Source: Halosolutus halophilus
GTDB lineage: Archaea > Halobacteriota > Halobacteria > Halobacteriales > Natrialbaceae
NCBI RefSeq assembly: GCF_022869805.1
Contig: NZ_CP094974.1
Span: 310,001-374,000, forward strand
DNA length: 64,000 nt
Direction: 5' to 3'
Shown: piece after piece, positions 1 through 64,000 of the stretch
How the letters are laid out: each line of letters opens with the position of its first letter
How positions within the stretch are numbered: the stretch's first letter is position 1
Program-made: the position numbers and the translations under genes
The notes under the pieces: generated by a model
Told to the model about the DNA's origin: nothing
What the model saw: only the letters and a program-made list of their open reading frames with translations
Databases searched by the model: none

Positions 1-1
1 C

Positions 2-190
2 GTCGAGTTCGGGACTGCGAGTTTCACGTCGGAGTATCGGGCCCGCCGTCGGGACGACGGACAACTCCTCGCCGACGGGACGGTCACGCACGTCGCCGTC
101 GATCTCGAGACCGAGGAGACGACGCGGGTCCCCGACGCGTTCCGCGATGCCGTCGCCGAGTTCCAGGGTGGCCTCGAGACGATCGAGTAG
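2..190 (+). CDS. Acyl-CoA thioesterase-like protein, C-terminal part (partial at window edge)
   Basis: The frame beginning at base 2 is open from the window edge to the TAG at 188-190 and gives 62 residues. The segment runs through a beta-strand pattern (ASFTSEYR, then LLADGTVTHVAVD) and ends in a short acidic helix with VPDAFRDAVAEF. This matches the last third of hot-dog fold 4-hydroxybenzoyl-CoA thioesterase family proteins, where a strand carrying 'A-D/E-G-x-x-x-H-V-x-V-D' is followed by a proline-linked terminal helix. The N-terminal half with the catalytic Asp lies outside the window, so activity cannot be judged. It is convergent with the liv operon. The family assignment is by pattern only. 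Confidence 0.6.
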   Translation, partial: VEFGTASFTSEYRARRRDDGQLLADGTVTHVAVDLETEETTRVPDAFRDAVAEFQGGLETIE

Positions 191-247
191 CGCTCGCGCT
201 CCGATCCCGATGCGGGGTGTAGACGGCGGTGAGAGAACGATCGACGA

Positions 248-967
248 TCAGTGAACGCCGACGTAGGCCTCGCGGACGTACTCGTTGTCGTGGAACTCGT
301 CGGAGGTGCCGACGAGTTCGATCTCCCCGGTCTCGATCAGGGAGAGCCGTTCGGCGTGGCGCAACGCGAACGTCGAGTTCTGCTCGGCGAGCAGGATCGT
401 CAGGTCGTCGTTCTCCTGGAGCGTCTCGAGCGCGTTGCCGATGTCCTCGATGATGACCGGAGCGAGCCCGAGGGTCGGTTCGTCGAGCATCAGCAGGTCC
501 GGATCGCTCATGAGCGCCCGGCCGAGGGCGAGCATCTGCTGTTCGCCGCCGCTCATGGTCTCCGCCTCCTGTTCGCGGCGTTCGTCGAGCCGCGGGAACA
601 GGTCGTAGACCATGTCGAGGTCCGCCTGGACCGCGTCGCGATCGTCGCGGAACTGCGCACCCATCAGCAGGTTCTCGTGGACCGAGAAGAACGGGAACAG
701 GTCCCGGTCTTCGGTACAGTAGATCAGGCCGTCCCTGACGATCTCCTGAGACCGTCTCGTGGCCAGGTCCGTGCCGTCGTACGTCACCGTTCCGTCGTAG
801 TCGACGAATCCGGCGATGGCGTTCAGCATCGTCGTCTTGCCGGCGCCGTTCGGACCGATCACGCCGTAGATCTCTCCGCGGTCGATCGACAGGGAGATCC
901 CTTTCAGTGCGTGTGACTTGCCGTAGTAAACGTTCAGATCCTGAATATCGAGGACTGTGTCGGACAT
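248..967 (-). CDS. livF: Branched-chain amino acid type ABC transporter, ATP-binding protein LivF
   Basis: This is a 239-residue cytoplasmic ATPase of the HAAT importer family. Walker A GPNGAGKT lies at residues 38-45, the ABC signature SGGEQ at 139-143 and Walker B LLMLDEP at 158-164, followed by the LivF-typical TLGLAP. The start is the ATG whose A is shared with the TAA of livG (TAATG), so translation is probably coupled. The open frame continues upstream, but that part is only a shadow of livG. As the last gene of the operon it would pair with LivG as the heterodimeric motor. Substrate specificity cannot be read from the ATPase; branched-chain amino acids are the family default, with other amides or carboxylates possible. 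Confidence 0.93.
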   Translation of the reverse strand: MSDTVLDIQDLNVYYGKSHALKGISLSIDRGEIYGVIGPNGAGKTTMLNAIAGFVDYDGTVTYDGTDLATRRSQEIVRDGLIYCTEDRDLFPFFSVHENLLMGAQFRDDRDAVQADLDMVYDLFPRLDERREQEAETMSGGEQQMLALGRALMSDPDLLMLDEPTLGLAPVIIEDIGNALETLQENDDLTILLAEQNSTFALRHAERLSLIETGEIELVGTSDEFHDNEYVREAYVGVH

Positions 968-1695
968 TATCGTCCCTCCCCAGCGAGGTAGGCCTCCTGG
1001 ACGCGTTCGTTCTCGGCGATCGCTTCTGGCGAGCCAGCCGCGAGTTTCTCGCCGTTGTTGAGCACGACGACGCGGTCGACGAGGTCCATCAACCCGCCCA
1101 TGTTGTGGTCGACGACGACCATCGTCATCCCATCCTCGCGGAAGCGCTCGATCTGCGCCGCGAGTTCGTCGATCTCGGCCTGATTCATCCCGGCGAAGGG
1201 CTCGTCGAGCAACAGCAACTCGGGGTCCGTCGCCAGCGCCTTCGCGATCTCGAGGCGACGCACGTCCGCGTGGGGCAACTCGTCCGGCATCTCGTGGAGT
1301 TTGTCTTCGAGGTCGATCCGTGCGGCGTACTCGTAGATCTCCTCGTCGCTCGCCCCGCCGTGGAACGAGCGAATACTGTTCGGCAGGGTGAACAGCTTGA
1401 TGTTCCCGGCGACGGGGTACAGGTCGATCGGATTCGACTCCTGGGAGACCCGCGAGAGGCCCCTGTTGACGACCTCGTAGGTCGCGTCGTCGGTGATGTC
1501 GTCGCCGTCGAACCGTATCGTGCCCTCGGTGACGTCGTAGCTGCTCATGATACAGTTGAACACCGTCGACTTGCCCGAGCCGTTCGGACCGATCAGGCCG
1601 ACGATCTCGCCTCGATCGACCGCCAGCGAGAAGTCGTCGACGGCGACGAGTCCGCCGAACCGCTTCGTGAGGCCGGAGACGTCGAGGAGGCTCAC
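967..1695 (-). CDS. livG: Branched-chain amino acid type ABC transporter, ATP-binding protein LivG
   Basis: This 242-residue ATPase carries Walker A GPNGSGKS at 36-43 and Walker B LLLLDEPFAGMN, the 'AGMN' being typical of LivG. The start is GTG, overlapping the TGA of livM by four bases (GTGA) and preceded by GGTGATC, a good match to the haloarchaeal anti-Shine-Dalgarno. The ABC signature is degenerate: where LivF has SGGEQ this protein has LPHADVRRLEIAKALA, so one of the two composite ATP sites may work differently. It is the LivF partner. The family is clear; the substrate is inferred only from the operon. Confidence 0.92.
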   Translation of the reverse strand: MSLLDVSGLTKRFGGLVAVDDFSLAVDRGEIVGLIGPNGSGKSTVFNCIMSSYDVTEGTIRFDGDDITDDATYEVVNRGLSRVSQESNPIDLYPVAGNIKLFTLPNSIRSFHGGASDEEIYEYAARIDLEDKLHEMPDELPHADVRRLEIAKALATDPELLLLDEPFAGMNQAEIDELAAQIERFREDGMTMVVVDHNMGGLMDLVDRVVVLNNGEKLAAGSPEAIAENERVQEAYLAGEGR

Positions 1696-2810
1696 TCGCG
1701 ATCACCTCCGATCGAGCCGACGGTGTGCCAGAACCAGCGGAACAGGCCGTTCCGGGCGAACACGAGGACCAGCAGGACGAGGAACCAGAGCACGAGCCAT
1801 CGCGTCGAGTGGCCGAACCAGAGCCGCAACACCTCGTCGCGGAGCAACACGAACAGGAACGCGCCGCCGATCGGGCCGAGGACGGAACTCATGCCGCCGA
1901 TGACGGCCATCGCGATCATCTCGATGCTCCGGTCGACGACGACGAAGGTGGCGGGATCGACGTTCCCGCCGAAGTGGGCGAGCAAAACGCCGCCGATCCC
2001 CATCGTGATCGAACTCAGCGCGAACGACCAGAGTTTGAATTTGGTCGGATTGAGTCCTGCAGCCGCCACGGCGCGTTCGTTCTCGCGAATCGCGACGAGC
2101 ACCATCCCGACGTTCGACCGCGCCACGAACGTCAACGCGACCGCGATGAGCAGCATCGGGACGAGCATGTAGTAGTACCGCACCGTGAAGTCCCAGGTGA
2201 ACACCTCGACCGCCTGGAACCCGTTTTCGCCGCCGAGTGTCTCGCTGAACCCGATCGTCAACCGGTAGAACAGGAGCACGGAGACGAACGTGACGAGCGA
2301 GAAGTACGGCCCGGACAGTCGGAGCGATGGGAGCCCGATGAGGAGTCCCACCACCAGCGCCGCGAGGATCGACATGGGAATGGTGACCACAAGCCCGAGG
2401 TCCGGACTGACGTTGACGACCAGCAGTGCGGTCGTGTACCCGGCAGCGGCCGACAGCACCGAGTGCCCGAAGCTGATGTAGCCGGTGTAGCCGCTCTGGA
2501 TGTCCCACCCCATGGCGAAAATCGCCCAGATGCAGGCGAGCGTGAGCGTTCGCATGTAGTTGCCCGCGAGCAACGGCGCCCAGGCCGGGGCGGCGACGAG
2601 CGCGACGAGCGAAACGAGGAGAACGCCCAGCTGGAGCCCGGTCACGTCGCCGACGTAGCGGCCGAACAGGCGATTGAAGTGATTCGCACCGGGCTGCAGC
2701 GCCCGATCGATCGGTGTGAGTGCGCGAGCGACGACTCGACCGCTGGGGCCGAGGATCGTTTGCTGGACTGTACTGCGCAACGTTCCGAGACGGTGAACGT
2801 CTTCACTCAT
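1692..2810 (-). CDS. livM: Branched-chain amino acid type ABC transporter, permease LivM
   Basis: This is a 372-residue integral membrane permease. About 60 polar N-terminal residues, longer than in many LivM proteins, come before the first membrane segment (LQLGVLLVSLVALVAAPAW). The LivM fingerprint follows: WDIQSGYTGYISFGHSV, a GLPSLRLSGPYFSLVT loop, an EAA-like cytoplasmic loop (VAIRENERAVAAAGLNPTKFKL) and a late GGMSSVLGPIGGAF helix. The start overlaps the end of livH by eight bases, consistent with one polycistronic message. With LivH it would form the translocation pore. Confidence 0.92.
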   Translation of the reverse strand: MSEDVHRLGTLRSTVQQTILGPSGRVVARALTPIDRALQPGANHFNRLFGRYVGDVTGLQLGVLLVSLVALVAAPAWAPLLAGNYMRTLTLACIWAIFAMGWDIQSGYTGYISFGHSVLSAAAGYTTALLVVNVSPDLGLVVTIPMSILAALVVGLLIGLPSLRLSGPYFSLVTFVSVLLFYRLTIGFSETLGGENGFQAVEVFTWDFTVRYYYMLVPMLLIAVALTFVARSNVGMVLVAIRENERAVAAAGLNPTKFKLWSFALSSITMGIGGVLLAHFGGNVDPATFVVVDRSIEMIAMAVIGGMSSVLGPIGGAFLFVLLRDEVLRLWFGHSTRWLVLWFLVLLVLVFARNGLFRWFWHTVGSIGGDRE

Positions 2811-3684
2811 GGACGAACTCCCTCCCGTACAGTCCCTGCGGTAACAGGAACAGTACGCCGAGTAAGATGATCAGCGAGAGAATACCACGGAAGCTCTGGC
2901 CCAGCACTGAGACCGTGAGGGTCTCGGTGTACCCGATCAGGTACGCGGCGACGATCGATCCCTTGATCGAGCCGATGCCGCCGATCACCACGATGATGAA
3001 CGCCAGTGCGAGCGGGTTCAGCCACATCAGCGGCGTGGCAGCCTGATTGCCGCCGAGGAAGACTCCCGCGACGCCCGCAAGCACGCCGGCGATGAGCCAC
3101 GTTCGGGTCTGTACCGAGTGCAGGTCCACACCGGTCAGTCGTGCCCCCCGCTCGCTCATCGACGCGGCGAGGATCGATCGGCCCCCATCGGTCTGGGTGA
3201 TGTAGTACCACAACACCCCGATGGCGATCCAGGAGACGACGAACCCGGCCAGATCGTTGTACGAGACGGCCGTGCCGGCCAGGCCGATGCTCCCCGAGAT
3301 GACCGTGTAGGAGTAGGGCTGGTCGCCGAAGGTGGCGATCGCGATTTCGGTCACCGCGGTCGCGAGGACGACGGTCGCGAGGAACGTGATCACCGGGTTA
3401 TCCTCGATGTGTCGGACGAGGCCGACGTACAGCCCGTAGGAGAGTACTGCGACGATACCGACCGCGAGCGGGAAGACGACGATCTGGGGCAACGCGACCG
3501 ACTCCCAGACGATCTCCCGGTTGAGTACCATGAACGCGTACGCACCGGCCATGATCAGGGCGCCGTGGGCGAGGTTCAACACGCCGCCGACGCCGAAAAT
3601 CATCGTGAATCCGATAGCGATGAGTGCGTAGAGCGCGCTGATCATCGCTCCGGTGATCAGTATCGAGAGGATCGATTCGAGCAT
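2803..3684 (-). CDS. livH: Branched-chain amino acid type ABC transporter, permease LivH
   Basis: I chose the ATG at 3684 (MLESILSILITGAMIS), which puts the first membrane helix at the N-terminus as in other LivH proteins and leaves two bases after the stop of the binding-protein gene. The longer open frame up to 3771 would overlap that gene and adds a non-membrane, shadow-like sequence. The 293 residues are hydrophobic throughout, with the family motifs GVLNLAHGALIMAGAY near the start, RGARLTGVDLHSVQTRTW in the cytoplasmic loop and GGIGSIKGSIVAAYLIG near the end. It should pair with LivM. Confidence 0.92.
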   Translation of the reverse strand: MLESILSILITGAMISALYALIAIGFTMIFGVGGVLNLAHGALIMAGAYAFMVLNREIVWESVALPQIVVFPLAVGIVAVLSYGLYVGLVRHIEDNPVITFLATVVLATAVTEIAIATFGDQPYSYTVISGSIGLAGTAVSYNDLAGFVVSWIAIGVLWYYITQTDGGRSILAASMSERGARLTGVDLHSVQTRTWLIAGVLAGVAGVFLGGNQAATPLMWLNPLALAFIIVVIGGIGSIKGSIVAAYLIGYTETLTVSVLGQSFRGILSLIILLGVLFLLPQGLYGREFVHE

Positions 3685-3686
3685 TC

Positions 3687-5021
3687 CTAGTTCATCCAGT
3701 TCGGTGCGATGTGGTCCGCAGTGCGGTGCTGACTGGGATAGACGCACTCGAGTCCGCCCTCGGGACGCCACTGAGTGATCGGGAAGTTACTGATCACGCC
3801 ATCGTCGTCTCGTTCTTCCTGGACGTCGTGTGGGTACTCGCCGTTCTCGTCGTAGAACGAGATGTGGCCGGCGGTACCGGTGTAGTCCAGGCCCAGCATC
3901 GCGTCGACGATGTCGTCGAGGCCGTTTTCGTAGTCGGCGGTGCCCGCCTCCTCGACGGCTTCCCGGTACAGGTAGACCGCGTCGTAGGTGTTGAACCCCA
4001 TGTACATCGGGAGTTGCGGCGCGTCCTCGTCGTCCTCGACGAACGACTGGTAGCGATCGACGAAGTCGAGCGTCTTCTCCGTGATGTCGGTCGTGCCGGC
4101 GGCGCCCGACTGCGACGTCGTCTCGTAGGTAGCCGCCCCCTCGGAGAGTTCGTAGAAGTCCGGCGTCATGGACGCGACGTGGATTCCCTCGATGCCGAAC
4201 TCGAGTTGGCGCTGGTGCCACTCCCCGAGCATCTGGCCGCCGATGATGTGGGCGAAGAACCGGAAGACTGCGTCGGGATCTTCGTCCTCGAGCGTGTTCA
4301 TGACCGGCGTGAAGTCGTCGATCTCGGTCGAGAGTTCTTCCTCGTAGACGACGTCGTAGCCGCGCGATTCCAGTTCGCCCGGCAGGTTATTCGTGAACGG
4401 ATCCGTCCACGCGGCGTCGTCGGCGAGGTACGCGAACGTGTTCCAGCCGTGATGGTCCGAGAGGTAGTCGGCGTACCCGCCCATCGCCTCGGCCTGGAAG
4501 AACGAGTTGATCGGCCCGGATCGGAAGATGTTCTTGTTCGCCTCGTAATCCGATCCGACCGAGTTCTCGATGATCTGCGGCGACGCCGATCCGGTGACGA
4601 TGTACGGAACGTCGTTCTCGGCGATCATGTCCATGATGTTGAGCGAGACCTCGCTGGAGAAGGTCCCGATGAGCACGTCGACGTTCTCCTGATTGATCAG
4701 CCGCGAGGCCTCGTCCTGTGCTGTCGACGGATCGGCCCGCGTATCCGCACTGACGACCTCGACGTCTTCGTCCCGGATTCCGCCGTCCTCGTTGATCTCT
4801 TCGACGGCCAGTTTGGCGCTTCGATCGGACCCGAGGCCCTGGGTGATCCCCAGTGGACCGAGGAGCCCGATCGTGAAGCCGCCCTCGCCGCCGCCACTCA
4901 GACAGCCGGCGAACGTCGTCGCGACCGCCCCCGTACCGGCAGCCCCGAGGAACGTTCGTCGACTCACTCCCCCTTTTCCATCTTTTCCCGAATTGGAAGT
5001 TTTGTTATCGTTGTTAACCAT
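3687..5021 (-). CDS. ABC transporter substrate-binding lipoprotein (LivJ-like, type I periplasmic binding fold)
   Basis: This 444-residue extracellular binding protein is the first gene of the liv operon. The N-terminus carries a twin-arginine signal (SRRTFLGAAG, Arg 21-22) and a lipobox ending TTFAGC (Cys 40), so it is predicted to be exported folded by Tat and anchored by lipid, the usual haloarchaeal solution. The mature part begins with GGFTIGLLGPLGITQGLG and carries the VDVLIGTFSSEVSLNIMDM region expected of the leucine/amide-binding family. The ligand is unknown. A TATA-like TATTAAAG (plus-strand sense) at about 5071-5078 lies about 50 bases upstream and could serve the operon. Confidence 0.88.
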   Translation of the reverse strand: MVNNDNKTSNSGKDGKGGVSRRTFLGAAGTGAVATTFAGCLSGGGEGGFTIGLLGPLGITQGLGSDRSAKLAVEEINEDGGIRDEDVEVVSADTRADPSTAQDEASRLINQENVDVLIGTFSSEVSLNIMDMIAENDVPYIVTGSASPQIIENSVGSDYEANKNIFRSGPINSFFQAEAMGGYADYLSDHHGWNTFAYLADDAAWTDPFTNNLPGELESRGYDVVYEEELSTEIDDFTPVMNTLEDEDPDAVFRFFAHIIGGQMLGEWHQRQLEFGIEGIHVASMTPDFYELSEGAATYETTSQSGAAGTTDITEKTLDFVDRYQSFVEDDEDAPQLPMYMGFNTYDAVYLYREAVEEAGTADYENGLDDIVDAMLGLDYTGTAGHISFYDENGEYPHDVQEERDDDGVISNFPITQWRPEGGLECVYPSQHRTADHIAPNWMN

Positions 5022-5135
5022 TGTAGGTCACTGTTTTACCGATTCTCATCGTTCTGTTTCGATTAATCTGTATTAAAGATGAGGGTGATTAGCATGCCAC
5101 ATTCGACACGTGGAAACAAGAAACAAGACGGGAGT

Positions 5136-6158
5136 TCACTCGGCTGGCAGGTCGACGCCCTCGACGTCTACGACCGAATCTTCGAGTCGATACTGGCCGT
5201 TCTCGACCGTCACGATCCCTTCGTGATGGAGATGGTCGAGATGAGCGTACGCCTCGCCGGGCCCGTGAACGACGTGAATCCCCTCGAGGTCGCCGAACAG
5301 TCGTCGACTGACCGTCCAGGCGTCGGCCGGTCCACAGTCGCGCAAGATTTCGAGGATCGCCGCGGTCCGCTCCCGATGATGGTCGACGATCTCTCGAACG
5401 CGGGCCCTCGGTTCCTCGATCGGGTCGCGGTGGCCGGGCCAGACGCAGTCGTAGTCCCTGTCCGCGATCTCGCGTACCGACTCGAGATACGTTTCCAGCG
5501 GTCGCTCGACACGGACGTCGGCGCCGCCGACGTTCGGCGTGTACACCGGGAGGACGGCATCACCGACGAACGCCTCGGCCCCGTCACCAACGGCTTCGCC
5601 GTCCGTTCGTTGCGTCTCCGACGCAACGCTCGTCTCGAAACAACAGAGTCCGGCCGCGTGTCCCGGCGTGTGAACCGTCTCGAGGGTCCGTCCACCGACG
5701 TCGAGGGTCGTGCCGTCCTCGATCGGCGTCGCGTCCGGGGACGCGCCATCGACGTGGGCCATCCCCTCGAGAAACGAGAACAGGTCGTCCTGTGCGTCCC
5801 CGGGGACGCCCCACTCCTCGAGCAACGTCCGGCGGCGTTCGTCGGCCGCGGCGACCGCCTCCGGATCTCCCTCGACGAGCGGCAGATCGGACTCGTGGAC
5901 GTAGACGGTCGCGCCGCTCTCGGCCTGAATCTCGCCGGCGAGTCCCGCGTGGTCGACGTGGTAGTGCGTGAGGACGACGTCGTCGACGTCGGCGAACTCG
6001 TAGCCCCGCTCGGCCAATCCTGCCCGGAGTTCCGATCGGACCTCGTCGATCGCGATCCCCGTATCGACGAGTGCGAGTTCGTCGTGAGCGTCGTCGGCGA
6101 GTACGTACGCGTTGTTTCGCCCCTCGAATTCGTCGTTCCCCAGCGAAATGCGATCCAT
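5136..6158 (-). CDS. MBL-fold metallo-hydrolase
   Basis: This is a 340-residue metallo-beta-lactamase fold protein. The zinc motif HxHxDH appears as THYHVDHAG (His65, His67, Asp69, His70 from the chosen start) and a second metal ligand region as VHTPGHAAGL. The C-terminal about 90 residues (WPGHRDPIEEP, then a helical tail) resemble the winged-helix-like extension of LACTB2-type proteins. I used the ATG at 6158 (MDRISLGNDEFEGRNNAYVL) because the eight residues upstream in the longer frame are not family-like. It lies upstream of, and co-directional with, the liv operon, with about 115 bases between, so co-transcription is uncertain. Substrate unknown. Confidence 0.88.
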   Translation of the reverse strand: MDRISLGNDEFEGRNNAYVLADDAHDELALVDTGIAIDEVRSELRAGLAERGYEFADVDDVVLTHYHVDHAGLAGEIQAESGATVYVHESDLPLVEGDPEAVAAADERRRTLLEEWGVPGDAQDDLFSFLEGMAHVDGASPDATPIEDGTTLDVGGRTLETVHTPGHAAGLCCFETSVASETQRTDGEAVGDGAEAFVGDAVLPVYTPNVGGADVRVERPLETYLESVREIADRDYDCVWPGHRDPIEEPRARVREIVDHHRERTAAILEILRDCGPADAWTVSRRLFGDLEGIHVVHGPGEAYAHLDHLHHEGIVTVENGQYRLEDSVVDVEGVDLPAE

Positions 6159-6339
6159 ACCTCTCGTACACGTTCTGTCCAATAGTAAGTTGTGTGGTGG
6201 GAGTATACAACTCTGTTAACTCAGGTTGTAAAAAACCGAACAGAGTTAGAACGAGGGCGAGCGGCCGGACGCGCCGGACCATGGGGAATCGCGGATGCCC
6301 GCGCCTGTCCGATGTGTCCGCGCCCGTCGATCGGCCGGC

Positions 6340-7836
6340 TCAGCCCTCGAGTTCGGCTCGCAACAGCTGGTTGACGTCACCCGGATCGGCGCTGCCGCCG
6401 GTCTTTTGCATCACCTGACCCACGAGGAAGTTGATCGCGCCGTCGTCGCCCGACTCGTAGTCGTCGACGGCACCCGGATTCTCGTCGATCGCTTCGACGA
6501 CGGCCTGCTGGACCTCGTCCTCGCCGGTCTTGCCCAGTCCTTCCTCCTCGACGATCGCGTCGGGCGCTTTCTCGTCGTCGAGCATCGATCGAAGGACGGT
6601 TTCGCGGGCGTTTTTCGCCGTGATCTCGTCTTCGGTGACGAGTTCGACGAGACGCGAGATCTCGTCGAGTCGATCCGCGATGTCGGTGATCGCCATGTCG
6701 CGGTAGTTGAGTTCGCCCAGCAGGTTGTCCGCGACCCACGTCGCCGCGAGGTCGGGGTCGAACTCGCCCGCGACGTCCTCGTAGAAGTCCGCGACCTGCT
6801 TCGTGGAGGTGAGTTTCGACGCGGCCTCCTCGCTCAGGCCGTACTCGTCCTGGAACCGATCGCGACGGGCCGCGGGGAGTTCCGGGATCGAGATCTCGTC
6901 TTTCCAGTGAGACACCCGAAGCGGCGGCAGGTCGGCCTCCTCGAAGTAGCGGTAGTCCTTCTCCTCCTCTTTCGATCGCATCGAGACCGTGATTCCGCGG
7001 GACTCGTCCCAGTGACGTGTTTCCTGTTCGACGGCACGCCCGCGCTGGATCGCGTTCTTCTGGCGGGTCTCCTCGTAGGCGAGGGCCTTCTGTGCGCCCT
7101 TGTGGCTCGAGATGTTCTTGACCTCCGTCCGGTTGGCGGCCGCGAGCGCGTCCGCGCCGATCTCATCGGTGTCTCCGCCGTCGATCTCGTCGGCGGGTAC
7201 GATCGAGAGGTTGGCGTCGATCCGGAGGCTGCCGTCGCGTTCGGCGTCGAAGACGCCGAGGTACTCCAGGACCTCCTCGAGTTCGGCGAGGAACGCCCGC
7301 ACCTCGTCGGGACTGCGGAAGTCCGGTGCCGTGACGATCTCCATCAGCGGCGTCCCCGCGCGGTTATAGTCGACGAGGGTGTAGTCGGCGGAGTCGATGC
7401 CGCCACCGCCGCCGACGTGCTGGAGGCTGCCGGGGTCTTCTTCCAGGTGGGCGCGCTCGATCGTCACCGTCCGGCGCTCGCCCTCGACGGCGATTTCGAG
7501 GTCGCCGTCAGCACAGATCGGCTCGTCGTACTGGGTGATCTGGAAGTTCTTCGGCAGATCGGGGTAGTAGTAGTTCTTGCGGTGGAAGCGGGTCTCTTCG
7601 GGGATGTCGGCGTCGATCGCCTTCCCGATCTTGACGGCGGCCTCGACGGCTGCCTCGTTGAGGACGGGCAACGCACCCGGCAGTCCGAGACAGACCGGGC
7701 AGACGTTGTCGTTCGGCTCGTCGGTCTGGGCGGTCGAACAGCCACAGAAGATCTTCGTGTCGGTTTCCAGCTGGACGTGGACCTCGAGGCCGATCACGGT
7801 TACGAGGTCGCCCTGCTGGGCGGTCTGGGCAGTCAT
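6340..7836 (-). CDS. gatB: Asp/Glu-tRNA(Asn/Gln) amidotransferase subunit B
   Basis: This 498-residue GatB is the tRNA-binding kinase/transamidase subunit of GatCAB, which converts mischarged Asp-tRNA(Asn) and/or Glu-tRNA(Gln) into Asn- or Gln-tRNA. The N-terminus VTVIGLEVHVQLETDTKIFC, the zinc-binding cysteines at 31, 33, 46 and 49 (FCGCS and NVCPVCLGLPG) and the FHRKNYYYPDLPKNFQITQY block are diagnostic. The C-terminal YqeY-like tail domain is present and complete (NFLVGQVMQKTGGSADPGDV). gatA and gatC are not in this window. Full length, single gene. Confidence 0.97.
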   Translation of the reverse strand: MTAQTAQQGDLVTVIGLEVHVQLETDTKIFCGCSTAQTDEPNDNVCPVCLGLPGALPVLNEAAVEAAVKIGKAIDADIPEETRFHRKNYYYPDLPKNFQITQYDEPICADGDLEIAVEGERRTVTIERAHLEEDPGSLQHVGGGGGIDSADYTLVDYNRAGTPLMEIVTAPDFRSPDEVRAFLAELEEVLEYLGVFDAERDGSLRIDANLSIVPADEIDGGDTDEIGADALAAANRTEVKNISSHKGAQKALAYEETRQKNAIQRGRAVEQETRHWDESRGITVSMRSKEEEKDYRYFEEADLPPLRVSHWKDEISIPELPAARRDRFQDEYGLSEEAASKLTSTKQVADFYEDVAGEFDPDLAATWVADNLLGELNYRDMAITDIADRLDEISRLVELVTEDEITAKNARETVLRSMLDDEKAPDAIVEEEGLGKTGEDEVQQAVVEAIDENPGAVDDYESGDDGAINFLVGQVMQKTGGSADPGDVNQLLRAELEG

Positions 7837-8001
7837 TGGCCCCCGATTCGGGCCGGCGGGGGTAAAGCGTAACGGGACGGACTCGTCGTCCGGGGCAGCG
7901 ATCGGATCGACGCCGACCGCGACACCTCCCGATCCCGTCGCTTCGGGACCCTTGGCGGGGATCGCTTTCCGTCGCGTCGAGTGCGACCTCGGCGATCGAG
8001 G

Positions 8002-8490
8002 CTAGTCGTCCCCCCGTTCCGCCTCCCGGTCCGGTTCGATCGTCACCTCGGCCGTTCCGAAGGGCTCGAGGGGTTCTTCGAACGTCGCGGTCAGTTCGGT
8101 GTCCGGGAAGAATCCGATGATGCGAGCGGTTTCGTCGCCGCCGTTGTAGAGCCCGTGTGGTGCCATTTCGGGGACGACCGCACACTGTCCGGTCTCGAGG
8201 TCGATCGTGTCGTCGCCGACCGTCGCCTCGACTCGTCCCGCGGTCACGACGAGCAGTTCCTCGTTGCTGTCCCGGTGGGACGGAAGGTAGTCGCCGGGTT
8301 CGATCTCGATGCAGACGATCATCACCTCCTCGGAACCCGCGTCGCTCGCGTTCGGCGTGCCGGGCGTCAGCGGAAAGTATCCGCGTAACCGGGCGTGTTC
8401 GTCACTCTCTTGGTAGCAGTCCGTGCCCTCGAACTGGTACAGGTCGACGGCACGGGCCGCTTCAGCTTGCTCTTTCGATGTCGTAGCCAT
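8002..8490 (-). CDS. Cupin domain protein
   Basis: This 162-residue single-domain cupin has the first motif as IEPGDYLPSHRDSNEELLVVTAGRV, with a His and a Glu as metal ligands, and the second as ETGQCAVVPEMAPHGLYNGG, with the conserved P...H...N. That is the arrangement of a small beta-barrel metal-binding sensor or enzyme. The acidic tail (EPDREAERGDD) is typical of haloarchaeal proteins. It stands alone between gatB and the symporter on the opposite strand. The ligand or reaction cannot be inferred. Confidence 0.8.
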   Translation of the reverse strand: MATTSKEQAEAARAVDLYQFEGTDCYQESDEHARLRGYFPLTPGTPNASDAGSEEVMIVCIEIEPGDYLPSHRDSNEELLVVTAGRVEATVGDDTIDLETGQCAVVPEMAPHGLYNGGDETARIIGFFPDTELTATFEEPLEPFGTAEVTIEPDREAERGDD

Positions 8491-8822
8491 GGCGTCTCAC
8501 ATCCGCGGTGATTGCGGGCCGTCACGCGAGGGCGTGAAAAACACCTGCTCGGTCGGGGCAGCCTGAATCGGGTGTTAGAACGTGCGCTCCGATCATAACG
8601 GTTTTTCACGGGGGCCGGAGACACCGCCCGATCGACAGGATCGATCCGGCAAGTCGGGGATCGAACCGCACGACGAGCGCTATCAGATGACAGCTCATCG
8701 AATTATATCGACATTACTCGTCTTTTTGATCACGTTACGGGCCCTATTACTCGTATATATTCCAGGAACTTTCTCATGCGCTTTTGTATTCGGAATCTAA
8801 ACTGTGATACGGAGGCTGTAAA
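8491..8822. other. Intergenic region with symporter promoter and ribosome binding site
   Basis: No gene is supported here. The right half is AT-rich. A TATA-like GTATATATT at about 8753-8761 and a clear GGAGG at 8811-8815, eight bases ahead of the ATG at 8823, fit the promoter and leader of the symporter gene. A 37-codon hydrophobic frame (8687-8800) is judged to be a chance product of the AT-rich leader. Confidence 0.55.
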
Positions 8823-10148
8823 ATGGTGACAACTAACATTCGATCGGCGTGGCGACGCTACCGTGCGATCCCGATCGTCTACCGGATCGGTGCGGCGTTC
8901 GTGCTGGGCTCGATCGTCGGCCTGCTCGTCGGCGACGCCGCGACGGCACTCCAGCCGCTGGGCGATATCTTCGTCCGGTTGCTGAGCATGATCGTCATCC
9001 CCATCGTCATCTTCACGCTGTTGATGGGGATCCGGCGGATCACGCCCTCGACACTCGGAAAGATCGGTGGGCAGGTCATCGCGCTGTACGCCGTCATGTC
9101 GGCGATCGCGGTGGTCATCGGACTGGCAGTATCCAACCTGGTCAACCCGGGGTCGGGGCTGACGCTGGCCGAGGACGTCGAGTTCGACCCGGCCGATACC
9201 CCCGACTTCGCCGAGGTGCTGATCGGCATCGTCCCGGAGAACCCGATCGGCGCGATGGCCGAGGGCGACGTCCTCGCGACGATCTTCTTCGTCATCGTCT
9301 TCGGACTCGCGCTCCTCATGATCCAGGAGTCGACCGAGGACGAGGCCGTTCGGCGCGGCGTCGAGTCGATCTTCGACATCGTCGAGGCCGGCACCGAGGC
9401 GCTGTTCAAGATCGTCTGGGGCGTCATGGAGTACGGCGTCATCGGCGTCTTCGCGCTCATGGCCGCCGTCTTCGGCGAGGCCGGCGTCGACGCGATCGTC
9501 CCGTTCGCGCTGTTGATCGCGACCCTGCTGGCAGCAATCCTGATCCACATCGGGGTCGTCTACCTCGGCGGCCTGATCGTCGTGCTCACGAGGCAGTCCC
9601 CGATCGCGTTCCTCGCGGGATCGAAGGACGCGATCGTGACGGCGCTCTCGATCCGCTCGTCGAGCGGGACGCTCCCGGTGACGATGGCCAACGCCGACGA
9701 CAACCTCCGGATCGACGAGAGCGTCTACGGCTTCTCGCTCCCGCTGGGCGCGACGATCAACATGGACGGGACCGCGATGTACCAGGGCGTCGTCGCCATC
9801 TTCGCCGCGAACCTCGTCGGCGTCCAGTTGAGCATCGTCGAGCAGGCGACGGTCGTCCTCATCGCCGTGCTCGCGAGCATCGGCGCGGGGGGCGTCCCCG
9901 GCACTGGGCTGATCATGTTGACGCTGGTGCTGACCCAGCTCGGATTGCCGCTCGAGGTGGTCGGGTTCGTCGCCGGCGTCGACCCGATCCTCGATCGGCT
10001 GCGGACGATGACGAACGTGACCGGCGACCTCGCCGTCACCACGGTCGTCGCCCACTGGAACGACGCGATCGACTTCGACGGCGGCTCGTGGGTCGACCCG
10101 ACCCGCGGCCTCGAGATCGGCGGCGAAACCGCATCGGGTAGCGACTGA
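8823..10148 (+). CDS. Dicarboxylate/amino acid:cation symporter (DAACS family)
   Basis: This is a 441-residue secondary transporter of the GltP/DctA type that couples uptake of dicarboxylates, glutamate or aspartate to sodium or protons. The signature serine-rich loop is visible as ALSIRSSSGTLPVTM (hairpin HP1), followed by the TM7 motif LPLGATINMDGTAMYQGV (the NMDGT cation site) and the HP2 loop ASIGAGGVPGTGLIML. The final transmembrane segment has VDPILDRLRTMTNVTGDLAV, matching the family's D...R...N...D substrate/cation ligands. The ribosome binding site GGAGG lies eight bases upstream. The exact substrate is not decidable from sequence. Confidence 0.94.
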   Translation: MVTTNIRSAWRRYRAIPIVYRIGAAFVLGSIVGLLVGDAATALQPLGDIFVRLLSMIVIPIVIFTLLMGIRRITPSTLGKIGGQVIALYAVMSAIAVVIGLAVSNLVNPGSGLTLAEDVEFDPADTPDFAEVLIGIVPENPIGAMAEGDVLATIFFVIVFGLALLMIQESTEDEAVRRGVESIFDIVEAGTEALFKIVWGVMEYGVIGVFALMAAVFGEAGVDAIVPFALLIATLLAAILIHIGVVYLGGLIVVLTRQSPIAFLAGSKDAIVTALSIRSSSGTLPVTMANADDNLRIDESVYGFSLPLGATINMDGTAMYQGVVAIFAANLVGVQLSIVEQATVVLIAVLASIGAGGVPGTGLIMLTLVLTQLGLPLEVVGFVAGVDPILDRLRTMTNVTGDLAVTTVVAHWNDAIDFDGGSWVDPTRGLEIGGETASGSD

Positions 10149-10313
10149 CCCGGGGCGGTTCCGCGGGCCGCGGATTCGGACGACGCGCGCCGCACGGGCC
10201 CGACGAGTCGGCGATCTCAAGTCGGGATCAGCAGGGACAGTACTAGTCCCGGGATCGACGGGAAAAGACGGCGACGCCGGTGCCTCGCGTCTCGTGGATC
10301 GTCAGTACCGGCG

Positions 10314-10535
10314 CTCGAACACCGTTCCGGACTCGCCGACGTCGACGACTGCATCGGCTGTACCTGGCCGCTGGTCGCGCTCATGGTCGCGCTCGGCTCG
10401 ATGAATCCCCTCGTGATGGTCGGCCTGACGCTCGTCGTCGCGCTCGAACGACTGGCCCCGGACAGCGACGACGTCGCCGTCGTGCAGGGGCTTCTCCTGC
10501 TCGCGACCGCAGGGTTCACGCTCCTGGCCGGCTTG
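10314..10535 (+). pseudogene. Remnant of a DUF2182-type metal-binding membrane protein gene (C-terminal part only)
   Basis: In this frame there is a recognisable C-terminal block of DUF2182 proteins: LEHRSGLADV, then CIGCTWPLVALMVALGSMNP, and two further membrane segments ending LLLLATAGFTLLAGL. Family members are several hundred residues long with multiple N-terminal helices. Upstream of 10314 the same frame stays open but encodes only polar, arginine-rich sequence with no helices, and there is no plausible start with a ribosome binding site. The frame also runs on downstream antisense to the next gene. I read this as the 3' relic of a deleted gene between the symporter and the hydrolase. 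Family assignment is by remembered pattern. Confidence 0.5.
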
Positions 10536-10595
10536 CGGGGGCCTGAACCGCCTCGCCGGCACGACTGGCAGCGCTGGGCCGCCCGTCCGCGGTTC

Positions 10596-11528
10596 CTACT
10601 GCTCCGCACGTGGGAGTTCCGCCGTGAGGTACTCGACGAACTTGTCCGGGTGTTCGGCGTGTGGCAGCAGCGTCGAGTAATCGATGACGACGAGATCCAG
10701 ATCGGCCGCGTCGGCGAGCGTCCGGCCCTGACGGAGCGGGACGAGTTCCGCGTCGCGGCCCCAGACCAGCGTCGCCGGCGTGTCGAGGGCCGCGAGTTCC
10801 GTCTGGAGGTCGAAGTCGGGATCGAGCGTCCCCGACGCGAACGAGGCTGGCGCGTACCGGGCTCCCGGCTGGTGGGCGCTCCGCCACGCGTACTCGACCT
10901 CGTCCTCGCCGATCCGGTCGCGATCGTAGTAGCCGTCCCGATCGTAGAAGTACCGGATCGAGGGTTTGCTCGCGAGGAGGTTAAAGAGCGTCGTGCCGAC
11001 GATCGGCGTCCGGATGAGGGTCCGCAGCCAGGGTCTCTCCGCGGCCGTCTCGTCGGTCGGACAGATCAGGACGAGGTGCTCGAAGTCGGTCTCCGAAGCG
11101 GCGTCGACGACGAACGACCCGGTCAGCGAGGAGGCGAGGACGATCGGCTCGTCGGTGACGTCGCGAGCGAAGTCCCGGACGAACTCGGCGTAGAGGGTCG
11201 GCGAGTAGACGAGCGGCGGTCGTTCCGATCGGCCGAACCCGGGGAGATCGACGGCGAACACGTGGTAGTTTTCCGCGAGCTGTTCGAAGAGCGGCTCGAA
11301 CTCGTGGCTGCTCGCCCCGGCGTGGATGCTGTGACACAGCAGCATGTCGGGGTCGTTCGGATCGCCCGCGACGGTGTAGGCGACCTCGATCCCGCGCCAC
11401 CGATACGTGCGTTCGACGCCCGGCAACGGGTTCTCGAACTCGCTTGCACGGTTCCTGAGGAGTCGGTTTCCGAGGACGGCACCGCCAACGATCCCGGCGG
11501 CTGCACCGAGAACTGTTCGGGCTTTCAT
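10596..11528 (-). CDS. Alpha/beta hydrolase
   Basis: This 310-residue alpha/beta hydrolase fold protein has the oxyanion-region strand DMLLCHSIHAGASSHEF, the FAVDLPGFGRSERP block typical of the superfamily, a nucleophile elbow ASSLTGSF (a non-canonical form of G-x-S-x-G) and a late LPHAEHPDKFVEYL segment supplying the catalytic His. The N-terminus (ARTVLGAAAGIVGGAVLGN) is a glycine-rich hydrophobic stretch that could be a membrane anchor. It is on the minus strand, upstream of the DUF2182 remnant. Substrate unknown. Confidence 0.82.
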   Translation of the reverse strand: MKARTVLGAAAGIVGGAVLGNRLLRNRASEFENPLPGVERTYRWRGIEVAYTVAGDPNDPDMLLCHSIHAGASSHEFEPLFEQLAENYHVFAVDLPGFGRSERPPLVYSPTLYAEFVRDFARDVTDEPIVLASSLTGSFVVDAASETDFEHLVLICPTDETAAERPWLRTLIRTPIVGTTLFNLLASKPSIRYFYDRDGYYDRDRIGEDEVEYAWRSAHQPGARYAPASFASGTLDPDFDLQTELAALDTPATLVWGRDAELVPLRQGRTLADAADLDLVVIDYSTLLPHAEHPDKFVEYLTAELPRAEQ

Positions 11529-11702
11529 AGCCGCCGGTACGACGGCAACGTCCTTAGGCGTGCGGTTGGCGTTCAGAAACTGTTAGCTGCGGTTGCGAAC
11601 GCGGGCGCTCGTCGACGCGCTGCTGGACCCAGTTACGAGATCGTGCTATCGGAACGTGCTGCCGGAACCCGCTACGCGCCCCCGGAACCGGCCGACACGG
11701 GC

Positions 11703-12797
11703 TCAGTTCGACTCGAGTTCGTCCAACTCGAGGTCGTCGATACACGCCTCGACCGGCGCGAGGAGGTCGCTCGCGATCGTGTAGGGGTCCGACTCGCCGT
11801 TTCGGACCGCGTCCGCGAGGTCGTCGATCCCACCTGCTCGATCGATCTGCGTCTCGAGCATGGCGTGGACGTCCTCGCGCAGGAGCGTTCGGATCTCTTC
11901 GGCGTAGCGCTGGCGGGTCATCTCGGCGCGGGTACCGGAGTCGACCAGGTACTGCTGGTGGGCCGCGAGTTCGTCGATGAACGCCTCGACGCCCTGGCCC
12001 TTCGTCGCGACGGTCTCGACGATCGGCGGGGTCCAGTCTTCGGTCTCCGTACCGTCGTCGCCACCGGTGCCGTCGTCGCCCCGGTCGGCACCGCCGGCGT
12101 CCATCGCATCGGCACCGTGGTGGCCGGTGTTGCCACCCATCCCCGTCCCTTCACCGAGGTGGATCATGTCCTGGAGTTCCTGGACGGTCCGATCGGCACC
12201 CGGTCGATCGGCCTTGTTGACGACGAAGACGTCGGCGATCTCGAGGATGCCGGCCTTCAGGGTCTGGACGTCGTCGCCGGAACCGGGCGGGACGAGGACG
12301 GCGACGGTGTCGGCGGTCCGGACGACGTCGATCTCGTTCTGGCCGGCACCGACGGTCTCGATGATGATCTTGTCCTTGCCGAAGGCGTCCATCGCCTTCA
12401 CGGCGTCCGCGGTCGCGGTCGAGAGACCGCCCAGCGTCCCGCGGGCGCTCATCGACCGGACGAACACGTCCATGTCGCCGACCGTGGAGGCCATCCGGAT
12501 GCGATCGCCGAGCACCGCGCCGCCGGTGAACGGCGAGGAAGGGTCGATCGCGATGACGCCGACCGTCTCGCCCCGATCGCGGTACGTCTCGGCCAGTTTG
12601 TCGACGAGCGTCGACTTTCCCGCGCCGGGACTGCCGGTGATCCCGATCACGTCGGCCTCGCCCGCGTGGGCGTACAGTTCGGAGACGAGGTCCCGGTAGC
12701 CCGGCGATCGGTTCTCGATCTTCGAAATGACGCGGGCGAGCGCGCGGTGTTTCCCCGCGAGCAGATCCTCGAGCAACGATTCGTGGTCCGCGTTCAT
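11703..12797 (-). CDS. meaB: Methylmalonyl-CoA mutase-associated GTPase MeaB
   Basis: This 364-residue G3E-family P-loop GTPase (formerly LAO/AO transport kinase, ArgK) gates B12 cofactor delivery to and protects methylmalonyl-CoA mutase. The P-loop GSPGAGKS is at 55-62, the [20 protein letters not shown] segment and GLSTATAD follow, and the base-recognition motif is NKAD. The start overlaps the stop of the mutase B12-binding subunit gene by four bases (ATGA), a coupling that supports the function. An unusual Gly/Asp/His-rich insert of about 40 residues follows [16 protein letters not shown] and looks like a flexible acidic loop. Confidence 0.94.
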
Positions 12798-13210
12798 CGC
12801 TCGGGTACGTTCTCGCGGACGAACTCGATCGTCTCCTCGATCGACGTGCCGGGACCGAAAATCTCGGCGACGCCCTGTTGCTTGAGTTCGTTCCGGTCTT
12901 CCTCGGGGATCACGCCCCCGGCGAGCACGAGCGTGTCCTCCTCGGCGCCGTACTCTTCGAGGCCGTCCATGATCTTCGGGACGAGCGTGTCGTGTGCCCC
13001 CGAGAGAATGGAGATGCCGAGAACGTCGACGTCCTCCTGGACGGCCGCCTGGACGATCTCCTCGGGTGCTTTGTGGAGGCCGGAGTAGATGACCTCGAAA
13101 CCGGCGTCACGGAACGCACGGGCGATGACGTGTGCACCTCGATCGTGACCGTCGAGACCGACTTTGGCGACGAGACACCGGATCGACTCCTGCTCCTGTT
13201 CGCTGCTCAT
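12794..13210 (-). CDS. mcmA2: Methylmalonyl-CoA mutase, cobalamin-binding subunit (C-terminal domain protein)
   Basis: This 138-residue stand-alone B12-binding domain corresponds to the C-terminal domain of methylmalonyl-CoA mutase. The base-off cobalamin motif D-x-H-x-x-G is present as Asp20-Gly-His22-Asp-Arg-Gly25, followed by [11 protein letters not shown], a [14 protein letters not shown] strand-turn and [11 protein letters not shown]. It must pair with a large catalytic subunit encoded elsewhere to interconvert methylmalonyl-CoA and succinyl-CoA. It is the first gene of a two-gene operon with meaB. Confidence 0.94.
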
Positions 13211-13618
13211 ACACCTCTCTTCCCGTGCCGCCTGTTTGACTTTAACGGATATTGCCTAGGCTTGCGATGCGTTCGTGCGGATCGCGTCGATAGCGATCGA
13301 GTTCGGACCGGGACGAGGCGGGGGATTCGACGGTGAGAGACGCCGTGCGAAGGCCTCTCGGTCGCGGAGGACGAGTCGCGTGTTCGATCCAGCACCGTCC
13401 GAACCGGAACCCACTGCCCTATCCGCCTGTCCGAACCAGCCCCCTTCCCGTTTGGGCGTCGATCGGACCGTCGGCCCGAAATATTCAAGACGTATACACG
13501 TTTGCCACCCGTATAATTGCCATTGTCACCGGGTCACATCCTGAACCAAAGGCCTAAGAGCGAAACTACCTTACATTCCGCCAATGACTATCGCTCGTCT
13601 GTGGCGGAGGGATCTCTC
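13211..13618. other. Divergent intergenic region between mcmA2 and the HD-domain gene
   Basis: About 400 bases without a convincing gene. The right part is AT-rich and has a TATA-like TATAAT at 13512-13517, roughly 105 bases ahead of the GTG at 13619, suggesting a leader transcript for the HD gene. A GGAGG at 13606-13610 is well placed for that GTG. On the left, only a short stretch separates mcmA2 from ordinary GC-rich sequence, and I saw no clear box. Confidence 0.45.
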
Positions 13619-14293
13619 GTGGGCGTCGAAATAAAAGAAACCAGGGTACCAGACGCCGAATTCGAGGAGATGAAAGGATTCGTCTTCGAGTATCTCGCGG
13701 CCAGCGTCGAGAAGGAAGACGAAGGTGGCCGCATGCGCTGGTACCCGTGGCACTCGGCGGAGTACCGGCACAACCACATCCTCAACGTGGTCGATCTCGC
13801 CGAAGAGATCGCCCGTAAGGAGGGTGCGGACGTCGACGTCACGCGGGTCGCCGCGCTCTTTCACGACGTCGCCAAACTCGAGACGGACCAGGAACTCCAC
13901 GCCGAGGCCGGCGCTCGCGTCGCCCGGGAGTACCTCGAATCTCGAGCGGAGTACCCCGAGTCGTTCATCCAGCAGGTGTGTCGCGCCATCGAACACCACT
14001 CCTACCAGGGTGATCTCGACGACCTCGCACTCGAGACGCAGTCGCTCATCGAGGCCGACCTGCTCGACAAGGTCGGCGCGAACGGAATGGCCCTGATGCT
14101 GTTGCGGATGGGCTACGAGGCCCGCACCCACATGGACTGCGACGAGATGGTCGATCGGGTCCTCGAACGCGGCTACGACGCCGCCGCGCGCGTCCAGAGC
14201 GATACGGCCGAGAGCATCGCTCACCAGCGACTCAAGCGCGTGACGTGGTTCCAGGAGTGGCTCGAGGACGAAATCGCCGCGATGGGTGACTGA
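13619..14293 (+). CDS. HD domain phosphohydrolase
   Basis: I start this 224-residue protein at the GTG at 13619 because GGAGG lies eight bases upstream and the product (MGVEIKETRVPDAEFEEM) begins with sequence fitting the rest; the frame stays open further upstream with no better site. The HD metal motif is H...HD...D: YRHNHILNVVDL, then LFHDVAKLETDQELHAEAGA, then CRAIEHHSYQ and EADLLDKVGANG. This arrangement is that of the YfbR/YedJ-like HD superfamily of metal-dependent phosphohydrolases, often acting on nucleotides. The precise substrate is unknown. Confidence 0.85.
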   Translation: MGVEIKETRVPDAEFEEMKGFVFEYLAASVEKEDEGGRMRWYPWHSAEYRHNHILNVVDLAEEIARKEGADVDVTRVAALFHDVAKLETDQELHAEAGARVAREYLESRAEYPESFIQQVCRAIEHHSYQGDLDDLALETQSLIEADLLDKVGANGMALMLLRMGYEARTHMDCDEMVDRVLERGYDAAARVQSDTAESIAHQRLKRVTWFQEWLEDEIAAMGD

Positions 14294-14437
14294 CGCGTTC
14301 GTTCCAGAGCGGCAGTCTCCGTCCCCGACCGTCTTTGCGATCGACAGTGACGACTCTCGGGTCCGACCCCCGTTCGGTTCAGTCGCCGGCCGATCGGTCC
14401 TCGCGTCCGCGTCGGCGAGCGGTCGATCGGGACGCCC

Positions 14438-15118
14438 TCAGAGGACCCCGAGGGTGCCGACGACGAGAAATAGCAGGCCGAATCCGGCCAGCACGACGGC
14501 GCTGAGAGCGGCGACGATCGGCGCGAAGGCGTCGACCCGCCGCCCCGCGGCGACCAGCGCGGCGGGGTAGGCGACGATCCAGAGCCCGATGCCGCCGAAG
14601 AATCCAAGCAGCAGGGCCGGCGAACCGGTCTGGACGACGAGCGCTCCCTCGAGGACCGCCCCCGCACCCGGCACGTGCGAGAAGACGTCGAGGCTGCCCG
14701 ACTGGAGCAACCCGACGCCGACGGTGAGCCAGAACCCGATCTGGTAGGGGTTCGTCAGCGCGAGCACGAACGTTTTGCGAAACCCCTTCGACTCGCCGCG
14801 GCCGCCGTCCGTGAACGAGGCCGCCGATCGGGCCTCCTCGATCGCGCCGACGGCGAAGTAACACATCAGGAGTCCGCCGGCGACGTAGAGGATCGGCCGG
14901 ACCGCCGGGTACTGGTCGATGATCGCGACGATGCCGGCGAGCGCGAGTACGAAGAAGACGACGTCGGCGACCATCGCGCCGAGGCCGGCCCAGAAGCCGG
15001 CCGTCCAGCCGCGGACGACGCTCTCCTCGGCGATGATGGCGTTCATCGGTCCCGGCGGCGCGGCGAGGGCCACGCCGAAGACGATGCCGGCGAGTGCCGT
15101 TACGAGAGCACTGGTCAC
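14438..15118 (-). CDS. LysE family exporter
   Basis: This 226-residue membrane protein begins with GIVFGVALAAPPGPMNAIIA, which is the LysE/RhtB signature helix with the PPGPMN turn. The WTAGFWAGLGAMVADVVFF helix and the loop VLALTNPYQIGFWLTVGVGLL follow, as in amino acid and metabolite exporters of this family. Six membrane segments are expected and roughly that number can be seen. It is a single gene convergent with the HD gene. Substrate not assignable. Confidence 0.86.
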   Translation of the reverse strand: MTSALVTALAGIVFGVALAAPPGPMNAIIAEESVVRGWTAGFWAGLGAMVADVVFFVLALAGIVAIIDQYPAVRPILYVAGGLLMCYFAVGAIEEARSAASFTDGGRGESKGFRKTFVLALTNPYQIGFWLTVGVGLLQSGSLDVFSHVPGAGAVLEGALVVQTGSPALLLGFFGGIGLWIVAYPAALVAAGRRVDAFAPIVAALSAVVLAGFGLLFLVVGTLGVL

Positions 15119-15334
15119 TGCTGTTCGATATCGAGTGAGTGACCGGGGGAGAAAAGCGCACTGACTTCGGCAGCGTGGGCACGGATGGGCGTCGAACCGC
15201 CGGACCTATTTCGAACCCCGTTCAACGGCGGGTATGGGCGAGGATCGAATTGCCGGTGTGACGCCGTCGAGACCGCTGGCTGAACGCGAGGCCGTCTCGA
15301 TCGGGACGGGGCGATGGACCTGGACGGAGCGACG

Positions 15335-16024
15335 ATGAATCGGCGCGCCCTCCTCGCGGCCGCCGCCGGTCTGGGGACGGTCGGCGCCGGTGGCTGTCTC
15401 GATGGTGGTTCGGGCGGGAACGAGATCGACGACGCCGACGACGCCGACGACGGCGCGGACGGCGACGGCGGCCCGCCGTACGAAATCGAACTGATCGACG
15501 CGCCCGGCAGCGAGGCGGGGACGGTCACCGTCCCGCAGTCGGGCCAGGTCGTGCTCGTCAACTTCACGCGGCAGTTCTGTCCGACGAGCATCGGGTATCT
15601 CTCGAACGTCGGCGAGGCGTACGACCGACTCGCCTCGGAGTACGACGTCGGACCGGACGGCGACGTGTTCGTGCTGTCGGTCATCGACTGGACCCAGGGC
15701 GCGACGCCGTCGAACGAGGAACTGGCCGACTGGTGGATCGAAAACGACGGCTACTGGCCGATCGGCATCGATCGATCCGGCGAGTTCTTCGACGAGTACC
15801 ACAACACCGACGAGTTCCCGGGGACGGCCGCGATAGACGGCGACGGGGAGGTCCACTGGGATGATCTCGGCGGGACGACGCCGTCGAACATCGTCTCTGG
15901 CGTCAGGGGCGCCGTCGAAGCCGAGTCCGGCGTCGAGACGGAATCGACGGCCGAGACCGACGAGAACGACGCGGCCGGAGAGACCAACGAAACCGACGCG
16001 GACGGACGTTCGGACGCGGACTGA
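15335..16024 (+). CDS. Thioredoxin-fold Tat lipoprotein lacking the CxxC pair
   Basis: I use the ATG at 15335, giving 229 residues with an Arg-Arg start, a hydrophobic stretch and a lipobox GAGGC, so it is probably a cell-surface lipoprotein. An Asp-rich linker leads to a TlpA/ResA-like thioredoxin fold: DAPGSEAGTVTVPQSGQVVL, VNFTRQFCPTS, a DWW helix and a cis-Pro loop FPGTAAIDGDG. Only one Cys sits at the active-site position (FCPTS), so it cannot form the usual disulfide on its own. It is a paralogue of the protein at 16908-17546. The C-terminus is Asn/Thr/Glu/Asp-rich and probably disordered. Confidence 0.78.
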   Translation: MNRRALLAAAAGLGTVGAGGCLDGGSGGNEIDDADDADDGADGDGGPPYEIELIDAPGSEAGTVTVPQSGQVVLVNFTRQFCPTSIGYLSNVGEAYDRLASEYDVGPDGDVFVLSVIDWTQGATPSNEELADWWIENDGYWPIGIDRSGEFFDEYHNTDEFPGTAAIDGDGEVHWDDLGGTTPSNIVSGVRGAVEAESGVETESTAETDENDAAGETNETDADGRSDAD

Positions 16025-16063
16025 CCGACTCGCGACGATCGATCGCCGTCGACTGCGGTGAGG

Positions 16064-16705
16064 TCACGTCTTCCGCCCTTCCGCTCCCCGACGATCGGCG
16101 AGCGCCGGATACGACTGCTCCCCACCGACGGAGTTCCGTGCAACGAGGGTCGCGACCGCCGCGACTCCCCCCGGTAGCGGTCGCCGCCGCTCCTCGTAGG
16201 AGAGCACGGTCAGGTCCAGACACGCCCGGAGCAGGTCGTTCGAGCGGTACCGGTGGCGATCGCTCGTCGGTCCGATCTCGACGGGATCGCTCGTGCGCAG
16301 GTGGTGCTCGTAGACGAGGACGCCGCCCGGCGCGAGTGCGTCTTTCAGGTCGGGGATCACGTCCAGCCCCGCGAAGAAACTTACCGTGATGACGTCGTAC
16401 CGCTCCGCTCCGAAATCGAAGTCGGCGACGTCGGTCCGGTGCCAGTTGACGCTCGCGTCGACGCCGCGAGCCTCGGCCCGCGTCCGTGCCTGCGAGAGGG
16501 CCTCGTCGGAGATGTCGATCGCGTCGACCTCGTAGCCGTGATCGGCGAGGAAGACGGCGTTGCGCCCGGTTCCGGTCGCGACGTCGAGGGCGCGTCCCTC
16601 CGGCAACGTCGCGATCCGTCGTTCGAGGTCCGGGATCGGATCGTCGGGGAGGTCGAACTCGACGTCCCTGTACTTCTCGTTCCAGCGCTCGCGTTCGTCG
16701 GTCAC
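16064..16705 (-). CDS. Class I SAM-dependent methyltransferase
   Basis: This is a 213-residue Rossmann-fold methyltransferase. The start is a GTG at 16705 that begins TDERERWNEKYRDVEFDLPD; the longer frame upstream is shadow sequence of the thioredoxin-like gene. Motif I is ALDVATGTGRNAVFLADHGY, motif II VDAIDISDEAL, and the post-motif strand DVITVSFFAGLDVI. This pattern resembles TehB/UbiE-like small-molecule methyltransferases. It lies antisense between two paralogous thioredoxin-fold genes. Substrate unknown. Confidence 0.86.
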   Translation of the reverse strand: MTDERERWNEKYRDVEFDLPDDPIPDLERRIATLPEGRALDVATGTGRNAVFLADHGYEVDAIDISDEALSQARTRAEARGVDASVNWHRTDVADFDFGAERYDVITVSFFAGLDVIPDLKDALAPGGVLVYEHHLRTSDPVEIGPTSDRHRYRSNDLLRACLDLTVLSYEERRRPLPGGVAAVATLVARNSVGGEQSYPALADRRGAEGRKT

Positions 16706-16907
16706 GTCAGGGATGACGGACGGCGGCCGCTTGGGTGTTCCCCCGATCGGCGGCGCGACGACTCGACGATCGAACCAGTGGAACCTTTGGTCGACGAAGC
16801 GTACTGTCACGCATGACTCGTCACTCGGATCGCTGCGTCGCGGCCGTGGGTCAGCCGCGACGGTCTCTCTCGCAGCGCGATCGGTCGCAGATCGAGGTGA
16901 GAAGCCG

Positions 16908-17546
16908 GTGAGACGCCGCGACCTCGTCGCCGGTATCGGGAGCCTCGGCGTCCTCGGTGGGGGCGTCGCGCTCCTGCGGAACGGGATGCCCTCGATCGGA
17001 GACGACAGCCGTCCCGAGCCAGCCGACGAAGACGGATCGAACGGCCCCGTCGAGGTCGAGACGATCGACGCCCGCGGGAGCGAGGCCGGGACGGTCCAGG
17101 TGCCGGCCGATCGGGTCACGGTCGTCAGCTTCTTCGTCACGGGCTGTGGCCAGTGCCAGGCACACATGCCGCACCTCGCCGAGGCCCGCCGAGACCTCCG
17201 GGACGACTACGGCTCCGACGTCCGGTTCCTGTCGGTCACCTACCAGTCGCTCGGCAAGATGCCACCCGAAGAACTCCGGGACTGGTGGGCGGCCCACGAC
17301 GGCAACTGGGCGGTCGGTTACGACCCTAATTCGTCGCTCTCGGCGTCGTACGGCGTCGTCGGCTATCCCGTCACGGTCGTGATCGACGCGGACGGCGAGA
17401 ACCGGTGGCAGGAGAAGGGCGTCCTGGATCCCGAAACGATCGTCGAGGCCGCCGAGCCCGTACTGGACGCGCGACAGGGGGCGTCGACCGCGAACGAGAC
17501 GGGCAACGCCGGCGATACCGACGAGGAGTCGACGTCGACTGCCTGA
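16908..17546 (+). CDS. TlpA/ResA-like thioredoxin-fold protein, membrane anchored
   Basis: The start is taken at the GTG at 16908, preceded by GAGGTGA, giving 212 residues. The N-terminus RRRDLVAGIGSLGVLGGGVAL is a Tat-like or anchor segment without a lipobox Cys. The thioredoxin domain has the redox pair in GCGQCQAHMPH, the helix LRDWWAAHDGNWAVGYDP and the cis-Pro loop VGYPVTVVIDADG. It would act outside the membrane on disulfides of secreted or cytochrome-maturation proteins. It shares with the upstream lipoprotein the lead-in D-A-x-G-S-E-A-G-T-V and a disordered acidic/Asn tail, so the two are an old tandem duplication. Confidence 0.82.
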   Translation: MRRRDLVAGIGSLGVLGGGVALLRNGMPSIGDDSRPEPADEDGSNGPVEVETIDARGSEAGTVQVPADRVTVVSFFVTGCGQCQAHMPHLAEARRDLRDDYGSDVRFLSVTYQSLGKMPPEELRDWWAAHDGNWAVGYDPNSSLSASYGVVGYPVTVVIDADGENRWQEKGVLDPETIVEAAEPVLDARQGASTANETGNAGDTDEESTSTA

Positions 17547-17552
17547 GGCGAT

Positions 17553-17609
17553 CGGCGGCGGTGACGACGAATTCCGTCACGGACCGACGACCGGCGGCGG
17601 TGACGACGA
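17553..17609. repeat. 18-base direct repeat between convergent gene ends
   Basis: The 18-mer CGGCGGCGGTGACGACGA occurs at 17553-17570 and again, perfectly, at 17592-17609, with a 39-base period. It lies just after the stop of the thioredoxin gene and before the end of the HEAT/PQQ gene. Such a repeat suggests a small tandem duplication in the noncoding spacer. Confidence 0.7.
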
Positions 17610-17636
17610 TCCGTCCCAGACCGGCGAGTGATGCGG

Positions 17637-20600
17637 CTACTGCCTGCCGTTCCCGATCCGGGTCAACAGTCCGGAGATCGGGTCCATCCGGTCTTTCCAC
17701 GAGGTCGTCGCGTCACCGACGACGGCGATCCCGTCCTCGTCGACGGTACAGAGTCGACCGCCCGCGACGGCGATCGCCGTCAGGCCATCGCCGGTCGTGG
17801 CGTGGTGCCATCGCTCGGCCCCGTCGTCGGTCGTGATGGCGTGGACGCGGTCCTCGTCGGTGCCGAGACAGACGTGATCGTCGATGACCATGGGTGCCGT
17901 CGCGGCGGCCCCGACGTCGACGCGCCAGCGTTCGGTACCCGCCCCCGCGTCGACGGCGTAGAGGCTGTGATCGGCACTCGCGACGAAGACGGTCCCGTCG
18001 GCGACGGCCGGTGCGGCCCTGAGTCGCCCGCCGGTTTCGAACCGGAATCGTCTCTCGCCGTCGGACGCGGCCAGTGCCACGAGTCGCCCCCCGCTGCCGA
18101 CGGAGACCGTGCCGTCGGCCACGACCGGCGTGGTCCCGACGCCGTCCTCGAGTGGCGTCTCCCAGCGTCGCTCGCCCGCGTCGGTCCCGACGGCGATCAC
18201 CCGATCGTCACAGCCGACGTAGACCGCGCCGTCGCCGACTGCGAGACCCGTGATCGTCCCGTCGAGATCGGCCGTCCGGCGGGGGTGGCCGGTCTCCCCG
18301 TCGATCGCGTGGAGCGCGTCGCTGGCGGCGTAGACGGTCCCGTCGGCCGCGACCGGCGACGCGCGAACGGGTTCGTCGGTCTGGTAGCGCCACGCGCGCT
18401 CGCCGGTCTCGGCGTCGAGCGCGTAGACGGCCCCGTCGTCGCCGCCGACGTAGACGCGTTCGTCCACCACCGCAGGGGACGTCCTGATCGGCCGCTCCGT
18501 CTCGAACGCCCAGCGTTCGCGTCCATCTTCGAGGGCCAGCGCCGCGACGGCCCCGTCGGTGCGGGTGAGAAAGATCGTGTCGCCGACGAGCGCCGGTGAG
18601 GCCTCGATCGCGGCGTCGGTCGTGATCCGCCACCGCTCGCTCGGTTCTCTCCCGAGCGCGTCGCCCGATCGGACGCGGCCGGTCGCTGCGGGGCCGCCAC
18701 GGGCCATCCGCCAGTCGGGGGCGTCCGTTTCGGATTCCGCCTCGAGGTTTCGAAGCGCCTCGAGTTGCTCGACGGTTTCGGTCGCTGCCGCCGAGACGAT
18801 CGGGACCGGATCGTCCGTCAGTGGCCGGATCGCGGCTACAGACTTCAGGGCGTCGATCGCCCCGAGGGTCCTGACGGCCCGCGTCCGTACGCGGGCGTTC
18901 GGATCGACCAGGCGCGATCGGAGTTCGGACCGCAGGGTCGATCCGGATTCGAGTTCGCCCGCCGTGGCGAGGTCGACGAGTGCGCCGGCGGCGTTCGCCC
19001 GGACGGCGCAGTCCGGATCCGAGAGTGCGTCGACGAGCGCGGGGATCGCGTCGTCGAATCCGCTCGGATCCTCGGCGGCCATCGTCGAGAGGACGCGCGC
19101 GGCGGTCACCCGGACGACCGAACTCTCGACGGCGAGGCCGTCGGCGATCTTCGAGACGCCGGTCGGCCGGAGCGCGTCGGATTCGTCGGCCAGCACGGAC
19201 AGTCCGAGGAGCGCGAGCGCGGCCGCCCACGGATCGTCGTCGAGGCGACGTCCCAGCCCCGACAGTTGGTCGTCGATCGCGTCGGCGCGGGTCGGCGTCT
19301 CGCCGCCGGCCACGAGCGAGGCGGCGTCGAGCAGGCGATCGTCGACCCGATCGAGGGCGTCCTCGAGCGCCGACCTGCCGCCGTGACCGGTCCTCGAGAG
19401 CGTCCCGAGCGCGAGCGTCGCGTAGCCACGGACCGCCTCGTCGTCGGCGTCGAGCACCGTCACGAGGTCGTCCGTCTGCGGCGACACGTCGTCGGGGTCC
19501 GCCGCCGCGAGCCGTGCAACCTCGGCGAGGATCGCGGTCGAATGCCCCGTGCCCAGGTCGTCCAGCAGCAGTTCGGAAACCGGTCGCCGATCGGTCCCCG
19601 CGACGATGGTCGTGAGCGCGCGCACCTGTTCCCGGCGCGTTTCGTCCGATACGTCGGTGAGACGCTCGAACAATGGTTTCGCCGCGGACGCGACGAGAGC
19701 CGGGTCCACTCTGGCGAGGTCGGCGATACCCGCGGCGACCGCACCGGCCCGGCCGTCCCGCTCGTCGAGGACGTCGAGGAGCGCCGCCATCGGCGTCGGG
19801 TCGATGTCGACGTCGGCCGCGAGGTACGTTTCGAGGGTCTCGAGCGCCTCGACCCGGACCGCCGGGGCCGAGTCGTCGAGCAGGTCACAGACCGCGCCGA
19901 TTCCGGCCTCGACCTCCGCTGGCGTCGTCAGACCGAGGACCGACAGTGCCTGGCAGGCGGCGACGCGGACCGTCTCGTCGTCCGCCTTCGTTTCCTCGAT
20001 TGCGAGCGTGAACGCCGCCCGCCGATCGCGTCCCGGGGCCGGAGCGATCGCGGCGATGGTCTCGCGGGTCGTCTCCCTGACACTCCGATCCGGATCGTCG
20101 AGCGCGCGGAACAGCGACGCCAGCACGTCGCGAACGTCGCCAGGATAGGTGGACGCGACCGTCGCCAGGGCGATTGCGGCGTTGTTTCGGACGCTCGCGT
20201 CGTCGTCGTCGAGTCGATCGGCGAGCGCGTCGACGGCCGATCGGACGGCGCGTGGCTCCTCGGCGGCGACGCTCACCAGGTCCCGCGTCGCCGCCCGGCG
20301 GACCGCCGTCGGCCCGTCGTCGATCCGCCGGCGCAGCGACCTGACGGCGGGGTGGGCCGCCGAGGTTCGCGACTGCGCGACCTCGGCGAGCGCGCGGGCG
20401 GCGTACCCCCGAACCCACTCGTCGCCGTCCTCGAGTCGATCGACGAGTGTGGGCACGTCCGGCCGATCGTCCGGCCCGTCGAGCGCGATAGCACCGAGGG
20501 CCGTCGCCGCGTGGTGGCGAATCGGTTCGTGCGGATCGTCGAGGCGATCGGCCAGGTCCGGGACGACCGGACGGACGGCCCCCGGCGTCTCCTCGGCGAC

Positions 20601-21887
20601 GACCGCGATGGCGCGGGCGGCCTCTCGGCGGACCGTCTCGTCCGCGTCGTCCAGTACGCCGGCGAGATCGGCGACGACCGACTCGGCTGCCGCCGGAGCC
20701 TCGGCGGCGACGGCAGCGATCGCCGTCACGGCGTGGGTCCGAAGTGCGGGGCTCTCGGCGTCGTCGTCGGCCGACCCGGACGTGGCGCACTCGTCGCTCT
20801 CGAGCAGGCCTGCGAGCGGTTCGACGGCATCTACGGCCGCGGCGGGTTCGGCGGTCGCGACGGCTGCGAGCGTCGCCGCGGCGTCCGTCCGAACCGTCGC
20901 GAGCGAGTCCCCGAGTCGATCGACGAGCGGATCGACTGCCGGGACGACGTCCGCCGGCGCGGTCTCGGCGACGTCCCGGAGCGCCCGAGCGGTCTCGCGG
21001 CGAACATCGCGATCGTCGGCCAGACTCGCCGCCAGGGAGACGACGACGCCGCGGAGCGCGTCGGGTCGTTCGTCCGCGATCGCGGCGAGCGTCGCCCCGG
21101 CTTCGACCCGGACCTCGTACCGGTCGTCCGCGAGCCGCGCTGCAACGGCCTCGGCCTCCGTCGCCACCGCCGCCGGCGTCTCGGCGGCGACGGCCCTGAG
21201 CGCGCCCATCGCGTTCGACCGGATCGCGGGTTCGTCCGCGAGTCGATCGACGAGTTGATCGATGGCGTCGAGCACGTCGTCGGGACGGGTCCGGCCGACG
21301 GCTGCGAGGACCGCGGTGGCGTTCTCGCGGACGGCGACCGTCTCGTCGTCGGTCGCGGCAGCAACCTCGTCGACGACCGGGCCGACGGCCGTCGGCTCGA
21401 CCGGGGCGATCGCGGCGAGTGCGTCCGACGTGCGGACCCGGACTACTTCCTCGTCGGCGGTCACGCAGGCCGCGAGTGCCGTAGTGGAGTCGGCGACGGC
21501 CCGCGGGTCCTCGGCCGCGATCGACGCGAGTGCGTCGGCCGCGTCGGCCCGGACGGCGGTCGACCCCTCGAGACGCTCGGTCAGCGCCGGAACCGAGTCA
21601 CGCACGTCCGCGGGATAGGATGCAGCGACGGTCGACAGCGCGGCCGCCGCGTGGGACCTGATCGCCGGTTCGTCGTCCAGCCGTTCGGTCAGCGTCTCGA
21701 TCGCTGAACGGACGCCCGCGGGCCTGTCCGTCGCTTCTGTCGCGAGCGTCCGGGCCGCGTACTCCCTGACCTCCGGATCGTCCGCGGACAGAAACGATTC
21801 GAGCCGATCGACACCGACGGTCACTTCGATTTCGCCGTCCTGTTCGCCCTGCGTCGGGCCCCTGGAACTATCACTTGGCGAATTCAT
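17637..21887 (-). CDS. Giant HEAT-repeat/PQQ-like beta-propeller fusion protein
   Basis: The chosen ATG at 21887 gives 1416 residues. Residues from about 30 to 1040 are a solenoid of HEAT/armadillo-like repeats of roughly 38-40 residues, each with the pattern 'D-D-x-x-V-R-x-x-A-A-x-A-L-x-x-V/I-A', separated by loops containing 'P-x-x-V-x-x-x-V-x-x-L-x-x-R-L'. From about residue 1056 (DWRMARGGPAATGR) to near the C-terminus lies a BamB/PQQ-type propeller with about eight blades, such as ASPALVGDTIFLTRTDGAV and TSPAVVDERVYVGGDDGAVY. There is no signal peptide, so it is probably cytoplasmic. Function unknown; the architecture suggests a scaffold binding partners with both solenoid and propeller. 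Confidence 0.88.
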   Translation of the reverse strand: MNSPSDSSRGPTQGEQDGEIEVTVGVDRLESFLSADDPEVREYAARTLATEATDRPAGVRSAIETLTERLDDEPAIRSHAAAALSTVAASYPADVRDSVPALTERLEGSTAVRADAADALASIAAEDPRAVADSTTALAACVTADEEVVRVRTSDALAAIAPVEPTAVGPVVDEVAAATDDETVAVRENATAVLAAVGRTRPDDVLDAIDQLVDRLADEPAIRSNAMGALRAVAAETPAAVATEAEAVAARLADDRYEVRVEAGATLAAIADERPDALRGVVVSLAASLADDRDVRRETARALRDVAETAPADVVPAVDPLVDRLGDSLATVRTDAAATLAAVATAEPAAAVDAVEPLAGLLESDECATSGSADDDAESPALRTHAVTAIAAVAAEAPAAAESVVADLAGVLDDADETVRREAARAIAVVAEETPGAVRPVVPDLADRLDDPHEPIRHHAATALGAIALDGPDDRPDVPTLVDRLEDGDEWVRGYAARALAEVAQSRTSAAHPAVRSLRRRIDDGPTAVRRAATRDLVSVAAEEPRAVRSAVDALADRLDDDDASVRNNAAIALATVASTYPGDVRDVLASLFRALDDPDRSVRETTRETIAAIAPAPGRDRRAAFTLAIEETKADDETVRVAACQALSVLGLTTPAEVEAGIGAVCDLLDDSAPAVRVEALETLETYLAADVDIDPTPMAALLDVLDERDGRAGAVAAGIADLARVDPALVASAAKPLFERLTDVSDETRREQVRALTTIVAGTDRRPVSELLLDDLGTGHSTAILAEVARLAAADPDDVSPQTDDLVTVLDADDEAVRGYATLALGTLSRTGHGGRSALEDALDRVDDRLLDAASLVAGGETPTRADAIDDQLSGLGRRLDDDPWAAALALLGLSVLADESDALRPTGVSKIADGLAVESSVVRVTAARVLSTMAAEDPSGFDDAIPALVDALSDPDCAVRANAAGALVDLATAGELESGSTLRSELRSRLVDPNARVRTRAVRTLGAIDALKSVAAIRPLTDDPVPIVSAAATETVEQLEALRNLEAESETDAPDWRMARGGPAATGRVRSGDALGREPSERWRITTDAAIEASPALVGDTIFLTRTDGAVAALALEDGRERWAFETERPIRTSPAVVDERVYVGGDDGAVYALDAETGERAWRYQTDEPVRASPVAADGTVYAASDALHAIDGETGHPRRTADLDGTITGLAVGDGAVYVGCDDRVIAVGTDAGERRWETPLEDGVGTTPVVADGTVSVGSGGRLVALAASDGERRFRFETGGRLRAAPAVADGTVFVASADHSLYAVDAGAGTERWRVDVGAAATAPMVIDDHVCLGTDEDRVHAITTDDGAERWHHATTGDGLTAIAVAGGRLCTVDEDGIAVVGDATTSWKDRMDPISGLLTRIGNGRQ

Positions 21888-22046
21888 CGTGGTCACCCGT
21901 CCACCCACGGTTCGCGCGACCGACTCACACGACCGGGTAGTTAGGTGAGAATCCAGACACGTTAAGTTAATTCTACCTCCGATCGTCCGTTTTTGAAGAC
22001 GCTACCGTCGAAGTGACTGTCGCCACGAGAAGCCGGTATCGAGCGC

Positions 22047-24575
22047 TCAGGCCTTCGCCTGCCAGTCGCGGATCCGATCGGCGCTGACGCCCTCGACGTC
22101 GTCGGCGACGTCGTCTGGATCGCTCTCGGTCAGGTCCTCGATGTTCTCGATGCCCGCGTCGGCGAGTTTTTCGACGGTCTTCGCGCCGATCCCGTCGAGC
22201 GCTTCGAGGTCGGAGCCGCTGTCGCTCTCGCGGGCCTGAAACTCCCGGTAGTTGCAGATCGGACAGCCGAGTTCCCACGGCTCGTCTCCGCTGTGGACGA
22301 CGAGTTCGGGCAGGTCGTGTTCGTCGCAGTACTCGTCGGTGACTTCGATCTCGCCCCGGCGCGGGAGGGGTAGGGAGTACTCGCAGTCGGGGTAGCGCGT
22401 ACAGCCGACCAGACGGGAGCCGCTCTGGAGGGTCTTGATGGCCAACTCGCCGCCACCGTCGGCGGTTTCACCGCCTTCGTCTCGCGACGACTCCGTCGTC
22501 GCGCCGTCCTCGCCACACTCGGGACAGTCGCCCAGAATCGGCCCCTCGCCGGCCTCCTCGGCCTTGCAGAGCGGACAGCCGTGGACGAACGTCTGCCGCC
22601 CGGCCAGCATCTTCACCTCGTTCAGCTCGTGCTCTTCGCACTCGCTCTCGAGGATCAGCGGTTTGCCCGTCGAGGGCAACGGAAGCGTAAACTCGCAGTC
22701 GGGGTAGCCGTCACAGCCGACGAAGTACGAGCCGTGACGGCTCTGCCGGACGAGCAGGTCTTCGCCGCACTCGGGGCAGGGGCCCAGTCGCTTGTCGTCT
22801 TTCAGCGACTTCCGCAGGTGGTCGCCGATCTCCTCGCGGGAGTCGGCGAGGTTCGCGAAGATTTCCTCGAGCATCTCCCGGGACTCGTCCGTGACGTCGT
22901 CGAGCGTCGCCTCGCCGCTCGCGATCGCGTCCATATCCGCTTCGAGTTGGGCGGTCATCTCCTCGCTGACGACCCGGTCGGCGTAGCTCTCGGCGGCGTC
23001 GACGACGGCCATGGCGAGTTTCGTCGGGCGCGGCGGATCGCTCTCGATGTAGCCGCGATCGTACAGTTTCTCGAGGGTGTTGTGGCGGGTCGACTTCGTC
23101 CCGAGCCCCAGGTCTTCCATGGTCTCGATCAGCCGGGACTGGCCGTATCGACGCGGCGGCTGGGTCTGTTTCTCCTCGAGTTCGACGTCGTCGATCGCGA
23201 GGTCCTCGCCCTCGTCGACGTCGGGGACGAAGTTCTCGCTGGTGTTGAAGTACGGGTAGACGTCGTGGTAGCCGGGTTCGACGAGCCGTTTGCCGTTGGC
23301 CTTGAGCCGGCAGTCGTCGACCTCGGCGACGACCTTGAGGTGTTCCCAGACGGCGGCGTCGGCGACGGTCGCGTAGAACCGACGGACGACGAGTTCGAAG
23401 ATCTCCCACTCGTCGTCGCTCACGTCGCCGCGGGACGGAATCTCGCCCGTGGGATGGATGGGCGGGTGGTCGGTCGTCTCCTCGTCGCCCTCGGTGGGGA
23501 CGATCTCGTCGGCCTCCAGCAGCGACTCCGCGGACTCCCCCAGCGTCGAGTGGCCGACGAAGTCGTCGAGCAACTCCTCGGGATCGAGATCGTCGGGGTA
23601 GACGGTGTTGTCCGTTCGCGGGTACGTGATGTAGCCGGCGGTGTAGAGGTCCTCGGCGATCGACATCGCCCGCTGGGCGGAGTAGCCGATCGCGCTGGCC
23701 GCGCGGATGAACTGGGTCGTGTTGAAGGGGGCCGGCGGCGTGTCCGTGCGCGTGCGCCGGTTGACGTCGACGACCGTCGCAGTGTCGCGATCGGCGAGCG
23801 TCTCGTAGACCTCGTCGGCGACGGCCTCCTCCCAGACGCGCTCGGCCTCGTTGTCGTCCTCGTCGCGGTAGAAGTACTGGGCCCTGAAGGTCGTGTCGTC
23901 TTTCTGCAGGTCGGCGAACAGTTCCCAGTAGTCCTCGGGATCGAACGCCTCGATCTCGCGCTCCCGATCGACGATCAGTTTGAGCGTCGGCGACTGCACT
24001 CGGCCGACGGAGATGAAGTCGTCACCGAGCTGGCCGGCAGAGAGCGAGAGGAAGCGGGTGAGCGCGGCGCCCCAGATCAGGTCGATGATCTGGCGGGCCT
24101 CGCCGGCGGCGGCCAGGTCGAAGTCGAGGTCGTCGGGTTCGTCGAAGGCGCTCTGGACCTCGTTCTCCGTGATCGAGGAGAACCGTACGCGACGGATGGG
24201 GACGTCCTCGTTGACGTCGCGGACGATCTCGTAGGCCTCCTTGCCGATGAGTTCACCCTCGCGATCGTAGTCCGTCGCGATCGTCACGCGCTCGGCCTTG
24301 CGGGCGAGGATCCGGAGCGTGGCGACGATGTTCTCCTTCGTGGGGGTCTTCTCGACGCTCGCGTCGATCAGTTCGACGGGTTCGACGTCCCGCCAGTCGG
24401 AGTACTCCGGCGGAAAGTCGACGCCGACGACGTGGCCCGAGAGGCCGACGCAGCGTTTGCCGCCCCACTCGTAGACGTTGACGCCGTTCTCGCGACTCGA
24501 CTCGAACGTGCCGCCGCTCAGGATGTCGGCGATCCGCCGCGCAGCGTTGTCTTTCTCCGTGATTATCAGTTCCAC
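22047..24575 (-). CDS. topA: DNA topoisomerase I (type IA)
   Basis: This 842-residue type IA topoisomerase relaxes negative supercoils. The Toprim domain begins MELIITEKDNAARRIADIL, with VTIATDYDREGELIGKEAYE as the DxD metal site. The catalytic tyrosine is in AGYITYPRTDNTVYP. The C-terminal region has zinc-ribbon modules (CPECGEDLLVRQSRHGSYF with CDGYPDC; CPLC; CPECGEDG with CTRYPDC; CPIC), and the last about 55 residues form a helix-hairpin-helix (LDGIGAKTVEKLADAGIENI). It is complete and unusually rich in zinc modules, as is usual for haloarchaea. Confidence 0.97.
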   Translation of the reverse strand: MELIITEKDNAARRIADILSGGTFESSRENGVNVYEWGGKRCVGLSGHVVGVDFPPEYSDWRDVEPVELIDASVEKTPTKENIVATLRILARKAERVTIATDYDREGELIGKEAYEIVRDVNEDVPIRRVRFSSITENEVQSAFDEPDDLDFDLAAAGEARQIIDLIWGAALTRFLSLSAGQLGDDFISVGRVQSPTLKLIVDREREIEAFDPEDYWELFADLQKDDTTFRAQYFYRDEDDNEAERVWEEAVADEVYETLADRDTATVVDVNRRTRTDTPPAPFNTTQFIRAASAIGYSAQRAMSIAEDLYTAGYITYPRTDNTVYPDDLDPEELLDDFVGHSTLGESAESLLEADEIVPTEGDEETTDHPPIHPTGEIPSRGDVSDDEWEIFELVVRRFYATVADAAVWEHLKVVAEVDDCRLKANGKRLVEPGYHDVYPYFNTSENFVPDVDEGEDLAIDDVELEEKQTQPPRRYGQSRLIETMEDLGLGTKSTRHNTLEKLYDRGYIESDPPRPTKLAMAVVDAAESYADRVVSEEMTAQLEADMDAIASGEATLDDVTDESREMLEEIFANLADSREEIGDHLRKSLKDDKRLGPCPECGEDLLVRQSRHGSYFVGCDGYPDCEFTLPLPSTGKPLILESECEEHELNEVKMLAGRQTFVHGCPLCKAEEAGEGPILGDCPECGEDGATTESSRDEGGETADGGGELAIKTLQSGSRLVGCTRYPDCEYSLPLPRRGEIEVTDEYCDEHDLPELVVHSGDEPWELGCPICNYREFQARESDSGSDLEALDGIGAKTVEKLADAGIENIEDLTESDPDDVADDVEGVSADRIRDWQAKA

Positions 24576-25143
24576 GGCGGCTCACCTCCGCTGGTTCGGT
24601 GGCCCGTCGACCCGGGACGTGTATCGATCATCGTCGCTCGCTACGACTGAGCATTTGATAACGCTTTCGCCCAAAACCGCAAGACTGCGCGGGTGTGCGT
24701 GCGGTCGCGCGAGCGTTCGCGTGCGCGAGGACCAACCGCCGTACCCGAACCACTACGCGATCGATTACGGCCGCCGAGTCACTCCTCCACGAGGGCGTGC
24801 TAGCTGTTACCAGCCGTCGATGCTCCGGTCTCTTCATTCAGCGTCGCGACTGATCTCGAATCGATCGATTCGGGACGCGTCTCTGCGACCCGATCGCTCG
24901 AAGGTGTATCAGATACCAGTGATATCCGCAGAACCACGCCGAATACAGGAAACGCATCCCTCGCTGAAGGGACCACCCGATCGAGAGCGTCGAATCGGCA
25001 TATACGAGCCGTACAACCATCGTCTCGTACTCGATCCCGATCGGACCGATCACCATCGAACTCGAGCAGGTCGTCCCGGTTCCGTGCATACGTCAATTTA
25101 CTATCAATAAAATCCAAATAGTTCCGTTCGTATTCTATTTAAG
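24576..25143. other. Divergent noncoding region between topA and the coiled-coil gene
   Basis: About 570 bases with no confident gene. The right edge (25090-25142) is AT-rich with several TATA-like boxes (TTTACTAT near 25094, TATTTAAG near 25134), fitting a promoter for the coiled-coil gene. A minus-strand frame at 24838-25089 (83 codons) contains an aromatic, membrane-like stretch (LYSAWFCGYHWYLIHL), but its second half has codon use unlike real genes here; I treat it as unproven. Confidence 0.4.
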
Positions 25144-27162
25144 ATGCCAACTGGAACCAACGCGAAACTATCGAGGATCGCCGCGCGCGTGGGGGGACGC
25201 GATCGACGGCGAGCCGTCGTTCTCGACGGTGACGCGTCGAGACCTGTCGCTCCAGGCGGTCTCTCGACGCGCCACTTCGAGGGCCTCCGTTCCGAGATGG
25301 AACGCGAGCGGTCGTGCGCGAGCGACGGCGCGCACGCGGCGAGCGACGCCGGTTCACGACGCGTGATGACCGACGGCGGAACCGTGAGAAACGCCGACGG
25401 CGATCGACAGCGGTCCGACGACCGGATCGTCGACCTCGAAGCCGCGATGAGCAGGGCGGAACGGACGCTCGAATCGCTCGAGGCGGATACGGAGGACCTT
25501 ACCCGCGATCTCGAAACCGTCCGGGAGAACATCTCGGCGATCGAAGAACAGCTCTCCGAACGGGCCAGGCGAGAGTACGTCGACGCACAACTCGACGCGC
25601 TCACGTCCGTGATCGACGACGTGGCGGAGGCGACCGACGAGTCCGTCGACGCGGCGACAGTCGAGGCGCTCGAAGCCGACGTCGGGGCGCTGGCGGACGA
25701 TCTCGAATCGCTGCGGGACGACGTCGAGGGGCGGGAGCAGTGGGAGACGTCGATCGACGACGACCTGGCCGGCGTCGAGCAACGACTCGAGTCGCTGACG
25801 GAGTCGTTCGCCTCGCTCGAAGACCAACTCTCCGAGCGAGCGAAGCGCGAGTACGTCGACGAGCAGTTCGACGAACTCGAGGGCGTGGTCGAGGATCTCG
25901 AGACCGAACTGGCGACGCTCGCGGAAACCGTTTCGTCGGTCGAGTCCGTCGAGGAGGATGGGCCGTCTTCGACCGATCTCGAAGCGCTGGACGGCGACCT
26001 CGAGTCACTCCGGAGCGACGTCGAACGGTTGACCGACGATTTCGAGTCGCTGGCCGCCGACCACGAGTCGATCGTCGAGACCGCGGTCGACGAGTCGGAT
26101 CTGGAAGCGGCGATCGACGGTCTGGCCGACGCGGACCGCATCCGGGACCTCGAGGAGGCGTTCCAGATGATCGCCCACACGGTCGACAACCTCGAGAGTG
26201 CGGTTTCGGTTCGTCTCGAACGGCTCGACGAGTGGACGTCGAACGACAACTGGGCGACGGACGCCGATCTCGACGCACTCGAAAACCGCGTCCAGGACCG
26301 TTTCGAGGCGATCGACGCCGAACTATCGACTCTCGACGGGACCCTGGAGGAGTTTCGCGACTCCGTCGAAACCCTTCCCGCGCTGGAACGGTCGATCGAG
26401 TCGACGGACGAGACCGTCCGCTCCGTCCGCGAGGAGGTCGAGACGATCAACGAGGAGGTCGGGACGGTAAACGAGGAGGTCGGGACGGTCAGCGAGGAGG
26501 TCGAGACGGCACAGGAGCGGATCGACGCCGTCGAAACACGGGTCGACGATCTGCGGAGCGAAGTCGAGGATCCAGCCGCAATCGACGACCTCGCCGCAAC
26601 CGTCGACGATCTGCGGGCGGCGGTCGAGACGGTCGAACGCGAGTCCGCCACCGCGGAGTCGGTGACGTCGCTCCAGGAGGAACTGGCCGGGACTCGTCGG
26701 CGGACCGAGGACGTCGAAGCGTCAGTGGCGAACCTCGAGCCGGCTGTCACGGACCTTCGCACGGACGTCGACACCCACCAGCGTCAACTGGAAACGATCG
26801 CGGCTGATCTCGGGACCCTCGAGGCGGAACTCGCGTCGAACGCCGACGTCGAATCGGCCGTCGACGAGATCGAGTCGCGGCTCAACCGGATCAACGGAAA
26901 GCTCGAATCGGACCTCAAAACCCTCCACATAGAAGTCGAGGACCTCCGCGAGCAGGTGGCGACCGAGGAGCGGAACGTCCTCAAGCGGATGGTAACGGAC
27001 GACGTCTTCGGACTGGTGATGATGGCGTTCGTGACCATCACGACGATCGGGGCGACGATGGCGTTCTTCGGCGGACAGCACGTGGTCGCCGCGGTGTTCG
27101 CCGCCGTTCCGGTCGTGACCGTCCTGGGGGCCCACCTCCTCCTCTCCCGGCGGTCAGGGTGA
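25144..27162 (+). CDS. Long coiled-coil protein with C-terminal membrane hairpin
   Basis: The frame from the ATG at 25144 gives 672 residues; starts at residues 16, 52 and 76 are also possible because the first about 80 residues are not coiled coil. Residues from about 90 to 610 are almost pure heptad sequence (many L-E-x-x-V and L-x-x-D-L/V runs) in strongly acidic dress. Two long segments are near-duplicates around QLSERARREYVDAQLDAL and QLSERAKREYVDEQFDEL. Near the C-terminus FGLVMMAFVTITTIGATMAFF and VVAAVFAAVPVVTVLGAHLLL form two membrane helices with a short loop, so most of the rod should project from the membrane. Family unknown; it looks like an SMC/chemoreceptor-like coiled rod but has no ATPase head or signalling domain. 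Confidence 0.78.
   Translation: MPTGTNAKLSRIAARVGGRDRRRAVVLDGDASRPVAPGGLSTRHFEGLRSEMERERSCASDGAHAASDAGSRRVMTDGGTVRNADGDRQRSDDRIVDLEAAMSRAERTLESLEADTEDLTRDLETVRENISAIEEQLSERARREYVDAQLDALTSVIDDVAEATDESVDAATVEALEADVGALADDLESLRDDVEGREQWETSIDDDLAGVEQRLESLTESFASLEDQLSERAKREYVDEQFDELEGVVEDLETELATLAETVSSVESVEEDGPSSTDLEALDGDLESLRSDVERLTDDFESLAADHESIVETAVDESDLEAAIDGLADADRIRDLEEAFQMIAHTVDNLESAVSVRLERLDEWTSNDNWATDADLDALENRVQDRFEAIDAELSTLDGTLEEFRDSVETLPALERSIESTDETVRSVREEVETINEEVGTVNEEVGTVSEEVETAQERIDAVETRVDDLRSEVEDPAAIDDLAATVDDLRAAVETVERESATAESVTSLQEELAGTRRRTEDVEASVANLEPAVTDLRTDVDTHQRQLETIAADLGTLEAELASNADVESAVDEIESRLNRINGKLESDLKTLHIEVEDLREQVATEERNVLKRMVTDDVFGLVMMAFVTITTIGATMAFFGGQHVVAAVFAAVPVVTVLGAHLLLSRRSG
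26431..26514 (+). repeat. Four 21-base tandem repeats encoding exact heptads
   Basis: GAGGAGGTC recurs at 26431, 26452, 26473 and 26494, a strict 21-base period. The encoded heptads are EEVETIN, EEVGTVN, EEVGTVS and EEVETAQ. A DNA-level tandem array that preserves the heptad register indicates recent lengthening of the coiled coil by slippage or unequal exchange in units of one heptad. Confidence 0.85.
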
Positions 27163-27312
27163 ATCTGAAGGTGAACGCGAATGGGACGAACTGTCACCTG
27201 TCGGTCGAATTCGACTCGCCATCACGGCTCCCCCGCCCACTTTCGATCCGGGACTGCTATTCCAGTTCATCTCGATCGAGTTGTAGTATCTTTAACTAAT
27301 GTCTGACACAGA

Positions 27313-27318
27313 TTTATA
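27313..27318 (+). promoter_or_regulatory. TATA box for the small membrane peptide gene
   Basis: TTTATA sits 30 bases before the ATG at 27348, a distance that would place the transcription start at or a few bases before the start codon, as in leaderless haloarchaeal messages. The surrounding sequence is AT-rich, unlike the coding DNA either side. Confidence 0.55.
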
Positions 27319-27347
27319 CTACAGTAGTAATCATCGAACAATCGAAA

Positions 27348-27506
27348 ATGACTACACCAATTCCCTGTAAGGAGCAACTCACCACTGCTGCAGCGGTGGC
27401 GTTCGTCCTCAGTGTTGGTGTGGTGAGTACCGTTCCGTCTGCCGGCTCTCACTCACTCCTCGTTCTTAGCGCGGTCTCCTTCGTGATTCTGTACGTGAGC
27501 GGGTGA
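27348..27506 (+). CDS. Small membrane peptide (52 residues), function unknown
   Basis: A short frame with ATG at 27348 and TGA at 27504 encodes 52 residues: a polar start (MTTPIPCKEQLTT), a hydrophobic helix (AAAVAFVLSVGVVSTV), a short PSAGSHS turn and a second helix (LLVLSAVSFVILYV). A well-placed TATA box upstream supports expression. Two-helix hairpin peptides of this size are common in haloarchaea and are often missed in annotation. No family recognised and codon use is less GC-biased than neighbours, so this is a moderate call. Confidence 0.5.
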   Translation: MTTPIPCKEQLTTAAAVAFVLSVGVVSTVPSAGSHSLLVLSAVSFVILYVSG

Positions 27507-27614
27507 CCCAGGTGTTGGCGACGCGACACAGATCGAGTCACTCATCGAGGGATCCCCGGTATCGACGGCTAGATCGCGGTACCGAACCGCGTAGTACGGG
27601 ACGACGGGCTACGG

Positions 27615-28109
27615 TCAGGACGTCGGTGTTGCGTCGAGTGCGATCCGACCGGTGTCTTTGACTATCACGTCGACGGCCACGCTCTTCGGGTCGGCTCCCT
27701 GTATGTAGTCGTCGAGTTCGATCGACGGCCACTCCGTATACACACTCTGTTTGCCCGTCGTTACTTCCCGTGCGTGTATCGTCCACGCGCCGGTTTTCGA
27801 CGGCCATCCCTCGTGGATAATGTACTCTTCGTCGGGATCGAGAGCGTGCTCAGACCACTGGACCAGGGTGTCATCCAGTTCGACCGCCAGCGCGATGCCG
27901 ACGCCGCGATCGATGGCGTCGCCCTCCTCGGCTGGCACGTCGTCCGTATCCTTTTCGTATCGATTGTGGAGCAGGATACTGTCGAGCGTGGCGTTCCCGG
28001 AGGAATCGTCGGCGGGTGGTTGATCTGACGTTTTCTCGGCGGACGAACAGCCACCGAGCAATGCTACCGAACTGGCGAGGACCGATCGTCTGGTGAGGTA
28101 CGTGGTCAT
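27615..28109 (-). CDS. Tat lipoprotein of unknown function
   Basis: Starting at the ATG at 28109 gives 164 residues with TRRSVLASSVALLGGC: a twin-arginine signal and lipobox, so a surface lipoprotein. The mature part is one small domain with beta-strand sequence: SILLHNRYEKDTDDV, GVGIALAVELDDTLVQWSEH, WTIHAREVTTGK and a final VAVDVIVKDTGRIALDAT. The first strand block (LHNRYEKDTDDV) is an unusual feature that might help find relatives. The longer frame upstream adds a shadow N-terminus. Gene neighbours give no functional clue. Confidence 0.72.
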   Translation of the reverse strand: MTTYLTRRSVLASSVALLGGCSSAEKTSDQPPADDSSGNATLDSILLHNRYEKDTDDVPAEEGDAIDRGVGIALAVELDDTLVQWSEHALDPDEEYIIHEGWPSKTGAWTIHAREVTTGKQSVYTEWPSIELDDYIQGADPKSVAVDVIVKDTGRIALDATPTS

Positions 28110-28498
28110 TGGTGTGAGAGGGACTGTCACTGGAGCCAGGCCACAGTCCAGCAACCTGCCGAATCTGGCCGGTCACGGGGGCATGAACTTTGTGATGCAG
28201 AGGGTTTCCGGCAACCTGGTCCAGACGTGCGTCACCGACTGGCCGCTGGGGATCGACACCGATGGCGGTGACGGAACGGAGGCCGAACCGAAGGCTGACG
28301 TCTTCGCGAACCGCTCGAGCTGAACGCGAGGTCTGCGAACCGCCCGAACTGTCCAGCAGAGGTTTCGTCGGATTGGGTCGACTGCCACTCCCCGTCGAGT
28401 CTCGGCCCCGTCCCGCCGATCGGTCCGGAGCCGGCAAGCCACGGCCGCGAGGCGAGTCCTTTTCCCCCGACCGGACGAGACACGGACGAGAACCGATC
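28110..28498. other. Divergent spacer between lipoprotein and MATE genes
   Basis: About 390 bases with no supported gene. A 76-codon plus-strand frame at 28093-28323 and the upstream extension of the MATE frame (28262-28498) both have proline/arginine-rich, non-family sequence. The region must hold the promoters of both flanking genes, but no clear TATA box was found. Confidence 0.35.
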
Positions 28499-29992
28499 GT
28501 GGCCGAGACGGACGCCTCGACCGATCGAAAACGGGTCGACATGACGACGGGGGGTATTCCCCCGAAATTGCTCGAACTCGCGTGGCCGCTCGTTCTCGGG
28601 AACCTCCTCCAGACCGTCTACAACCTGGCGGACATGTTCTGGGTGGGCCGCGTGAGCGCCGAGGCGGTCGCAGCCGTCTCCCTGATGTTTCCCCTCTCGT
28701 GGATGTTCGTCTCGACCGCGATGGGGATCACCGCCGCCACGATCGCGCTGGTCTCCCAGTACGTCGGCGCGGACGACGATCGGATGGCCGACAGGGTCGT
28801 CGCCCAGACGATCCTGCTCACGCTGGCCGTCTCGACGGTGCTCGCGGCGATCGGCCTCGCGTTCCGTCGGCCGCTGCTCTGGCTCATCGGCGCACGCGAT
28901 CAGGTGTTCGTCGAGGCGCTGGCCTACATCGAGGTGATCTTCCTCGCCTTGCCGCTGACCTTCCTCTTCTTCGCGTTCCGATCGTCGCTGCAGGGCGCCG
29001 GCGACACGAAGACGGCGATGTGGCTGGTGTTCGTCTCGGCCGGAATCAACGTCGTGCTGGACCCGTTCTTCATCCTCGGCTGGGGGCCGTTCCCCGCGCT
29101 GGGAACCCGCGGCGCGGCCATCGCGACGTTCGTCTCCCGCGGCCTCGCCACGGCGGCGGGGATCTACATCCTGCTGGACGGCGGGTACGGGGTTCGGCTC
29201 CGGATCGGCGATCTCACGCCGGATTTGGCCATTCAAAAACAGCTGATCGACATCGGCTACCCCGCGACGATCGACGGCTGGGCGCGCAGTTTCGCCTCGG
29301 TGGCGATGGCCGGGTTCGTCGCGCGCTTCGGGGCCGCGCCGACGGCGGCCTACGGGATCGGCGTCCGACTGATGTCGGTCACGTGGGCGGTCTCGGGCGC
29401 GGTCGGGCAGGCGACGGCGACCGGCGTCGGCCAGAACCTCGGCGCGAAGACGCCCGATCGGGCCGCGGCGGTCGCACGCACCGCAACTGCGGCGACGATG
29501 GTCTTCATCTTCGTCGTCGCGGCCGTTCTCGTCGCGTTCCCTGCGCAGGCGATTCGGCTCTTCGTCGCCGATCCCGCGGTGATCGCCGAGGGCGTCGTCT
29601 TCCTGCGGATCACGGCCCCGTTCTGGGCGCTGTTCGCGGGCGTGATGGTCGTTCAGGGCGCGCTGCGTGGCGCCGGGAACACCAAGGCGGCGATGGCCCT
29701 GTCGTTCCTCTCGCGGTGGGTGTTCCGGATCCCCGTCGCGCTCGTGCTCGCGTTCGCGTGGACGGTCACGGTCCCGGGAATCGGCGTCACGATCGGCGCA
29801 CTCGGCTGGGGGATCGAGGGGATCTGGTGGGCGTACTCGTTCGGAATGACCGTCTCGTTCGTCGTCGCCGTCGCCTGGTTCCGACTGGGGACGTGGCGCG
29901 AGGGCGTGATCGAGGACGAGGGCGAGGAACGGTCGACGCGAGAGGACACGTCCGCCGGGAGCGGCAGCGAGACGGATTTCGTCGACGACTAA
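28499..29992 (+). CDS. MATE family efflux transporter
   Basis: I favour the GTG at 28499 (start of AETDASTDRKRVD), giving 497 residues; an ATG at 28541 is a close alternative and the remaining upstream frame is not protein-like. The twelve-helix MATE architecture is evident: LAWPLVLGNLLQTVYNLADMFW at the start, the RSSLQGAGDTKTAM motif, the duplicated half beginning about TPDLAIQKQLIDIGYPATID, and VQGALRGAGNTKAAM. Proteins of this type expel cationic drugs or metabolites in exchange for Na+ or H+. Substrate unknown. The acidic C-terminal tail is probably disordered. Confidence 0.92.
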   Translation: MAETDASTDRKRVDMTTGGIPPKLLELAWPLVLGNLLQTVYNLADMFWVGRVSAEAVAAVSLMFPLSWMFVSTAMGITAATIALVSQYVGADDDRMADRVVAQTILLTLAVSTVLAAIGLAFRRPLLWLIGARDQVFVEALAYIEVIFLALPLTFLFFAFRSSLQGAGDTKTAMWLVFVSAGINVVLDPFFILGWGPFPALGTRGAAIATFVSRGLATAAGIYILLDGGYGVRLRIGDLTPDLAIQKQLIDIGYPATIDGWARSFASVAMAGFVARFGAAPTAAYGIGVRLMSVTWAVSGAVGQATATGVGQNLGAKTPDRAAAVARTATAATMVFIFVVAAVLVAFPAQAIRLFVADPAVIAEGVVFLRITAPFWALFAGVMVVQGALRGAGNTKAAMALSFLSRWVFRIPVALVLAFAWTVTVPGIGVTIGALGWGIEGIWWAYSFGMTVSFVVAVAWFRLGTWREGVIEDEGEERSTREDTSAGSGSETDFVDD

Positions 29993-30096
29993 AAACGGAT
30001 GGAGATTCGGACGAAGGATGGTCCGTGTGGTTCCGGACGGAATCCCGGTACGCTCGCACGTGGATCGACCGGCTCGTAGAGCCACCGCTGGCATTC

Positions 30097-30372
30097 TCAG
30101 TTGTAGAAGATTTCTATCCTCTTTCCGTCGATCTGGACCTTGTACTCGTCGATCGTAAACGAAATCGCGATGGCTTCGCGGTCGGTGACGAGCGTATCGA
30201 GCGCTTCGGGATCGACGTAATCGTACAGGGTGCCGTCCAGTTTGGCCGAGAGGGTCGTCGATTCGGTATCGGCGATGGACGCGATAGTGTCGATGACGGC
30301 TATGCTCGGCGCGATCTTCGACCAGTCGTATCGACTCTGGACCGACCCAGAGTACGTGTGAGACTCCTCCAT
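30097..30372 (-). CDS. HalOD1 output domain protein
   Basis: This 91-residue protein is a single HalOD1 domain, the haloarchaeal output module often at the end of response regulators and bacteriorhodopsin-activator-like proteins. The fold pattern is APSIAVIDTIASIADTEST, then LYDYVDPEALDTLVTD, then ISFTIDEYKVQIDGKRIEIF, matching the family's 'S-x-x-V-V-x-A-L-A...L...V-D-P-D-A-L-D-x-L...V-x-F-x-Y-x-G'. It stands alone without a receiver domain. Its role is probably regulatory, by analogy only. Confidence 0.75.
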   Translation of the reverse strand: MEESHTYSGSVQSRYDWSKIAPSIAVIDTIASIADTESTTLSAKLDGTLYDYVDPEALDTLVTDREAIAISFTIDEYKVQIDGKRIEIFYN

Positions 30373-30528
30373 AAGTCCCAGACGTAACAGACTCGGTTAT
30401 GTCTGTTGTGAGGATCTGGGTGACTGTAGTCGCTCGGACAGTATTTACCCGGTATCGGGGCGCGATGCGCCGTCGAACGCGTGACAGCGGCGTCGAGACC
30501 GTCGTCCCCCAGTAGCGATCGGCCCCGA

Positions 30529-32049
30529 TCAGCGGTTCAGGAGGCTGGCCGGAAGCCACCTCTGGAGGGTCGGGCTGAACTCGGCGATCATCTGGGCGTC
30601 CTCGTCGGTGAACGCGTCGGTCGCGATCAGCGAGAGGCAGAACGTGACGATCACGACGATCGGGAGGGCGGCGACGATCACCAGGTCCGAGTCGACGAAC
30701 AGGACGATCGGCGCGCCGGCGATCGTCGCGGGGACGCCAGCACCGACGACCTTCGCGAAGTCCCTCGTGAAGGGGTGGATGCCGTCGAGGTAGTACACCT
30801 CGACCAGCGTCAGCCCGCCGACCAGGAACAGCGCCGTGGCCGAGCCGATCGCCGCACCCTCGATGCCGACGAACGGAATGAGCGTCATCGAAACGAGGAG
30901 GTTCGCACCGAACAGCACGAGGGTGTTGACGAAGACCATCCGCGAGTAGCCCAGCCCTTGAAGCAGCGTGCCGTCGGGACCGCCGAACGTGACGTTGAAG
31001 AGGAACGCGCCGGCCAGCAGGACGACGACGAGGGTCGCCGCGGCGTACTGGGGCGTGTAGAGGACGGCGAGGTACGAACTGGCGCCGAGCGAGAGCACGA
31101 TCGCGTACGGCAAGGTGATCCCGACGATCCAGCGGGCCATCACCTGGAACCGCTGTTCGACGAGGACGGTATCGTCGCGCGTCTCGGCGATCAGCGGCTT
31201 GAATACCGGCGACAGCGAGTTGAAGATGATCATCAGGCCGGAGCCCAGCATGTAGCCGACGCGGTAGATGCCGACGTCGTCGGAGGAAAGGAAGTAGCCG
31301 AGCAAGAAGTAGTCGACCTGCCCCATCAGGACGAAGACGACGCTGGTCATCGCGAGCGGGACGGAGTACGTCACGAGCGGGCCCGGCGCGACGAGTTCGA
31401 TGTCGGCCGTCAGGAGGTCCCACGCCTTGTAGACGAAGACGATCGAACCGACGGTGATGGCGACGAACAGCCCGATCACGTAGCCGGCGATCAACCCCAG
31501 CAGACCGAACCCGGCGAGCAAGAACCCGGCGGTGACGACGAACCGGACGATCGGGCGCACGAGGTCGCGCATGATCACCCGGTACTGCAGTTTCTTGATG
31601 CTGTAGTAGGAGGTGAGCAGGACCTTGTAGATCGCCAGCATCGGGATGGTGACCGAGAGCAACAGGAGCGCGATTTGCATCGCGGGCTCCCCGAAGAAGT
31701 CACCGATCCGCGCCGTGCTGACGGCGAGCGCGAGCGCGACGAGCGACGAGGTGACGAGGACGGTTGCCGTCACCTGCACGATCACGCCCTTGGCTTTCCC
31801 GCGCTCGCCCTCGTCGAGATACTGCGGGACGAAGTAGTCGATCGCGAGCGGCAGGCCGAGGTTCGCGAGTATCTGCGTGAAGAGGATGACCGACGTCGCC
31901 AGGACGAACAGCCCGTAGACCGACGGGCTGACGAAGCGGGTCATCAGCATGACGATCGCGAACCCGAGCACTCCCTTGACGACGTTACCGACGAACGTGA
32001 TGCTGCCCTGCTTCGCGAGCGTCGAGACGCCTTCGTCGTGGTCGGTCAT
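30529..32049 (-). CDS. Polysaccharide/oligosaccharide flippase (MOP superfamily)
   Basis: Using the ATG at 32049 (MTDHDEGVSTLAKQGSITF) gives a 506-residue integral membrane protein. The family signature follows at once: GNVVKGVLGFAIVMLMTRF and SPSVYGLFVLATSVILFTQI, then LANLGLPLAIDYFVPQY. About fourteen hydrophobic segments can be counted. Such Wzx/RfbX-like flippases move lipid-linked glycans across the membrane and in haloarchaea may serve S-layer or exopolysaccharide glycosylation. No glycosyltransferases are nearby. The longer upstream frame is a shadow. Confidence 0.88.
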   Translation of the reverse strand: MTDHDEGVSTLAKQGSITFVGNVVKGVLGFAIVMLMTRFVSPSVYGLFVLATSVILFTQILANLGLPLAIDYFVPQYLDEGERGKAKGVIVQVTATVLVTSSLVALALAVSTARIGDFFGEPAMQIALLLLSVTIPMLAIYKVLLTSYYSIKKLQYRVIMRDLVRPIVRFVVTAGFLLAGFGLLGLIAGYVIGLFVAITVGSIVFVYKAWDLLTADIELVAPGPLVTYSVPLAMTSVVFVLMGQVDYFLLGYFLSSDDVGIYRVGYMLGSGLMIIFNSLSPVFKPLIAETRDDTVLVEQRFQVMARWIVGITLPYAIVLSLGASSYLAVLYTPQYAAATLVVVLLAGAFLFNVTFGGPDGTLLQGLGYSRMVFVNTLVLFGANLLVSMTLIPFVGIEGAAIGSATALFLVGGLTLVEVYYLDGIHPFTRDFAKVVGAGVPATIAGAPIVLFVDSDLVIVAALPIVVIVTFCLSLIATDAFTDEDAQMIAEFSPTLQRWLPASLLNR

Positions 32050-32197
32050 GGCGACAACGTGCGGTTCATCTGGGTCTCCTGTGGTTGCGCCGGCACCGTC
32101 CGTGGGCGTGGGCGATCGGTCCGCTACTCGTCCGATCGATCGCCCCACGGCCGTCGAACGCGGTCGTCGATCCAGTCGTAACCATACTGGTGTCCGA

Positions 32198-32587
32198 TCA
32201 GACTCCCGTGGCCGGTTCGAGTTCGTAGCTCTCGACTTCGGCTGCCGCCTCGCCGAAGTGCGGATATTCGACGTCGAACGGCCACTCTTCGCCGGAGCTA
32301 ACGTCACCCTCGACGTTCTCGATGACCGTCTCGAGTTCCTCGCCCTCGGCGTCGAGGAACGTCGCCCGGATCTCGATGTAGCTCAGTTCCCGCTCGCCGA
32401 CGTTCCTGACGACGCCCCAGACGTAGACGCGTTCGTCCTCGGTCCCGGGGTTGTCCCGAACCAGATCGTCCCAGACGATTTCGACGTCCCCCGGTTCGGT
32501 GATCTCCTCGCCGTTCTCCTCGAAGTAGCTGAGGCAGCCGGTGAGCGGAAACAGGGCAGCGAGTCCGAGAAACCGGCGACGCTCCAT
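32198..32587 (-). CDS. Small lipoprotein with FxLYD-like domain
   Basis: This 129-residue protein begins ERRRFLGLAALFPLTGC, a Tat-like signal and lipobox. The mature part has the FxLYD-type beta-sandwich pattern found in extracellular haloarchaeal lipoproteins: VYVWGVVRNVGERELSYIEI, then TFLDAEGEELET, then EWPFDVEYPHFGE. It would sit on the cell surface, possibly binding a partner. It lies upstream of the flippase on the same strand, about 150 bases apart. Confidence 0.72.
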   Translation of the reverse strand: MERRRFLGLAALFPLTGCLSYFEENGEEITEPGDVEIVWDDLVRDNPGTEDERVYVWGVVRNVGERELSYIEIRATFLDAEGEELETVIENVEGDVSSGEEWPFDVEYPHFGEAAAEVESYELEPATGV

Positions 32588-32784
32588 CGGCCCAGCGTAC
32601 GTGGCGGCGAGGCTTCAGCGTTCGGGACGCGGGACCTTCTGGCCGCCCAACCCGATCGTTCGTCCTCGGCCCGCTCGCTCGTTCGTGGTGGGCGGTCGGT
32701 TTCAGCGGCCCCTCCGGAATCCGTCCGTTCGGCGATCGATCGACGCGATAGATTTTTCACCACTGGTTGCTACCACCTAGTTGT

Positions 32785-33714
32785 ATGAGCGACTTCGATC
32801 AGTTCAGCGACGTCGGTGAAGCGGACGTAACCCGTGCGATCGGACAGGAGTGGACCGAGGAGTTCATGGATTTCTCGGACTCGGACGTGATCATCGTCGG
32901 CGGCGGCCCGTCGGGGTTGACGGCCGCGAAGGAACTCTCCGAGCGCGGCGTCAAGACGATGGTCGTCGAGAAGAACAATTACCTCGGCGGCGGGTTCTGG
33001 CTCGGCGGCTTCCTGATGAACAAGGTCACGGTTCGCGACCCAGCCCAGCAAATCCTCGACGAACTCGAGGTTTCCTACAAGCAGTCCGAGGACAGCGAGG
33101 GACTCTACGTCGCCAACGGGCCGGAGGCCTGTTCCGGCCTCATCAAGGCCGCCTGTGACGCGGGCGCGAAGATGCAGAACATGACGGAGTTCACGGACAT
33201 CGTCATCCGCGAGGACCACAAGGTCTCGGGGATCGTGATGAACTGGACGCCGGTCCACGCGCTGCCCCGCGAGATCACCTGTGTCGACCCAATCGCCGTC
33301 GAGGCGGATCTCGTCATCGACGCGACCGGCCACGACGCGATGGCCGTTAAGAAACTCGACGAGCGCGGCGTGCTCGACGCGCCGGGCATCGGTAACGCCG
33401 AGGCGTCGGCGACCGGGATGGACCAGACGGGCGACGACAGCTACGGTGCGCCCGGCCACGACTCCCCGGGCCACGACTCGATGTGGGTCGGCAAGTCCGA
33501 GGACGCCGTCGTCGAGCACACGGGCGTCGCCCACGACGGGTTGATCGTCACCGGGATGGCGACCGCGACGACCTACGGACTGCCGCGGATGGGGCCCACC
33601 TTCGGCGCCATGCTCGTCTCCGGCAAGCGCGCCGCCCAGGAAGCCATCGACGAACTCGGCATCGACGCCGACCCCGTCGACCTCACCAGTCGCGCGACGG
33701 TCGCCGACGACTGA
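32785..33714 (+). CDS. thi4: Thiazole synthase Thi4 (ADP-thiazole biosynthesis)
   Basis: This 309-residue Thi4 makes the thiazole moiety of thiamine from NAD and glycine. The start is the ATG at 32785; the six extra codons upstream are promoter sequence. The FAD/NAD-type dinucleotide fold opens with [20 protein letters not shown], then [20 protein letters not shown], and [33 protein letters not shown]. Cys166 in REITCVDPI sits where the sulfur-relay residue of eukaryotic Thi4 lies; work on Haloferax volcanii Thi4 reported an essential cysteine at nearly the same position, unlike methanogen Thi4 with His. A ThiR-like repressor is encoded 7 kb downstream. Confidence 0.95.
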
Positions 33715-33784
33715 TACCCCGGAACTGCGCCGAAGCGGAACGGGAAACCCACACCGTTTTCGCGATCGGGTCCAGGAGTCGGGT

Positions 33785-34675
33785 ATGGAACTCGTCGTCA
33801 CCGGTGCGACCGGCGGGGCGGGCAGTTGGATCGTCGATCATTTCGCGAACGATGGGCACGAGGTCGTCGGCGTCGACCTCGAGCGACCGCCGCGCGAGCG
33901 CGAGAACGCCACGTTTCTCGCGGCCGACCTCGCCGAGCAGGGGCAGGCGTGGGAAGCGGTCCTCGACCCCGACCCGGACGCAGTCGTCCACTTCGCCGGC
34001 ATCCCGCGAATGGGACTCGCGCCCGGCACCGAGACGTTCGTGACGAACGTCGCGACCGCGTACCACGTGTTCGAGGCCGCGGGTCGCGCCGGCGCGGACG
34101 TGGTCTGGGCCTCGAGCGAGAGCCTCTACGGGATGCCGTTCGCCGCGGAACCGTTCCTCCCGGACTACCTCCCGATCGACGAGAGCCACCCACAGCGGCC
34201 GGAAGACGGCTACGGCGCCTCGAAACTCGTCGGCGAGGAACTCGCCAGGAAGACGGTGCGAAAGCACGGCATCTCGATCGCCTCGATCCGGCCGTCGTGG
34301 ATCCAGTACCCCGGCGAGTACCGGGCGACCGACGGGCGATCCGCGTTCGACCCCGAGACGGCCGAGCCGAGCGGTAACTTCTGGTCGTACGTCGACGTCC
34401 GCGACGTCGTCTCGATCGTCGACGCCGCGCTCGAAGCGGACATCGACGGTCACGAACCGTACCACGCGATGGCCGCGGACAACTACCTCGGTCGTCCGAC
34501 GGCGGACGTGATCGAGGCCGTGTTCGGTGCCCTCCCGGACGAGTGTGACATCGAGGGCGAGGAGTCGGCGTTCTCGACGGCGAAAGCTCGAACGGAACTG
34601 GGCTGGCAGCCGGACCACACCTGGCGCCACGCCGAGAACGAGACCGTCGAACCCCCCGCGTTTCTGGATGGGTAG
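33785..34675 (+). CDS. NAD-dependent epimerase/dehydratase (extended SDR)
   Basis: This 296-residue extended short-chain dehydrogenase has the nucleotide-binding motif TGATGGAGS at the N-terminus, the DAVVHFAGIPRMG strand and a catalytic Y-x-x-x-K in DGYGASKLVGEELARK with ASSESLYGMP supplying the Ser. It is of the sugar-epimerase/uronate dehydrogenase-like type. It follows thi4 by about 70 bases on the same strand but has no evident link to thiamine. Substrate unknown. Confidence 0.88.
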   Translation: MELVVTGATGGAGSWIVDHFANDGHEVVGVDLERPPRERENATFLAADLAEQGQAWEAVLDPDPDAVVHFAGIPRMGLAPGTETFVTNVATAYHVFEAAGRAGADVVWASSESLYGMPFAAEPFLPDYLPIDESHPQRPEDGYGASKLVGEELARKTVRKHGISIASIRPSWIQYPGEYRATDGRSAFDPETAEPSGNFWSYVDVRDVVSIVDAALEADIDGHEPYHAMAADNYLGRPTADVIEAVFGALPDECDIEGEESAFSTAKARTELGWQPDHTWRHAENETVEPPAFLDG

Positions 34676-34813
34676 CGTCGACACGCGCGACTGGACCGTC
34701 GCCGCCGTACTTCCCGGGACGTCGCCCGCTCTCGAGACCTGACGCCAGTCGTCTGACGGGGATACCGAGCCGCGACCGTAACAGTTTCACCGAGTGGTAC
34801 GACTAGATGGTAC

Positions 34814-35581
34814 ATGGTTAGCACCGTCATCCTCTATCGCGCCCCGACGACCGTCGCCGACGTCGATACGATCGCCGACTGGCTCGCGGGTCGCGTCGAC
34901 GCGACGGTGACGGTCCGGGATCGGTTCCTCGACGGACACCGAACCGGCGACCTCCCCGAACGGTTCGCCGAAGCCCGGGTGACGTCACCCTACGATCGCG
35001 ACACGGGTAACACGATGCTGGGGACGATCCGCTACGAGGAACGTGCGCTCGAGGATCCCGACCGGGAGGGCGGCGTCCTCTACGACGGCGTCACGGTCCA
35101 GCGGGCGCTCAACACCGCCCTGCCCGCCGACGAACGGGGTCTCGACACGCTGCACGTGCCGCTCCTCGATCGGGCGATCGGGACGTGGGGCGATCACGAC
35201 GGCCGCTGGCACAAGCGAGTGACCGTCCTCGGTCAGCCGGCGCTCGTTTCGGTGCCCGGCCTCTACGAGGCCCCGGCGAAGCCCGAGGAGTACTACAGGG
35301 AGAAACAGCGTCACTCGCTGCTCTCCGGTGACACGCCGCCGCGCGAGGTGCTCGAGAACCGCGTCGAGGGCGAGTTCCTGATCGAAGACGATCCCCGGAC
35401 GACCGACGCGCTGAAGGGATACGTCCTGCAGGCCGCCCACTACCTCGAGACCGGCGAGCCGTTTTGCGATCGGAGGACGTGTCGACTCTTCAACGCACAC
35501 TACCACGAGGACCTGATCGAGGCGCAGCTTCGCGAGCCCGAGTTCTGTGACGAGCACGCGCGGCTGTACGAAGCCGATTGA
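34814..35581 (+). CDS. Uncharacterised archaeal protein with Cys/His-rich C-terminus
   Basis: This 255-residue protein is not confidently identified. It begins with a short beta-alpha unit (VSTVILYRAPTTVADVDTIADWL), has a central block LHVPLLDRAIGTWGDHDGRWHK, the loop LVSVPGLYEAPAKPEEYY and a C-terminal C...C...H...H...C...H segment (FCDRRTCRLFNAHYHEDLIE and PEFCDEHARLY) that could bind zinc. From memory it resembles archaeal proteins annotated as a putative metallopeptidase family (DUF6775), but I see no HExxH motif, so activity is not supported by the sequence. Confidence 0.7.
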   Translation: MVSTVILYRAPTTVADVDTIADWLAGRVDATVTVRDRFLDGHRTGDLPERFAEARVTSPYDRDTGNTMLGTIRYEERALEDPDREGGVLYDGVTVQRALNTALPADERGLDTLHVPLLDRAIGTWGDHDGRWHKRVTVLGQPALVSVPGLYEAPAKPEEYYREKQRHSLLSGDTPPREVLENRVEGEFLIEDDPRTTDALKGYVLQAAHYLETGEPFCDRRTCRLFNAHYHEDLIEAQLREPEFCDEHARLYEAD

Positions 35582-35699
35582 TCTGCGGAGATGGGGGAGA
35601 CCTCGCTGTGACCTGACCGGCGACGCCATCGCCAGCCTCCTGTCGGGTACACGCCGCGAACCGGTGCCTACTTCCGTCCGACACCGGAGACAATGAACA

Positions 35700-36113
35700 A
35701 TGAGTGAAAAATTCACTTCGGAGATACCGATCCGCTTTCGCGATCTCGATCCGCTGAATCACGTCAACAACGCCGTCTACGCGAGCTACCTCGAAGAGGT
35801 CCGCTCGGACTACATCGAGGAGGTGCTGGGACTGGACGAGCGCGACCACGCGTTCGTCCTCGCGGCCCTCGAGATCGATTACGAGCGGCCGATCACGATC
35901 GACGACGACCTGACGATCGCGCTTACCGTCACCGACCTCGGGACGACCAGTTGTACGATGGCGTACGAGTTCCTCGTCGACGGCGGGATCGTCGCGTCCG
36001 CCGAGACGACGCTCGTCCGCGTCGATCCCGAGACGAAGCGGCCCGAGGCGATCCCGGACGAGATCTGCGATCGCGTTCGCGAGTACGAGGGACTCGAGGC
36101 GCCAGCCACCTGA
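35700..36113 (+). CDS. Acyl-CoA thioesterase, 4HBT family
   Basis: This 137-residue hot-dog fold protein has the catalytic Asp in IRFRDLDPLNHVNNAVYASYL, the classic D-x-x-x-x-x-H-V-N-N signature, and the following DHAFVLAALEIDYERPITID strand typical of YbgC-like acyl-CoA thioesterases. It hydrolyses acyl-CoA esters, chain length unknown. Its 3' end, including the stop codon, is tandemly duplicated in the DNA (next entry). A tiny overlapping ATG at 35693 is irrelevant. Confidence 0.92.
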   Translation: MSEKFTSEIPIRFRDLDPLNHVNNAVYASYLEEVRSDYIEEVLGLDERDHAFVLAALEIDYERPITIDDDLTIALTVTDLGTTSCTMAYEFLVDGGIVASAETTLVRVDPETKRPEAIPDEICDRVREYEGLEAPAT

Positions 36114-36157
36114 ACGGGAAGCGCTGAACGCGCCAGCCACCTGAGCGGGAAGCGTTG
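36099..36157 (+). repeat. 31-base-period direct duplication across the thioesterase stop codon
   Basis: The segment at 36099-36126 is repeated at 36130-36157 with two mismatches in 28 bases. The unit begins GCGCCAGCCACCTGA and ends GGGAAGCG(C/T)TG, so it includes the last codons and TGA of the gene; the second copy lies just downstream. This looks like a recent tandem duplication in which the first copy retained the stop. Confidence 0.85.
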
Positions 36158-36295
36158 GGAACCGATCGGGGATTGTTCGTCGCTCCCGAAATGACTTATC
36201 TGACCGATAACCCTGAGACATCGAAAGAAAACCGGCGAAAACCGGCGACAAAACCTGACCGGTTGATAAACGGTCCCGACGACTATCCAGTCGCC

Positions 36296-36541
36296 ATGAG
36301 ACGACACGTAGTACTCGCGATCGTGGTCAGCATCGGGCTGCTCGTCGGAGCGGCCGGAACGGCAGCGGCAACGCCGGGGGAGGGTCCGCCGGACGACCTC
36401 CCGGAGCCGGTTCCCGACTTCGTTTCGGAGTTGCTCGGGGCTATCAGTAGCTTCGTCGACGGCGCGATCGACGCACTCGGTGGCGTCGTTTCCGAGAACA
36501 CGCCCGGGGCGGCCGCACTTCACGGTCCCGTGACGCCGTAA
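36296..36541 (+). CDS. Small secreted protein, function unknown
   Basis: I use the ATG at 36296, giving 81 residues: RRHVVLAIVVSIGLLVGAAG then TAAATPGEG is a Sec-type signal with an AxA-like cleavage site, followed by about 50 mature residues with an amphipathic helix (PDFVSELLGAISSFVDGAID). The upstream extension of the frame has low-complexity, AT-rich sequence and is not supported. It is the first of a run of exported proteins. No family recognised. Confidence 0.55.
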   Translation: MRRHVVLAIVVSIGLLVGAAGTAAATPGEGPPDDLPEPVPDFVSELLGAISSFVDGAIDALGGVVSENTPGAAALHGPVTP

Positions 36542-36731
36542 TCGGGCCGGGCCGTTCTCGCCGCGCTGATCAGATCGTTGATGCTACTCGTAACTGACCA
36601 AAAAGCGTATTAGAGTGCCATAGTATACTGAATTTCGTGATCCCCCGGATACGTTTGCAGCGTCTTTTCCTCCGTTTCCCTCCCGTGGATAGATTGCAAA
36701 CGGATCGACTACAGCGGCGTCCTGGACGAGT

Positions 36732-37862
36732 ATGACCGACCGTAACCCCCGATCGATCGTTCGGCTGCTGATCGTCGCTCTCGTGCTCTCGCTGGTCGTT
36801 TCCGGGCCGCTTTCGGTCGCCGGCGCGACCGCCAGTCAGCCGCAGGCACCGTCTCGCGCCGTCGAATCGCCGGACGGATTTTCGGCGAGTCCCGAAGACG
36901 TCGATCCGGACCAGGTCCGGATGAACGTCGCCCTGGCGGCCGACGGCTCCGCCGAGTGGACCGTGGAATTCTGGGTCGAACTCGACGACAACGAATCGAC
37001 GGAGGCCTTCGAGTCGGTCGCGACCGATATCGACGAGGATCCGGAGCCGTACCTGACGCGGTTTGCCGATCGGATCGATACGACGGTCGCCACGGCGAGC
37101 AACGCGACGGACCGGGAGATGTCGATCGACGGGTTCGCCGTCGAGACGGAACGGCAGTCGCTGGCCCGCGAGTACGGCATCATCAGGTACACGTTCGATT
37201 GGCGCGGGTTCGCCGTCGTGGACGGCACCGAACTGCGCGCCGGGGACGCGATCGAAGGATACTATCTCGACGACGGGACTCGGTTACTGGTTTCGTGGCC
37301 GGAGGAATACGAACTGACGAGCGCGAGCCCCGAACCGGACGCTCATCGAGAGAACGCGGTCATCTGGCGCGGGTCGCGGACGGATTTCGTCTCCGACGAG
37401 CCCCGTGTGGTCGTCTCGAGCGGGGGGGCGGGACCGTCGCTGTCGACGATCGCGCTCGGCGTCGCCGTTCTCGGAGTATTCGGACTCGGCGTCGCGGTGT
37501 GGTATCGCCGGCAGGGATCGGGCGGCGTTCCCGCTCCAGTTCCGGGCGGCAACGGCGACGACGGCGACGCAGCGGGCGGCGCGGCGACGGCCGATCGGGA
37601 CGCGGAAGCCGAACGGGCCGTTCCGGACGAGTTCCTGAGTAATGAAGAGCGCGTCCTCCGACTGCTCGAGGACCGCGGCGGCCGCATGAAACAACAGGAC
37701 GTCGTCTCGGAACTCGGCTGGACCGACGCGAAGACGAGCAAGGTCGTCAGCGGGTTGCGCGAGGAGGGAAAACTCGAGTCGTTCCGACTGGGTCGTGAGA
37801 ACGTGCTCACGCTTCCCGAGCAGCGAGACGCGGTGCTCGAGTTCGGGGAGCAACGCGACTGA
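36732..37862 (+). CDS. Membrane-anchored winged-helix regulator with extracellular sensor-like domain
   Basis: This 376-residue protein has a signal/anchor helix (RLLIVALVLSLVVSGPLSVAG), then an extracellular beta-domain of about 180 residues with the pattern VALAADGSAEWTVEFWVEL, YLTRFADRI and ATDREMSIDGFAVE, then a transmembrane helix (LSTIALGVAVLGVFGLGVAVW), a Gly/Ala/Asp-rich cytoplasmic linker and a C-terminal winged helix (EERVLRLLEDRGGRMKQQDV, then SELGWTDAKTSKVVSGLREE). From memory, haloarchaeal proteins of this plan are catalogued with DUF7345 and DUF7343 domains. The design implies signal sensing outside and DNA binding inside. The outer domain is shared with the PGF-CTERM protein at 38810. 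Confidence 0.8.
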   Translation: MTDRNPRSIVRLLIVALVLSLVVSGPLSVAGATASQPQAPSRAVESPDGFSASPEDVDPDQVRMNVALAADGSAEWTVEFWVELDDNESTEAFESVATDIDEDPEPYLTRFADRIDTTVATASNATDREMSIDGFAVETERQSLAREYGIIRYTFDWRGFAVVDGTELRAGDAIEGYYLDDGTRLLVSWPEEYELTSASPEPDAHRENAVIWRGSRTDFVSDEPRVVVSSGGAGPSLSTIALGVAVLGVFGLGVAVWYRRQGSGGVPAPVPGGNGDDGDAAGGAATADRDAEAERAVPDEFLSNEERVLRLLEDRGGRMKQQDVVSELGWTDAKTSKVVSGLREEGKLESFRLGRENVLTLPEQRDAVLEFGEQRD

Positions 37863-38039
37863 GGGGAGTCCCGCGATCGACGGGCAAACCAGCACGATCG
37901 CACGACGGCGACGGACCGTTTCGCCCAATTTACGACCGTTGCCGGCGCTCGACAACGGTGTCAAACGTCGTTAATAGTCGTTGAATCGGAGTGATAATCG
38001 ACCCTGTATATGGAGCGGTAGCTCCACGTCCCAATCGTC

Positions 38040-38807
38040 ATGAAGCGACCAACGACGATCGTACTTGCACTGCTACTCGCCGTCTCGATGGCGGCGGTGC
38101 CCCTCGCGGCTGCCGACGTCGGCGCGGCCGCGAACGCACAGGAACAGGACACCGAGGACGAGGACGTCGCACCCGGTGAACAACTGTCCGCCGTCGTCGG
38201 CGTTCAGGAGGCCGAACTGGACGGTGAACTCGCGGAGCGCACGTACGGGATCAAGGTCGCCTCCGCACAGACAGAGGACGCCAAAGCCGACGTCGTCCTG
38301 GAGCAGCAGGCCGACGTCGAGGAACGCATCGCGGACATCGAGAACCGCACCGAGGAACTGAACGCCTCCTACGAAGCCGGCGAAATCACACGCGGACAGT
38401 ACAAAGCCGAGATGGCCGCCGTCGCGGTGGAACAGAAGACGACCGAACGGCTGGCCAACGGTACGGTAGCGACCGCCGGCGAACTGGAGAGGCCCGAAGA
38501 GAACGGTATCGACGTCGAGGCGATTCAGATGCTCGCGGAAAACGCGAGCGAACTCGGCGGTCCGGAAGTCGCCGAAATCGCGACGTCGATCGCCGGTGAG
38601 GGCGTCGGTCAGCCGGTCGACGCGGATCGAGAGCCCGGCGCGCCGATCGAACTACCGGAAGCGGGTCCCGATGCGCCGGCTGACGACGCTTCGGACGTGG
38701 ATACGCCTGCGGACGACGACGAAACTGACGGCAACGAAACGAACGCCGAAGAGCCGGGATCCGAGGCCGGCAACGATGAGCCGACGAACGACGACGAGAA
38801 CCAGTAA
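38040..38807 (+). CDS. Secreted acidic protein with coiled-coil segment
   Basis: This 255-residue exported protein has a clear Sec signal (TTIVLALLLAVSMAAVPLAAA) and AxA-like cleavage. Residues from about 50 to 150 are helical: AVVGVQEAELDGELAERTYG, then VVLEQQADVEERIADIENRT, and the final third is Asp/Glu/Asn/Pro-rich and probably extended and disordered. A ribosome binding site is not obvious. Only two bases separate its TAA from the ATG of the next gene, so the pair is transcribed together. Possibly a member of the haloarchaeal DUF7096 group; this is from memory. Confidence 0.68.
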   Translation: MKRPTTIVLALLLAVSMAAVPLAAADVGAAANAQEQDTEDEDVAPGEQLSAVVGVQEAELDGELAERTYGIKVASAQTEDAKADVVLEQQADVEERIADIENRTEELNASYEAGEITRGQYKAEMAAVAVEQKTTERLANGTVATAGELERPEENGIDVEAIQMLAENASELGGPEVAEIATSIAGEGVGQPVDADREPGAPIELPEAGPDAPADDASDVDTPADDDETDGNETNAEEPGSEAGNDEPTNDDENQ

Positions 38808-38809
38808 GA

Positions 38810-39532
38810 ATGGGACGATGGATCGTCGCTTTCGGCGTGCTCGTCGTGCTCTCGGGGCTCCTGGTTTCACCGGTTTCAGGTGCCGGTGCGACGGCCAGCG
38901 ATCCCGCCGATACCGACGAACCCACGTTGCACGTCGAACTGACGGCCGACGGTGATGCCACCGTCTCGCTCGTCAGCGTGTACGACCTCACAGACGAGGA
39001 CGAGCGCGACGCGTTCGAGACGCTCGAATCCGACGACGAGACCCGCACAGAACTGCTCGATCGATTTACCGCTCGAATGCAGCCGGTCGCCGCGAACGCG
39101 AGCGACGACGTCGACCGCGAGATGACGGTTACGGCGGATTCGATCGACGTCCGCACGACGGACGACGATCGCGGCGTCGTCGTGCTCTCGGTGACCTGGG
39201 CGCAACTCGCGGCGGTCGAGGACGATCGGCTCGTCGTGACCGAGCCGTTCGCGAGCGGGTACGAGACCGATCGGACGGTCGTCGTCGCCGGGCCGGACGG
39301 GTCGACGATCGAGACTGCGACGCCGGAGCCTGACACCGAGTCGGACGGACAGGCGAGCTGGGACGCCGGGACCGAGTTCGACGGGTTCGAAGCGGCGTTC
39401 TCGCTGTCCGCCGAGGAGACCGGCGGCGACGAGACCGACGCCGCCGACGACTCGCTTCCCGGATTCGGCGTTCCGATAACGGCTGCGACCCTGCTCGCGC
39501 TGATCGGGATCGGAATCCGTCGCGACGAGTGA
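38810..39532 (+). CDS. PGF-CTERM surface protein with DUF7345-like domain
   Basis: This 240-residue protein has a signal peptide (WIVAFGVLVVLSGLLVSPVSG), an extracellular domain beginning LHVELTADGDATVSLVS, then LLDRFTARMQPVAANASDD and VDREMTVTADSIDV, and a C-terminal sorting signal LPGFGVPITAATLLALIGIG ending in basic residues. That PGF motif plus helix is the substrate for archaeosortase A, which exchanges it for a lipid anchor. The extracellular domain matches the sensor domain of the regulator at 36732, which suggests related ligands or direct pairing. It follows the coiled-coil protein by two bases. Confidence 0.78.
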   Translation: MGRWIVAFGVLVVLSGLLVSPVSGAGATASDPADTDEPTLHVELTADGDATVSLVSVYDLTDEDERDAFETLESDDETRTELLDRFTARMQPVAANASDDVDREMTVTADSIDVRTTDDDRGVVVLSVTWAQLAAVEDDRLVVTEPFASGYETDRTVVVAGPDGSTIETATPEPDTESDGQASWDAGTEFDGFEAAFSLSAEETGGDETDAADDSLPGFGVPITAATLLALIGIGIRRDE

Positions 39533-39798
39533 CGTCCGATTCGCGTTCGATAACGCATTTTTCGTGTCCCCGACTGACGACCGGTCGCAGGTCCCGTTTC
39601 GATCGGGACCGGATCCGAACCCGGTGTTTCACGGCCGCTATCGAGGGCGTCGAAAGCGCCGGAGGCCGAGAACTCCCTCGTGAAACGTGGTTCGGTTCGC
39701 ACCGACGGACCGAACGGTCGTCGTGAGACGATCACATCGAGCCCCTTTCGTGCCGGACGATCAAGTACGATCAGCGCGGGCCGCGACCCCGCAACCAG

Positions 39799-40506
39799 TC
39801 ACTCGATCCGCCCGCCAGTCAGTCGAACGACGCCGAACACGTGCGTTTCGTCCGCGATCGCTGTCGATCGATCGCGCAGACGTGTGTGGGCGGCGTCGAT
39901 CTTCGCGTCGAGTCGCCGGTGCGGGTCGTCCTCGTACCGGAATTTCGTCGTGGGCGGCGTCGAGAGGACGACGATCGCCCGGAAGACGGCGTTGACGGGC
40001 GGGGCGTACCATTTCCTGCTGCTCGCGGCGTTGGCGAGCACGACGTGTCCGCCCGGCCCGACGAGGTCACACCAGTCGTCGACCGCGCCTGCCGGATCCG
40101 CGAGCATCCCGACGACGAACGTGGCCAGGATCGCGTCTGGGATCCCGCGATCGTCGTCTGCGTCGATTCCATCGATCTCGTTCGCGCGGCCGATCGGCGG
40201 TTGCGTCGCGTCGCCACGGACCACGTGGACGTTGTCGTATGCGGCGGTGAGGTCGCGAGCACGATCGAGGACCGGCCGGGTGAAGTCGACGCCGATAACG
40301 GTTCCCTCGGGACCGACTCGCTCCCGCAGGTACGGCAGGTTCGCCCCCGTGCCACATCCCATCTCGACGACGGTGTCGCCGCGATCGAGCCGACAGGCGG
40401 CGGCCGCACGCCGGCGAAGTCGCGGAATACCGGGCGTCCGGCGGGCGACCAGGTCGTAGAATCGCGCCCAGCGGCCGTAGAACTCCTGTGCGGTTTCCGA
40501 GCCCAT
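39799..40506 (-). CDS. Class I SAM-dependent methyltransferase
   Basis: This 235-residue methyltransferase has motif I as TVVEMGCGTGANLPYLRERV, motif II VIGVDFTRPVLDRA, and the NVHVVRGDATQPP loop, as in UbiE/COQ5-like or phospholipid N-methyltransferase-like enzymes. It begins FYGRWARFYDLVARRTPG, a sequence common in quinone methyltransferases. It is co-directional with the ThiR-like gene, about 20 bases downstream of its stop, so they may be co-transcribed. Substrate unknown. Confidence 0.86.
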   Translation of the reverse strand: MGSETAQEFYGRWARFYDLVARRTPGIPRLRRRAAAACRLDRGDTVVEMGCGTGANLPYLRERVGPEGTVIGVDFTRPVLDRARDLTAAYDNVHVVRGDATQPPIGRANEIDGIDADDDRGIPDAILATFVVGMLADPAGAVDDWCDLVGPGGHVVLANAASSRKWYAPPVNAVFRAIVVLSTPPTTKFRYEDDPHRRLDAKIDAAHTRLRDRSTAIADETHVFGVVRLTGGRIE

Positions 40507-40525
40507 GTGCGTTCCCCGCCGAGTA

Positions 40526-41425
40526 TCAGATGAGCGATCTGGTCGTGTCCGCGACGGACTCCGCGTCCGGACCCAGGACGTAGATGAGCGGTTCGATTCC
40601 CATGCCGCCGGTCTGGTACAGCACGGACGCGTCCGGTTCGTCCGCCAGCGCGGCGCCGATACTCGAGGGGACGTCGTCGGCTTCGTCGAACTCGGCGGTA
40701 ACGTGGCCGCGTTCGGTCAGTTCGGCGAGCAACTTGGGATCGTACCTGACGTTGATCGCCGCCGCGGCGTCCGCACCGTGGCGGCGCGCCGCAAGGAGCA
40801 CGGTTGCGACGTGTTCGGAGACGCCGAACTCGGGATCGGCCGGCACCGTCGCCTTCCCTTTCACGTCGAAGATACGACCGGGAACGCCGGCGACGTCGTC
40901 GATGTCGTCCGCATCCGGCGTACAGGCGACGAGGTTCGAGCCGACGGCGGGGATCAGCCCGGCGAACCCGCTCGCGTTCTCGAGGAGCCGTAACCCGCGC
41001 CGGAGCGAGGAGAGGACCCGTTCGCTGGTCCGGAGGTCGCTCTCCGGATCGTGCACCCGAAAATTCGAGCCGTGGTCGGCGAGTTCCGGCACGGCCTCCT
41101 CGTGCAACTGAGCGAGGAGGTCGCCGCCCTGCTCGAGTTCCCGGATCAGGACCTCGATCTCGATCAGCGCCCGGACCGGCCTGACGTCGCCGGCCGCGAG
41201 CCCGTCGGCGAGTTCGTCGACGAGGGCCTCGACGCGCTCGTCCGTCGCGATGCGCTCGTTGACGGTGACGTCGCCGTGGGCGTACTTCGACACTGCGCTC
41301 TGGCTGATCCCGAGCACCTCCGCGACCTCGCTCTGGGTCAGCCCGCGTTCGCGGAGCGCACCGGCGAGCAGCGACCGGACGGTCGGAAGGAACTCATCGA
41401 CGACGATCTCTTCGGCGAATCGCAT
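40526..41425 (-). CDS. thiR: ThiR-like transcriptional regulator (XRE-type HTH fused to ThiN domain)
   Basis: This 299-residue protein has an N-terminal helix-turn-helix (LTQSEVAEVLGISQSAVSKY, residues about 29-48) and a C-terminal ThiN domain starting near ERVLSSLRRGLRLLENASGF, with GLIPAVGSNLVACTPDADDI and the GGMGIEPLIYVLGPDAESVA tail. ThiR is a described archaeal repressor that uses the ThiN domain to sense thiamine phosphate and controls thiamine biosynthesis and transport genes. The thi4 gene 7 kb away is the obvious candidate target. Whether the ThiN domain is also catalytic cannot be read here; regulators usually lack that activity. Confidence 0.82.
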   Translation of the reverse strand: MRFAEEIVVDEFLPTVRSLLAGALRERGLTQSEVAEVLGISQSAVSKYAHGDVTVNERIATDERVEALVDELADGLAAGDVRPVRALIEIEVLIRELEQGGDLLAQLHEEAVPELADHGSNFRVHDPESDLRTSERVLSSLRRGLRLLENASGFAGLIPAVGSNLVACTPDADDIDDVAGVPGRIFDVKGKATVPADPEFGVSEHVATVLLAARRHGADAAAAINVRYDPKLLAELTERGHVTAEFDEADDVPSSIGAALADEPDASVLYQTGGMGIEPLIYVLGPDAESVADTTRSLI

Positions 41426-41669
41426 CTGTTGCTCGACCGTACGAGTGCCCGGCGGATAACTGTAGTGTCATCGAGAGCGATCGTGCCCCCGAGTCGCCCG
41501 GTTCGATCTCCCAGACGCGGGTTCCGACGGGCAGCTACCGGGATCAGGACGTGGACCAGAAAATATCGGAATCCAGGTTTCGAGGGGCGGACGCTCGGTC
41601 CCGATCGCTCGCCGGGCCAGGGACGCGACACACGATTTATACGGGTGCCAGGAAAACGTACGGGGAACG

Positions 41670-42050
41670 ATGACAGGCAGATCCGTCGTCCTCGCGATCG
41701 CATCGGGCGTCGCCACGTTTCTCGTCGTCTCGACGCTCGTCACCGAACTCACCCACCAGCTGGGCGGATTTGCCGTACTCCTCGGGGTCTTCGTGGGTGC
41801 CCTCGCCGGGGCCATCGCGACGGCCGGCGTCACCGCGGATCTCACGGGCGAGGCCCCGCCGCGACGCCGTCGCGTCACCGGCGCGTTCGCCGGGTTCATG
41901 ATCGGCTTCGTCGCCGGAGTCGCCCTGGCGACGTGGCTCGCGGGCCTCGCTGCGAACGCGTCGCTCGGGGTCGGCGTCGTCGTCGGGCTCCTCCTCGGTG
42001 CCTGGGTCGCACTCCGGGGACCGGCAGCGACGACCGAAGCGCAGCTATAA
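41670..42050 (+). CDS. Small integral membrane protein, function unknown
   Basis: This 126-residue protein is four hydrophobic helices: SVVLAIASGVATFLVVSTLV, FAVLLGVFVGALAGAIATAG, GAFAGFMIGFVAGVALATWL and SLGVGVVVGLLLGAWVALRG, with a charged loop (TGEAPPRRRRVT) in the middle. The halves may be related by duplication of a two-helix unit. No family recognised. It is convergent with dcd. Confidence 0.65.
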   Translation: MTGRSVVLAIASGVATFLVVSTLVTELTHQLGGFAVLLGVFVGALAGAIATAGVTADLTGEAPPRRRRVTGAFAGFMIGFVAGVALATWLAGLAANASLGVGVVVGLLLGAWVALRGPAATTEAQL

Positions 42051-42113
42051 CGCGACGCTCGCCGCGGTACAGGCGCGACGCGTCGAACCAGCCGATCCCC
42101 GCACCTTCCGTCG

Positions 42114-42716
42114 TCAGTTCTCGCGCTCGAGCTGGTCGCCGCCGAACTCGTCGTCGCTCTGGATGCGCGACGCCTGCGGGCCGTCTTGGTCCTGGTACTT
42201 CGAGCCCCGATCGCTTCCATAGGGCCGATCGGCGGGGGTCTTGAGTTCCGTGAACGTGAGCTGCGAGACGCGCATCCCCGGCGTGAGCGCGACGGGTGCC
42301 GTGCCGAGGTTGGAGAGTTCGAGCGTGATCTGGCCCCTGTAGCCGGGATCGCACAGCCCCGCTGTGGCGTGCACTACCACGGCGAGGCGGCCCAGCGACG
42401 ATCGACCCTCGACGTGGGCGATCAGGTCGGCCGGGATCTCGACGCGCTCGTAGGTCGTCCCGAGCACGAAGTCACCGGGGTGGAGGATGAAGTCGTCGCC
42501 GTCCTCGACGATCGTTTCGGTGACGTACTCGTCGACCTCCTGTTCGGAGTTGGGGTGGATACAGGGGATGTTCGTCCGCTGGAACTCGAGGAACTCGCGT
42601 CCCAGTCGGAGGTCGACGCTGGCGGGCTGGATCTGCAGGTCCGGGTCGTCCAGCGGTTCGACGACGAGGTCGCCGGCCTCGAGCCGATCGAGAATGTCCG
42701 CGTCGGAGAGGATCAT
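42114..42716 (-). CDS. dcd: dCTP deaminase
   Basis: This 200-residue enzyme converts dCTP to dUTP in pyrimidine nucleotide synthesis. The start is the ATG at 42716 ([21 protein letters not shown]), the family's usual N-terminus, with a TATA-like box about 25 bases upstream. The trimeric active site is seen in [20 protein letters not shown] and [16 protein letters not shown], the Glu in ITLE being the catalytic base; the [11 protein letters not shown] segment is the nucleotide loop. Archaeal relatives may be bifunctional with dUTPase activity; that is not decided here. Confidence 0.95.
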
Positions 42717-42740
42717 TACGCGGGCAGTGGCCGTGGTGGT

Positions 42741-42776
42741 TCGTAAAACCCCACGATCCGGATCATCGAGATTATA
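42741..42776. promoter_or_regulatory. Divergent TATA boxes of dcd and pth2
   Basis: In the 84-base gap, TTTTACG (minus strand, about 42742-42748) lies about 25 bases from the dcd ATG, and ATTATA (plus, 42771-42776) lies about 25 bases before the pth2 ATG at 42801. Both spacings predict leaderless or very short-leader transcripts. Confidence 0.55.
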
Positions 42777-42800
42777 GGCTGCCGTCACGTCTGCCTCCGC

Positions 42801-43139
42801 ATGAAACAGGCAATCGTCGCCCGCACCGACGTCGGAATGGGTCGGGGAAAGCTCGCCGCACAGGTCGCCCACGCGTCGCTGTCGGCCTACGAGAAAGCCG
42901 ACAGTCAGCTACGGCGCCAGTGGAAGCAAGGCGGCCAGAAGAAGGTCGTCCTGAAAGGCGAGAGCGAACGTCAACTCCACGAACTCTCGGAGATCGCGGA
43001 CAGCGAGGGGATTCCGAACGCGCTCGTTCGCGACGCGGGTCACACGCAACTCGAACCGGGTACCGTCACCGCGCTGGCCGTCGGCCCGGCCGCGGACGAT
43101 CGCGTCGATCGGGTCACCGGCGACCTCTCGCTGTTTTGA
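42801..43139 (+). CDS. pth2: Peptidyl-tRNA hydrolase (Pth2 type)
   Basis: This 112-residue enzyme frees tRNA from peptidyl-tRNAs that drop off ribosomes. The Pth2 fold is shown by [20 protein letters not shown], then [20 protein letters not shown], then [20 protein letters not shown], and the terminal [20 protein letters not shown] with the catalytic Asp-containing D-x-G-x-T motif. Divergent from dcd with a well-spaced TATA box. Full length. Confidence 0.96.
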
Positions 43140-43200
43140 ATCGCGGTCCCGTTTCGCCGGCTCGCCAACGTCTTTTCCGCCGGGGACCGTGACTGCTGGT

Positions 43201-43869
43201 ATGGCGACCGGCCCACACGGCGACCAGCCGATCGAACGCGCAGGCCCCGACCTCGCCGACGCGTCGGCGGCGATGATCCTCGTCCACGGCCGCGGCGCAC
43301 GCGCCCGCGGCATGCTCGGACTGGCAGACGAGATCGGTCACGACGACGTCGCGTACGTCGCACCCCAGGCCCAGCGCGGCAGTTGGTACCCCAACTCCTT
43401 CCTCGCCGACCTGGAGGACAACCAACCCCACCTCGACTCCGCGCTCGAACTGCTGGACGAAACGGTCGCCGACGTGACCACGGGCGAACTCGACGGGAAC
43501 GGGAGCGGTGACGGGATCCCCCTCGAACGGACGATCCTGCTCGGGTTCTCGCAGGGTGGCTGTCTCGCGACCGAGTACGCGGCCCGGAACGCCGATCGGT
43601 ACGGCGGGGTGGTCGCGCTCAGCGGGGGGCTGATCGGCCCCGAGGGGACGCCGCGGGAGTACGACGGGTCGATGGACCGCACGCCGGTGTTCATCGGCTG
43701 TGGCGATCAGGACCCGCACATTCCGGTCGATCGGGTCGAGGAGTCGGCGCGAGTGTTCGAGGACCTCGACGCGGAGATGGAGAAACGGATCTACGAGGGC
43801 GTCGGCCACACGGTGCTGGAGGACGAACTGGAGTTCGTCCGGGACCTCGTTGCCGACGTCGCGGACTGA
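43201..43869 (+). CDS. Carboxylesterase/phospholipase-like alpha/beta hydrolase
   Basis: I use the ATG at 43201 (ATGPHGDQPIERAGPDL); a GTG at 43189 is the alternative. The 222-residue protein has the strand AAMILVHGRGARARGMLGLA, the nucleophile elbow LLGFSQGGCLATEYA (G-x-S-x-G), and Asp/His in PVFIGCGDQDPHIPVDRVEE and YEGVGHTVLEDEL. This is the small carboxylesterase/lysophospholipase family. Substrate unknown. It follows pth2 by about 60 bases. Confidence 0.88.
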   Translation: MATGPHGDQPIERAGPDLADASAAMILVHGRGARARGMLGLADEIGHDDVAYVAPQAQRGSWYPNSFLADLEDNQPHLDSALELLDETVADVTTGELDGNGSGDGIPLERTILLGFSQGGCLATEYAARNADRYGGVVALSGGLIGPEGTPREYDGSMDRTPVFIGCGDQDPHIPVDRVEESARVFEDLDAEMEKRIYEGVGHTVLEDELEFVRDLVADVAD

Positions 43870-43954
43870 TCGATCGACGTACTGACCGATCGGCTTCCGG
43901 ACCAGTCCGATCCGGCTAGGAGCAGTTATGCCGTGTGGAGTGGTTCCGTCACAC

Positions 43955-45028
43955 ATGCGAGCAGCAGCGTATCACGATCGAGGAGACATCCGCGTCGAGG
44001 ACGTCGCCGAAGGAAGCGTCGGGCCGGAACAGGTTCGGATCGAAGTCGACTCCTGTGGGATCTGTGGCTCGGACCTCCACGAGTACGCCGCCGGACCGAT
44101 CTTCGTTCCCGAGGGCGACCCGCACCCGGTTTCGGGAGAGACGGCACCGATCAGGATGGGCCACGAGTACAGCGGCACCGTCACCGAGGTCGGATCGGCA
44201 GTCACCGACCTGGAATCCGGAGACGCCGTCGCCGTCAACCCCATCCTCTACTGCGGCGAGTGCCGTCAGTGTCGGCGAGGTGACTACCACATCTGCGATT
44301 CGATCGGGTTCCTCGGCCTCTCGGGCGGCGACGGCGGATTCGCCGAGAGCGCCGTCATCGACGCAGAGCACGCCGTTCCCCTCGGTGACGAGGTTCCGAT
44401 CGAGCACGGCGCGCTCGTCGAGCCGCTGGCCGTCGGTTTGCACGCGGTTCGTCGCTCGGGGCTCCAGGCGGGCGACGCGGTGGCGGTGTTCGGGAGCGGA
44501 CCGATCGGACTGGCCGTGATCCAGTGTGCCCGGGCGGCCGGCGCGGGGACGATCTACGTCTCCGAGCCGCGTGATGCCAGGCGCGACCGCGCGGCGGACT
44601 GCGGCGCGGACGAACTCGTCGATCCGTCGAGTACGGACGCCGTCGAGTCCATTACGTCGGCTACCGGCGGCGGCGTCGACGTCGCGTTCGAGGTCGCGGG
44701 CGTCGAGGCCTCGTTCAACGCAGCGATCGAGAGCACCGCCCCGGGCGGCCGAACGACGATCGTGAGCATCTGGGAAGAGGAGGTGAGCACCCATCCGAAC
44801 GCCCTCGTTCTCGGCGAGCGAACGGTGACCGGGACCCTCGCGTACCTCGGCGGGCCGCGGGCCGACGAGGAGTACGGGATGGTGATCGAGATGCTCGCGG
44901 ACGGTCGGCTCGATCCGGAGCCGTTCATCACCGGCCGTATCGGTCTCGAAGAGATCGTCGACGAGGGGTTCGAGCGGCTTCTTGATCCCGAGAGCGACCA
45001 CGTGAAGATCCTTGTCAAACCGAACTGA
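43955..45028 (+). CDS. Zinc-dependent alcohol dehydrogenase (2,3-butanediol dehydrogenase-like)
   Basis: The start at 43955 gives a 357-residue medium-chain dehydrogenase. The catalytic zinc ligands are in DSCGICGSDLHEY and RMGHEYSGTV; the structural zinc lobe is NPILYCGECRQCRRGDYHIC. The NAD-binding Rossmann motif is VAVFGSGPIGLAVIQ. The sequence resembles (R,R)-butanediol and sorbitol dehydrogenases (HGALVEPLAVGLHAV). Exact substrate unknown. Confidence 0.9.
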   Translation: MRAAAYHDRGDIRVEDVAEGSVGPEQVRIEVDSCGICGSDLHEYAAGPIFVPEGDPHPVSGETAPIRMGHEYSGTVTEVGSAVTDLESGDAVAVNPILYCGECRQCRRGDYHICDSIGFLGLSGGDGGFAESAVIDAEHAVPLGDEVPIEHGALVEPLAVGLHAVRRSGLQAGDAVAVFGSGPIGLAVIQCARAAGAGTIYVSEPRDARRDRAADCGADELVDPSSTDAVESITSATGGGVDVAFEVAGVEASFNAAIESTAPGGRTTIVSIWEEEVSTHPNALVLGERTVTGTLAYLGGPRADEEYGMVIEMLADGRLDPEPFITGRIGLEEIVDEGFERLLDPESDHVKILVKPN

Positions 45029-45089
45029 CGACACAGCCTCGTTCTCGAGGCCCCACCGGCGGCCGCCAGACGCCGCTCGACAGCGACGG

Positions 45090-45332
45090 GAGGATGTAGT
45101 GCGGACGGCCGCTGCCCGAGAAGCCCCAGGTAAGGACCCCGCTCATGACGATCACCGCCCAGTTCGACGTGCGATCGAGGCGCTCGCGCCAGTACTTCAT
45201 CCGGTGGATCTCGCCGCGATAGAGGTGGGCCATCGCCGAACTCGGTCCCATCTGCTCGTCTAACAGTCCCGCGCCCACCTCGCGATGGTCGCTGTCGGTC
45301 GGATCGACGTCTTTCGTGGATGTCGGTTCCAT
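45090..45332 (-). pseudogene. Truncated DUF2270 membrane protein gene (N-terminal fragment)
   Basis: The 81 residues from the ATG at 45332 match the N-terminus of the DUF2270 family: GPSSAMAHLYRGEIHRMKYW then RERLDRTSNWAVIVMSGVLT WGF-like helix and PHYIL, where a full protein continues with three or so further helices over some 200 residues. Here the frame ends at 45015 after about two dozen unrelated residues, and no continuation of the family was seen in any frame before the alcohol dehydrogenase. It is therefore a 3'-deleted gene that still has its start; whether it is expressed is unknown. Family recalled from memory. Confidence 0.62.
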
Positions 45333-45473
45333 CGCCGTGAGCCGCTATCACCGCGAACCCCGTAGAGGCTCTATCGGCAAGTGTAACCGTCGGACTCGCG
45401 ATCCGGCGATGTCGGCGGGGATCGCGAGAACGAACCGATTTACCGCGGGCACCCGAAACGGACGACAATCAGC

Positions 45474-46847
45474 ATGCGTCCAGCCCACCCCACAGAGCAG
45501 GCCGTCGGTATGGAGTACTACGTCACCGACGCCGACGGCGTCGGCGGCCACCTGCGCGAGGACGACGAGCACTTCCGGGTGCGCGAACTCGAACGGTTCG
45601 ACACGGAACCCGTCGACGCGGGGACGGACGCCTACCCGCACCTCGTGTTCCGGGCGACCCTGCGCGGGTGGGACACCAACGACTTCGCCGCTCGACTCTC
45701 CGACGCACTGGGCGTCTCCCGGGAACGGGTCAACTGGGCCGGGACGAAGGACAAGTACGCGGTGACGACGCAACTCTTCTCGGTCTACGGTTCCGATCCG
45801 GACGACCTGCCCGACGTCGACGGGGCGGACCTCGAGGTCCTCGGCCGGGCCGGCCGATCGATCGAGTTCGGCGACCTCGCGGGTAACGCGTTCGAACTCG
45901 TCGTTAGCGATCCCGATCGGCCGGAGAACGCGGACCCGATCACCGACGAGTTACGCGCGTTCGGCGGCCTCGAGAGCCGCCGCAGAGGCGGGGACGATGT
46001 CGACGGCGCGGACGTGACACCGATCGGCGTCCCCAACTTCTTCGGCCAGCAGCGCTTCGGCAGTCGGCGGCCGATCACCCACGAGGTCGGCCTCGAGATC
46101 GTTCGCGGCGACTGGGAAGGGGCGGTGATGGCCTACCTCGGACGGCCGACCGACGCGGAACCCGAAGGGACGCAGGCGGCCCGCGCGTTCGTGGAGGAGA
46201 CCCGCGACTGGCAGCAAGCCCTCGATCGGTTCCCGAACCGACTGCGCTACGAGCGATCGATGCTGCACGAACTGGCCGAGTGCGAGGGAGCGCCCGGACC
46301 CGAGACGTTCCGGGCCGCACTCGAGCGCGTTCCCTCGAACCTCCAGCGGCTGTTCGTCCACGCCGCCCAGTCGTACGCGTTCAACCGGATGATAAGCGAG
46401 CGTCTGGCGCGCGACCTGCCGTTCGATCGCCCCGTCGCGGGGGACGTGGTCTGCTTCGCGGACACCGACGCCCCCGAGGGACTCGTCCTCCCGGACGCGG
46501 ACCGCCTGCAGCGGGTCGACGATCGCCGCGTCGACTCGGTGACCCGCCATTGCGAACGAGGTCGGGCCTTCGTCACCGCGCCGCTGGTCGGCACCGAGAC
46601 GGAACTCGCGGACGGCGAGCAGGGCGAGATCGAGCGGGCCGTCCTCGACGACCTCGACCTCGAATCCGGCGATTTCGATCTGCCCGGCGAGTTTTACTCG
46701 AACGGGACCCGGCGGTCGATTCTCGTCCAGACCGATCTCGAGGTCGAACACGATCCGCTGACCCTCTCGTTTTCGCTCCCCAAAGGGTCCTACGCGACGG
46801 TCGTTCTCCGGGAGTACCTCAAAGTCGATCCGATCGATCTCGGCTAA
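45474..46847 (+). CDS. truD: tRNA pseudouridine(13) synthase TruD
   Basis: This 457-residue enzyme isomerises uridine 13 of tRNA. The catalytic Asp93 lies in [14 protein letters not shown], the hallmark motif; the preceding [14 protein letters not shown] and following [19 protein letters not shown] blocks are also TruD-specific, and the [19 protein letters not shown] end with [20 protein letters not shown] closes the catalytic domain. Length is normal for archaeal TruD with its insertion domain. Confidence 0.96.
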
Positions 46848-46946
46848 CCACGGCAGTTCTCGACAGCAAGGGCCGGGAGTTCGCGGGAGCAGTTAGAAAC
46901 GGCGGATCGGGGGCCCGCTGCCGATCGGGTCGGCTGCCGCCGTCGC

Positions 46947-47462
46947 TCATGGAAGAGCGGTCCGGAGCACTGCGCCGAACCCGGCAGCGCCGACGGCGAA
47001 CGCGACGAGGCCGCCGATCCCGGTCAGTGCGAGCGCGCCGTTGAGTCCCGCCCCAACCAGCAACGGTTTCAGCCAGCCGTCGTCGCGACCGACCAGCCGT
47101 TCGCCGATCGCGAGGTACGCGATCGCCGACCCGATCGCCCACATCAGGGCGGCCACCAGCAAGAGCGGGATCGCGACGAAGATGCCGACGACCGTGACGA
47201 CGAGCAGGACGGTCACGAGCAAGACGGCGACCAGCGAGAGGACCCCGTACAGCAACGAGTCGATTGGGTCCTCGAGCACGACAGACGTCATCCGGTCCGT
47301 GTAGTCGGGGACGACCGCGATCATGAGCGCCCCGACGACCAGCGTCGTCAGGACGGCCCCGATCGCGCTGCCGACGAGACCGTCGGTCACGGCGACGTCG
47401 GTGCTGATACCGTTCGTCTCTGCGACCGCGACCGTCGCGACGGCCTGCAGGAGTGCGGTCAT
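46947..47462 (-). CDS. Integral membrane protein of unknown function
   Basis: The ATG at 47462 gives 171 residues with an N-terminal segment TALLQAVATVAVAETNGIST, several hydrophobic helices (GSAIGAVLTTLVVGALMIAV, a long VLLVTVLLVVTVVGIFVAIP stretch and LLLVAALMWAIGSAIAYLAI), a G-D-x-W motif and a final helix rich in Gly/Ala. A short membrane-proximal PDYTDRMTSVVLEDP region may be a soluble loop. Related proteins are common in haloarchaea with no assigned role. Confidence 0.7.
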   Translation of the reverse strand: MTALLQAVATVAVAETNGISTDVAVTDGLVGSAIGAVLTTLVVGALMIAVVPDYTDRMTSVVLEDPIDSLLYGVLSLVAVLLVTVLLVVTVVGIFVAIPLLLVAALMWAIGSAIAYLAIGERLVGRDDGWLKPLLVGAGLNGALALTGIGGLVAFAVGAAGFGAVLRTALP

Positions 47463-47602
47463 AGTTCGTTCGCGCACTGGAGGAAGGTAAGTGCACGTGT
47501 CGATCGTCGGGCGGTAGGTGGATAGCGAACGTACGTCAGCCGATTCGGACTGTCACTCGGGCGAGAAGCTTATCAGCTACCGTCGCCTCCAGACGGCAGT
47601 CT

Positions 47603-47875
47603 ATGACCAACGACGTGTTTACAGCCCCCGAAACGACCGCTGACGAGTGGGTCGACGTTCGAATGACCGAACCGGAACACGGCGAGTGGGACGTCGACGT
47701 CGTCGTGGCCGGCGGTCGCGTGGAGTACGTCGACCTCCGGATCAAACACGAACTCCTCGGTGGGTTCGTCGACTGCCTCCTCGACGACGTCGACGAGGAT
47801 CGCGCCGCGTCGATCCTGCGAACGGCAGCTAGTCGGCGGGGGATCGACCTCGACGCCGGACCGACCGCCGAGTAG
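47603..47875 (+). CDS. Small haloarchaeal protein, function unknown
   Basis: This 90-residue soluble protein has a short beta-hairpin (GEWDVDVVVAGGRVEYVDLR) followed by two helices (HELLGGFVDCLLDDV and EDRAASILRTAASRRG). It is acidic and codon use is normal, so it is probably a real gene, although no family is recognised. Confidence 0.6.
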   Translation: MTNDVFTAPETTADEWVDVRMTEPEHGEWDVDVVVAGGRVEYVDLRIKHELLGGFVDCLLDDVDEDRAASILRTAASRRGIDLDAGPTAE

Positions 47876-47985
47876 TCCTCGGATATCGTCTTCCGTCCGT
47901 GACGTGACCCACACCTGTCGTTCGGACTGATTATCGTGGCGATCGGTGTGAACAGGTTTTGTCCGTTCGTCTCTTACGGACTCGT

Positions 47986-48423
47986 ATGCGGAGCAAGCGT
48001 CTTCAGCGTGAGATCGACGATCTGGTAGCCCAGGGCTGGCGGATCGAGGACGAAGGCCCCGATCGGGTCGTGATGGTCGATCGTCGATTCGGCTCGGTCG
48101 CCTCGCACGTCATCGTCGCGATCCTGACGTTCTGGTGGACGATGGGGCTGGGGAACGTCGTGTGGGGTGCGTACAACTACGTCTCGAAGTCGCGCCGGCG
48201 GGTGCTCTGGGATCGACAGGGGACCTGCCCGGAGTGTGGGGCGGCGGTGTCCGAGGACGCGGCGTACTGTGCCTCCTGTGGCACGGACGTCGAGAGCGAG
48301 TCGGTGAGCACGCCCGACGAGGGCGTCGTCTGTCCCGAATGTGAGGCCATCGTTTCCGAGGGGTCGCGGTACTGCCGCGCCTGCGGGGCGAAACTCGCCG
48401 ACACGATGGGGTCCTCGAGCTAG
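47986..48423 (+). CDS. Zinc-ribbon protein with membrane segment
   Basis: The ATG at 47986 gives 145 residues. An N-terminal amphipathic segment (RSKRLQREIDDLVAQGWRIE) and one hydrophobic region (SHVIVAILTFWWTMGLGNVV) come before two zinc ribbons: CPECGAAVSEDAAYCASCG and CPECEAIVSEGSRYCRACG, each with two CxxC pairs. The arrangement suggests a membrane-associated protein whose ribbons face the cytoplasm; function unknown. The frame extends upstream to 47959, but the ATG is better supported. Confidence 0.7.
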   Translation: MRSKRLQREIDDLVAQGWRIEDEGPDRVVMVDRRFGSVASHVIVAILTFWWTMGLGNVVWGAYNYVSKSRRRVLWDRQGTCPECGAAVSEDAAYCASCGTDVESESVSTPDEGVVCPECEAIVSEGSRYCRACGAKLADTMGSSS

Positions 48424-48500
48424 CGACGGGCGGCGACGCGGACCGTCGACCACCGATCGAAAAACACGCCCGTTTTATCACCCGCGGGTGAACTATCGAT

Positions 48501-49259
48501 ATGGAGTGTCGTCACTGTGCGTCGCCGCTCGAGAAACCCGGCGACTTCTGTCTGGTCTGCCGGGAGGCGAACACCGAAGCGGTGGTGCTCGACGCGACGC
48601 GCGATCGGGCGACGCTGACGATGCTGGCGGGCGGTGACACGGAGGGTGACCCCGATCCCGACGCCGACGCGACCGACGAGATTCTCGGGGAGACGACGGT
48701 GACGACGACCCCGGAAGACGGCGAGAACGAGACGGTCGAACTCCGGAACTTCGCGGGCCTGATCGGCGACGAGATCCGGCGCAAGCGGCCCGAGGAGGTC
48801 TACGCCGGCGGGTCGCGGGCGGTGATTCGGGCGGTCCGCGAGGACATTCACCACCAGTTCTACCGCGTCGACGACGACGAGCCAGTACAGGCGGTCCTCG
48901 ATCGGCGCGGGAATCGCGCTCTCGACGTGGTCGAGACCCCGCCGGCCGAGAAGATCGGCGGGAGTCACTCGACGCTCATCGGCGGCCGGACCGGAATGCG
49001 GGCCATCCAGACCGTCGCCGGCCATCCACACGTCAAGAAGGTGATCCCCGGCCCGATCGACGCCGGGGGCAAGGGCTCCCAGTCGGGGCTCCGAGCGAAG
49101 GTGACCCGCGCCGACCACGGCGGCAACGTTCGCATGCTCCTGCGTGACGGCTCGAGCGTACAGGAGAATCGCGTCGTGACGACTGCCCGCGATCGGGAGA
49201 TGGGCGAACGGATCCGGGAGGACCTCAACGACGTCCTCGCCGACGCGGAGTTTCAGTAA
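48501..49259 (+). CDS. DUF2103 metal-binding protein
   Basis: This 252-residue protein begins with a zinc-ribbon, CRHCASPLEKPGDFCLVCRE, then an acidic linker, then the DUF2103 core: ELRNFAGLIGDEIRRKRPEE, and the C-terminal KIGGSHSTLIGGRTGMRAIQ with VIPGPIDAGGKGSQSGLRAK and NVRMLLRDGSSVQE. The core has the predicted metal-binding glycine/His pattern of that family. It is archaeal and uncharacterised. Confidence 0.78.
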   Translation: MECRHCASPLEKPGDFCLVCREANTEAVVLDATRDRATLTMLAGGDTEGDPDPDADATDEILGETTVTTTPEDGENETVELRNFAGLIGDEIRRKRPEEVYAGGSRAVIRAVREDIHHQFYRVDDDEPVQAVLDRRGNRALDVVETPPAEKIGGSHSTLIGGRTGMRAIQTVAGHPHVKKVIPGPIDAGGKGSQSGLRAKVTRADHGGNVRMLLRDGSSVQENRVVTTARDREMGERIREDLNDVLADAEFQ

Positions 49260-49365
49260 CTCGTCCTCGCGACCGCTGTGCGTATTGTTACGGGCCGATG
49301 GAAGTGACACTGTCTGCCCCTTGTCCGACCCTTATCCGACCGGGTGTAATGAAATTTAATTAGCC

Positions 49366-49569
49366 ATGCTCGAACGTCCCGACCTCGTCCTGGCCGCGAT
49401 TCCCCTTCTCGGAGTGAGTGGACTCGCCCTCCAGTCGGTAGTCGTGGCGGGAATCGGGACGGGGCTGCTCACGGGCCCGCTGGCGGTCACGGGCTATCTC
49501 GCCGCGCTCGCGCTGGTCTTTCGCGAGTTGCTCGTGGGACCGGTCGCCGAACGATCGGGTGAGTCGTAA
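49366..49569 (+). CDS. Small two-helix membrane protein, function unknown
   Basis: This 67-residue protein starts LERPDLVLAAIPLLGVSGLA and has two hydrophobic helices with a short glycine-rich turn (GIGTGLLTGPLAVTG) and a charged end. It precedes the ribosomal protein gene by 42 bases. An AT-rich stretch (AAATTTAATTAG) lies just upstream. No family recognised. Confidence 0.55.
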   Translation: MLERPDLVLAAIPLLGVSGLALQSVVVAGIGTGLLTGPLAVTGYLAALALVFRELLVGPVAERSGES

Positions 49570-49578
49570 CTCAACAGG

Positions 49579-49584
49579 TTTAAG
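49579..49584 (+). promoter_or_regulatory. TATA-like box of the rpl37ae operon
   Basis: TTTAAG at 49579-49584 is 28 bases before the ATG at 49612, with a purine-rich stretch before it as a possible BRE. This spacing predicts a nearly leaderless transcript for rpl37ae, rpoP and pcc1. Confidence 0.5.
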
Positions 49585-49611
49585 AATCCGCTGGCGATAG
49601 ACAGCAGTACT

Positions 49612-49872
49612 ATGGCCAAGAAAGGAACAGTCGGCAGCGCGGGCCGGTTCGGCGCTCGCTACGGTCGCGTTGCTCGACGTCGTGTCAGTGAGATCGAAGA
49701 CGACATGGAGAGCGCACAGGTCGACGGCGACGACGTGACTCGCGTCGGGACCGGCATCTGGAAGAACGAGGAGACCGGCGAAGTCTTCACCGGCGGCGCG
49801 TTCCGTCCCCAGACCCCCGCTGGCCGGACCGTCCAGCGCTCGATCCGTGCCGCACTGGCCGACGACGAATAA
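49612..49872 (+). CDS. rpl37ae: Large ribosomal subunit protein L37Ae (eL43), zinc-finger-less variant
   Basis: This 86-residue protein has the eL43 N-terminus [20 protein letters not shown] and C-terminal [20 protein letters not shown]. The central zinc ribbon is replaced: where family members have CPNCG...QCSYC, here the segment reads [20 protein letters not shown] and [10 protein letters not shown]. There is no cysteine in the whole protein. It is the first gene of a tight cluster with rpoP and pcc1, a common archaeal arrangement. Confidence 0.93.
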
Positions 49873-49895
49873 TCCCCGGATCCACGACCAAACGT

Positions 49896-50030
49896 ATGAG
49901 TTACAAGTGTTCTCGCTGTAAGCGCGACGTCAAGCTCGACGAGTACGGCGGTGTCCGCTGTCCCTACTGTGGCCACCGCGTACTCCTGAAAGAACGCAGC
50001 CGCGACGTCAAGGAAGTCGACGTCGAATAG
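49896..50030 (+). CDS. rpoP: DNA-directed RNA polymerase subunit P (Rpb12-like)
   Basis: This 44-residue protein was found by direct reading of a short frame: the two zinc CxxC pairs lie in YKCSRCKRD and [10 protein letters not shown], followed by [15 protein letters not shown]. It is the archaeal Rpb12 homologue, which stabilises the RpoD/RpoL part of RNA polymerase. It lies 23 bases after rpl37ae. Confidence 0.95.
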
Positions 50031-50034
50031 GCCG

Positions 50035-50310
50035 GTGTCTTCTCACGACGCGACCCTCGAGTTCGAGTACGAGACCGCGTCTCGCGCACGGATCGTCGCC
50101 GACAGCGTCGCCCGCGAGATCGGCGAGATCGACGACGATCGCTCCCGGACGACGATCGATCGAGACGGGGCGGTCGTCAGGGTGGCGATCGACGCCGCCG
50201 ACGTCGTCGCGCTGCGAGCGGCCCTGAACACCTGGTTCTCGCTGATCGACGTGGCGGAACGGACGGCGGACGTCGGAGCCGCGGTGACGACCGACGACGA
50301 TCGACGGTAG
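50035..50310 (+). CDS. pcc1: KEOPS complex subunit Pcc1
   Basis: The GTG start at 50035 is only four bases after rpoP's stop. The 91-residue protein has the Pcc1 pattern ATLEFEYETASRARIVADSV, then GAVVRVAIDAADVVALRAAL, then NTWFSLIDVAERTADV. In KEOPS it dimerises and bridges Kae1 for t6A tRNA modification. The location in this ribosome/RNA polymerase operon is typical. Confidence 0.9.
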   Translation: MSSHDATLEFEYETASRARIVADSVAREIGEIDDDRSRTTIDRDGAVVRVAIDAADVVALRAALNTWFSLIDVAERTADVGAAVTTDDDRR

Positions 50311-50404
50311 CGGCCACGCGAACCGGACGCGTCGGTCGCCGCCATTCCCGACGCCCGCGGTCGGTCGTCCGCTCGCGCAGCGGTCCTGAACGTCAAAGCT
50401 TGCC

Positions 50405-50410
50405 TTTATC
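50405..50410 (+). promoter_or_regulatory. TATA-like box before prefoldin beta
   Basis: TTTATC at 50405-50410 lies 25-30 bases before the ATG at 50435 and suggests an independent promoter for the prefoldin beta/DUF3194 pair, separate from the upstream rpl37ae cluster. Confidence 0.45.
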
Positions 50411-50434
50411 AGTGCGGAGGGCGAGGGTCGAAAC

Positions 50435-50836
50435 ATGCAAGGTAATCTGCCGCCTGAAGCACAGGAGAAAATCGAAGAATTGCAGGGCCTGCAGGAGACT
50501 GCACAGGAGGTCGCCGTCCAGAAGCAGGAGGCCGAATCGAGCCTCACCGAAGCCCAGAACGCGCTCGACGAACTCGAGAACATCGACGACGACACGACGA
50601 TGTACCGGAACGTCGGCGAACTCCTCGTCGAGACCGAGTACGACGAGGCCCAGGAGGACCTCGAAGACAAGGTCGACACGCTCGAGATCCGCCTCGAGAC
50701 GCTCGAAAAGCAGGAAGACCGCGTCCAGCAGCAGTTCGAGAGCCTCCAGGAGGAACTCGAAGAGCTGCTCGGCGGCGGCGGTGCGATGGGCGGCGGTCCG
50801 GCCGGCCCCGGCGGCCCCGGTGCTGGCGGCGCGTAA
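50435..50836 (+). CDS. pfdB: Prefoldin subunit beta
   Basis: This 133-residue chaperone subunit has the beta-prefoldin coiled coil: [20 protein letters not shown], then [20 protein letters not shown] with [20 protein letters not shown] at the beta-hairpin, and a second helix. The C-terminus is glycine/alanine/proline-rich ([12 protein letters not shown]), a haloarchaeal feature. With the alpha subunit it forms the hexameric jellyfish that delivers unfolded proteins to the thermosome. Confidence 0.95.
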
Positions 50837-51085
50837 ATGACGGAAGACGAGCCTTCCGACGAGACCGTCGTCCAGACGGCTGCCGACGCTGCGGAGGGTC
50901 TCATCTTCTCGCGGTACAAGCAGTCCGCGGTGCGTGATTTCGACGTCACCGTGACCTTCGAGGACGGTCTCCTCGAGGTCGACGTCTACCTGAACGCGCC
51001 CGAGGACGTCGCCGATCCCGACCAGGTCGCCGACGACGCCGCCCTCGCCGCACGGGAGGCCGTCGACGATCTGTTCGACGAGTAA
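50837..51085 (+). CDS. DUF3194 family protein
   Basis: This 82-residue acidic protein starts immediately after the prefoldin stop (TAAATG), so the two are translationally linked. The pattern AADAAEGLIFSRYKQSAVRD, FDVTVTFEDGLLEVDVYLN and VADDAALAAREAVDDLFDE matches archaeal DUF3194 proteins, which usually sit beside prefoldin beta. Function unknown, but the constant neighbourhood suggests a role in protein folding. Confidence 0.85.
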   Translation: MTEDEPSDETVVQTAADAAEGLIFSRYKQSAVRDFDVTVTFEDGLLEVDVYLNAPEDVADPDQVADDAALAAREAVDDLFDE

Positions 51086-51318
51086 TCGGTCTCGATTCTC
51101 GGGTCCCGCCTTTCGACCACGGTAGCGACGGCACTGCTCTTGACCCTACCGATCGCGAACTGCGGGTGCCTGCCCCGGCAGTCGCCGATCGTGCACCGAA
51201 TCGCGAAAACGAACGGTAGTTCGGGTTCACGCTGCAAATACAGTCGGTGCGTGACTACGGCTGGTGGCGGTTCGAGTTCGTTACCGCCGGTTTTTCGCGA
51301 CGGTCGGAAGTCAGCCAT

Positions 51319-51381
51319 GGTCACTGCATCGCCGTGATCCAGCGCGCCGGGTCACTGCATGGCCTTGACCCAGCCCGGCAC
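51319..51381 (-). repeat. 31-base-period direct duplication at the 3' end of the NmrA-like gene
   Basis: GGTCACTGCAT occurs at 51319-51329 and again at 51350-51360, with similarity continuing for about 20 more bases (GCC, TGA and CCAGC in both). The second copy holds the gene's last codons and stop (51352-51354, minus strand); the first lies just beyond the stop. The 31-base period is the same as at 36099. Confidence 0.65.
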
Positions 51382-52257
51382 CGACGCCATGCCCTCCTTG
51401 TCCTCCCAGCCGTTCTCGCGGAGGTACGCTTCCAGATCGGTGAACTCGAAGCCGAACCGATCCTCGAGCGCGTCGATGTCGGCGGTGTAGCCGACTTCGT
51501 TGAACCACTCGCACATGACCGTGAACTCCTCGCCGAACGAGTCGTAGGCGTCCTCGATCGGGACGTGGACCGGTTCGACGTCCCGACCCGTCACCGCCGA
51601 GAGGACGGCGGCCGTCTCGGCGAGCGTCTGCTCGTCGCCCGCGAGTTCGACGCGGTCGCCGACGAACTCGTCGGGGTTCTCGAACACAACGGCCGCGGCG
51701 TGACCGACGTCGTCCGTGTCGATCATCTGGAGGGAGACGCCCTCCGCGAGCGGCAGGGCGATCGTCCCGTCCTCGACGACGTCCTCTGCGAACGCCTCGA
51801 AGTTCTGGAAGAAGAACACCGGCCCGAGAACGGTCAGCGGGAGGTCGAGATTCCGGGCGTGCCGTTCGATCTCCCACGCGGAGTCGAAGTGCGGGATACC
51901 GGTGTCCTCCCAGTGGCTCCCGACGCCGCTGAAGACGAACTGGTCGACGCCCTCCTCGGCGGCGACCTCGGTGACGTTTTTGCCCTGCCGGACTTGCTGA
52001 TCGTAGCCCTCCGTCCAGAAGTTCGTCACCGCGAAGACGGCGTCGACCGCCGCGACGTGGGGCGCGAGCGACGCCTTCTCGTTCAGGTCGCCCTCGACCA
52101 TCGTCACGCCGCGATCGGCGAGTCGTCGCGCGGTCTCGCCCGAGGCGTCACGCGTCAGGCCGAAGACGTCGAAGTCGGTATCCGCGGCGAGCAGGTGGTC
52201 GACCACTGCGCCACCCTGGTTCCCCGTCGCACCGGTGACGAGGACGCTTTCGACCAT
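51352..52257 (-). CDS. NmrA/HSCARG-like NAD(P)-binding protein
   Basis: This 301-residue atypical SDR has the nucleotide-binding motif VTGATGNQGGAVVDHLL, then the FGLTRDASGETARRLADRGV block, VFSGVGSHWEDTGIPHFDSA and a LTVLGPVFFFQNFE segment, which are typical of NmrA-like redox sensors and not of dehydrogenases with a Y-x-x-x-K pair. It may act as a sensor of NADPH or as an oxidoreductase. An inverted repeat lies in its upstream region (see findings). Confidence 0.85.
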   Translation of the reverse strand: MVESVLVTGATGNQGGAVVDHLLAADTDFDVFGLTRDASGETARRLADRGVTMVEGDLNEKASLAPHVAAVDAVFAVTNFWTEGYDQQVRQGKNVTEVAAEEGVDQFVFSGVGSHWEDTGIPHFDSAWEIERHARNLDLPLTVLGPVFFFQNFEAFAEDVVEDGTIALPLAEGVSLQMIDTDDVGHAAAVVFENPDEFVGDRVELAGDEQTLAETAAVLSAVTGRDVEPVHVPIEDAYDSFGEEFTVMCEWFNEVGYTADIDALEDRFGFEFTDLEAYLRENGWEDKEGMASVPGWVKAMQ

Positions 52258-52551
52258 CTCAGTTCACCTCCACGTCGACGGCCGGGATAGTCGGAGTCGA
52301 TACCAATGTCGGCGCAGCGGCAGCTGGTTGCATTACGTTATCTGGTTCGTTGTGTAACTATATACTCGTTTGGCGGCAAGAGTGCAACCACGTTACACCG
52401 CCGTTAGCGGGATCGAGTGACAGTTCGAGTCCGAGCGTCGTGGGGATGATGCGATCGAACGCCGGCGCGAGGCCGGTACTCGAACCGGCTGTCGCCGGTG
52501 ATCGAGCCGATTACGCCTGTGCCAGGAAAGAGGGCGGCTGGCGGGGACAGT

Positions 52552-53103
52552 TTACGACTCGCAGATCGCGATGAAGTTCTCGAAGATCTCCTCGCCCTCT
52601 TCGGTGTGGGCGACCTCGGGGTGCCACTGGACGCCGTAGAGATCGCGATCGGTGTCGCTCATCGCCTCGACGTCGCAGACGTCACTCCGGGCCGTCAACT
52701 CGAACCCCTCGGGGAGTTCCTTCACCTCGTCGGCGTGACTCGCCCAGACGCGGGTTTCCGGATGGAGCGACCCGGTGAGCGGATCGGCGTCGTCGACGAT
52801 GTCGACGCTCACGTCTGCGTAGCCCCCGTAGTCGCCGCCTCCGACCCGTCCGCCGAGTTCCTCGGCGATCAACTGCATCCCCAGACAGATGCCCAGCACG
52901 GGCACGTCCCCCTCGAGATAGTCGGCCGATCGGCCGATCCGGTCCATGTCCGGGCCGCCCGAGAGCACGATCCCCTCGGCGTCTACCTCCGACGGTGGCG
53001 TCTCGTTGTCGATCAACTCCGTGTCGACGCCGAGGTCCCGAAGTGCCCGGCGTTCAAGATGCGTAAACTGTCCGTGGTTGTCCACCACGACGATTTTCGT
53101 CAT
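52552..53103 (-). CDS. guaAA: GMP synthase, glutamine amidotransferase subunit (GuaA-A)
   Basis: This 183-residue class I glutaminase supplies ammonia for GMP synthesis; in archaea it is a separate protein from the ATP pyrophosphatase subunit. The nucleophile Cys73 is in VLGICLGMQLIAEELGG, and the His-Glu pair in YGVQWHPEVAHTEEGEEIF. The N-terminal KIVVVDNHGQFTHLERRALR is also typical of GuaA-A. The synthase subunit is not in this window. Confidence 0.94.
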   Translation of the reverse strand: MTKIVVVDNHGQFTHLERRALRDLGVDTELIDNETPPSEVDAEGIVLSGGPDMDRIGRSADYLEGDVPVLGICLGMQLIAEELGGRVGGGDYGGYADVSVDIVDDADPLTGSLHPETRVWASHADEVKELPEGFELTARSDVCDVEAMSDTDRDLYGVQWHPEVAHTEEGEEIFENFIAICES

Positions 53104-53246
53104 TGCGTCCTCGTAGCCGACCGACCGGTAAAAACGGTCCGAAAACCGATCTCGAATCGCTCGCGCCCGGTTCGGCCGGACGACGCCGTGGCAAACGTCA
53201 CGTTCTTGGAAAAACGTACCAATTGATCCGTAAGAGTCGTGTACCG

Positions 53247-53747
53247 ATGGTAGTCACTACCTTTCGCGGCGTGACCCGGTGGACGGTTCTGCTGTCCGTC
53301 GCGGGGATCGCCCTGGGGATCGTGGGCTACACGGCGATCGAGTGGACGGTCCAGTCGATCGAGGCCGGGGGCGACGTCCTTAGCGTCTTCGCGCCACTGA
53401 TCGCGATCTTCGTCACGCTGCTGGTCGCGCCGGTACTCACCGCACTGATCGGCCTCGACGAGGGACGACGGGCGACCGACAGACGCTTCCTCGTCGAGAC
53501 GGCGATCGGATCGCTGATCGGATCCGTCCTGTACGTCGTCATCGCGGTCACGCTGATCAGCCGGTACACGGCCGACGGCGCCGGACCAGGTCTGTTCGAT
53601 ATCGTCTCGATCGCCGGACTGGTCGCCATCATCGGCGTGCTCAGCGCGACGGTTGCGGGTTTCGCTTCCTTCGTCGCGGACGACGAGGTGGACGCGCCGG
53701 AACAGACACCAGCCCTCCTGCGGAAGAAAACCGACTCGACGAACTGA
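53247..53747 (+). CDS. Integral membrane protein, function unknown
   Basis: I use the ATG at 53247 (VVTTFRGVTRWTVLLSV), giving 166 residues; the upstream frame is shadow-like. Four hydrophobic segments are visible: WTVLLSVAGIALGIVGYTAI, VFAPLIAIFVTLLVAPVLTA, TAIGSLIGSVLYVVIAVTLI and IAGLVAIIGVLSATVAGFAS, with a cytoplasmic loop containing EGRRATDRRF. The C-terminal tail is acidic and then lysine-rich. No family known. Confidence 0.68.
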   Translation: MVVTTFRGVTRWTVLLSVAGIALGIVGYTAIEWTVQSIEAGGDVLSVFAPLIAIFVTLLVAPVLTALIGLDEGRRATDRRFLVETAIGSLIGSVLYVVIAVTLISRYTADGAGPGLFDIVSIAGLVAIIGVLSATVAGFASFVADDEVDAPEQTPALLRKKTDSTN

Positions 53748-53864
53748 GAGCGTCCGGTTCTCCCTGTTCGATGCCGGGAAAAACCGGGGGAGACGCCGGT
53801 CGCTGCCTCCGGTACGTCGGCGGTGCATCGGCATCCATCGGAGTTCGACGATCCGCGTACTGCT

Positions 53865-54752
53865 CTACTCGCCGTCGCTCTCTGGCGCCTCTTCGAAGCC
53901 TTCGAGGTCGAACCAGAGTTCGAGTTCGAACTCGTTGTCGCCCGATTCTTCTGCGGGAAGGCCGAACTCGTCGGCCGCGGAGCCACAGACGGGACCCGCA
54001 CCATCGACGGTGTCGAAGCCGGGGACGGCGAAGGTGTCGTCGACGAGCGTCGCCGTGGCGGTTCCGCTCTCCTCGTCGACCTCGAACGGCGATCCGGTGA
54101 GGCCGTTGTCGCTGGTCCCGGTCGTCATCTCGAGTTCGGTCTGAGTCACGCAGGTCGAGTCGGGTGCGATGCCACGGAGCGGATCGATAACGTCGGCCTC
54201 GATTTCGAAGTCCGCTTCGGCCGTCATCTCACCCGTCTCGGGATCGATCGTGCCCTCGAACCCGTTCGGCGCGCTCATCTGGACTTCGGCGCGATCCGCG
54301 TTGACGTTGAAGGAGGTGATCAGCGGGACGGTGACGTCCTCGGCGTCCGCTTCCCACGTCCCCTCCTCGAGATCGACGTCGGCGTCGATGACGAACGACT
54401 CCTCTTCCCACTCAACGTTTTCCGGTGCGTTCTCGGGCAGAGGTTCGTCCTCGTCGCTCTCCGGGAAGACGACCTCCCGATCTCCACCGAGCAGGATCGT
54501 CCCTTCCTGTCCGTAGGCGGTGAACGACGACTCGGCCTGTCTGTCGGCGGTGAACGACGATTCGGCGGTGGACCTGTCGACGGTAGCCGTGACGGTTACG
54601 TCGGCGTCGGTCGTGCCGTCTCCATCGATCGAAGATCGGTCGCTGGACTCCGTCGGCGGGGTCGCTGCCCCGGCAGCAGCCAGACTTATCCCGACGACCG
54701 AGAGTATCACGAGAGACGCCACCGCAACTGCGACAGCGTTCGTTCTCGTCAT
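53865..54752 (-). CDS. Secreted acidic protein, function unknown
   Basis: This 295-residue protein has a Sec signal (AVAVAVASLVILSVVGISLA) with an AxA-like cleavage. The mature part begins with a serine/aspartate-rich stretch, then an imperfect 10-residue repeat (SSFTADRQAE, SSFTAYGQEG), then beta-strand sequence with two Cys (DSTCVTQTELEMT and GPVCGSAADEFG). The C-terminus is acidic and lacks an obvious sorting signal or anchor, so it may be released. Function not known. Confidence 0.68.
   Translation of the reverse strand: MTRTNAVAVAVASLVILSVVGISLAAAGAATPPTESSDRSSIDGDGTTDADVTVTATVDRSTAESSFTADRQAESSFTAYGQEGTILLGGDREVVFPESDEDEPLPENAPENVEWEEESFVIDADVDLEEGTWEADAEDVTVPLITSFNVNADRAEVQMSAPNGFEGTIDPETGEMTAEADFEIEADVIDPLRGIAPDSTCVTQTELEMTTGTSDNGLTGSPFEVDEESGTATATLVDDTFAVPGFDTVDGAGPVCGSAADEFGLPAEESGDNEFELELWFDLEGFEEAPESDGE
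54516..54575 (-). repeat. 30-base tandem repeat in the secreted protein gene
   Basis: GGCGGTGAACGACGA(C/T)TCGG occurs at 54516 and again at 54546, a 30-base period giving the ten-residue repeat SSFTADRQAE/SSFTAYGQEG. The frame is preserved, so the duplication lengthens the protein by ten residues. Confidence 0.75.
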
Positions 54753-55189
54753 GAGTTCCCCGCTCCCGTGCTGGATATCGTGTTCGGCAGGGATCCAGTC
54801 CCGCCCGTTCTGTCAGGCCCACCGTCGACCGGCCGCAGGGGGGAACGATTCCTGCGTGCGGTCGGTATCGTGTTCCGTTCCTCTGTCATATTCGTGGACT
54901 CGTTCTACCTGATTACGACTGACGACTTATACCCCATTTGTACTAAAACATTATTTATCTCTGGAGGATACGAATAGATGTTCCAAAATACCGTATTTTC
55001 CGGATATCGAGAACGCTATCGTTGCCGCGGTCGGCGCCTCTTCGAGACGGATCGGAACGGTATCGGGACGCGGGCCAGTCGACGGAGATCGTTCCAGTCG
55101 ACCGTGAACAACGGCGCGAAACCCTGAACGGGTTGGATTCCGGTTCCCGTTCCGGTACGTTTATACCTCGTTCGGCGGACGATGCACGT
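54753..55189. other. AT-rich intergenic region
   Basis: About 440 bases with no supported coding frame. The central part (54930-55000) is AT-rich with several possible TATA boxes (ATTATTTATC at about 54949), which could serve the secreted-protein gene on the minus strand. The plus-strand box at 55160 serves the small gene at 55190. Nothing else was seen. Confidence 0.4.
55160..55165 (+). promoter_or_regulatory. TATA box of the 45-residue membrane protein gene
   Basis: TTTATA lies 30 bases before the ATG at 55190, predicting a leaderless transcript. The upstream GC-rich sequence contrasts with the box. Confidence 0.55.
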
Positions 55190-55327
55190 ATGGCAGTCGA
55201 TCTCAGTGAGTTCGAGCACCCGGCGTGGACCGCTGCGGCAGGAACCGGCGTCGCCTATCTGCTCCTCCTCGCGCTGTTGACGGTCGCCCTGTTCGTCGTC
55301 CCGTGGCTCGTCTTCGCGACCCTGTAG
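55190..55327 (+). CDS. Single-helix small membrane protein (45 residues)
   Basis: The frame from ATG 55190 to TAG 55325-55327 encodes 45 residues: an acidic start (AVDLSEFEHPAWTAAAGTG) and one long hydrophobic helix (VAYLLLLALLTVALFVVPWL). A TATA box 30 bases upstream and normal codon use support it. Similar single-helix peptides are widely conserved in haloarchaea, but I cannot name a family. Confidence 0.62.
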   Translation: MAVDLSEFEHPAWTAAAGTGVAYLLLLALLTVALFVVPWLVFATL

Positions 55328-55441
55328 TCGGCCGACTCGAAGTCCTGCGACGACGGCACGGCTCGGCGGATTTGGGGGTTCGATCGACCGGACGACGATC
55401 CCGTTCTCGACGTCGCTCTTCAGAAAACGAAGCGACTGCGA

Positions 55442-56659
55442 TCAGGCGAACGTCTTCGAGACGTCCTCGGCGTCGTCTGAGTCGGCCTGCACTTTCTCCC
55501 AGGCGTTGCGGAAGTCCTCCATCCGGATCTCGGTCCGATCGTCGCGGATGGCGAACATCCCGGCTTCCGTACAGACGGCTTTGATGTCCGCACCGGAGGC
55601 CTCCTCGGCGTCGGTGGCCAGCGTCGCGAAGTCGACGTCGTCGGCCACGTTCATGCCGCGGGTGTGGATCTCGAAGATGATCTCGCGACCCTCCTGGTTC
55701 GGCTTGGGCACCTCGATGAGGCGGTCGAAGCGGCCGGGCCGGAGGATGGCCCGATCGAGCATGTCGAAGCGGTTGGTGGCGGCGATGATGCGGATCTCGC
55801 CGCGATCCTCGAAGCCGTCCATCTCGGAGAGGAGTTGCATCATCGTCCGCTGGACCTCGGCGTCGCCGGAGGTCTTCGACTCCGTCCGCTTGGCGGCGAT
55901 CGCGTCGATCTCGTCGATGAAGATGACGGCGGGTTCGTGCTCGCGGGCGACCTCGAACAGGTCGCGGACCAGTTTCGCCCCCTCGCCGATGAACTTGTGG
56001 ACGAGTTCGGAACCGGCCATCTTGATGAAGGTGGCGTCGGTCTGGTTGGCGACGGCCTTCGCGAGCATCGTCTTCCCGGTCCCCGGCGGGCCGTGCAGTA
56101 GGACGCCGCTCGGTGGATCGATGCCGACGTCCTCGAACATGTCGGGCTTCTCGAGGGGCATCTCGACGGTTTCGCGAACCTCCTGCATCTGCTCTTCGAG
56201 ACCGCCGATGTCCTCGTAGCTGACGTCGGGACTCTCGGTGACCTCCATCACGCGGGCACGCACGTCGGTCTCGCTCGAGAGACTCTTGACGATAGAGAGG
56301 GAGTTGTTGACCGCGACGCGTGCGTCGGGTTCGAGGTCCTCGCGCATCTCCTCGGTGACTTCCGTCAGGGCTTCCTGGTTGTTCCCGTGCTGTTTGATGA
56401 TGACGCCTTCGTCCGTGATTTCCTGGACGGTGGCGACGAACAGCGGCGACTGCTTGAGTTTCTTGTTCTCGTGGGTCAGTCGCTCGAGTTTCTGCTGGTA
56501 CTTGTTGTTCTCGGCGTTCGCATCGAGGAGTTTGTCGCGCATCTCCTCGTTTTGCGTCTCGAGGATCTCCAGCCGTTCCTCGAGCGCCTGGATTTTCTCC
56601 TGTTGGGACGCCTCGTCCTCGTCGTATGGGAGGTCGACGTCGTCCACAGTGTCACTCAT
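55442..56659 (-). CDS. pan: Proteasome-activating nucleotidase (PAN)
   Basis: This 405-residue AAA+ ATPase unfolds proteins for the 20S proteasome. The start is the ATG at 56659 (SDTVDDVDLPYDEDEA). It has an N-terminal coiled coil (about 15-75), an OB-fold linker ending AVNNSLSIVKSLSSE, Walker A GPPGTGKT, Walker B VIFIDEIDAIAAKR and the pore loop GSELVHKFIGEG, plus the SRH ATNRFDMLDRAILRPGRFDR. The C-terminus ends TFA where the proteasome-docking HbYX motif is expected. A TATA-like CTTATG lies about 25 bases upstream. Confidence 0.96.
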   Translation of the reverse strand: MSDTVDDVDLPYDEDEASQQEKIQALEERLEILETQNEEMRDKLLDANAENNKYQQKLERLTHENKKLKQSPLFVATVQEITDEGVIIKQHGNNQEALTEVTEEMREDLEPDARVAVNNSLSIVKSLSSETDVRARVMEVTESPDVSYEDIGGLEEQMQEVRETVEMPLEKPDMFEDVGIDPPSGVLLHGPPGTGKTMLAKAVANQTDATFIKMAGSELVHKFIGEGAKLVRDLFEVAREHEPAVIFIDEIDAIAAKRTESKTSGDAEVQRTMMQLLSEMDGFEDRGEIRIIAATNRFDMLDRAILRPGRFDRLIEVPKPNQEGREIIFEIHTRGMNVADDVDFATLATDAEEASGADIKAVCTEAGMFAIRDDRTEIRMEDFRNAWEKVQADSDDAEDVSKTFA

Positions 56660-56679
56660 CACCCATGGTTTGGGTGTTG

Positions 56680-56687
56680 GTTCATAA
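56680..56687 (-). promoter_or_regulatory. TATA-like box of pan
   Basis: TTCATAAG on the plus strand (CTTATGAA on minus) lies about 25 bases upstream of the pan ATG at 56659, as expected for a haloarchaeal leaderless promoter. Confidence 0.45.
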
Positions 56688-56748
56688 GAGGCTTCGGGTC
56701 GGTGCACCGCGGCGGAGTTGATAACTGTCGTGAATAAAATGAAACAGA

Positions 56749-56783
56749 AAATATTATCACTCCGTATTCGGTATGTAGTGATA
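56749..56783 (+). promoter_or_regulatory. Promoter and inverted-repeat operator before the HTH gene
   Basis: AAATATTAT (56749-56757) is a TATA box about 30 bases before the ATG at 56786. TATCAC at 56755-56760 and GTGATA at 56778-56783 form a perfect six-base inverted repeat with a 17-base spacer, spanning the expected transcription start. This is the usual place for a repressor operator and could allow autoregulation by the encoded HTH protein. Confidence 0.5.
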
Positions 56784-56785
56784 CG

Positions 56786-57049
56786 ATGAGCGCATCAGTA
56801 CAGCAAGAGACCACCCAGCGGGGGACGTGGGACGACGTTCGCGATCTCCCACCGAGTGCCAAACTCGTCGCGAAGGTACTCGAGTACAACGACACGATGA
56901 CCCAGCAACAGATCGCCGACGAGACGCTATTGCCGGCCCGGACGGTCCGGTACGCGCTGAATCGACTCGACGAACAGAACGTCGTCGACTCCCGGTTCTC
57001 GTTCTCGGACGCCCGCAAGCGCCTTTACAGCCTCGACATCGAGTCCTAA
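56786..57049 (+). CDS. Small winged-helix transcription regulator (MarR-like)
   Basis: This 87-residue protein has one winged helix: LPPSAKLVAKVLEYNDTMTQ, then QQIADETLLPARTVRYALNR (recognition helix) and VVDSRFSFSDARKRLYSLDI (wing). It is divergent from pan, with an inverted repeat over its own promoter. Proteins like this are abundant in haloarchaea and bind DNA as dimers. Its targets are unknown; pan is one candidate by position. Confidence 0.82.
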   Translation: MSASVQQETTQRGTWDDVRDLPPSAKLVAKVLEYNDTMTQQQIADETLLPARTVRYALNRLDEQNVVDSRFSFSDARKRLYSLDIES

Positions 57050-57223
57050 CCTGGGTGTTGCGTTTTCGGATCGCTTTCTCTCGTCTCCGTGGGCCGATTC
57101 CGAGTCTGTAGGGCCGATTCCAAGCGGTCAGTCTCCGTCGCCCGCGGCGCGAATCAGTCGGCTCGCTTTACTTTCACTCCGGTCGCGGAACCCCTTTAGG
57201 GCAGGCACTCGAACCACGGGCCA

Positions 57224-58585
57224 ATGACGCGGGTGATACACACGGGCGACACCCATATCGGGTACCAGCAGTACAACACGCCCGATCGACGCCGGGACTT
57301 TCTCGAGGCGTTTCGACAGGTCGTCGACGACGCGGTCGCAGACGACGTCGACGCGGTGGTCCACGCGGGGGACCTGTTTCACGATCGGCGGCCGGGACTG
57401 GTCGACCTGCAGGGGACCGTCGAGATTCTCCGGACGCTCGCCGACGCGGATATCCCGTTTCTCGCCGTCGTCGGCAACCACGAGGGCAAACGCGACGCCC
57501 AGTGGCTGGATCTCTTCGCGGATCTCGGACTCGCGACGCGACTCGGTGCGACCCCGCACGTGATCGACGACGTCGCGTTCTACGGACTGGACTTCGTCCC
57601 CCGATCGCGACGGGAGGACCTCGAGTACGAGTTCGAACCGGTACCCGACGCGGCCGACCACGCCGCCCTCGTGGGCCACGGCCTGTTCGAACCGTTCGCC
57701 CACGCCGACTGGGACACCGACCGTCTCCTCGCGGAGTCGACGGTCGACTTCGACGCCGTCCTGCTCGGTGACAACCACGACCCCGGCACCGCCGAGGTAC
57801 GGGACACGTGGGTCACGTACTGCGGCTCGACCGAACGCGCGAGCGCGAGCGAACGCGAGGCCCGCGGCTACAACCTCGTCAGCTTCGACGACGAGGTCGC
57901 GATCCGCCGCCGTGGGCTCGACGCGACCCGCGAGTTCGTCTTCGTCGACCTCGAACTCGCCGGAAACGAGGGGATCGATCGGATCCAGGAGCGGGTCCGG
58001 CAACACGACCTCGAGGACGCGGTCGTCATCGTGACGATCGAGGGCGAGGGTGCCCCGATCACGCCCGCGACGGTCGAGGAGTTCGCCCTCGATCGGGACG
58101 CGCTCGTCGCCCGGGTCAACGATCGCCGGGACCTCCCCGACGACGCGGACGAGGTGACGGTGAGTTTCGCCGATCCCGACGAGGCGGTTCGCGAGCGAAT
58201 CCGCGAACTGGGGCTCAGCGACGCCGCCCGCGACATCGACGAGGCGGTCCGGAACGACGATCTTCCGGACTCGAACGTCCGCGAGACCGTAGAGCGGCGC
58301 GTCCGCGACCTGCTCGAGGACGACGACGCGGCGTTCGATCCGGCGGTTGGTGACGACGGTGCCGTCGGGACCGATCGCACGACCGACGGGAAGTCGACCG
58401 TCGCCGACGCGATCGCGGAGGACGGCGGGAGCGACTCGACGGCCGATACGGAGCCACCCGCAGACGCGGCGGACGCCGACGACGCCGACATCGGCGACGC
58501 TACCGGCGCCGACGCTGACGCTACCGACGCCGACACCGGCGACGCTGCCGACGCCGACACCGCGTCGCTGGGTGATTTCGCGTGA
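57224..58585 (+). CDS. mre11: DNA double-strand break repair nuclease Mre11
   Basis: This 453-residue nuclease has the phosphodiesterase motifs [16 protein letters not shown] (Asp9, His11), [35 protein letters not shown] and [10 protein letters not shown], then [19 protein letters not shown]. Residues from about 390 are an Asp/Ala-rich low-complexity tail. It acts with Rad50, which starts inside its final codon. An Asp-Ala repeat tail is a halophilic feature. Confidence 0.95.
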
Positions 58586-61260
58586 GGGTCGATCGCATTC
58601 GGCTACGGAACTTCAAGTGCTACGGCGAGGCCGACCTCTCGCTCGATCGGGGCGTCACCGTCGTCCACGGCGTCAACGGCAGCGGGAAGTCGACGCTGCT
58701 CGAGGCGGTCTTCTTCGCCCTCTACGGCTCGAAGGCCCTGGACGATCGCACCCTCGACGACGTCATCACGATCGGCGAAGAGGCGGCCGAGGTCGAACTC
58801 GCGTTCACCCACGACGGCCACGCGTACCACGTCGAACGCCACCTCAAACTGCGCGGTGACCGGGCGGCGACCACGAAGTGCGTCCTCGAGACGCCCTCGG
58901 AGACGATCGAAGGTGCGCGGGACGTGCGCGCGACGGTGACCCGGCTCCTGCGGATGGACGCCGACGCGTTCGTCAACTGCGCGTACGTTCGACAGGGCGA
59001 GGTGAACAAGCTCATCCACGCCTCACCGAGCGATCGCCAGGACATGATCGACGACCTGCTCCAGCTCGGTGCGCTCGAGGAGTATCGCGAGCGGGCGAGC
59101 GACGCTCGACTCGGCGTGAAGACGGTTCTCGACGGCCAGCAAGAAGTCCTCGAGAACCTCCGGTCGCAGGTGGAGGAGAAGGAAGCGAAGGACCTCCACG
59201 AGCGGCTGAACGGACTCGAGTCCCGACGCCGGGAGACGATCGAGCAAATCGACCACTACGAGAGCCAGCGCGAGCAGGCCCGGTCGACGCTCGAGGCCGC
59301 CGAGGACGTCCTCGAGCGCCACGAGGAAACCCGCGAGGAGATCGAGACCCTGGAGGCCGAGATCGACGACCTCCGATCGAAGATCAGCGAAACCGAACGC
59401 AAGCGGGAGGACGCGCGAGAGGAGATCCGTGATCTCGAGGCGCGACGCGAGGAACTGGCCGACGAACGCGACGAACTGCTCGCCGAGGTCGACCTCGACG
59501 AGACCGACGACGAGGCGATCGAGGACCGGATCGAGGACCTCGAGGAGCGAGACGACGACCTCCGGGACGACCTCGAAGACGTCCGGGTGACGATCACCGA
59601 GAAAACCGGGACCGTCGATCGGCTTCGCGAGGAGGTCACGGAACTCGAGTCACAGGCCGACGAGGCCCGCGAGGAGGCGGACGCGCTCGAGAGTCGACTC
59701 GAGGACGACGAGCAGGCGATCGCCGATCGGGAGGAGAAACTGCAGGAACTCGACGAACGGCTCGAATCCGCACGTGCGAAGTTCGAGGACGCCCCCATCG
59801 CGTTCGGCGAGGCGGCCGACCACGTCGCCGCACTCGAGCGAGAGCGCGAGGACCTGACCGAGGAGATCAGCGACGTCACGGCCGACGCCAGGGCCGCCGA
59901 GAACGCCATCGAGGAGGCCGAAGCGCTGCTCGAGGAGGGCAAGTGTCCCGAGTGCGGCCAGCCGGTCGAGGACTCGCCACACGTCGACGTACTCGACGAG
60001 AAGCGAGCGCAACGCTCGACCCTCGAGGAGCGGCGCGAGGAACTCGAGGCCGAGCGCGACGACCTCGACGAGCGACTGGATCGGGCCGAAGACCTTCGCG
60101 AGGCGGAACGGGAGGTCGATCGGATCGAGACCAACCGAAACAACGTCGAGCAACTCCTCGCGGAGAAACGCGAGGCGCTCGCGGAGCGCCGAGAGAAACG
60201 CGATCAGTTGCGCGAGACGGCCGACGAGTACGAGTCCGAGGCCGAGACGAAACGCGCCGAGGCGGACGAACTCGAGGACGACGTCGACGCCGCGCGGGCC
60301 GAACTCGGCGAGATCAACACCGAGCGCGGGGAACTCAAAGCGACGCTGGAGACGCTCGAGCGGATCGCCGAAATCGACGACGAGCGAGCCGAACTGGCGA
60401 ATCGGATCGAGAGCCTGCGGGAGCGGCGATCGGACTGGGAGACGATGAACGACGAACGTCGGGAAGGACTGTCGGCGAAACGCGAGCGCAAGCGCGACCT
60501 CGAGTCGGAGTTCGACGAGGAGCGGGTCGAGGAGGCACGGACCGACAGACAGAACGCGGAGAACTACGTCGAGAAGGTCGACGAGAAACTCGCCGAACTC
60601 GAGGAGCAACGCGACGAACTCGGGAACGCGATCGGCGCGGTCGAACGGGAACTCGACGAACTCGACGAACTCCGGGACCGACTCGAATCCGTCGACGCCC
60701 GCCGTGCGAAGCTCGAGTCGCTGTACGAGGAGGCGGAGACCTTACAGGGGACCTATGGCGAGCTCCGATCGGAGTTGCGCCAGCGCAACGTGGAGACGCT
60801 CGAACGGCTGCTAAACGAGACGTTCGACCTCGTCTACCAGAACGACTCCTACGCGGGGATCGATCTGGACGGCGACTACCGGCTGACGGTCTACCAGAAG
60901 GACGGCGAAGCCCTCGAACCGGAACAGCTGTCGGGCGGCGAACGGGCGCTGTTCAACCTGAGTCTGCGGTGTGCGATCTACCGGCTGCTCGCCGAGGGCG
61001 TCGAGGGGACGGCCCCGATGCCGCCGCTCATCCTGGACGAGCCGACCGTCTTCCTCGACTCCGGGCACGTCACGCAACTCGTCTCACTGGTCGAATCGAT
61101 GCGCGATCTCGGCGTCGAACAGATCGTCGTCGTCAGCCACGACGAGGAACTCGTCGGCGCGGCCGACTCGCTGGTCCGAGTCGAGAAAGATGCGACGTCG
61201 AACCGCTCGCAGCTCGATCGCGGCGAGCCACCGGAGTCGGCCCTGCTCGCGTCCGACTAG
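58582..61260 (+). CDS. rad50: DNA double-strand break repair ATPase Rad50
   Basis: This 892-residue SMC-like ATPase starts with GTG overlapping the mre11 stop by four bases (GTGA). Walker A is VNGSGKST, the zinc hook is CPECGQP (Cys455 and Cys458) between two long antiparallel coiled coils, the ABC signature is [11 protein letters not shown] and Walker B is [14 protein letters not shown]. The length and layout are normal for archaeal Rad50. Confidence 0.96.
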
Positions 61261-61309
61261 GGTGGGTCGCAAACTCGCGATCGGCTCCGATCGGGATTCC
61301 TGACTCCGA

Positions 61310-61780
61310 TCAGGAGGCATCGATAGACGGGTCTTCGGACGGTGTAGCGTCCCCCGCGTCCGCGGTGCGAATCGCGTCGAGGGCCCGCTCACACTTTTCG
61401 GTGAGTTCGTAGCCACGCTCGCCGGCGACGTCGGTTTCCGCGAGGAGACCGGCAGCCGAGAGCACCGTGAGACGGCCGTGAAGGTCGCTCTCGCAGAAGT
61501 CGTACCCGTCGAGGAGCGTGCGGATTCCGAGGGGGCCGCGTTCGTCGAGTTCGACCAGCAGTCCGAGCGTTTCGTCGTCGTGGACGTTCGTCAGGAGCGT
61601 CCGAACCGGGGTACTGACCGTTCGGGCGGCGGTTTCGAGCGCCGATTCGTCGATGGACTCCAGGCGATCGTTCTGGACGTAACACTCGTTGCCAGTTTCC
61701 GGATCCCGAACGAGACTCGCACTGTCGGATTCCTTGAGCAGTAGATAGCGTTTGCCGGTGTCGTCGCGTACGGTTTTCAT
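61310..61780 (-). CDS. Haloarchaeal protein of unknown function (winged-helix-like)
   Basis: This 156-residue protein begins KTVRDDTGKRYLLLKESDSA, a small beta sheet, then RDPETGNECYVQNDRLESID, and its middle is a helical winged-helix-like unit (ERGPLGIRTLLDGYDFCESD, then LHGRLTVLSAAGLLAETDVA). It matches a haloarchaeal family often next to rad50 (recalled as DUF7346). Function unknown; the domain suggests DNA or protein binding. Confidence 0.7.
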   Translation of the reverse strand: MKTVRDDTGKRYLLLKESDSASLVRDPETGNECYVQNDRLESIDESALETAARTVSTPVRTLLTNVHDDETLGLLVELDERGPLGIRTLLDGYDFCESDLHGRLTVLSAAGLLAETDVAGERGYELTEKCERALDAIRTADAGDATPSEDPSIDAS

Positions 61781-61868
61781 GGTGGGTTCGATCGTCCGGT
61801 ATCAGCCAATCATAGATGATCGTTCATTTAGGTTTCGCCTGACCGGCCGGAGCGAGCGGCTGGCCCGG

Positions 61869-62483
61869 TCACGTCGTCCCTTCGTCGCCGTCAGCGCTCG
61901 TCGTGGCATCTGTCTCGGTGTCGGGTGCCGCGTCCGGCCGGCCGCCGGTATTCGTCGAGGCGTCAGTCGCCGCGTCGCCGGGGTCCGATTTCGTCACGTC
62001 GTCGGGCTTTGCTTCGGTCTCGGATTCGGCTCCGTCTTCCGTTCCGGTCCCGTCGTCGGCCTCGGTTCCGTCCGCCACTTCGGACCCGTCCTCGGCCGCC
62101 TCGGGCTTGCCGTCGTCGACCTCCATCGCCTCGTAGGCCCGGTACCGGCGGTAGGCGAACACGGACAGGGTGGTGGCACCAGCGAGCAGGGCGAGACTGC
62201 GGGTCGTCCGGCCCTCGAAGAACAGGAAGAGGAGGCCGAGCGACGCGGCCAGGATCGCCGCGTTGAGGACGAGCACCAGACTCCAGAAGTGCTCGAGGAG
62301 TTCTCCCGGAACGTCCGTCTCGGCGGTCGAGACGTCGGGGATCGACACCGACGTCGACTCGGCGGTCGATTCCCCGCGCTCCCGCGAGACGTCGGGGATC
62401 GTCAACGAGTCGCTGTCCGGATCCCTGAACTCCTCTTCCGGATCGTACTCCTCCGGTTCGTGCTCGGTCCGATCGAACAGCAC
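61869..62483 (-). CDS. Membrane protein with acidic disordered tails (DUF7322-like)
   Basis: I use the GTG at 62483 (start of LFDRTEHEPEEYDPEEEF), giving 204 residues; the upstream frame adds only nine residues. The N-terminal part is acidic, the centre has two hydrophobic helices (LVLVLNAAILAASLGLLFLF and SLALLAGATTLSVFAYRRYR), and the C-terminal third is a low-complexity Asp/Thr/Glu/Ala tail. I recall a haloarchaeal family with this plan (DUF7322). Function unknown. Confidence 0.65.
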   Translation of the reverse strand: MLFDRTEHEPEEYDPEEEFRDPDSDSLTIPDVSRERGESTAESTSVSIPDVSTAETDVPGELLEHFWSLVLVLNAAILAASLGLLFLFFEGRTTRSLALLAGATTLSVFAYRRYRAYEAMEVDDGKPEAAEDGSEVADGTEADDGTGTEDGAESETEAKPDDVTKSDPGDAATDASTNTGGRPDAAPDTETDATTSADGDEGTT

Positions 62484-62562
62484 ACCTATCCGGACGAGAA
62501 GCGGCCGCAAAAGGGTTCGCGTTCGGGTCGGCCTGTGCCTGCGTCTCGGACCTCGGGAGCGC

Positions 62563-62742
62563 TCAGGCGAGATCGTCGAGTGCGAGCGTCTGGGACGTCT
62601 CTACCCAGGCAAGTGGGTTCTCGGCGTCGTAGAAGACGATGCCGTCTTCCGTCTCGTAGGATTCGATCGTCGCGGTCTCGTCGAGATCGCTACGCGGTTC
62701 GCTACTGTCCGTCGTCTCGTCGTCGTTCACACGGGTGGACAC
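62563..62742 (-). CDS. Small acidic protein (DUF7331-like)
   Basis: The start is the GTG at 62742, preceded by AGGTGATC, an excellent Shine-Dalgarno match five to ten bases upstream; an upstream GTG at 62751 is less well placed. The product is 59 residues: an acidic, serine-rich half, then the conserved block ATIESYETEDGIVFYDAENP and LAWVETSQTLALDD, which is the known pattern of a small haloarchaeal family (recalled as DUF7331). Function unknown. Confidence 0.68.
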   Translation of the reverse strand: MSTRVNDDETTDSSEPRSDLDETATIESYETEDGIVFYDAENPLAWVETSQTLALDDLA

Positions 62743-62888
62743 TTCGATCACCTGACTGTATGTTAAGTGTTACCACATTATATGTCTTGTTGCCCCCACA
62801 AAATCACGTTGTAGTTGGCGGTCAGTGGCCGGCGATGCCCGGATCGGAGTACTGGGGTTTTTATTCGCCGACTTCGAACCTCGGGACC

Positions 62889-64000
62889 ATGACTGAGGCG
62901 GGCCAGGCCGGACTCGCGGAGTTTGCTGAGGCGTCCGACGACCGGCCGGACGAAGAGGCAGTTGCCGTCGCCGGCAACGGCGGCACCGATGCCGCGGACG
63001 TAATCGACGTGCTCGAAGAGACCCTTCCGGAAGCGGACGGCGACGTCGAACTCGCCGTCATGCAGGTCGATTACACCGTCGCCGGCTACGGGGACGAGGA
63101 GCGACCGATCATGCACGTGTTCGGGCGAACGCCCGACGGCGAACTCGAACACGTCCAGGTCGTCGGCTTCCGGCCGTACTTCTACGCGCCGACGGGCACG
63201 CTCGATCGGCCTCCGGAGGAGGAGTACGATCGACTCACCGGCAGCCGCGACGTCGACAGGAACGGCGACCCCTACGAGAGCATCCGTGGCGAGAAACTGA
63301 CCAAGATCTTCGGCCAGACGCCGCGCGACGTCGGGCAGGTGCGCGACGAGTTCGAGCACTACGAGGCGGACATCCTCTTCCCGAACCGGTTCCTGATCGA
63401 CAAGGACGTCCGCAGCGGCATCCGCGTTCCGGAACGCCGCGCCGAGGATGACTCCCTCGTCGTCCCCCACGGGGAGGTCGAGGCCATCGACGTCCACGCC
63501 GAGCCGCGCGTCTGTACGTTCGACATCGAGGTCGACGATCGATCGGGGTTCCCGGAGGACGGCGAGGAACCGATCGTCTGTCTCACCAGCCACGACTCGT
63601 ACCGCGACGAGTACGTCATGTGGCTCTACGAGGCCCCGATCGGCGACGGTCCGATCCCGACCGAGATCGCGGACTACGAGCCGATCGAGGGATCGCTCGA
63701 CCACGAGGTCCGGGCGTTCGACGAGGAGGAGGCGATGCTCGACGCCTTCATCGAGTACATCGACGACGAGACCGATCCGGACGTCCTCACCGGCTGGAAC
63801 TTCGAGGATTTCGACGCACCGTACCTCCTCGATCGGCTGGAGGAACTCCAGGGCCCCCACGAGTACGATCTCTCGATCGATCGCCTCTCCCGCGTCGACG
63901 AGGTCTGGCGGAGCAACTGGGGCGGCCCGGACATCAAGGGACGGGTCGTCTTCGACCTCCTGTATGGCTACCAGCGGATGGTCTTCTCCGAACTGGATTC
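62889..64000 (+). CDS. polB: DNA polymerase family B, N-terminal part (partial at window edge)
   Basis: The ATG at 62889 begins TEAGQAGLAEFAEASDDRPD and is open to the window end (about 370 codons). The N-terminal domain (VGFRPYFYAPTGTL, then SIRGEKLTKIFGQTPRDVGQ and HYEADILFPNRFLIDKDV) and the exonuclease motif I, CTFDIEVDD, and exo II, VLTGWNFEDFDAPYLLDRLE, identify the archaeal replicative polymerase B (PolB1). The polymerase domain is outside the window. It is divergent from the small gene at 62563. Confidence 0.96.
   Translation, partial: MTEAGQAGLAEFAEASDDRPDEEAVAVAGNGGTDAADVIDVLEETLPEADGDVELAVMQVDYTVAGYGDEERPIMHVFGRTPDGELEHVQVVGFRPYFYAPTGTLDRPPEEEYDRLTGSRDVDRNGDPYESIRGEKLTKIFGQTPRDVGQVRDEFEHYEADILFPNRFLIDKDVRSGIRVPERRAEDDSLVVPHGEVEAIDVHAEPRVCTFDIEVDDRSGFPEDGEEPIVCLTSHDSYRDEYVMWLYEAPIGDGPIPTEIADYEPIEGSLDHEVRAFDEEEAMLDAFIEYIDDETDPDVLTGWNFEDFDAPYLLDRLEELQGPHEYDLSIDRLSRVDEVWRSNWGGPDIKGRVVFDLLYGYQRMVFSELD

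Follow-up and report, generated by a model that had tools for sequence, protein, structure and literature searches.

A probable autoregulated surface-sensing circuit of haloarchaea, centred on a membrane-bound regulator with DUF7345 and DUF7343 domains

Introduction

ToxR and CadC are single proteins that sense the outside of the cell and bind DNA inside it; their cytoplasmic DNA-binding domain is N-terminal and they have no homologous surface partner. In BlaR1/MecR1 and RsgI the outer domain of the sensor is homologous to a secreted product under its control; these bacterial systems have folds other than those considered here and signal by proteolysis or through an anti-sigma factor. To our knowledge, archaeal surface sensing without two-component kinases is poorly understood, and work on membrane-bound regulators in archaea covers very few of them. 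Among these, ArnR and ArnR1 of Sulfolobus acidocaldarius come closest to the case described here; they are membrane-bound one-component regulators that act on surface-structure promoters and consist of an N-terminal HTH, a HAMP-like and sensor domain and two C-terminal TM helices (PMC6396743). In the response to envelope stress in E. coli, the CpxA-CpxP(-NlpE) system pairs a membrane sensor with a small secreted accessory protein (PMC4160245).

Here we describe a gene cassette from a 64,000-nucleotide stretch of the Halosolutus halophilus genome (the window; positions 310001-374000 of NZ_CP094974.1, a single 5.06-Mb contig, GCF_022869805.1), in which a gene for a membrane-spanning DNA-binding sensor, A, is flanked by genes encoding secreted proteins, D upstream and B-C downstream. 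Like ToxR and CadC, A has the build to sense outside and bind DNA inside, with a sensor domain unrelated to theirs. It resembles ArnR and ArnR1 in being a membrane-bound one-component regulator, and differs from them in its outer sensor, single TM helix, C-terminal winged helix and local, predicted secreted targets. The accessory protein of the Cpx system is a possible role model for B, as a functional analogy only and without homology; however, CpxA is a two-component histidine kinase whereas A carries the DNA-binding domain itself, and here, unlike in Cpx, the anchored partner C has the sensor's domain.

A belongs to the DUF7345 and DUF7343 proteins of Halobacteria, and C to DUF7345; these and DUF7096 are Pfam families without assigned function. 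Our literature search found no paper naming DUF7345 or DUF7343, and in the literature on membrane-bound haloarchaeal regulators neither the D-A-B-C cassette nor the arrays described below were found. No link of CsmR (PMC13286277) to the family of A was found in the literature searched, and CsmR was set aside as a relative. The cassette appears to be a variant of membrane-bound one-component regulation not previously described in the literature searched. It suggests a role for DUF7345, DUF7343 and DUF7096-like proteins, and with operator, targets and partners all predicted it offers a directly testable candidate circuit.

Results

Layout of the cassette

The four genes follow one another in the order D - A - B - C, all on the + strand. 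Positions are those of the window.

36296 to 36541, + strand: gene D, small secreted protein of 81 aa, ATG start, LPEPVPDFVSELLGAISSFVDGAIDALGGVVSENTPG
36732 to 37862, + strand: gene A, membrane-bound one-component regulator of 376 aa, PF24036 and PF24034 above cut-off
36912 to 37421, + strand: outer domain of A, DUF7345 with a C-terminal extension (residues 61-230; Pfam, hhalign, AF2)
37443 to 37514, + strand: transmembrane helix of A (residues about 238-261; hydropathy, AF2 helix 237-261)
37635 to 37817, + strand: cytoplasmic winged helix of A, DUF7343 (residues 302-362; recognition region WTDAKTSKVVSGL)
38040 to 38807, + strand: gene B, secreted, highly charged helical/coiled-coil protein whose N-terminus resembles DUF7096
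38810 to 39532, + strand: gene C, surface protein of 240 aa with DUF7345 and a PGFG-type tail
38924 to 39403, + strand: outer domain of C, DUF7345 (residues 39-198)
39458 to 39529, + strand: tail of C, PGFG, hydrophobic stretch and RR

A preliminary description of this DNA had presented A as a one-component membrane regulator with an outer domain, a transmembrane helix and a cytoplasmic winged helix, followed by a secreted coiled-coil protein two bases ahead of a surface protein; all the features that it named are present. Pfam, hydropathy and AF2 agree on the architecture of A. A signal-like helix precedes the outer domain, which is a member of DUF7345 (PF24036; 103 bits, cut-off 27.5), and the winged helix is a member of DUF7343 (PF24034; 100 bits, cut-off 27.6) with Foldseek matches to MarR, ArsR and Z-alpha winged helices (TMt up to 0.83). 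In the AF2 model of A the mean pLDDT is 80, with most of the outer and wHTH domains above 90. Outer sensor, TM helix and DNA-binding domain are thus in one chain, an architecture found five times in the window's genome. A PDB sequence search with A returned nothing credible.

B is secreted and coiled-coil-like, as had been described, and its stop is separated by 2 nt from the start of C in the window; at many other loci the B-C junction is an overlap of 1-4 nt or a gap of a few nt. Its match to DUF7096 (PF23379) scores 20 bits, below the cut-off of 27, and covers positions 1-48 of the 208 in the profile; 20 of 33 B1 proteins match DUF7096 at E<=0.01. By this profile evidence B is DUF7096-like and not a DUF7096 member. 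Matches of B and C to VbhA, CdvA and DksA were weak, reflecting coiled coil or composition only, and were rejected.

The small secreted gene D, 5' of A, was absent from the preliminary description. Its homologues carry the motif LPxxVPDxVSxxxxxIxxFxxGxxxxLGxxVSxxTP and adjoin A at most type-1 Natrialbaceae loci, with C present or absent; in some genomes D is doubled (L135, L136, L172). When the D model was iterated, it also matched L035, L128, L142 and B, but so weakly that these matches were discarded.

C has a signal-like helix and had been labelled a PGF-CTERM protein, a label that holds better for its orthologues than for the copy in the window. The latter scores 14 bits against TIGR04126 (PGF-CTERM), below the curated cut-off of 24.5, although its tail has the PGFG-hydrophobic-RR layout; TIGR04126 is matched by 29 of 46 C proteins (best E 1e-9). 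PGF occurs in 33 of 48 C tails, the remainder being hydrophobic only, and for those 33 proteins lipid anchoring is plausible from the tail sequence.

An outer domain common to A and C

The outer domain had been proposed to be common to A and C from a series of motifs, all of which are found in both proteins (LAADGSA/LTADGDA, LTRFADR/LDRFTAR, ATASNATDREM/ANASDDVDREM and YGIIRYTFDW/RGVVVLSVTW, A before C). C is a member of DUF7345 in its own right (77 bits, cut-off 27.5), as are all 46 C proteins of 46, and BLASTP aligns A with C at E 2e-15 with 28% identity across 187 aa. Given one profile of 43 sensors and another of 46 C proteins, hhalign returned a probability of 99.9 and E 5e-35; this profile-profile alignment spans residues 57-265 of A and 33-249 of C and so extends well past the Pfam domain. 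When the predicted structures were compared by element order, the AF2 models had 13 secondary-structure elements in identical order in A (61-230) and C (39-198), with pLDDT mostly >90, and the two outer-domain models share largely the same weak structural neighbours in Foldseek. On these comparisons a resemblance through chance is ruled out.

The two domains have nevertheless kept different features. At the same position A has an invariant 'GDxxxG' loop and C an invariant 'EPF', which argues that C is not a plain decoy copy of A. In a tree of 102 DUF7345 domains A and C separate at one branch (support 100/98), and the split, as read from this tree, is an ancient duplication. Loci with A and without C are nested among C-bearing A loci, so that C has probably been lost several times.

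No confident fold match for the outer domain was obtained in the Foldseek structure search. The Fenna-Matthews-Olson protein headed the list with E about 1e-6, but its hits are meaningless at TM 0.15-0.25 and rmsd 14-17 A; LppM 2nc8 (TMt 0.39) and, with TMt up to 0.46, PA4063/ZrgA were rejected as too weak. DUF4897 is weakly matched by 28 of 46 C proteins (best 3.5e-8) and DUF2207 by three, a hint that these outer domains form part of a larger superfamily.

Distribution of the cassette

The sequence of C served as query across 81 genomes of the family (Natrialbaceae) and 194 of the class, and the neighbourhoods of the hits were then read; a single-protein search with A gave 13 named loci. The cassette is present in several haloarchaeal families. 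Among 48 C loci in Halobacteria, A is adjacent at 36 and B is close by at 45, so the order A-B-C is kept well beyond the window. Two layouts recur: in type 1, as in the window, A>B>C are co-directional, and in type 2 A is divergent from B>C. Nine C loci have no A nearby and three have neither A nor B; C-type DUF7345 proteins adjoined by neither gene are encoded at L116, L140 and L141. A type-1 A occurs in 31 of the 81 family genomes, including every one of the 14 with a type-1 C (Fisher p 1.5e-7), and A and C clearly do co-occur. From this conservation A-B-C is a real conserved module.

B, and not C, is the constant element. All 19 of the type-1 A loci without C that were examined retain B, and the divergence of A correlates more closely with that of B (r 0.94) than with that of C (r 0.80), with 0 of 2000 permutations in the test of these correlations; shared descent adds to both values. 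We therefore take A-B to be the core, and C an ancient yet dispensable duplicate of the sensor domain. The sensor paralogues at L037 and L038 are without B.

Tandem 10-bp arrays upstream of D and B

Two promoter arrays, both absent from the preliminary description, precede genes of the cassette.

36221 to 36258, + strand: operator-like array 5' of D, A-runs about every 10 bp, GAAAGAAAACCGGCGAAAACCGGCGACAAAACC
37954 to 38011, + strand: operator-like array and TATA box 5' of B (model R1 match; periodicity)

The B array has 10-bp units GTCAAACGTC, GTTAATAGTC and GTTGAATCGG at 37960-37989, with the TATA box at 38005-38011, and the D array is followed by a TATA-like GTTGATAAAC at 36262-36271. Upstream of B at 61 loci, the best-window self-identity at lag 10 is 0.548; the figure for 255 control upstreams is 0.384 (z 18.7). 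Neither lags 5-9 nor lags 12-16 show an increase, and lag 11 shows only a slight one. When 25 type-1 operators are aligned, A7, A17, A27 and A37 are invariant, directly 5' of the TATA box. The array at L066 has one additional 10-bp unit, and the longest arrays lie in the A-B gaps of L122 and L126, with at least six units of the TCCAGAACAG type in exact 10-bp steps. The A-B gap of the window also holds an inverted repeat seen by eye, ACCGTTG-N-CAACGGT, while the comparative signal there is of direct 10-bp repeats.

A sequence-only model of the operator, R1, which includes the TATA positions, was built from type-1 operators without those of the window's genus. Scanned against the 5.06-Mb genome, it found 37954-38011 as the sole significant site (37.8 bits, E 6e-9; the next has E 0.11). 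Of the 81 family genomes, 31 carry a type-1 A, and 29 of these have a site at E <= 1e-5; the 50 genomes that lack type-1 A have no site at this level (p 6e-20). Sites are also found at B-C operons far from A, at L072 (E 6e-5) and L082 (E 2e-10), where A is about 1-1.8 Mb away, as would be expected if A acts in trans. The D promoters show self-similarity of 0.548 at lag 10 and 0.487 at lag 11, compared with 0.384 for control upstreams, a phasing also read from an alignment of 28 D promoters. The B-trained model itself detects the D promoter in two genomes (G014, G062) and has a weak match (E 0.006) directly 5' of the D gene in a third (G046).

The core word of the array varies with the recognition region of A. 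The AKTSK class (25 loci) goes with TTRAAM/GAAAAM, about two per promoter, AKTSQ (6 loci) with TTRATY, SASKTSR (13 loci) with GCAAAY, and SKSK-SR (SKSKTSR; 7 loci) with GCAAC or AGAAC/GGAAC, so that the table of helix class against core word is nearly block-diagonal (off-diagonal counts 0-0.46). Since the helix classes coincide with clades, and the core words were grouped only once the sequences had been inspected, this covariation is strong rather than decisive evidence that A binds the array, and may partly reflect shared ancestry. Such helix/operator pairs could show how DUF7343 winged helices read DNA.

Discussion

With domain homology, conserved order, arrays, single-site specificity, co-occurrence and helix/operator covariation all observed, we consider it probable on balance that the cassette is an autoregulated surface-sensing circuit of haloarchaea. 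From the comparative sequence evidence A very likely controls D and B-C through the arrays. In the mechanism that we propose, A would sense a surface condition through its outer DUF7345 domain, and its winged helix would, either in place or after cleavage, bind the tandem 10-bp half-sites, one per DNA turn and just 5' of the basal promoters that serve D and the B-C operon, with several A molecules probably side by side on one DNA face. In haloarchaeal promoters a position 5' of the TATA box favours activation, and the placement of the arrays suggests that A activates rather than represses, its predicted targets being almost solely neighbouring genes for secreted proteins. We infer that the products of B, D and C act back on A at the outer side. 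B, as the constant partner, would be the likeliest direct ligand or accessory of DUF7345, and C, an anchored copy of the domain, would bind B or the same stimulus and so set the level at which A switches.

The outer half of this scheme is put forward more tentatively than the control of the promoters. Binding of B to the DUF7345 domains of both A and C is a possibility that we regard with some reserve. Similarly guarded is the full picture, that of a winged-helix sensor aligned on 10-bp half-sites, switching on hardly any genes but those of its own extracellular partners, and self-tuned via an anchored domain duplicate and a secreted bridging protein. If true, it would be a new archaeal signalling design, in which a sensor is tuned by an anchored duplicate of its own domain.

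The neighbours presumed to be regulated are all secreted or anchored, B is a helical protein of high charge, and B and C nearly always lie translationally close to each other. Together with the arrays, these features would also fit an envelope-assembly checkpoint at which A monitors unassembled or misfolded B, C and D surface subunits, in a Cpx-like manner, and matches their synthesis to need. However, B and D have no homology to structural proteins and the conserved core contains no export or assembly genes, and we judge this reading unlikely.

According to a further proposal, C is the direct counterpart of A, competing for or presenting a shared external ligand, and B is incidental. As regards C, this was the model of the preliminary description, whose one-component architecture and conserved gene order stand; the partnership with C, and with it competition or presentation, found no support. 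The two proteins do share a domain and adjoining genes, C is confined to genomes with A, and the A-C distances correlate (r 0.80). But C is dispensable, 19 type-1 A loci keeping B in its absence, the A-B correlation is higher (0.94), the invariant loops of A and C differ, and the DUF7345 tree has one ancient split with no later matching seen. C as the counterpart of A is consequently rather improbable, and B is the better candidate for the partner.

Shed D and/or B could instead stimulate A and autoinduce their own genes, as a means of cell-density or self-recognition. D and B are small secreted proteins, array promoters lie on both sides of A, and D is doubled in some genomes, but neither a processing site nor a release mechanism was seen and the arrays fit self-stimulation and feedback inhibition alike, which leaves this explanation very doubtful. 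As little can be said for the arrays being phased A-tracts that curve DNA and strengthen secreted-protein promoters in no connection with A: A-runs every 10 bp are able to bend DNA, and a plain scan for AA phasing confined to the window did not exceed shuffles, but the strict co-occurrence with type-1 A (29 of 31 genomes versus 0 of 50), the single site in the window's genome, the shift of core word with the recognition helix and the lack of phasing in control upstreams all argue against it.

The genome of H. halophilus also holds related genes in several states. DUF7345 is found above cut-off seven times, five of them in sensors that also carry DUF7343 and the other two in C proteins, and DUF7096-type B proteins three times, each adjoining a DUF7345 gene. 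The sensor gene at 3.80 Mb and a full DUF7096 gene are divergently oriented, and two sensors stand alone. A second B-C pair lies at 4.67 Mb (L034 3947-6901, G000:C1), where the divergent sensor is a short DUF7345-like remnant (21 bits). At 0.27 Mb (L036 3170-5106, G000:C1) an intact type-2 sensor lacks C, has beside it a damaged remnant of B with 203 aa, and adjoins acyl-CoA synthetase and SDR genes, as at L078. Short proteins with a hydrophobic stretch and DUF7343, lacking the DUF7345 outer domain, are encoded at L039 (3623-4090) and L040 (2737-3384) and are possible sensor-less relatives of A.
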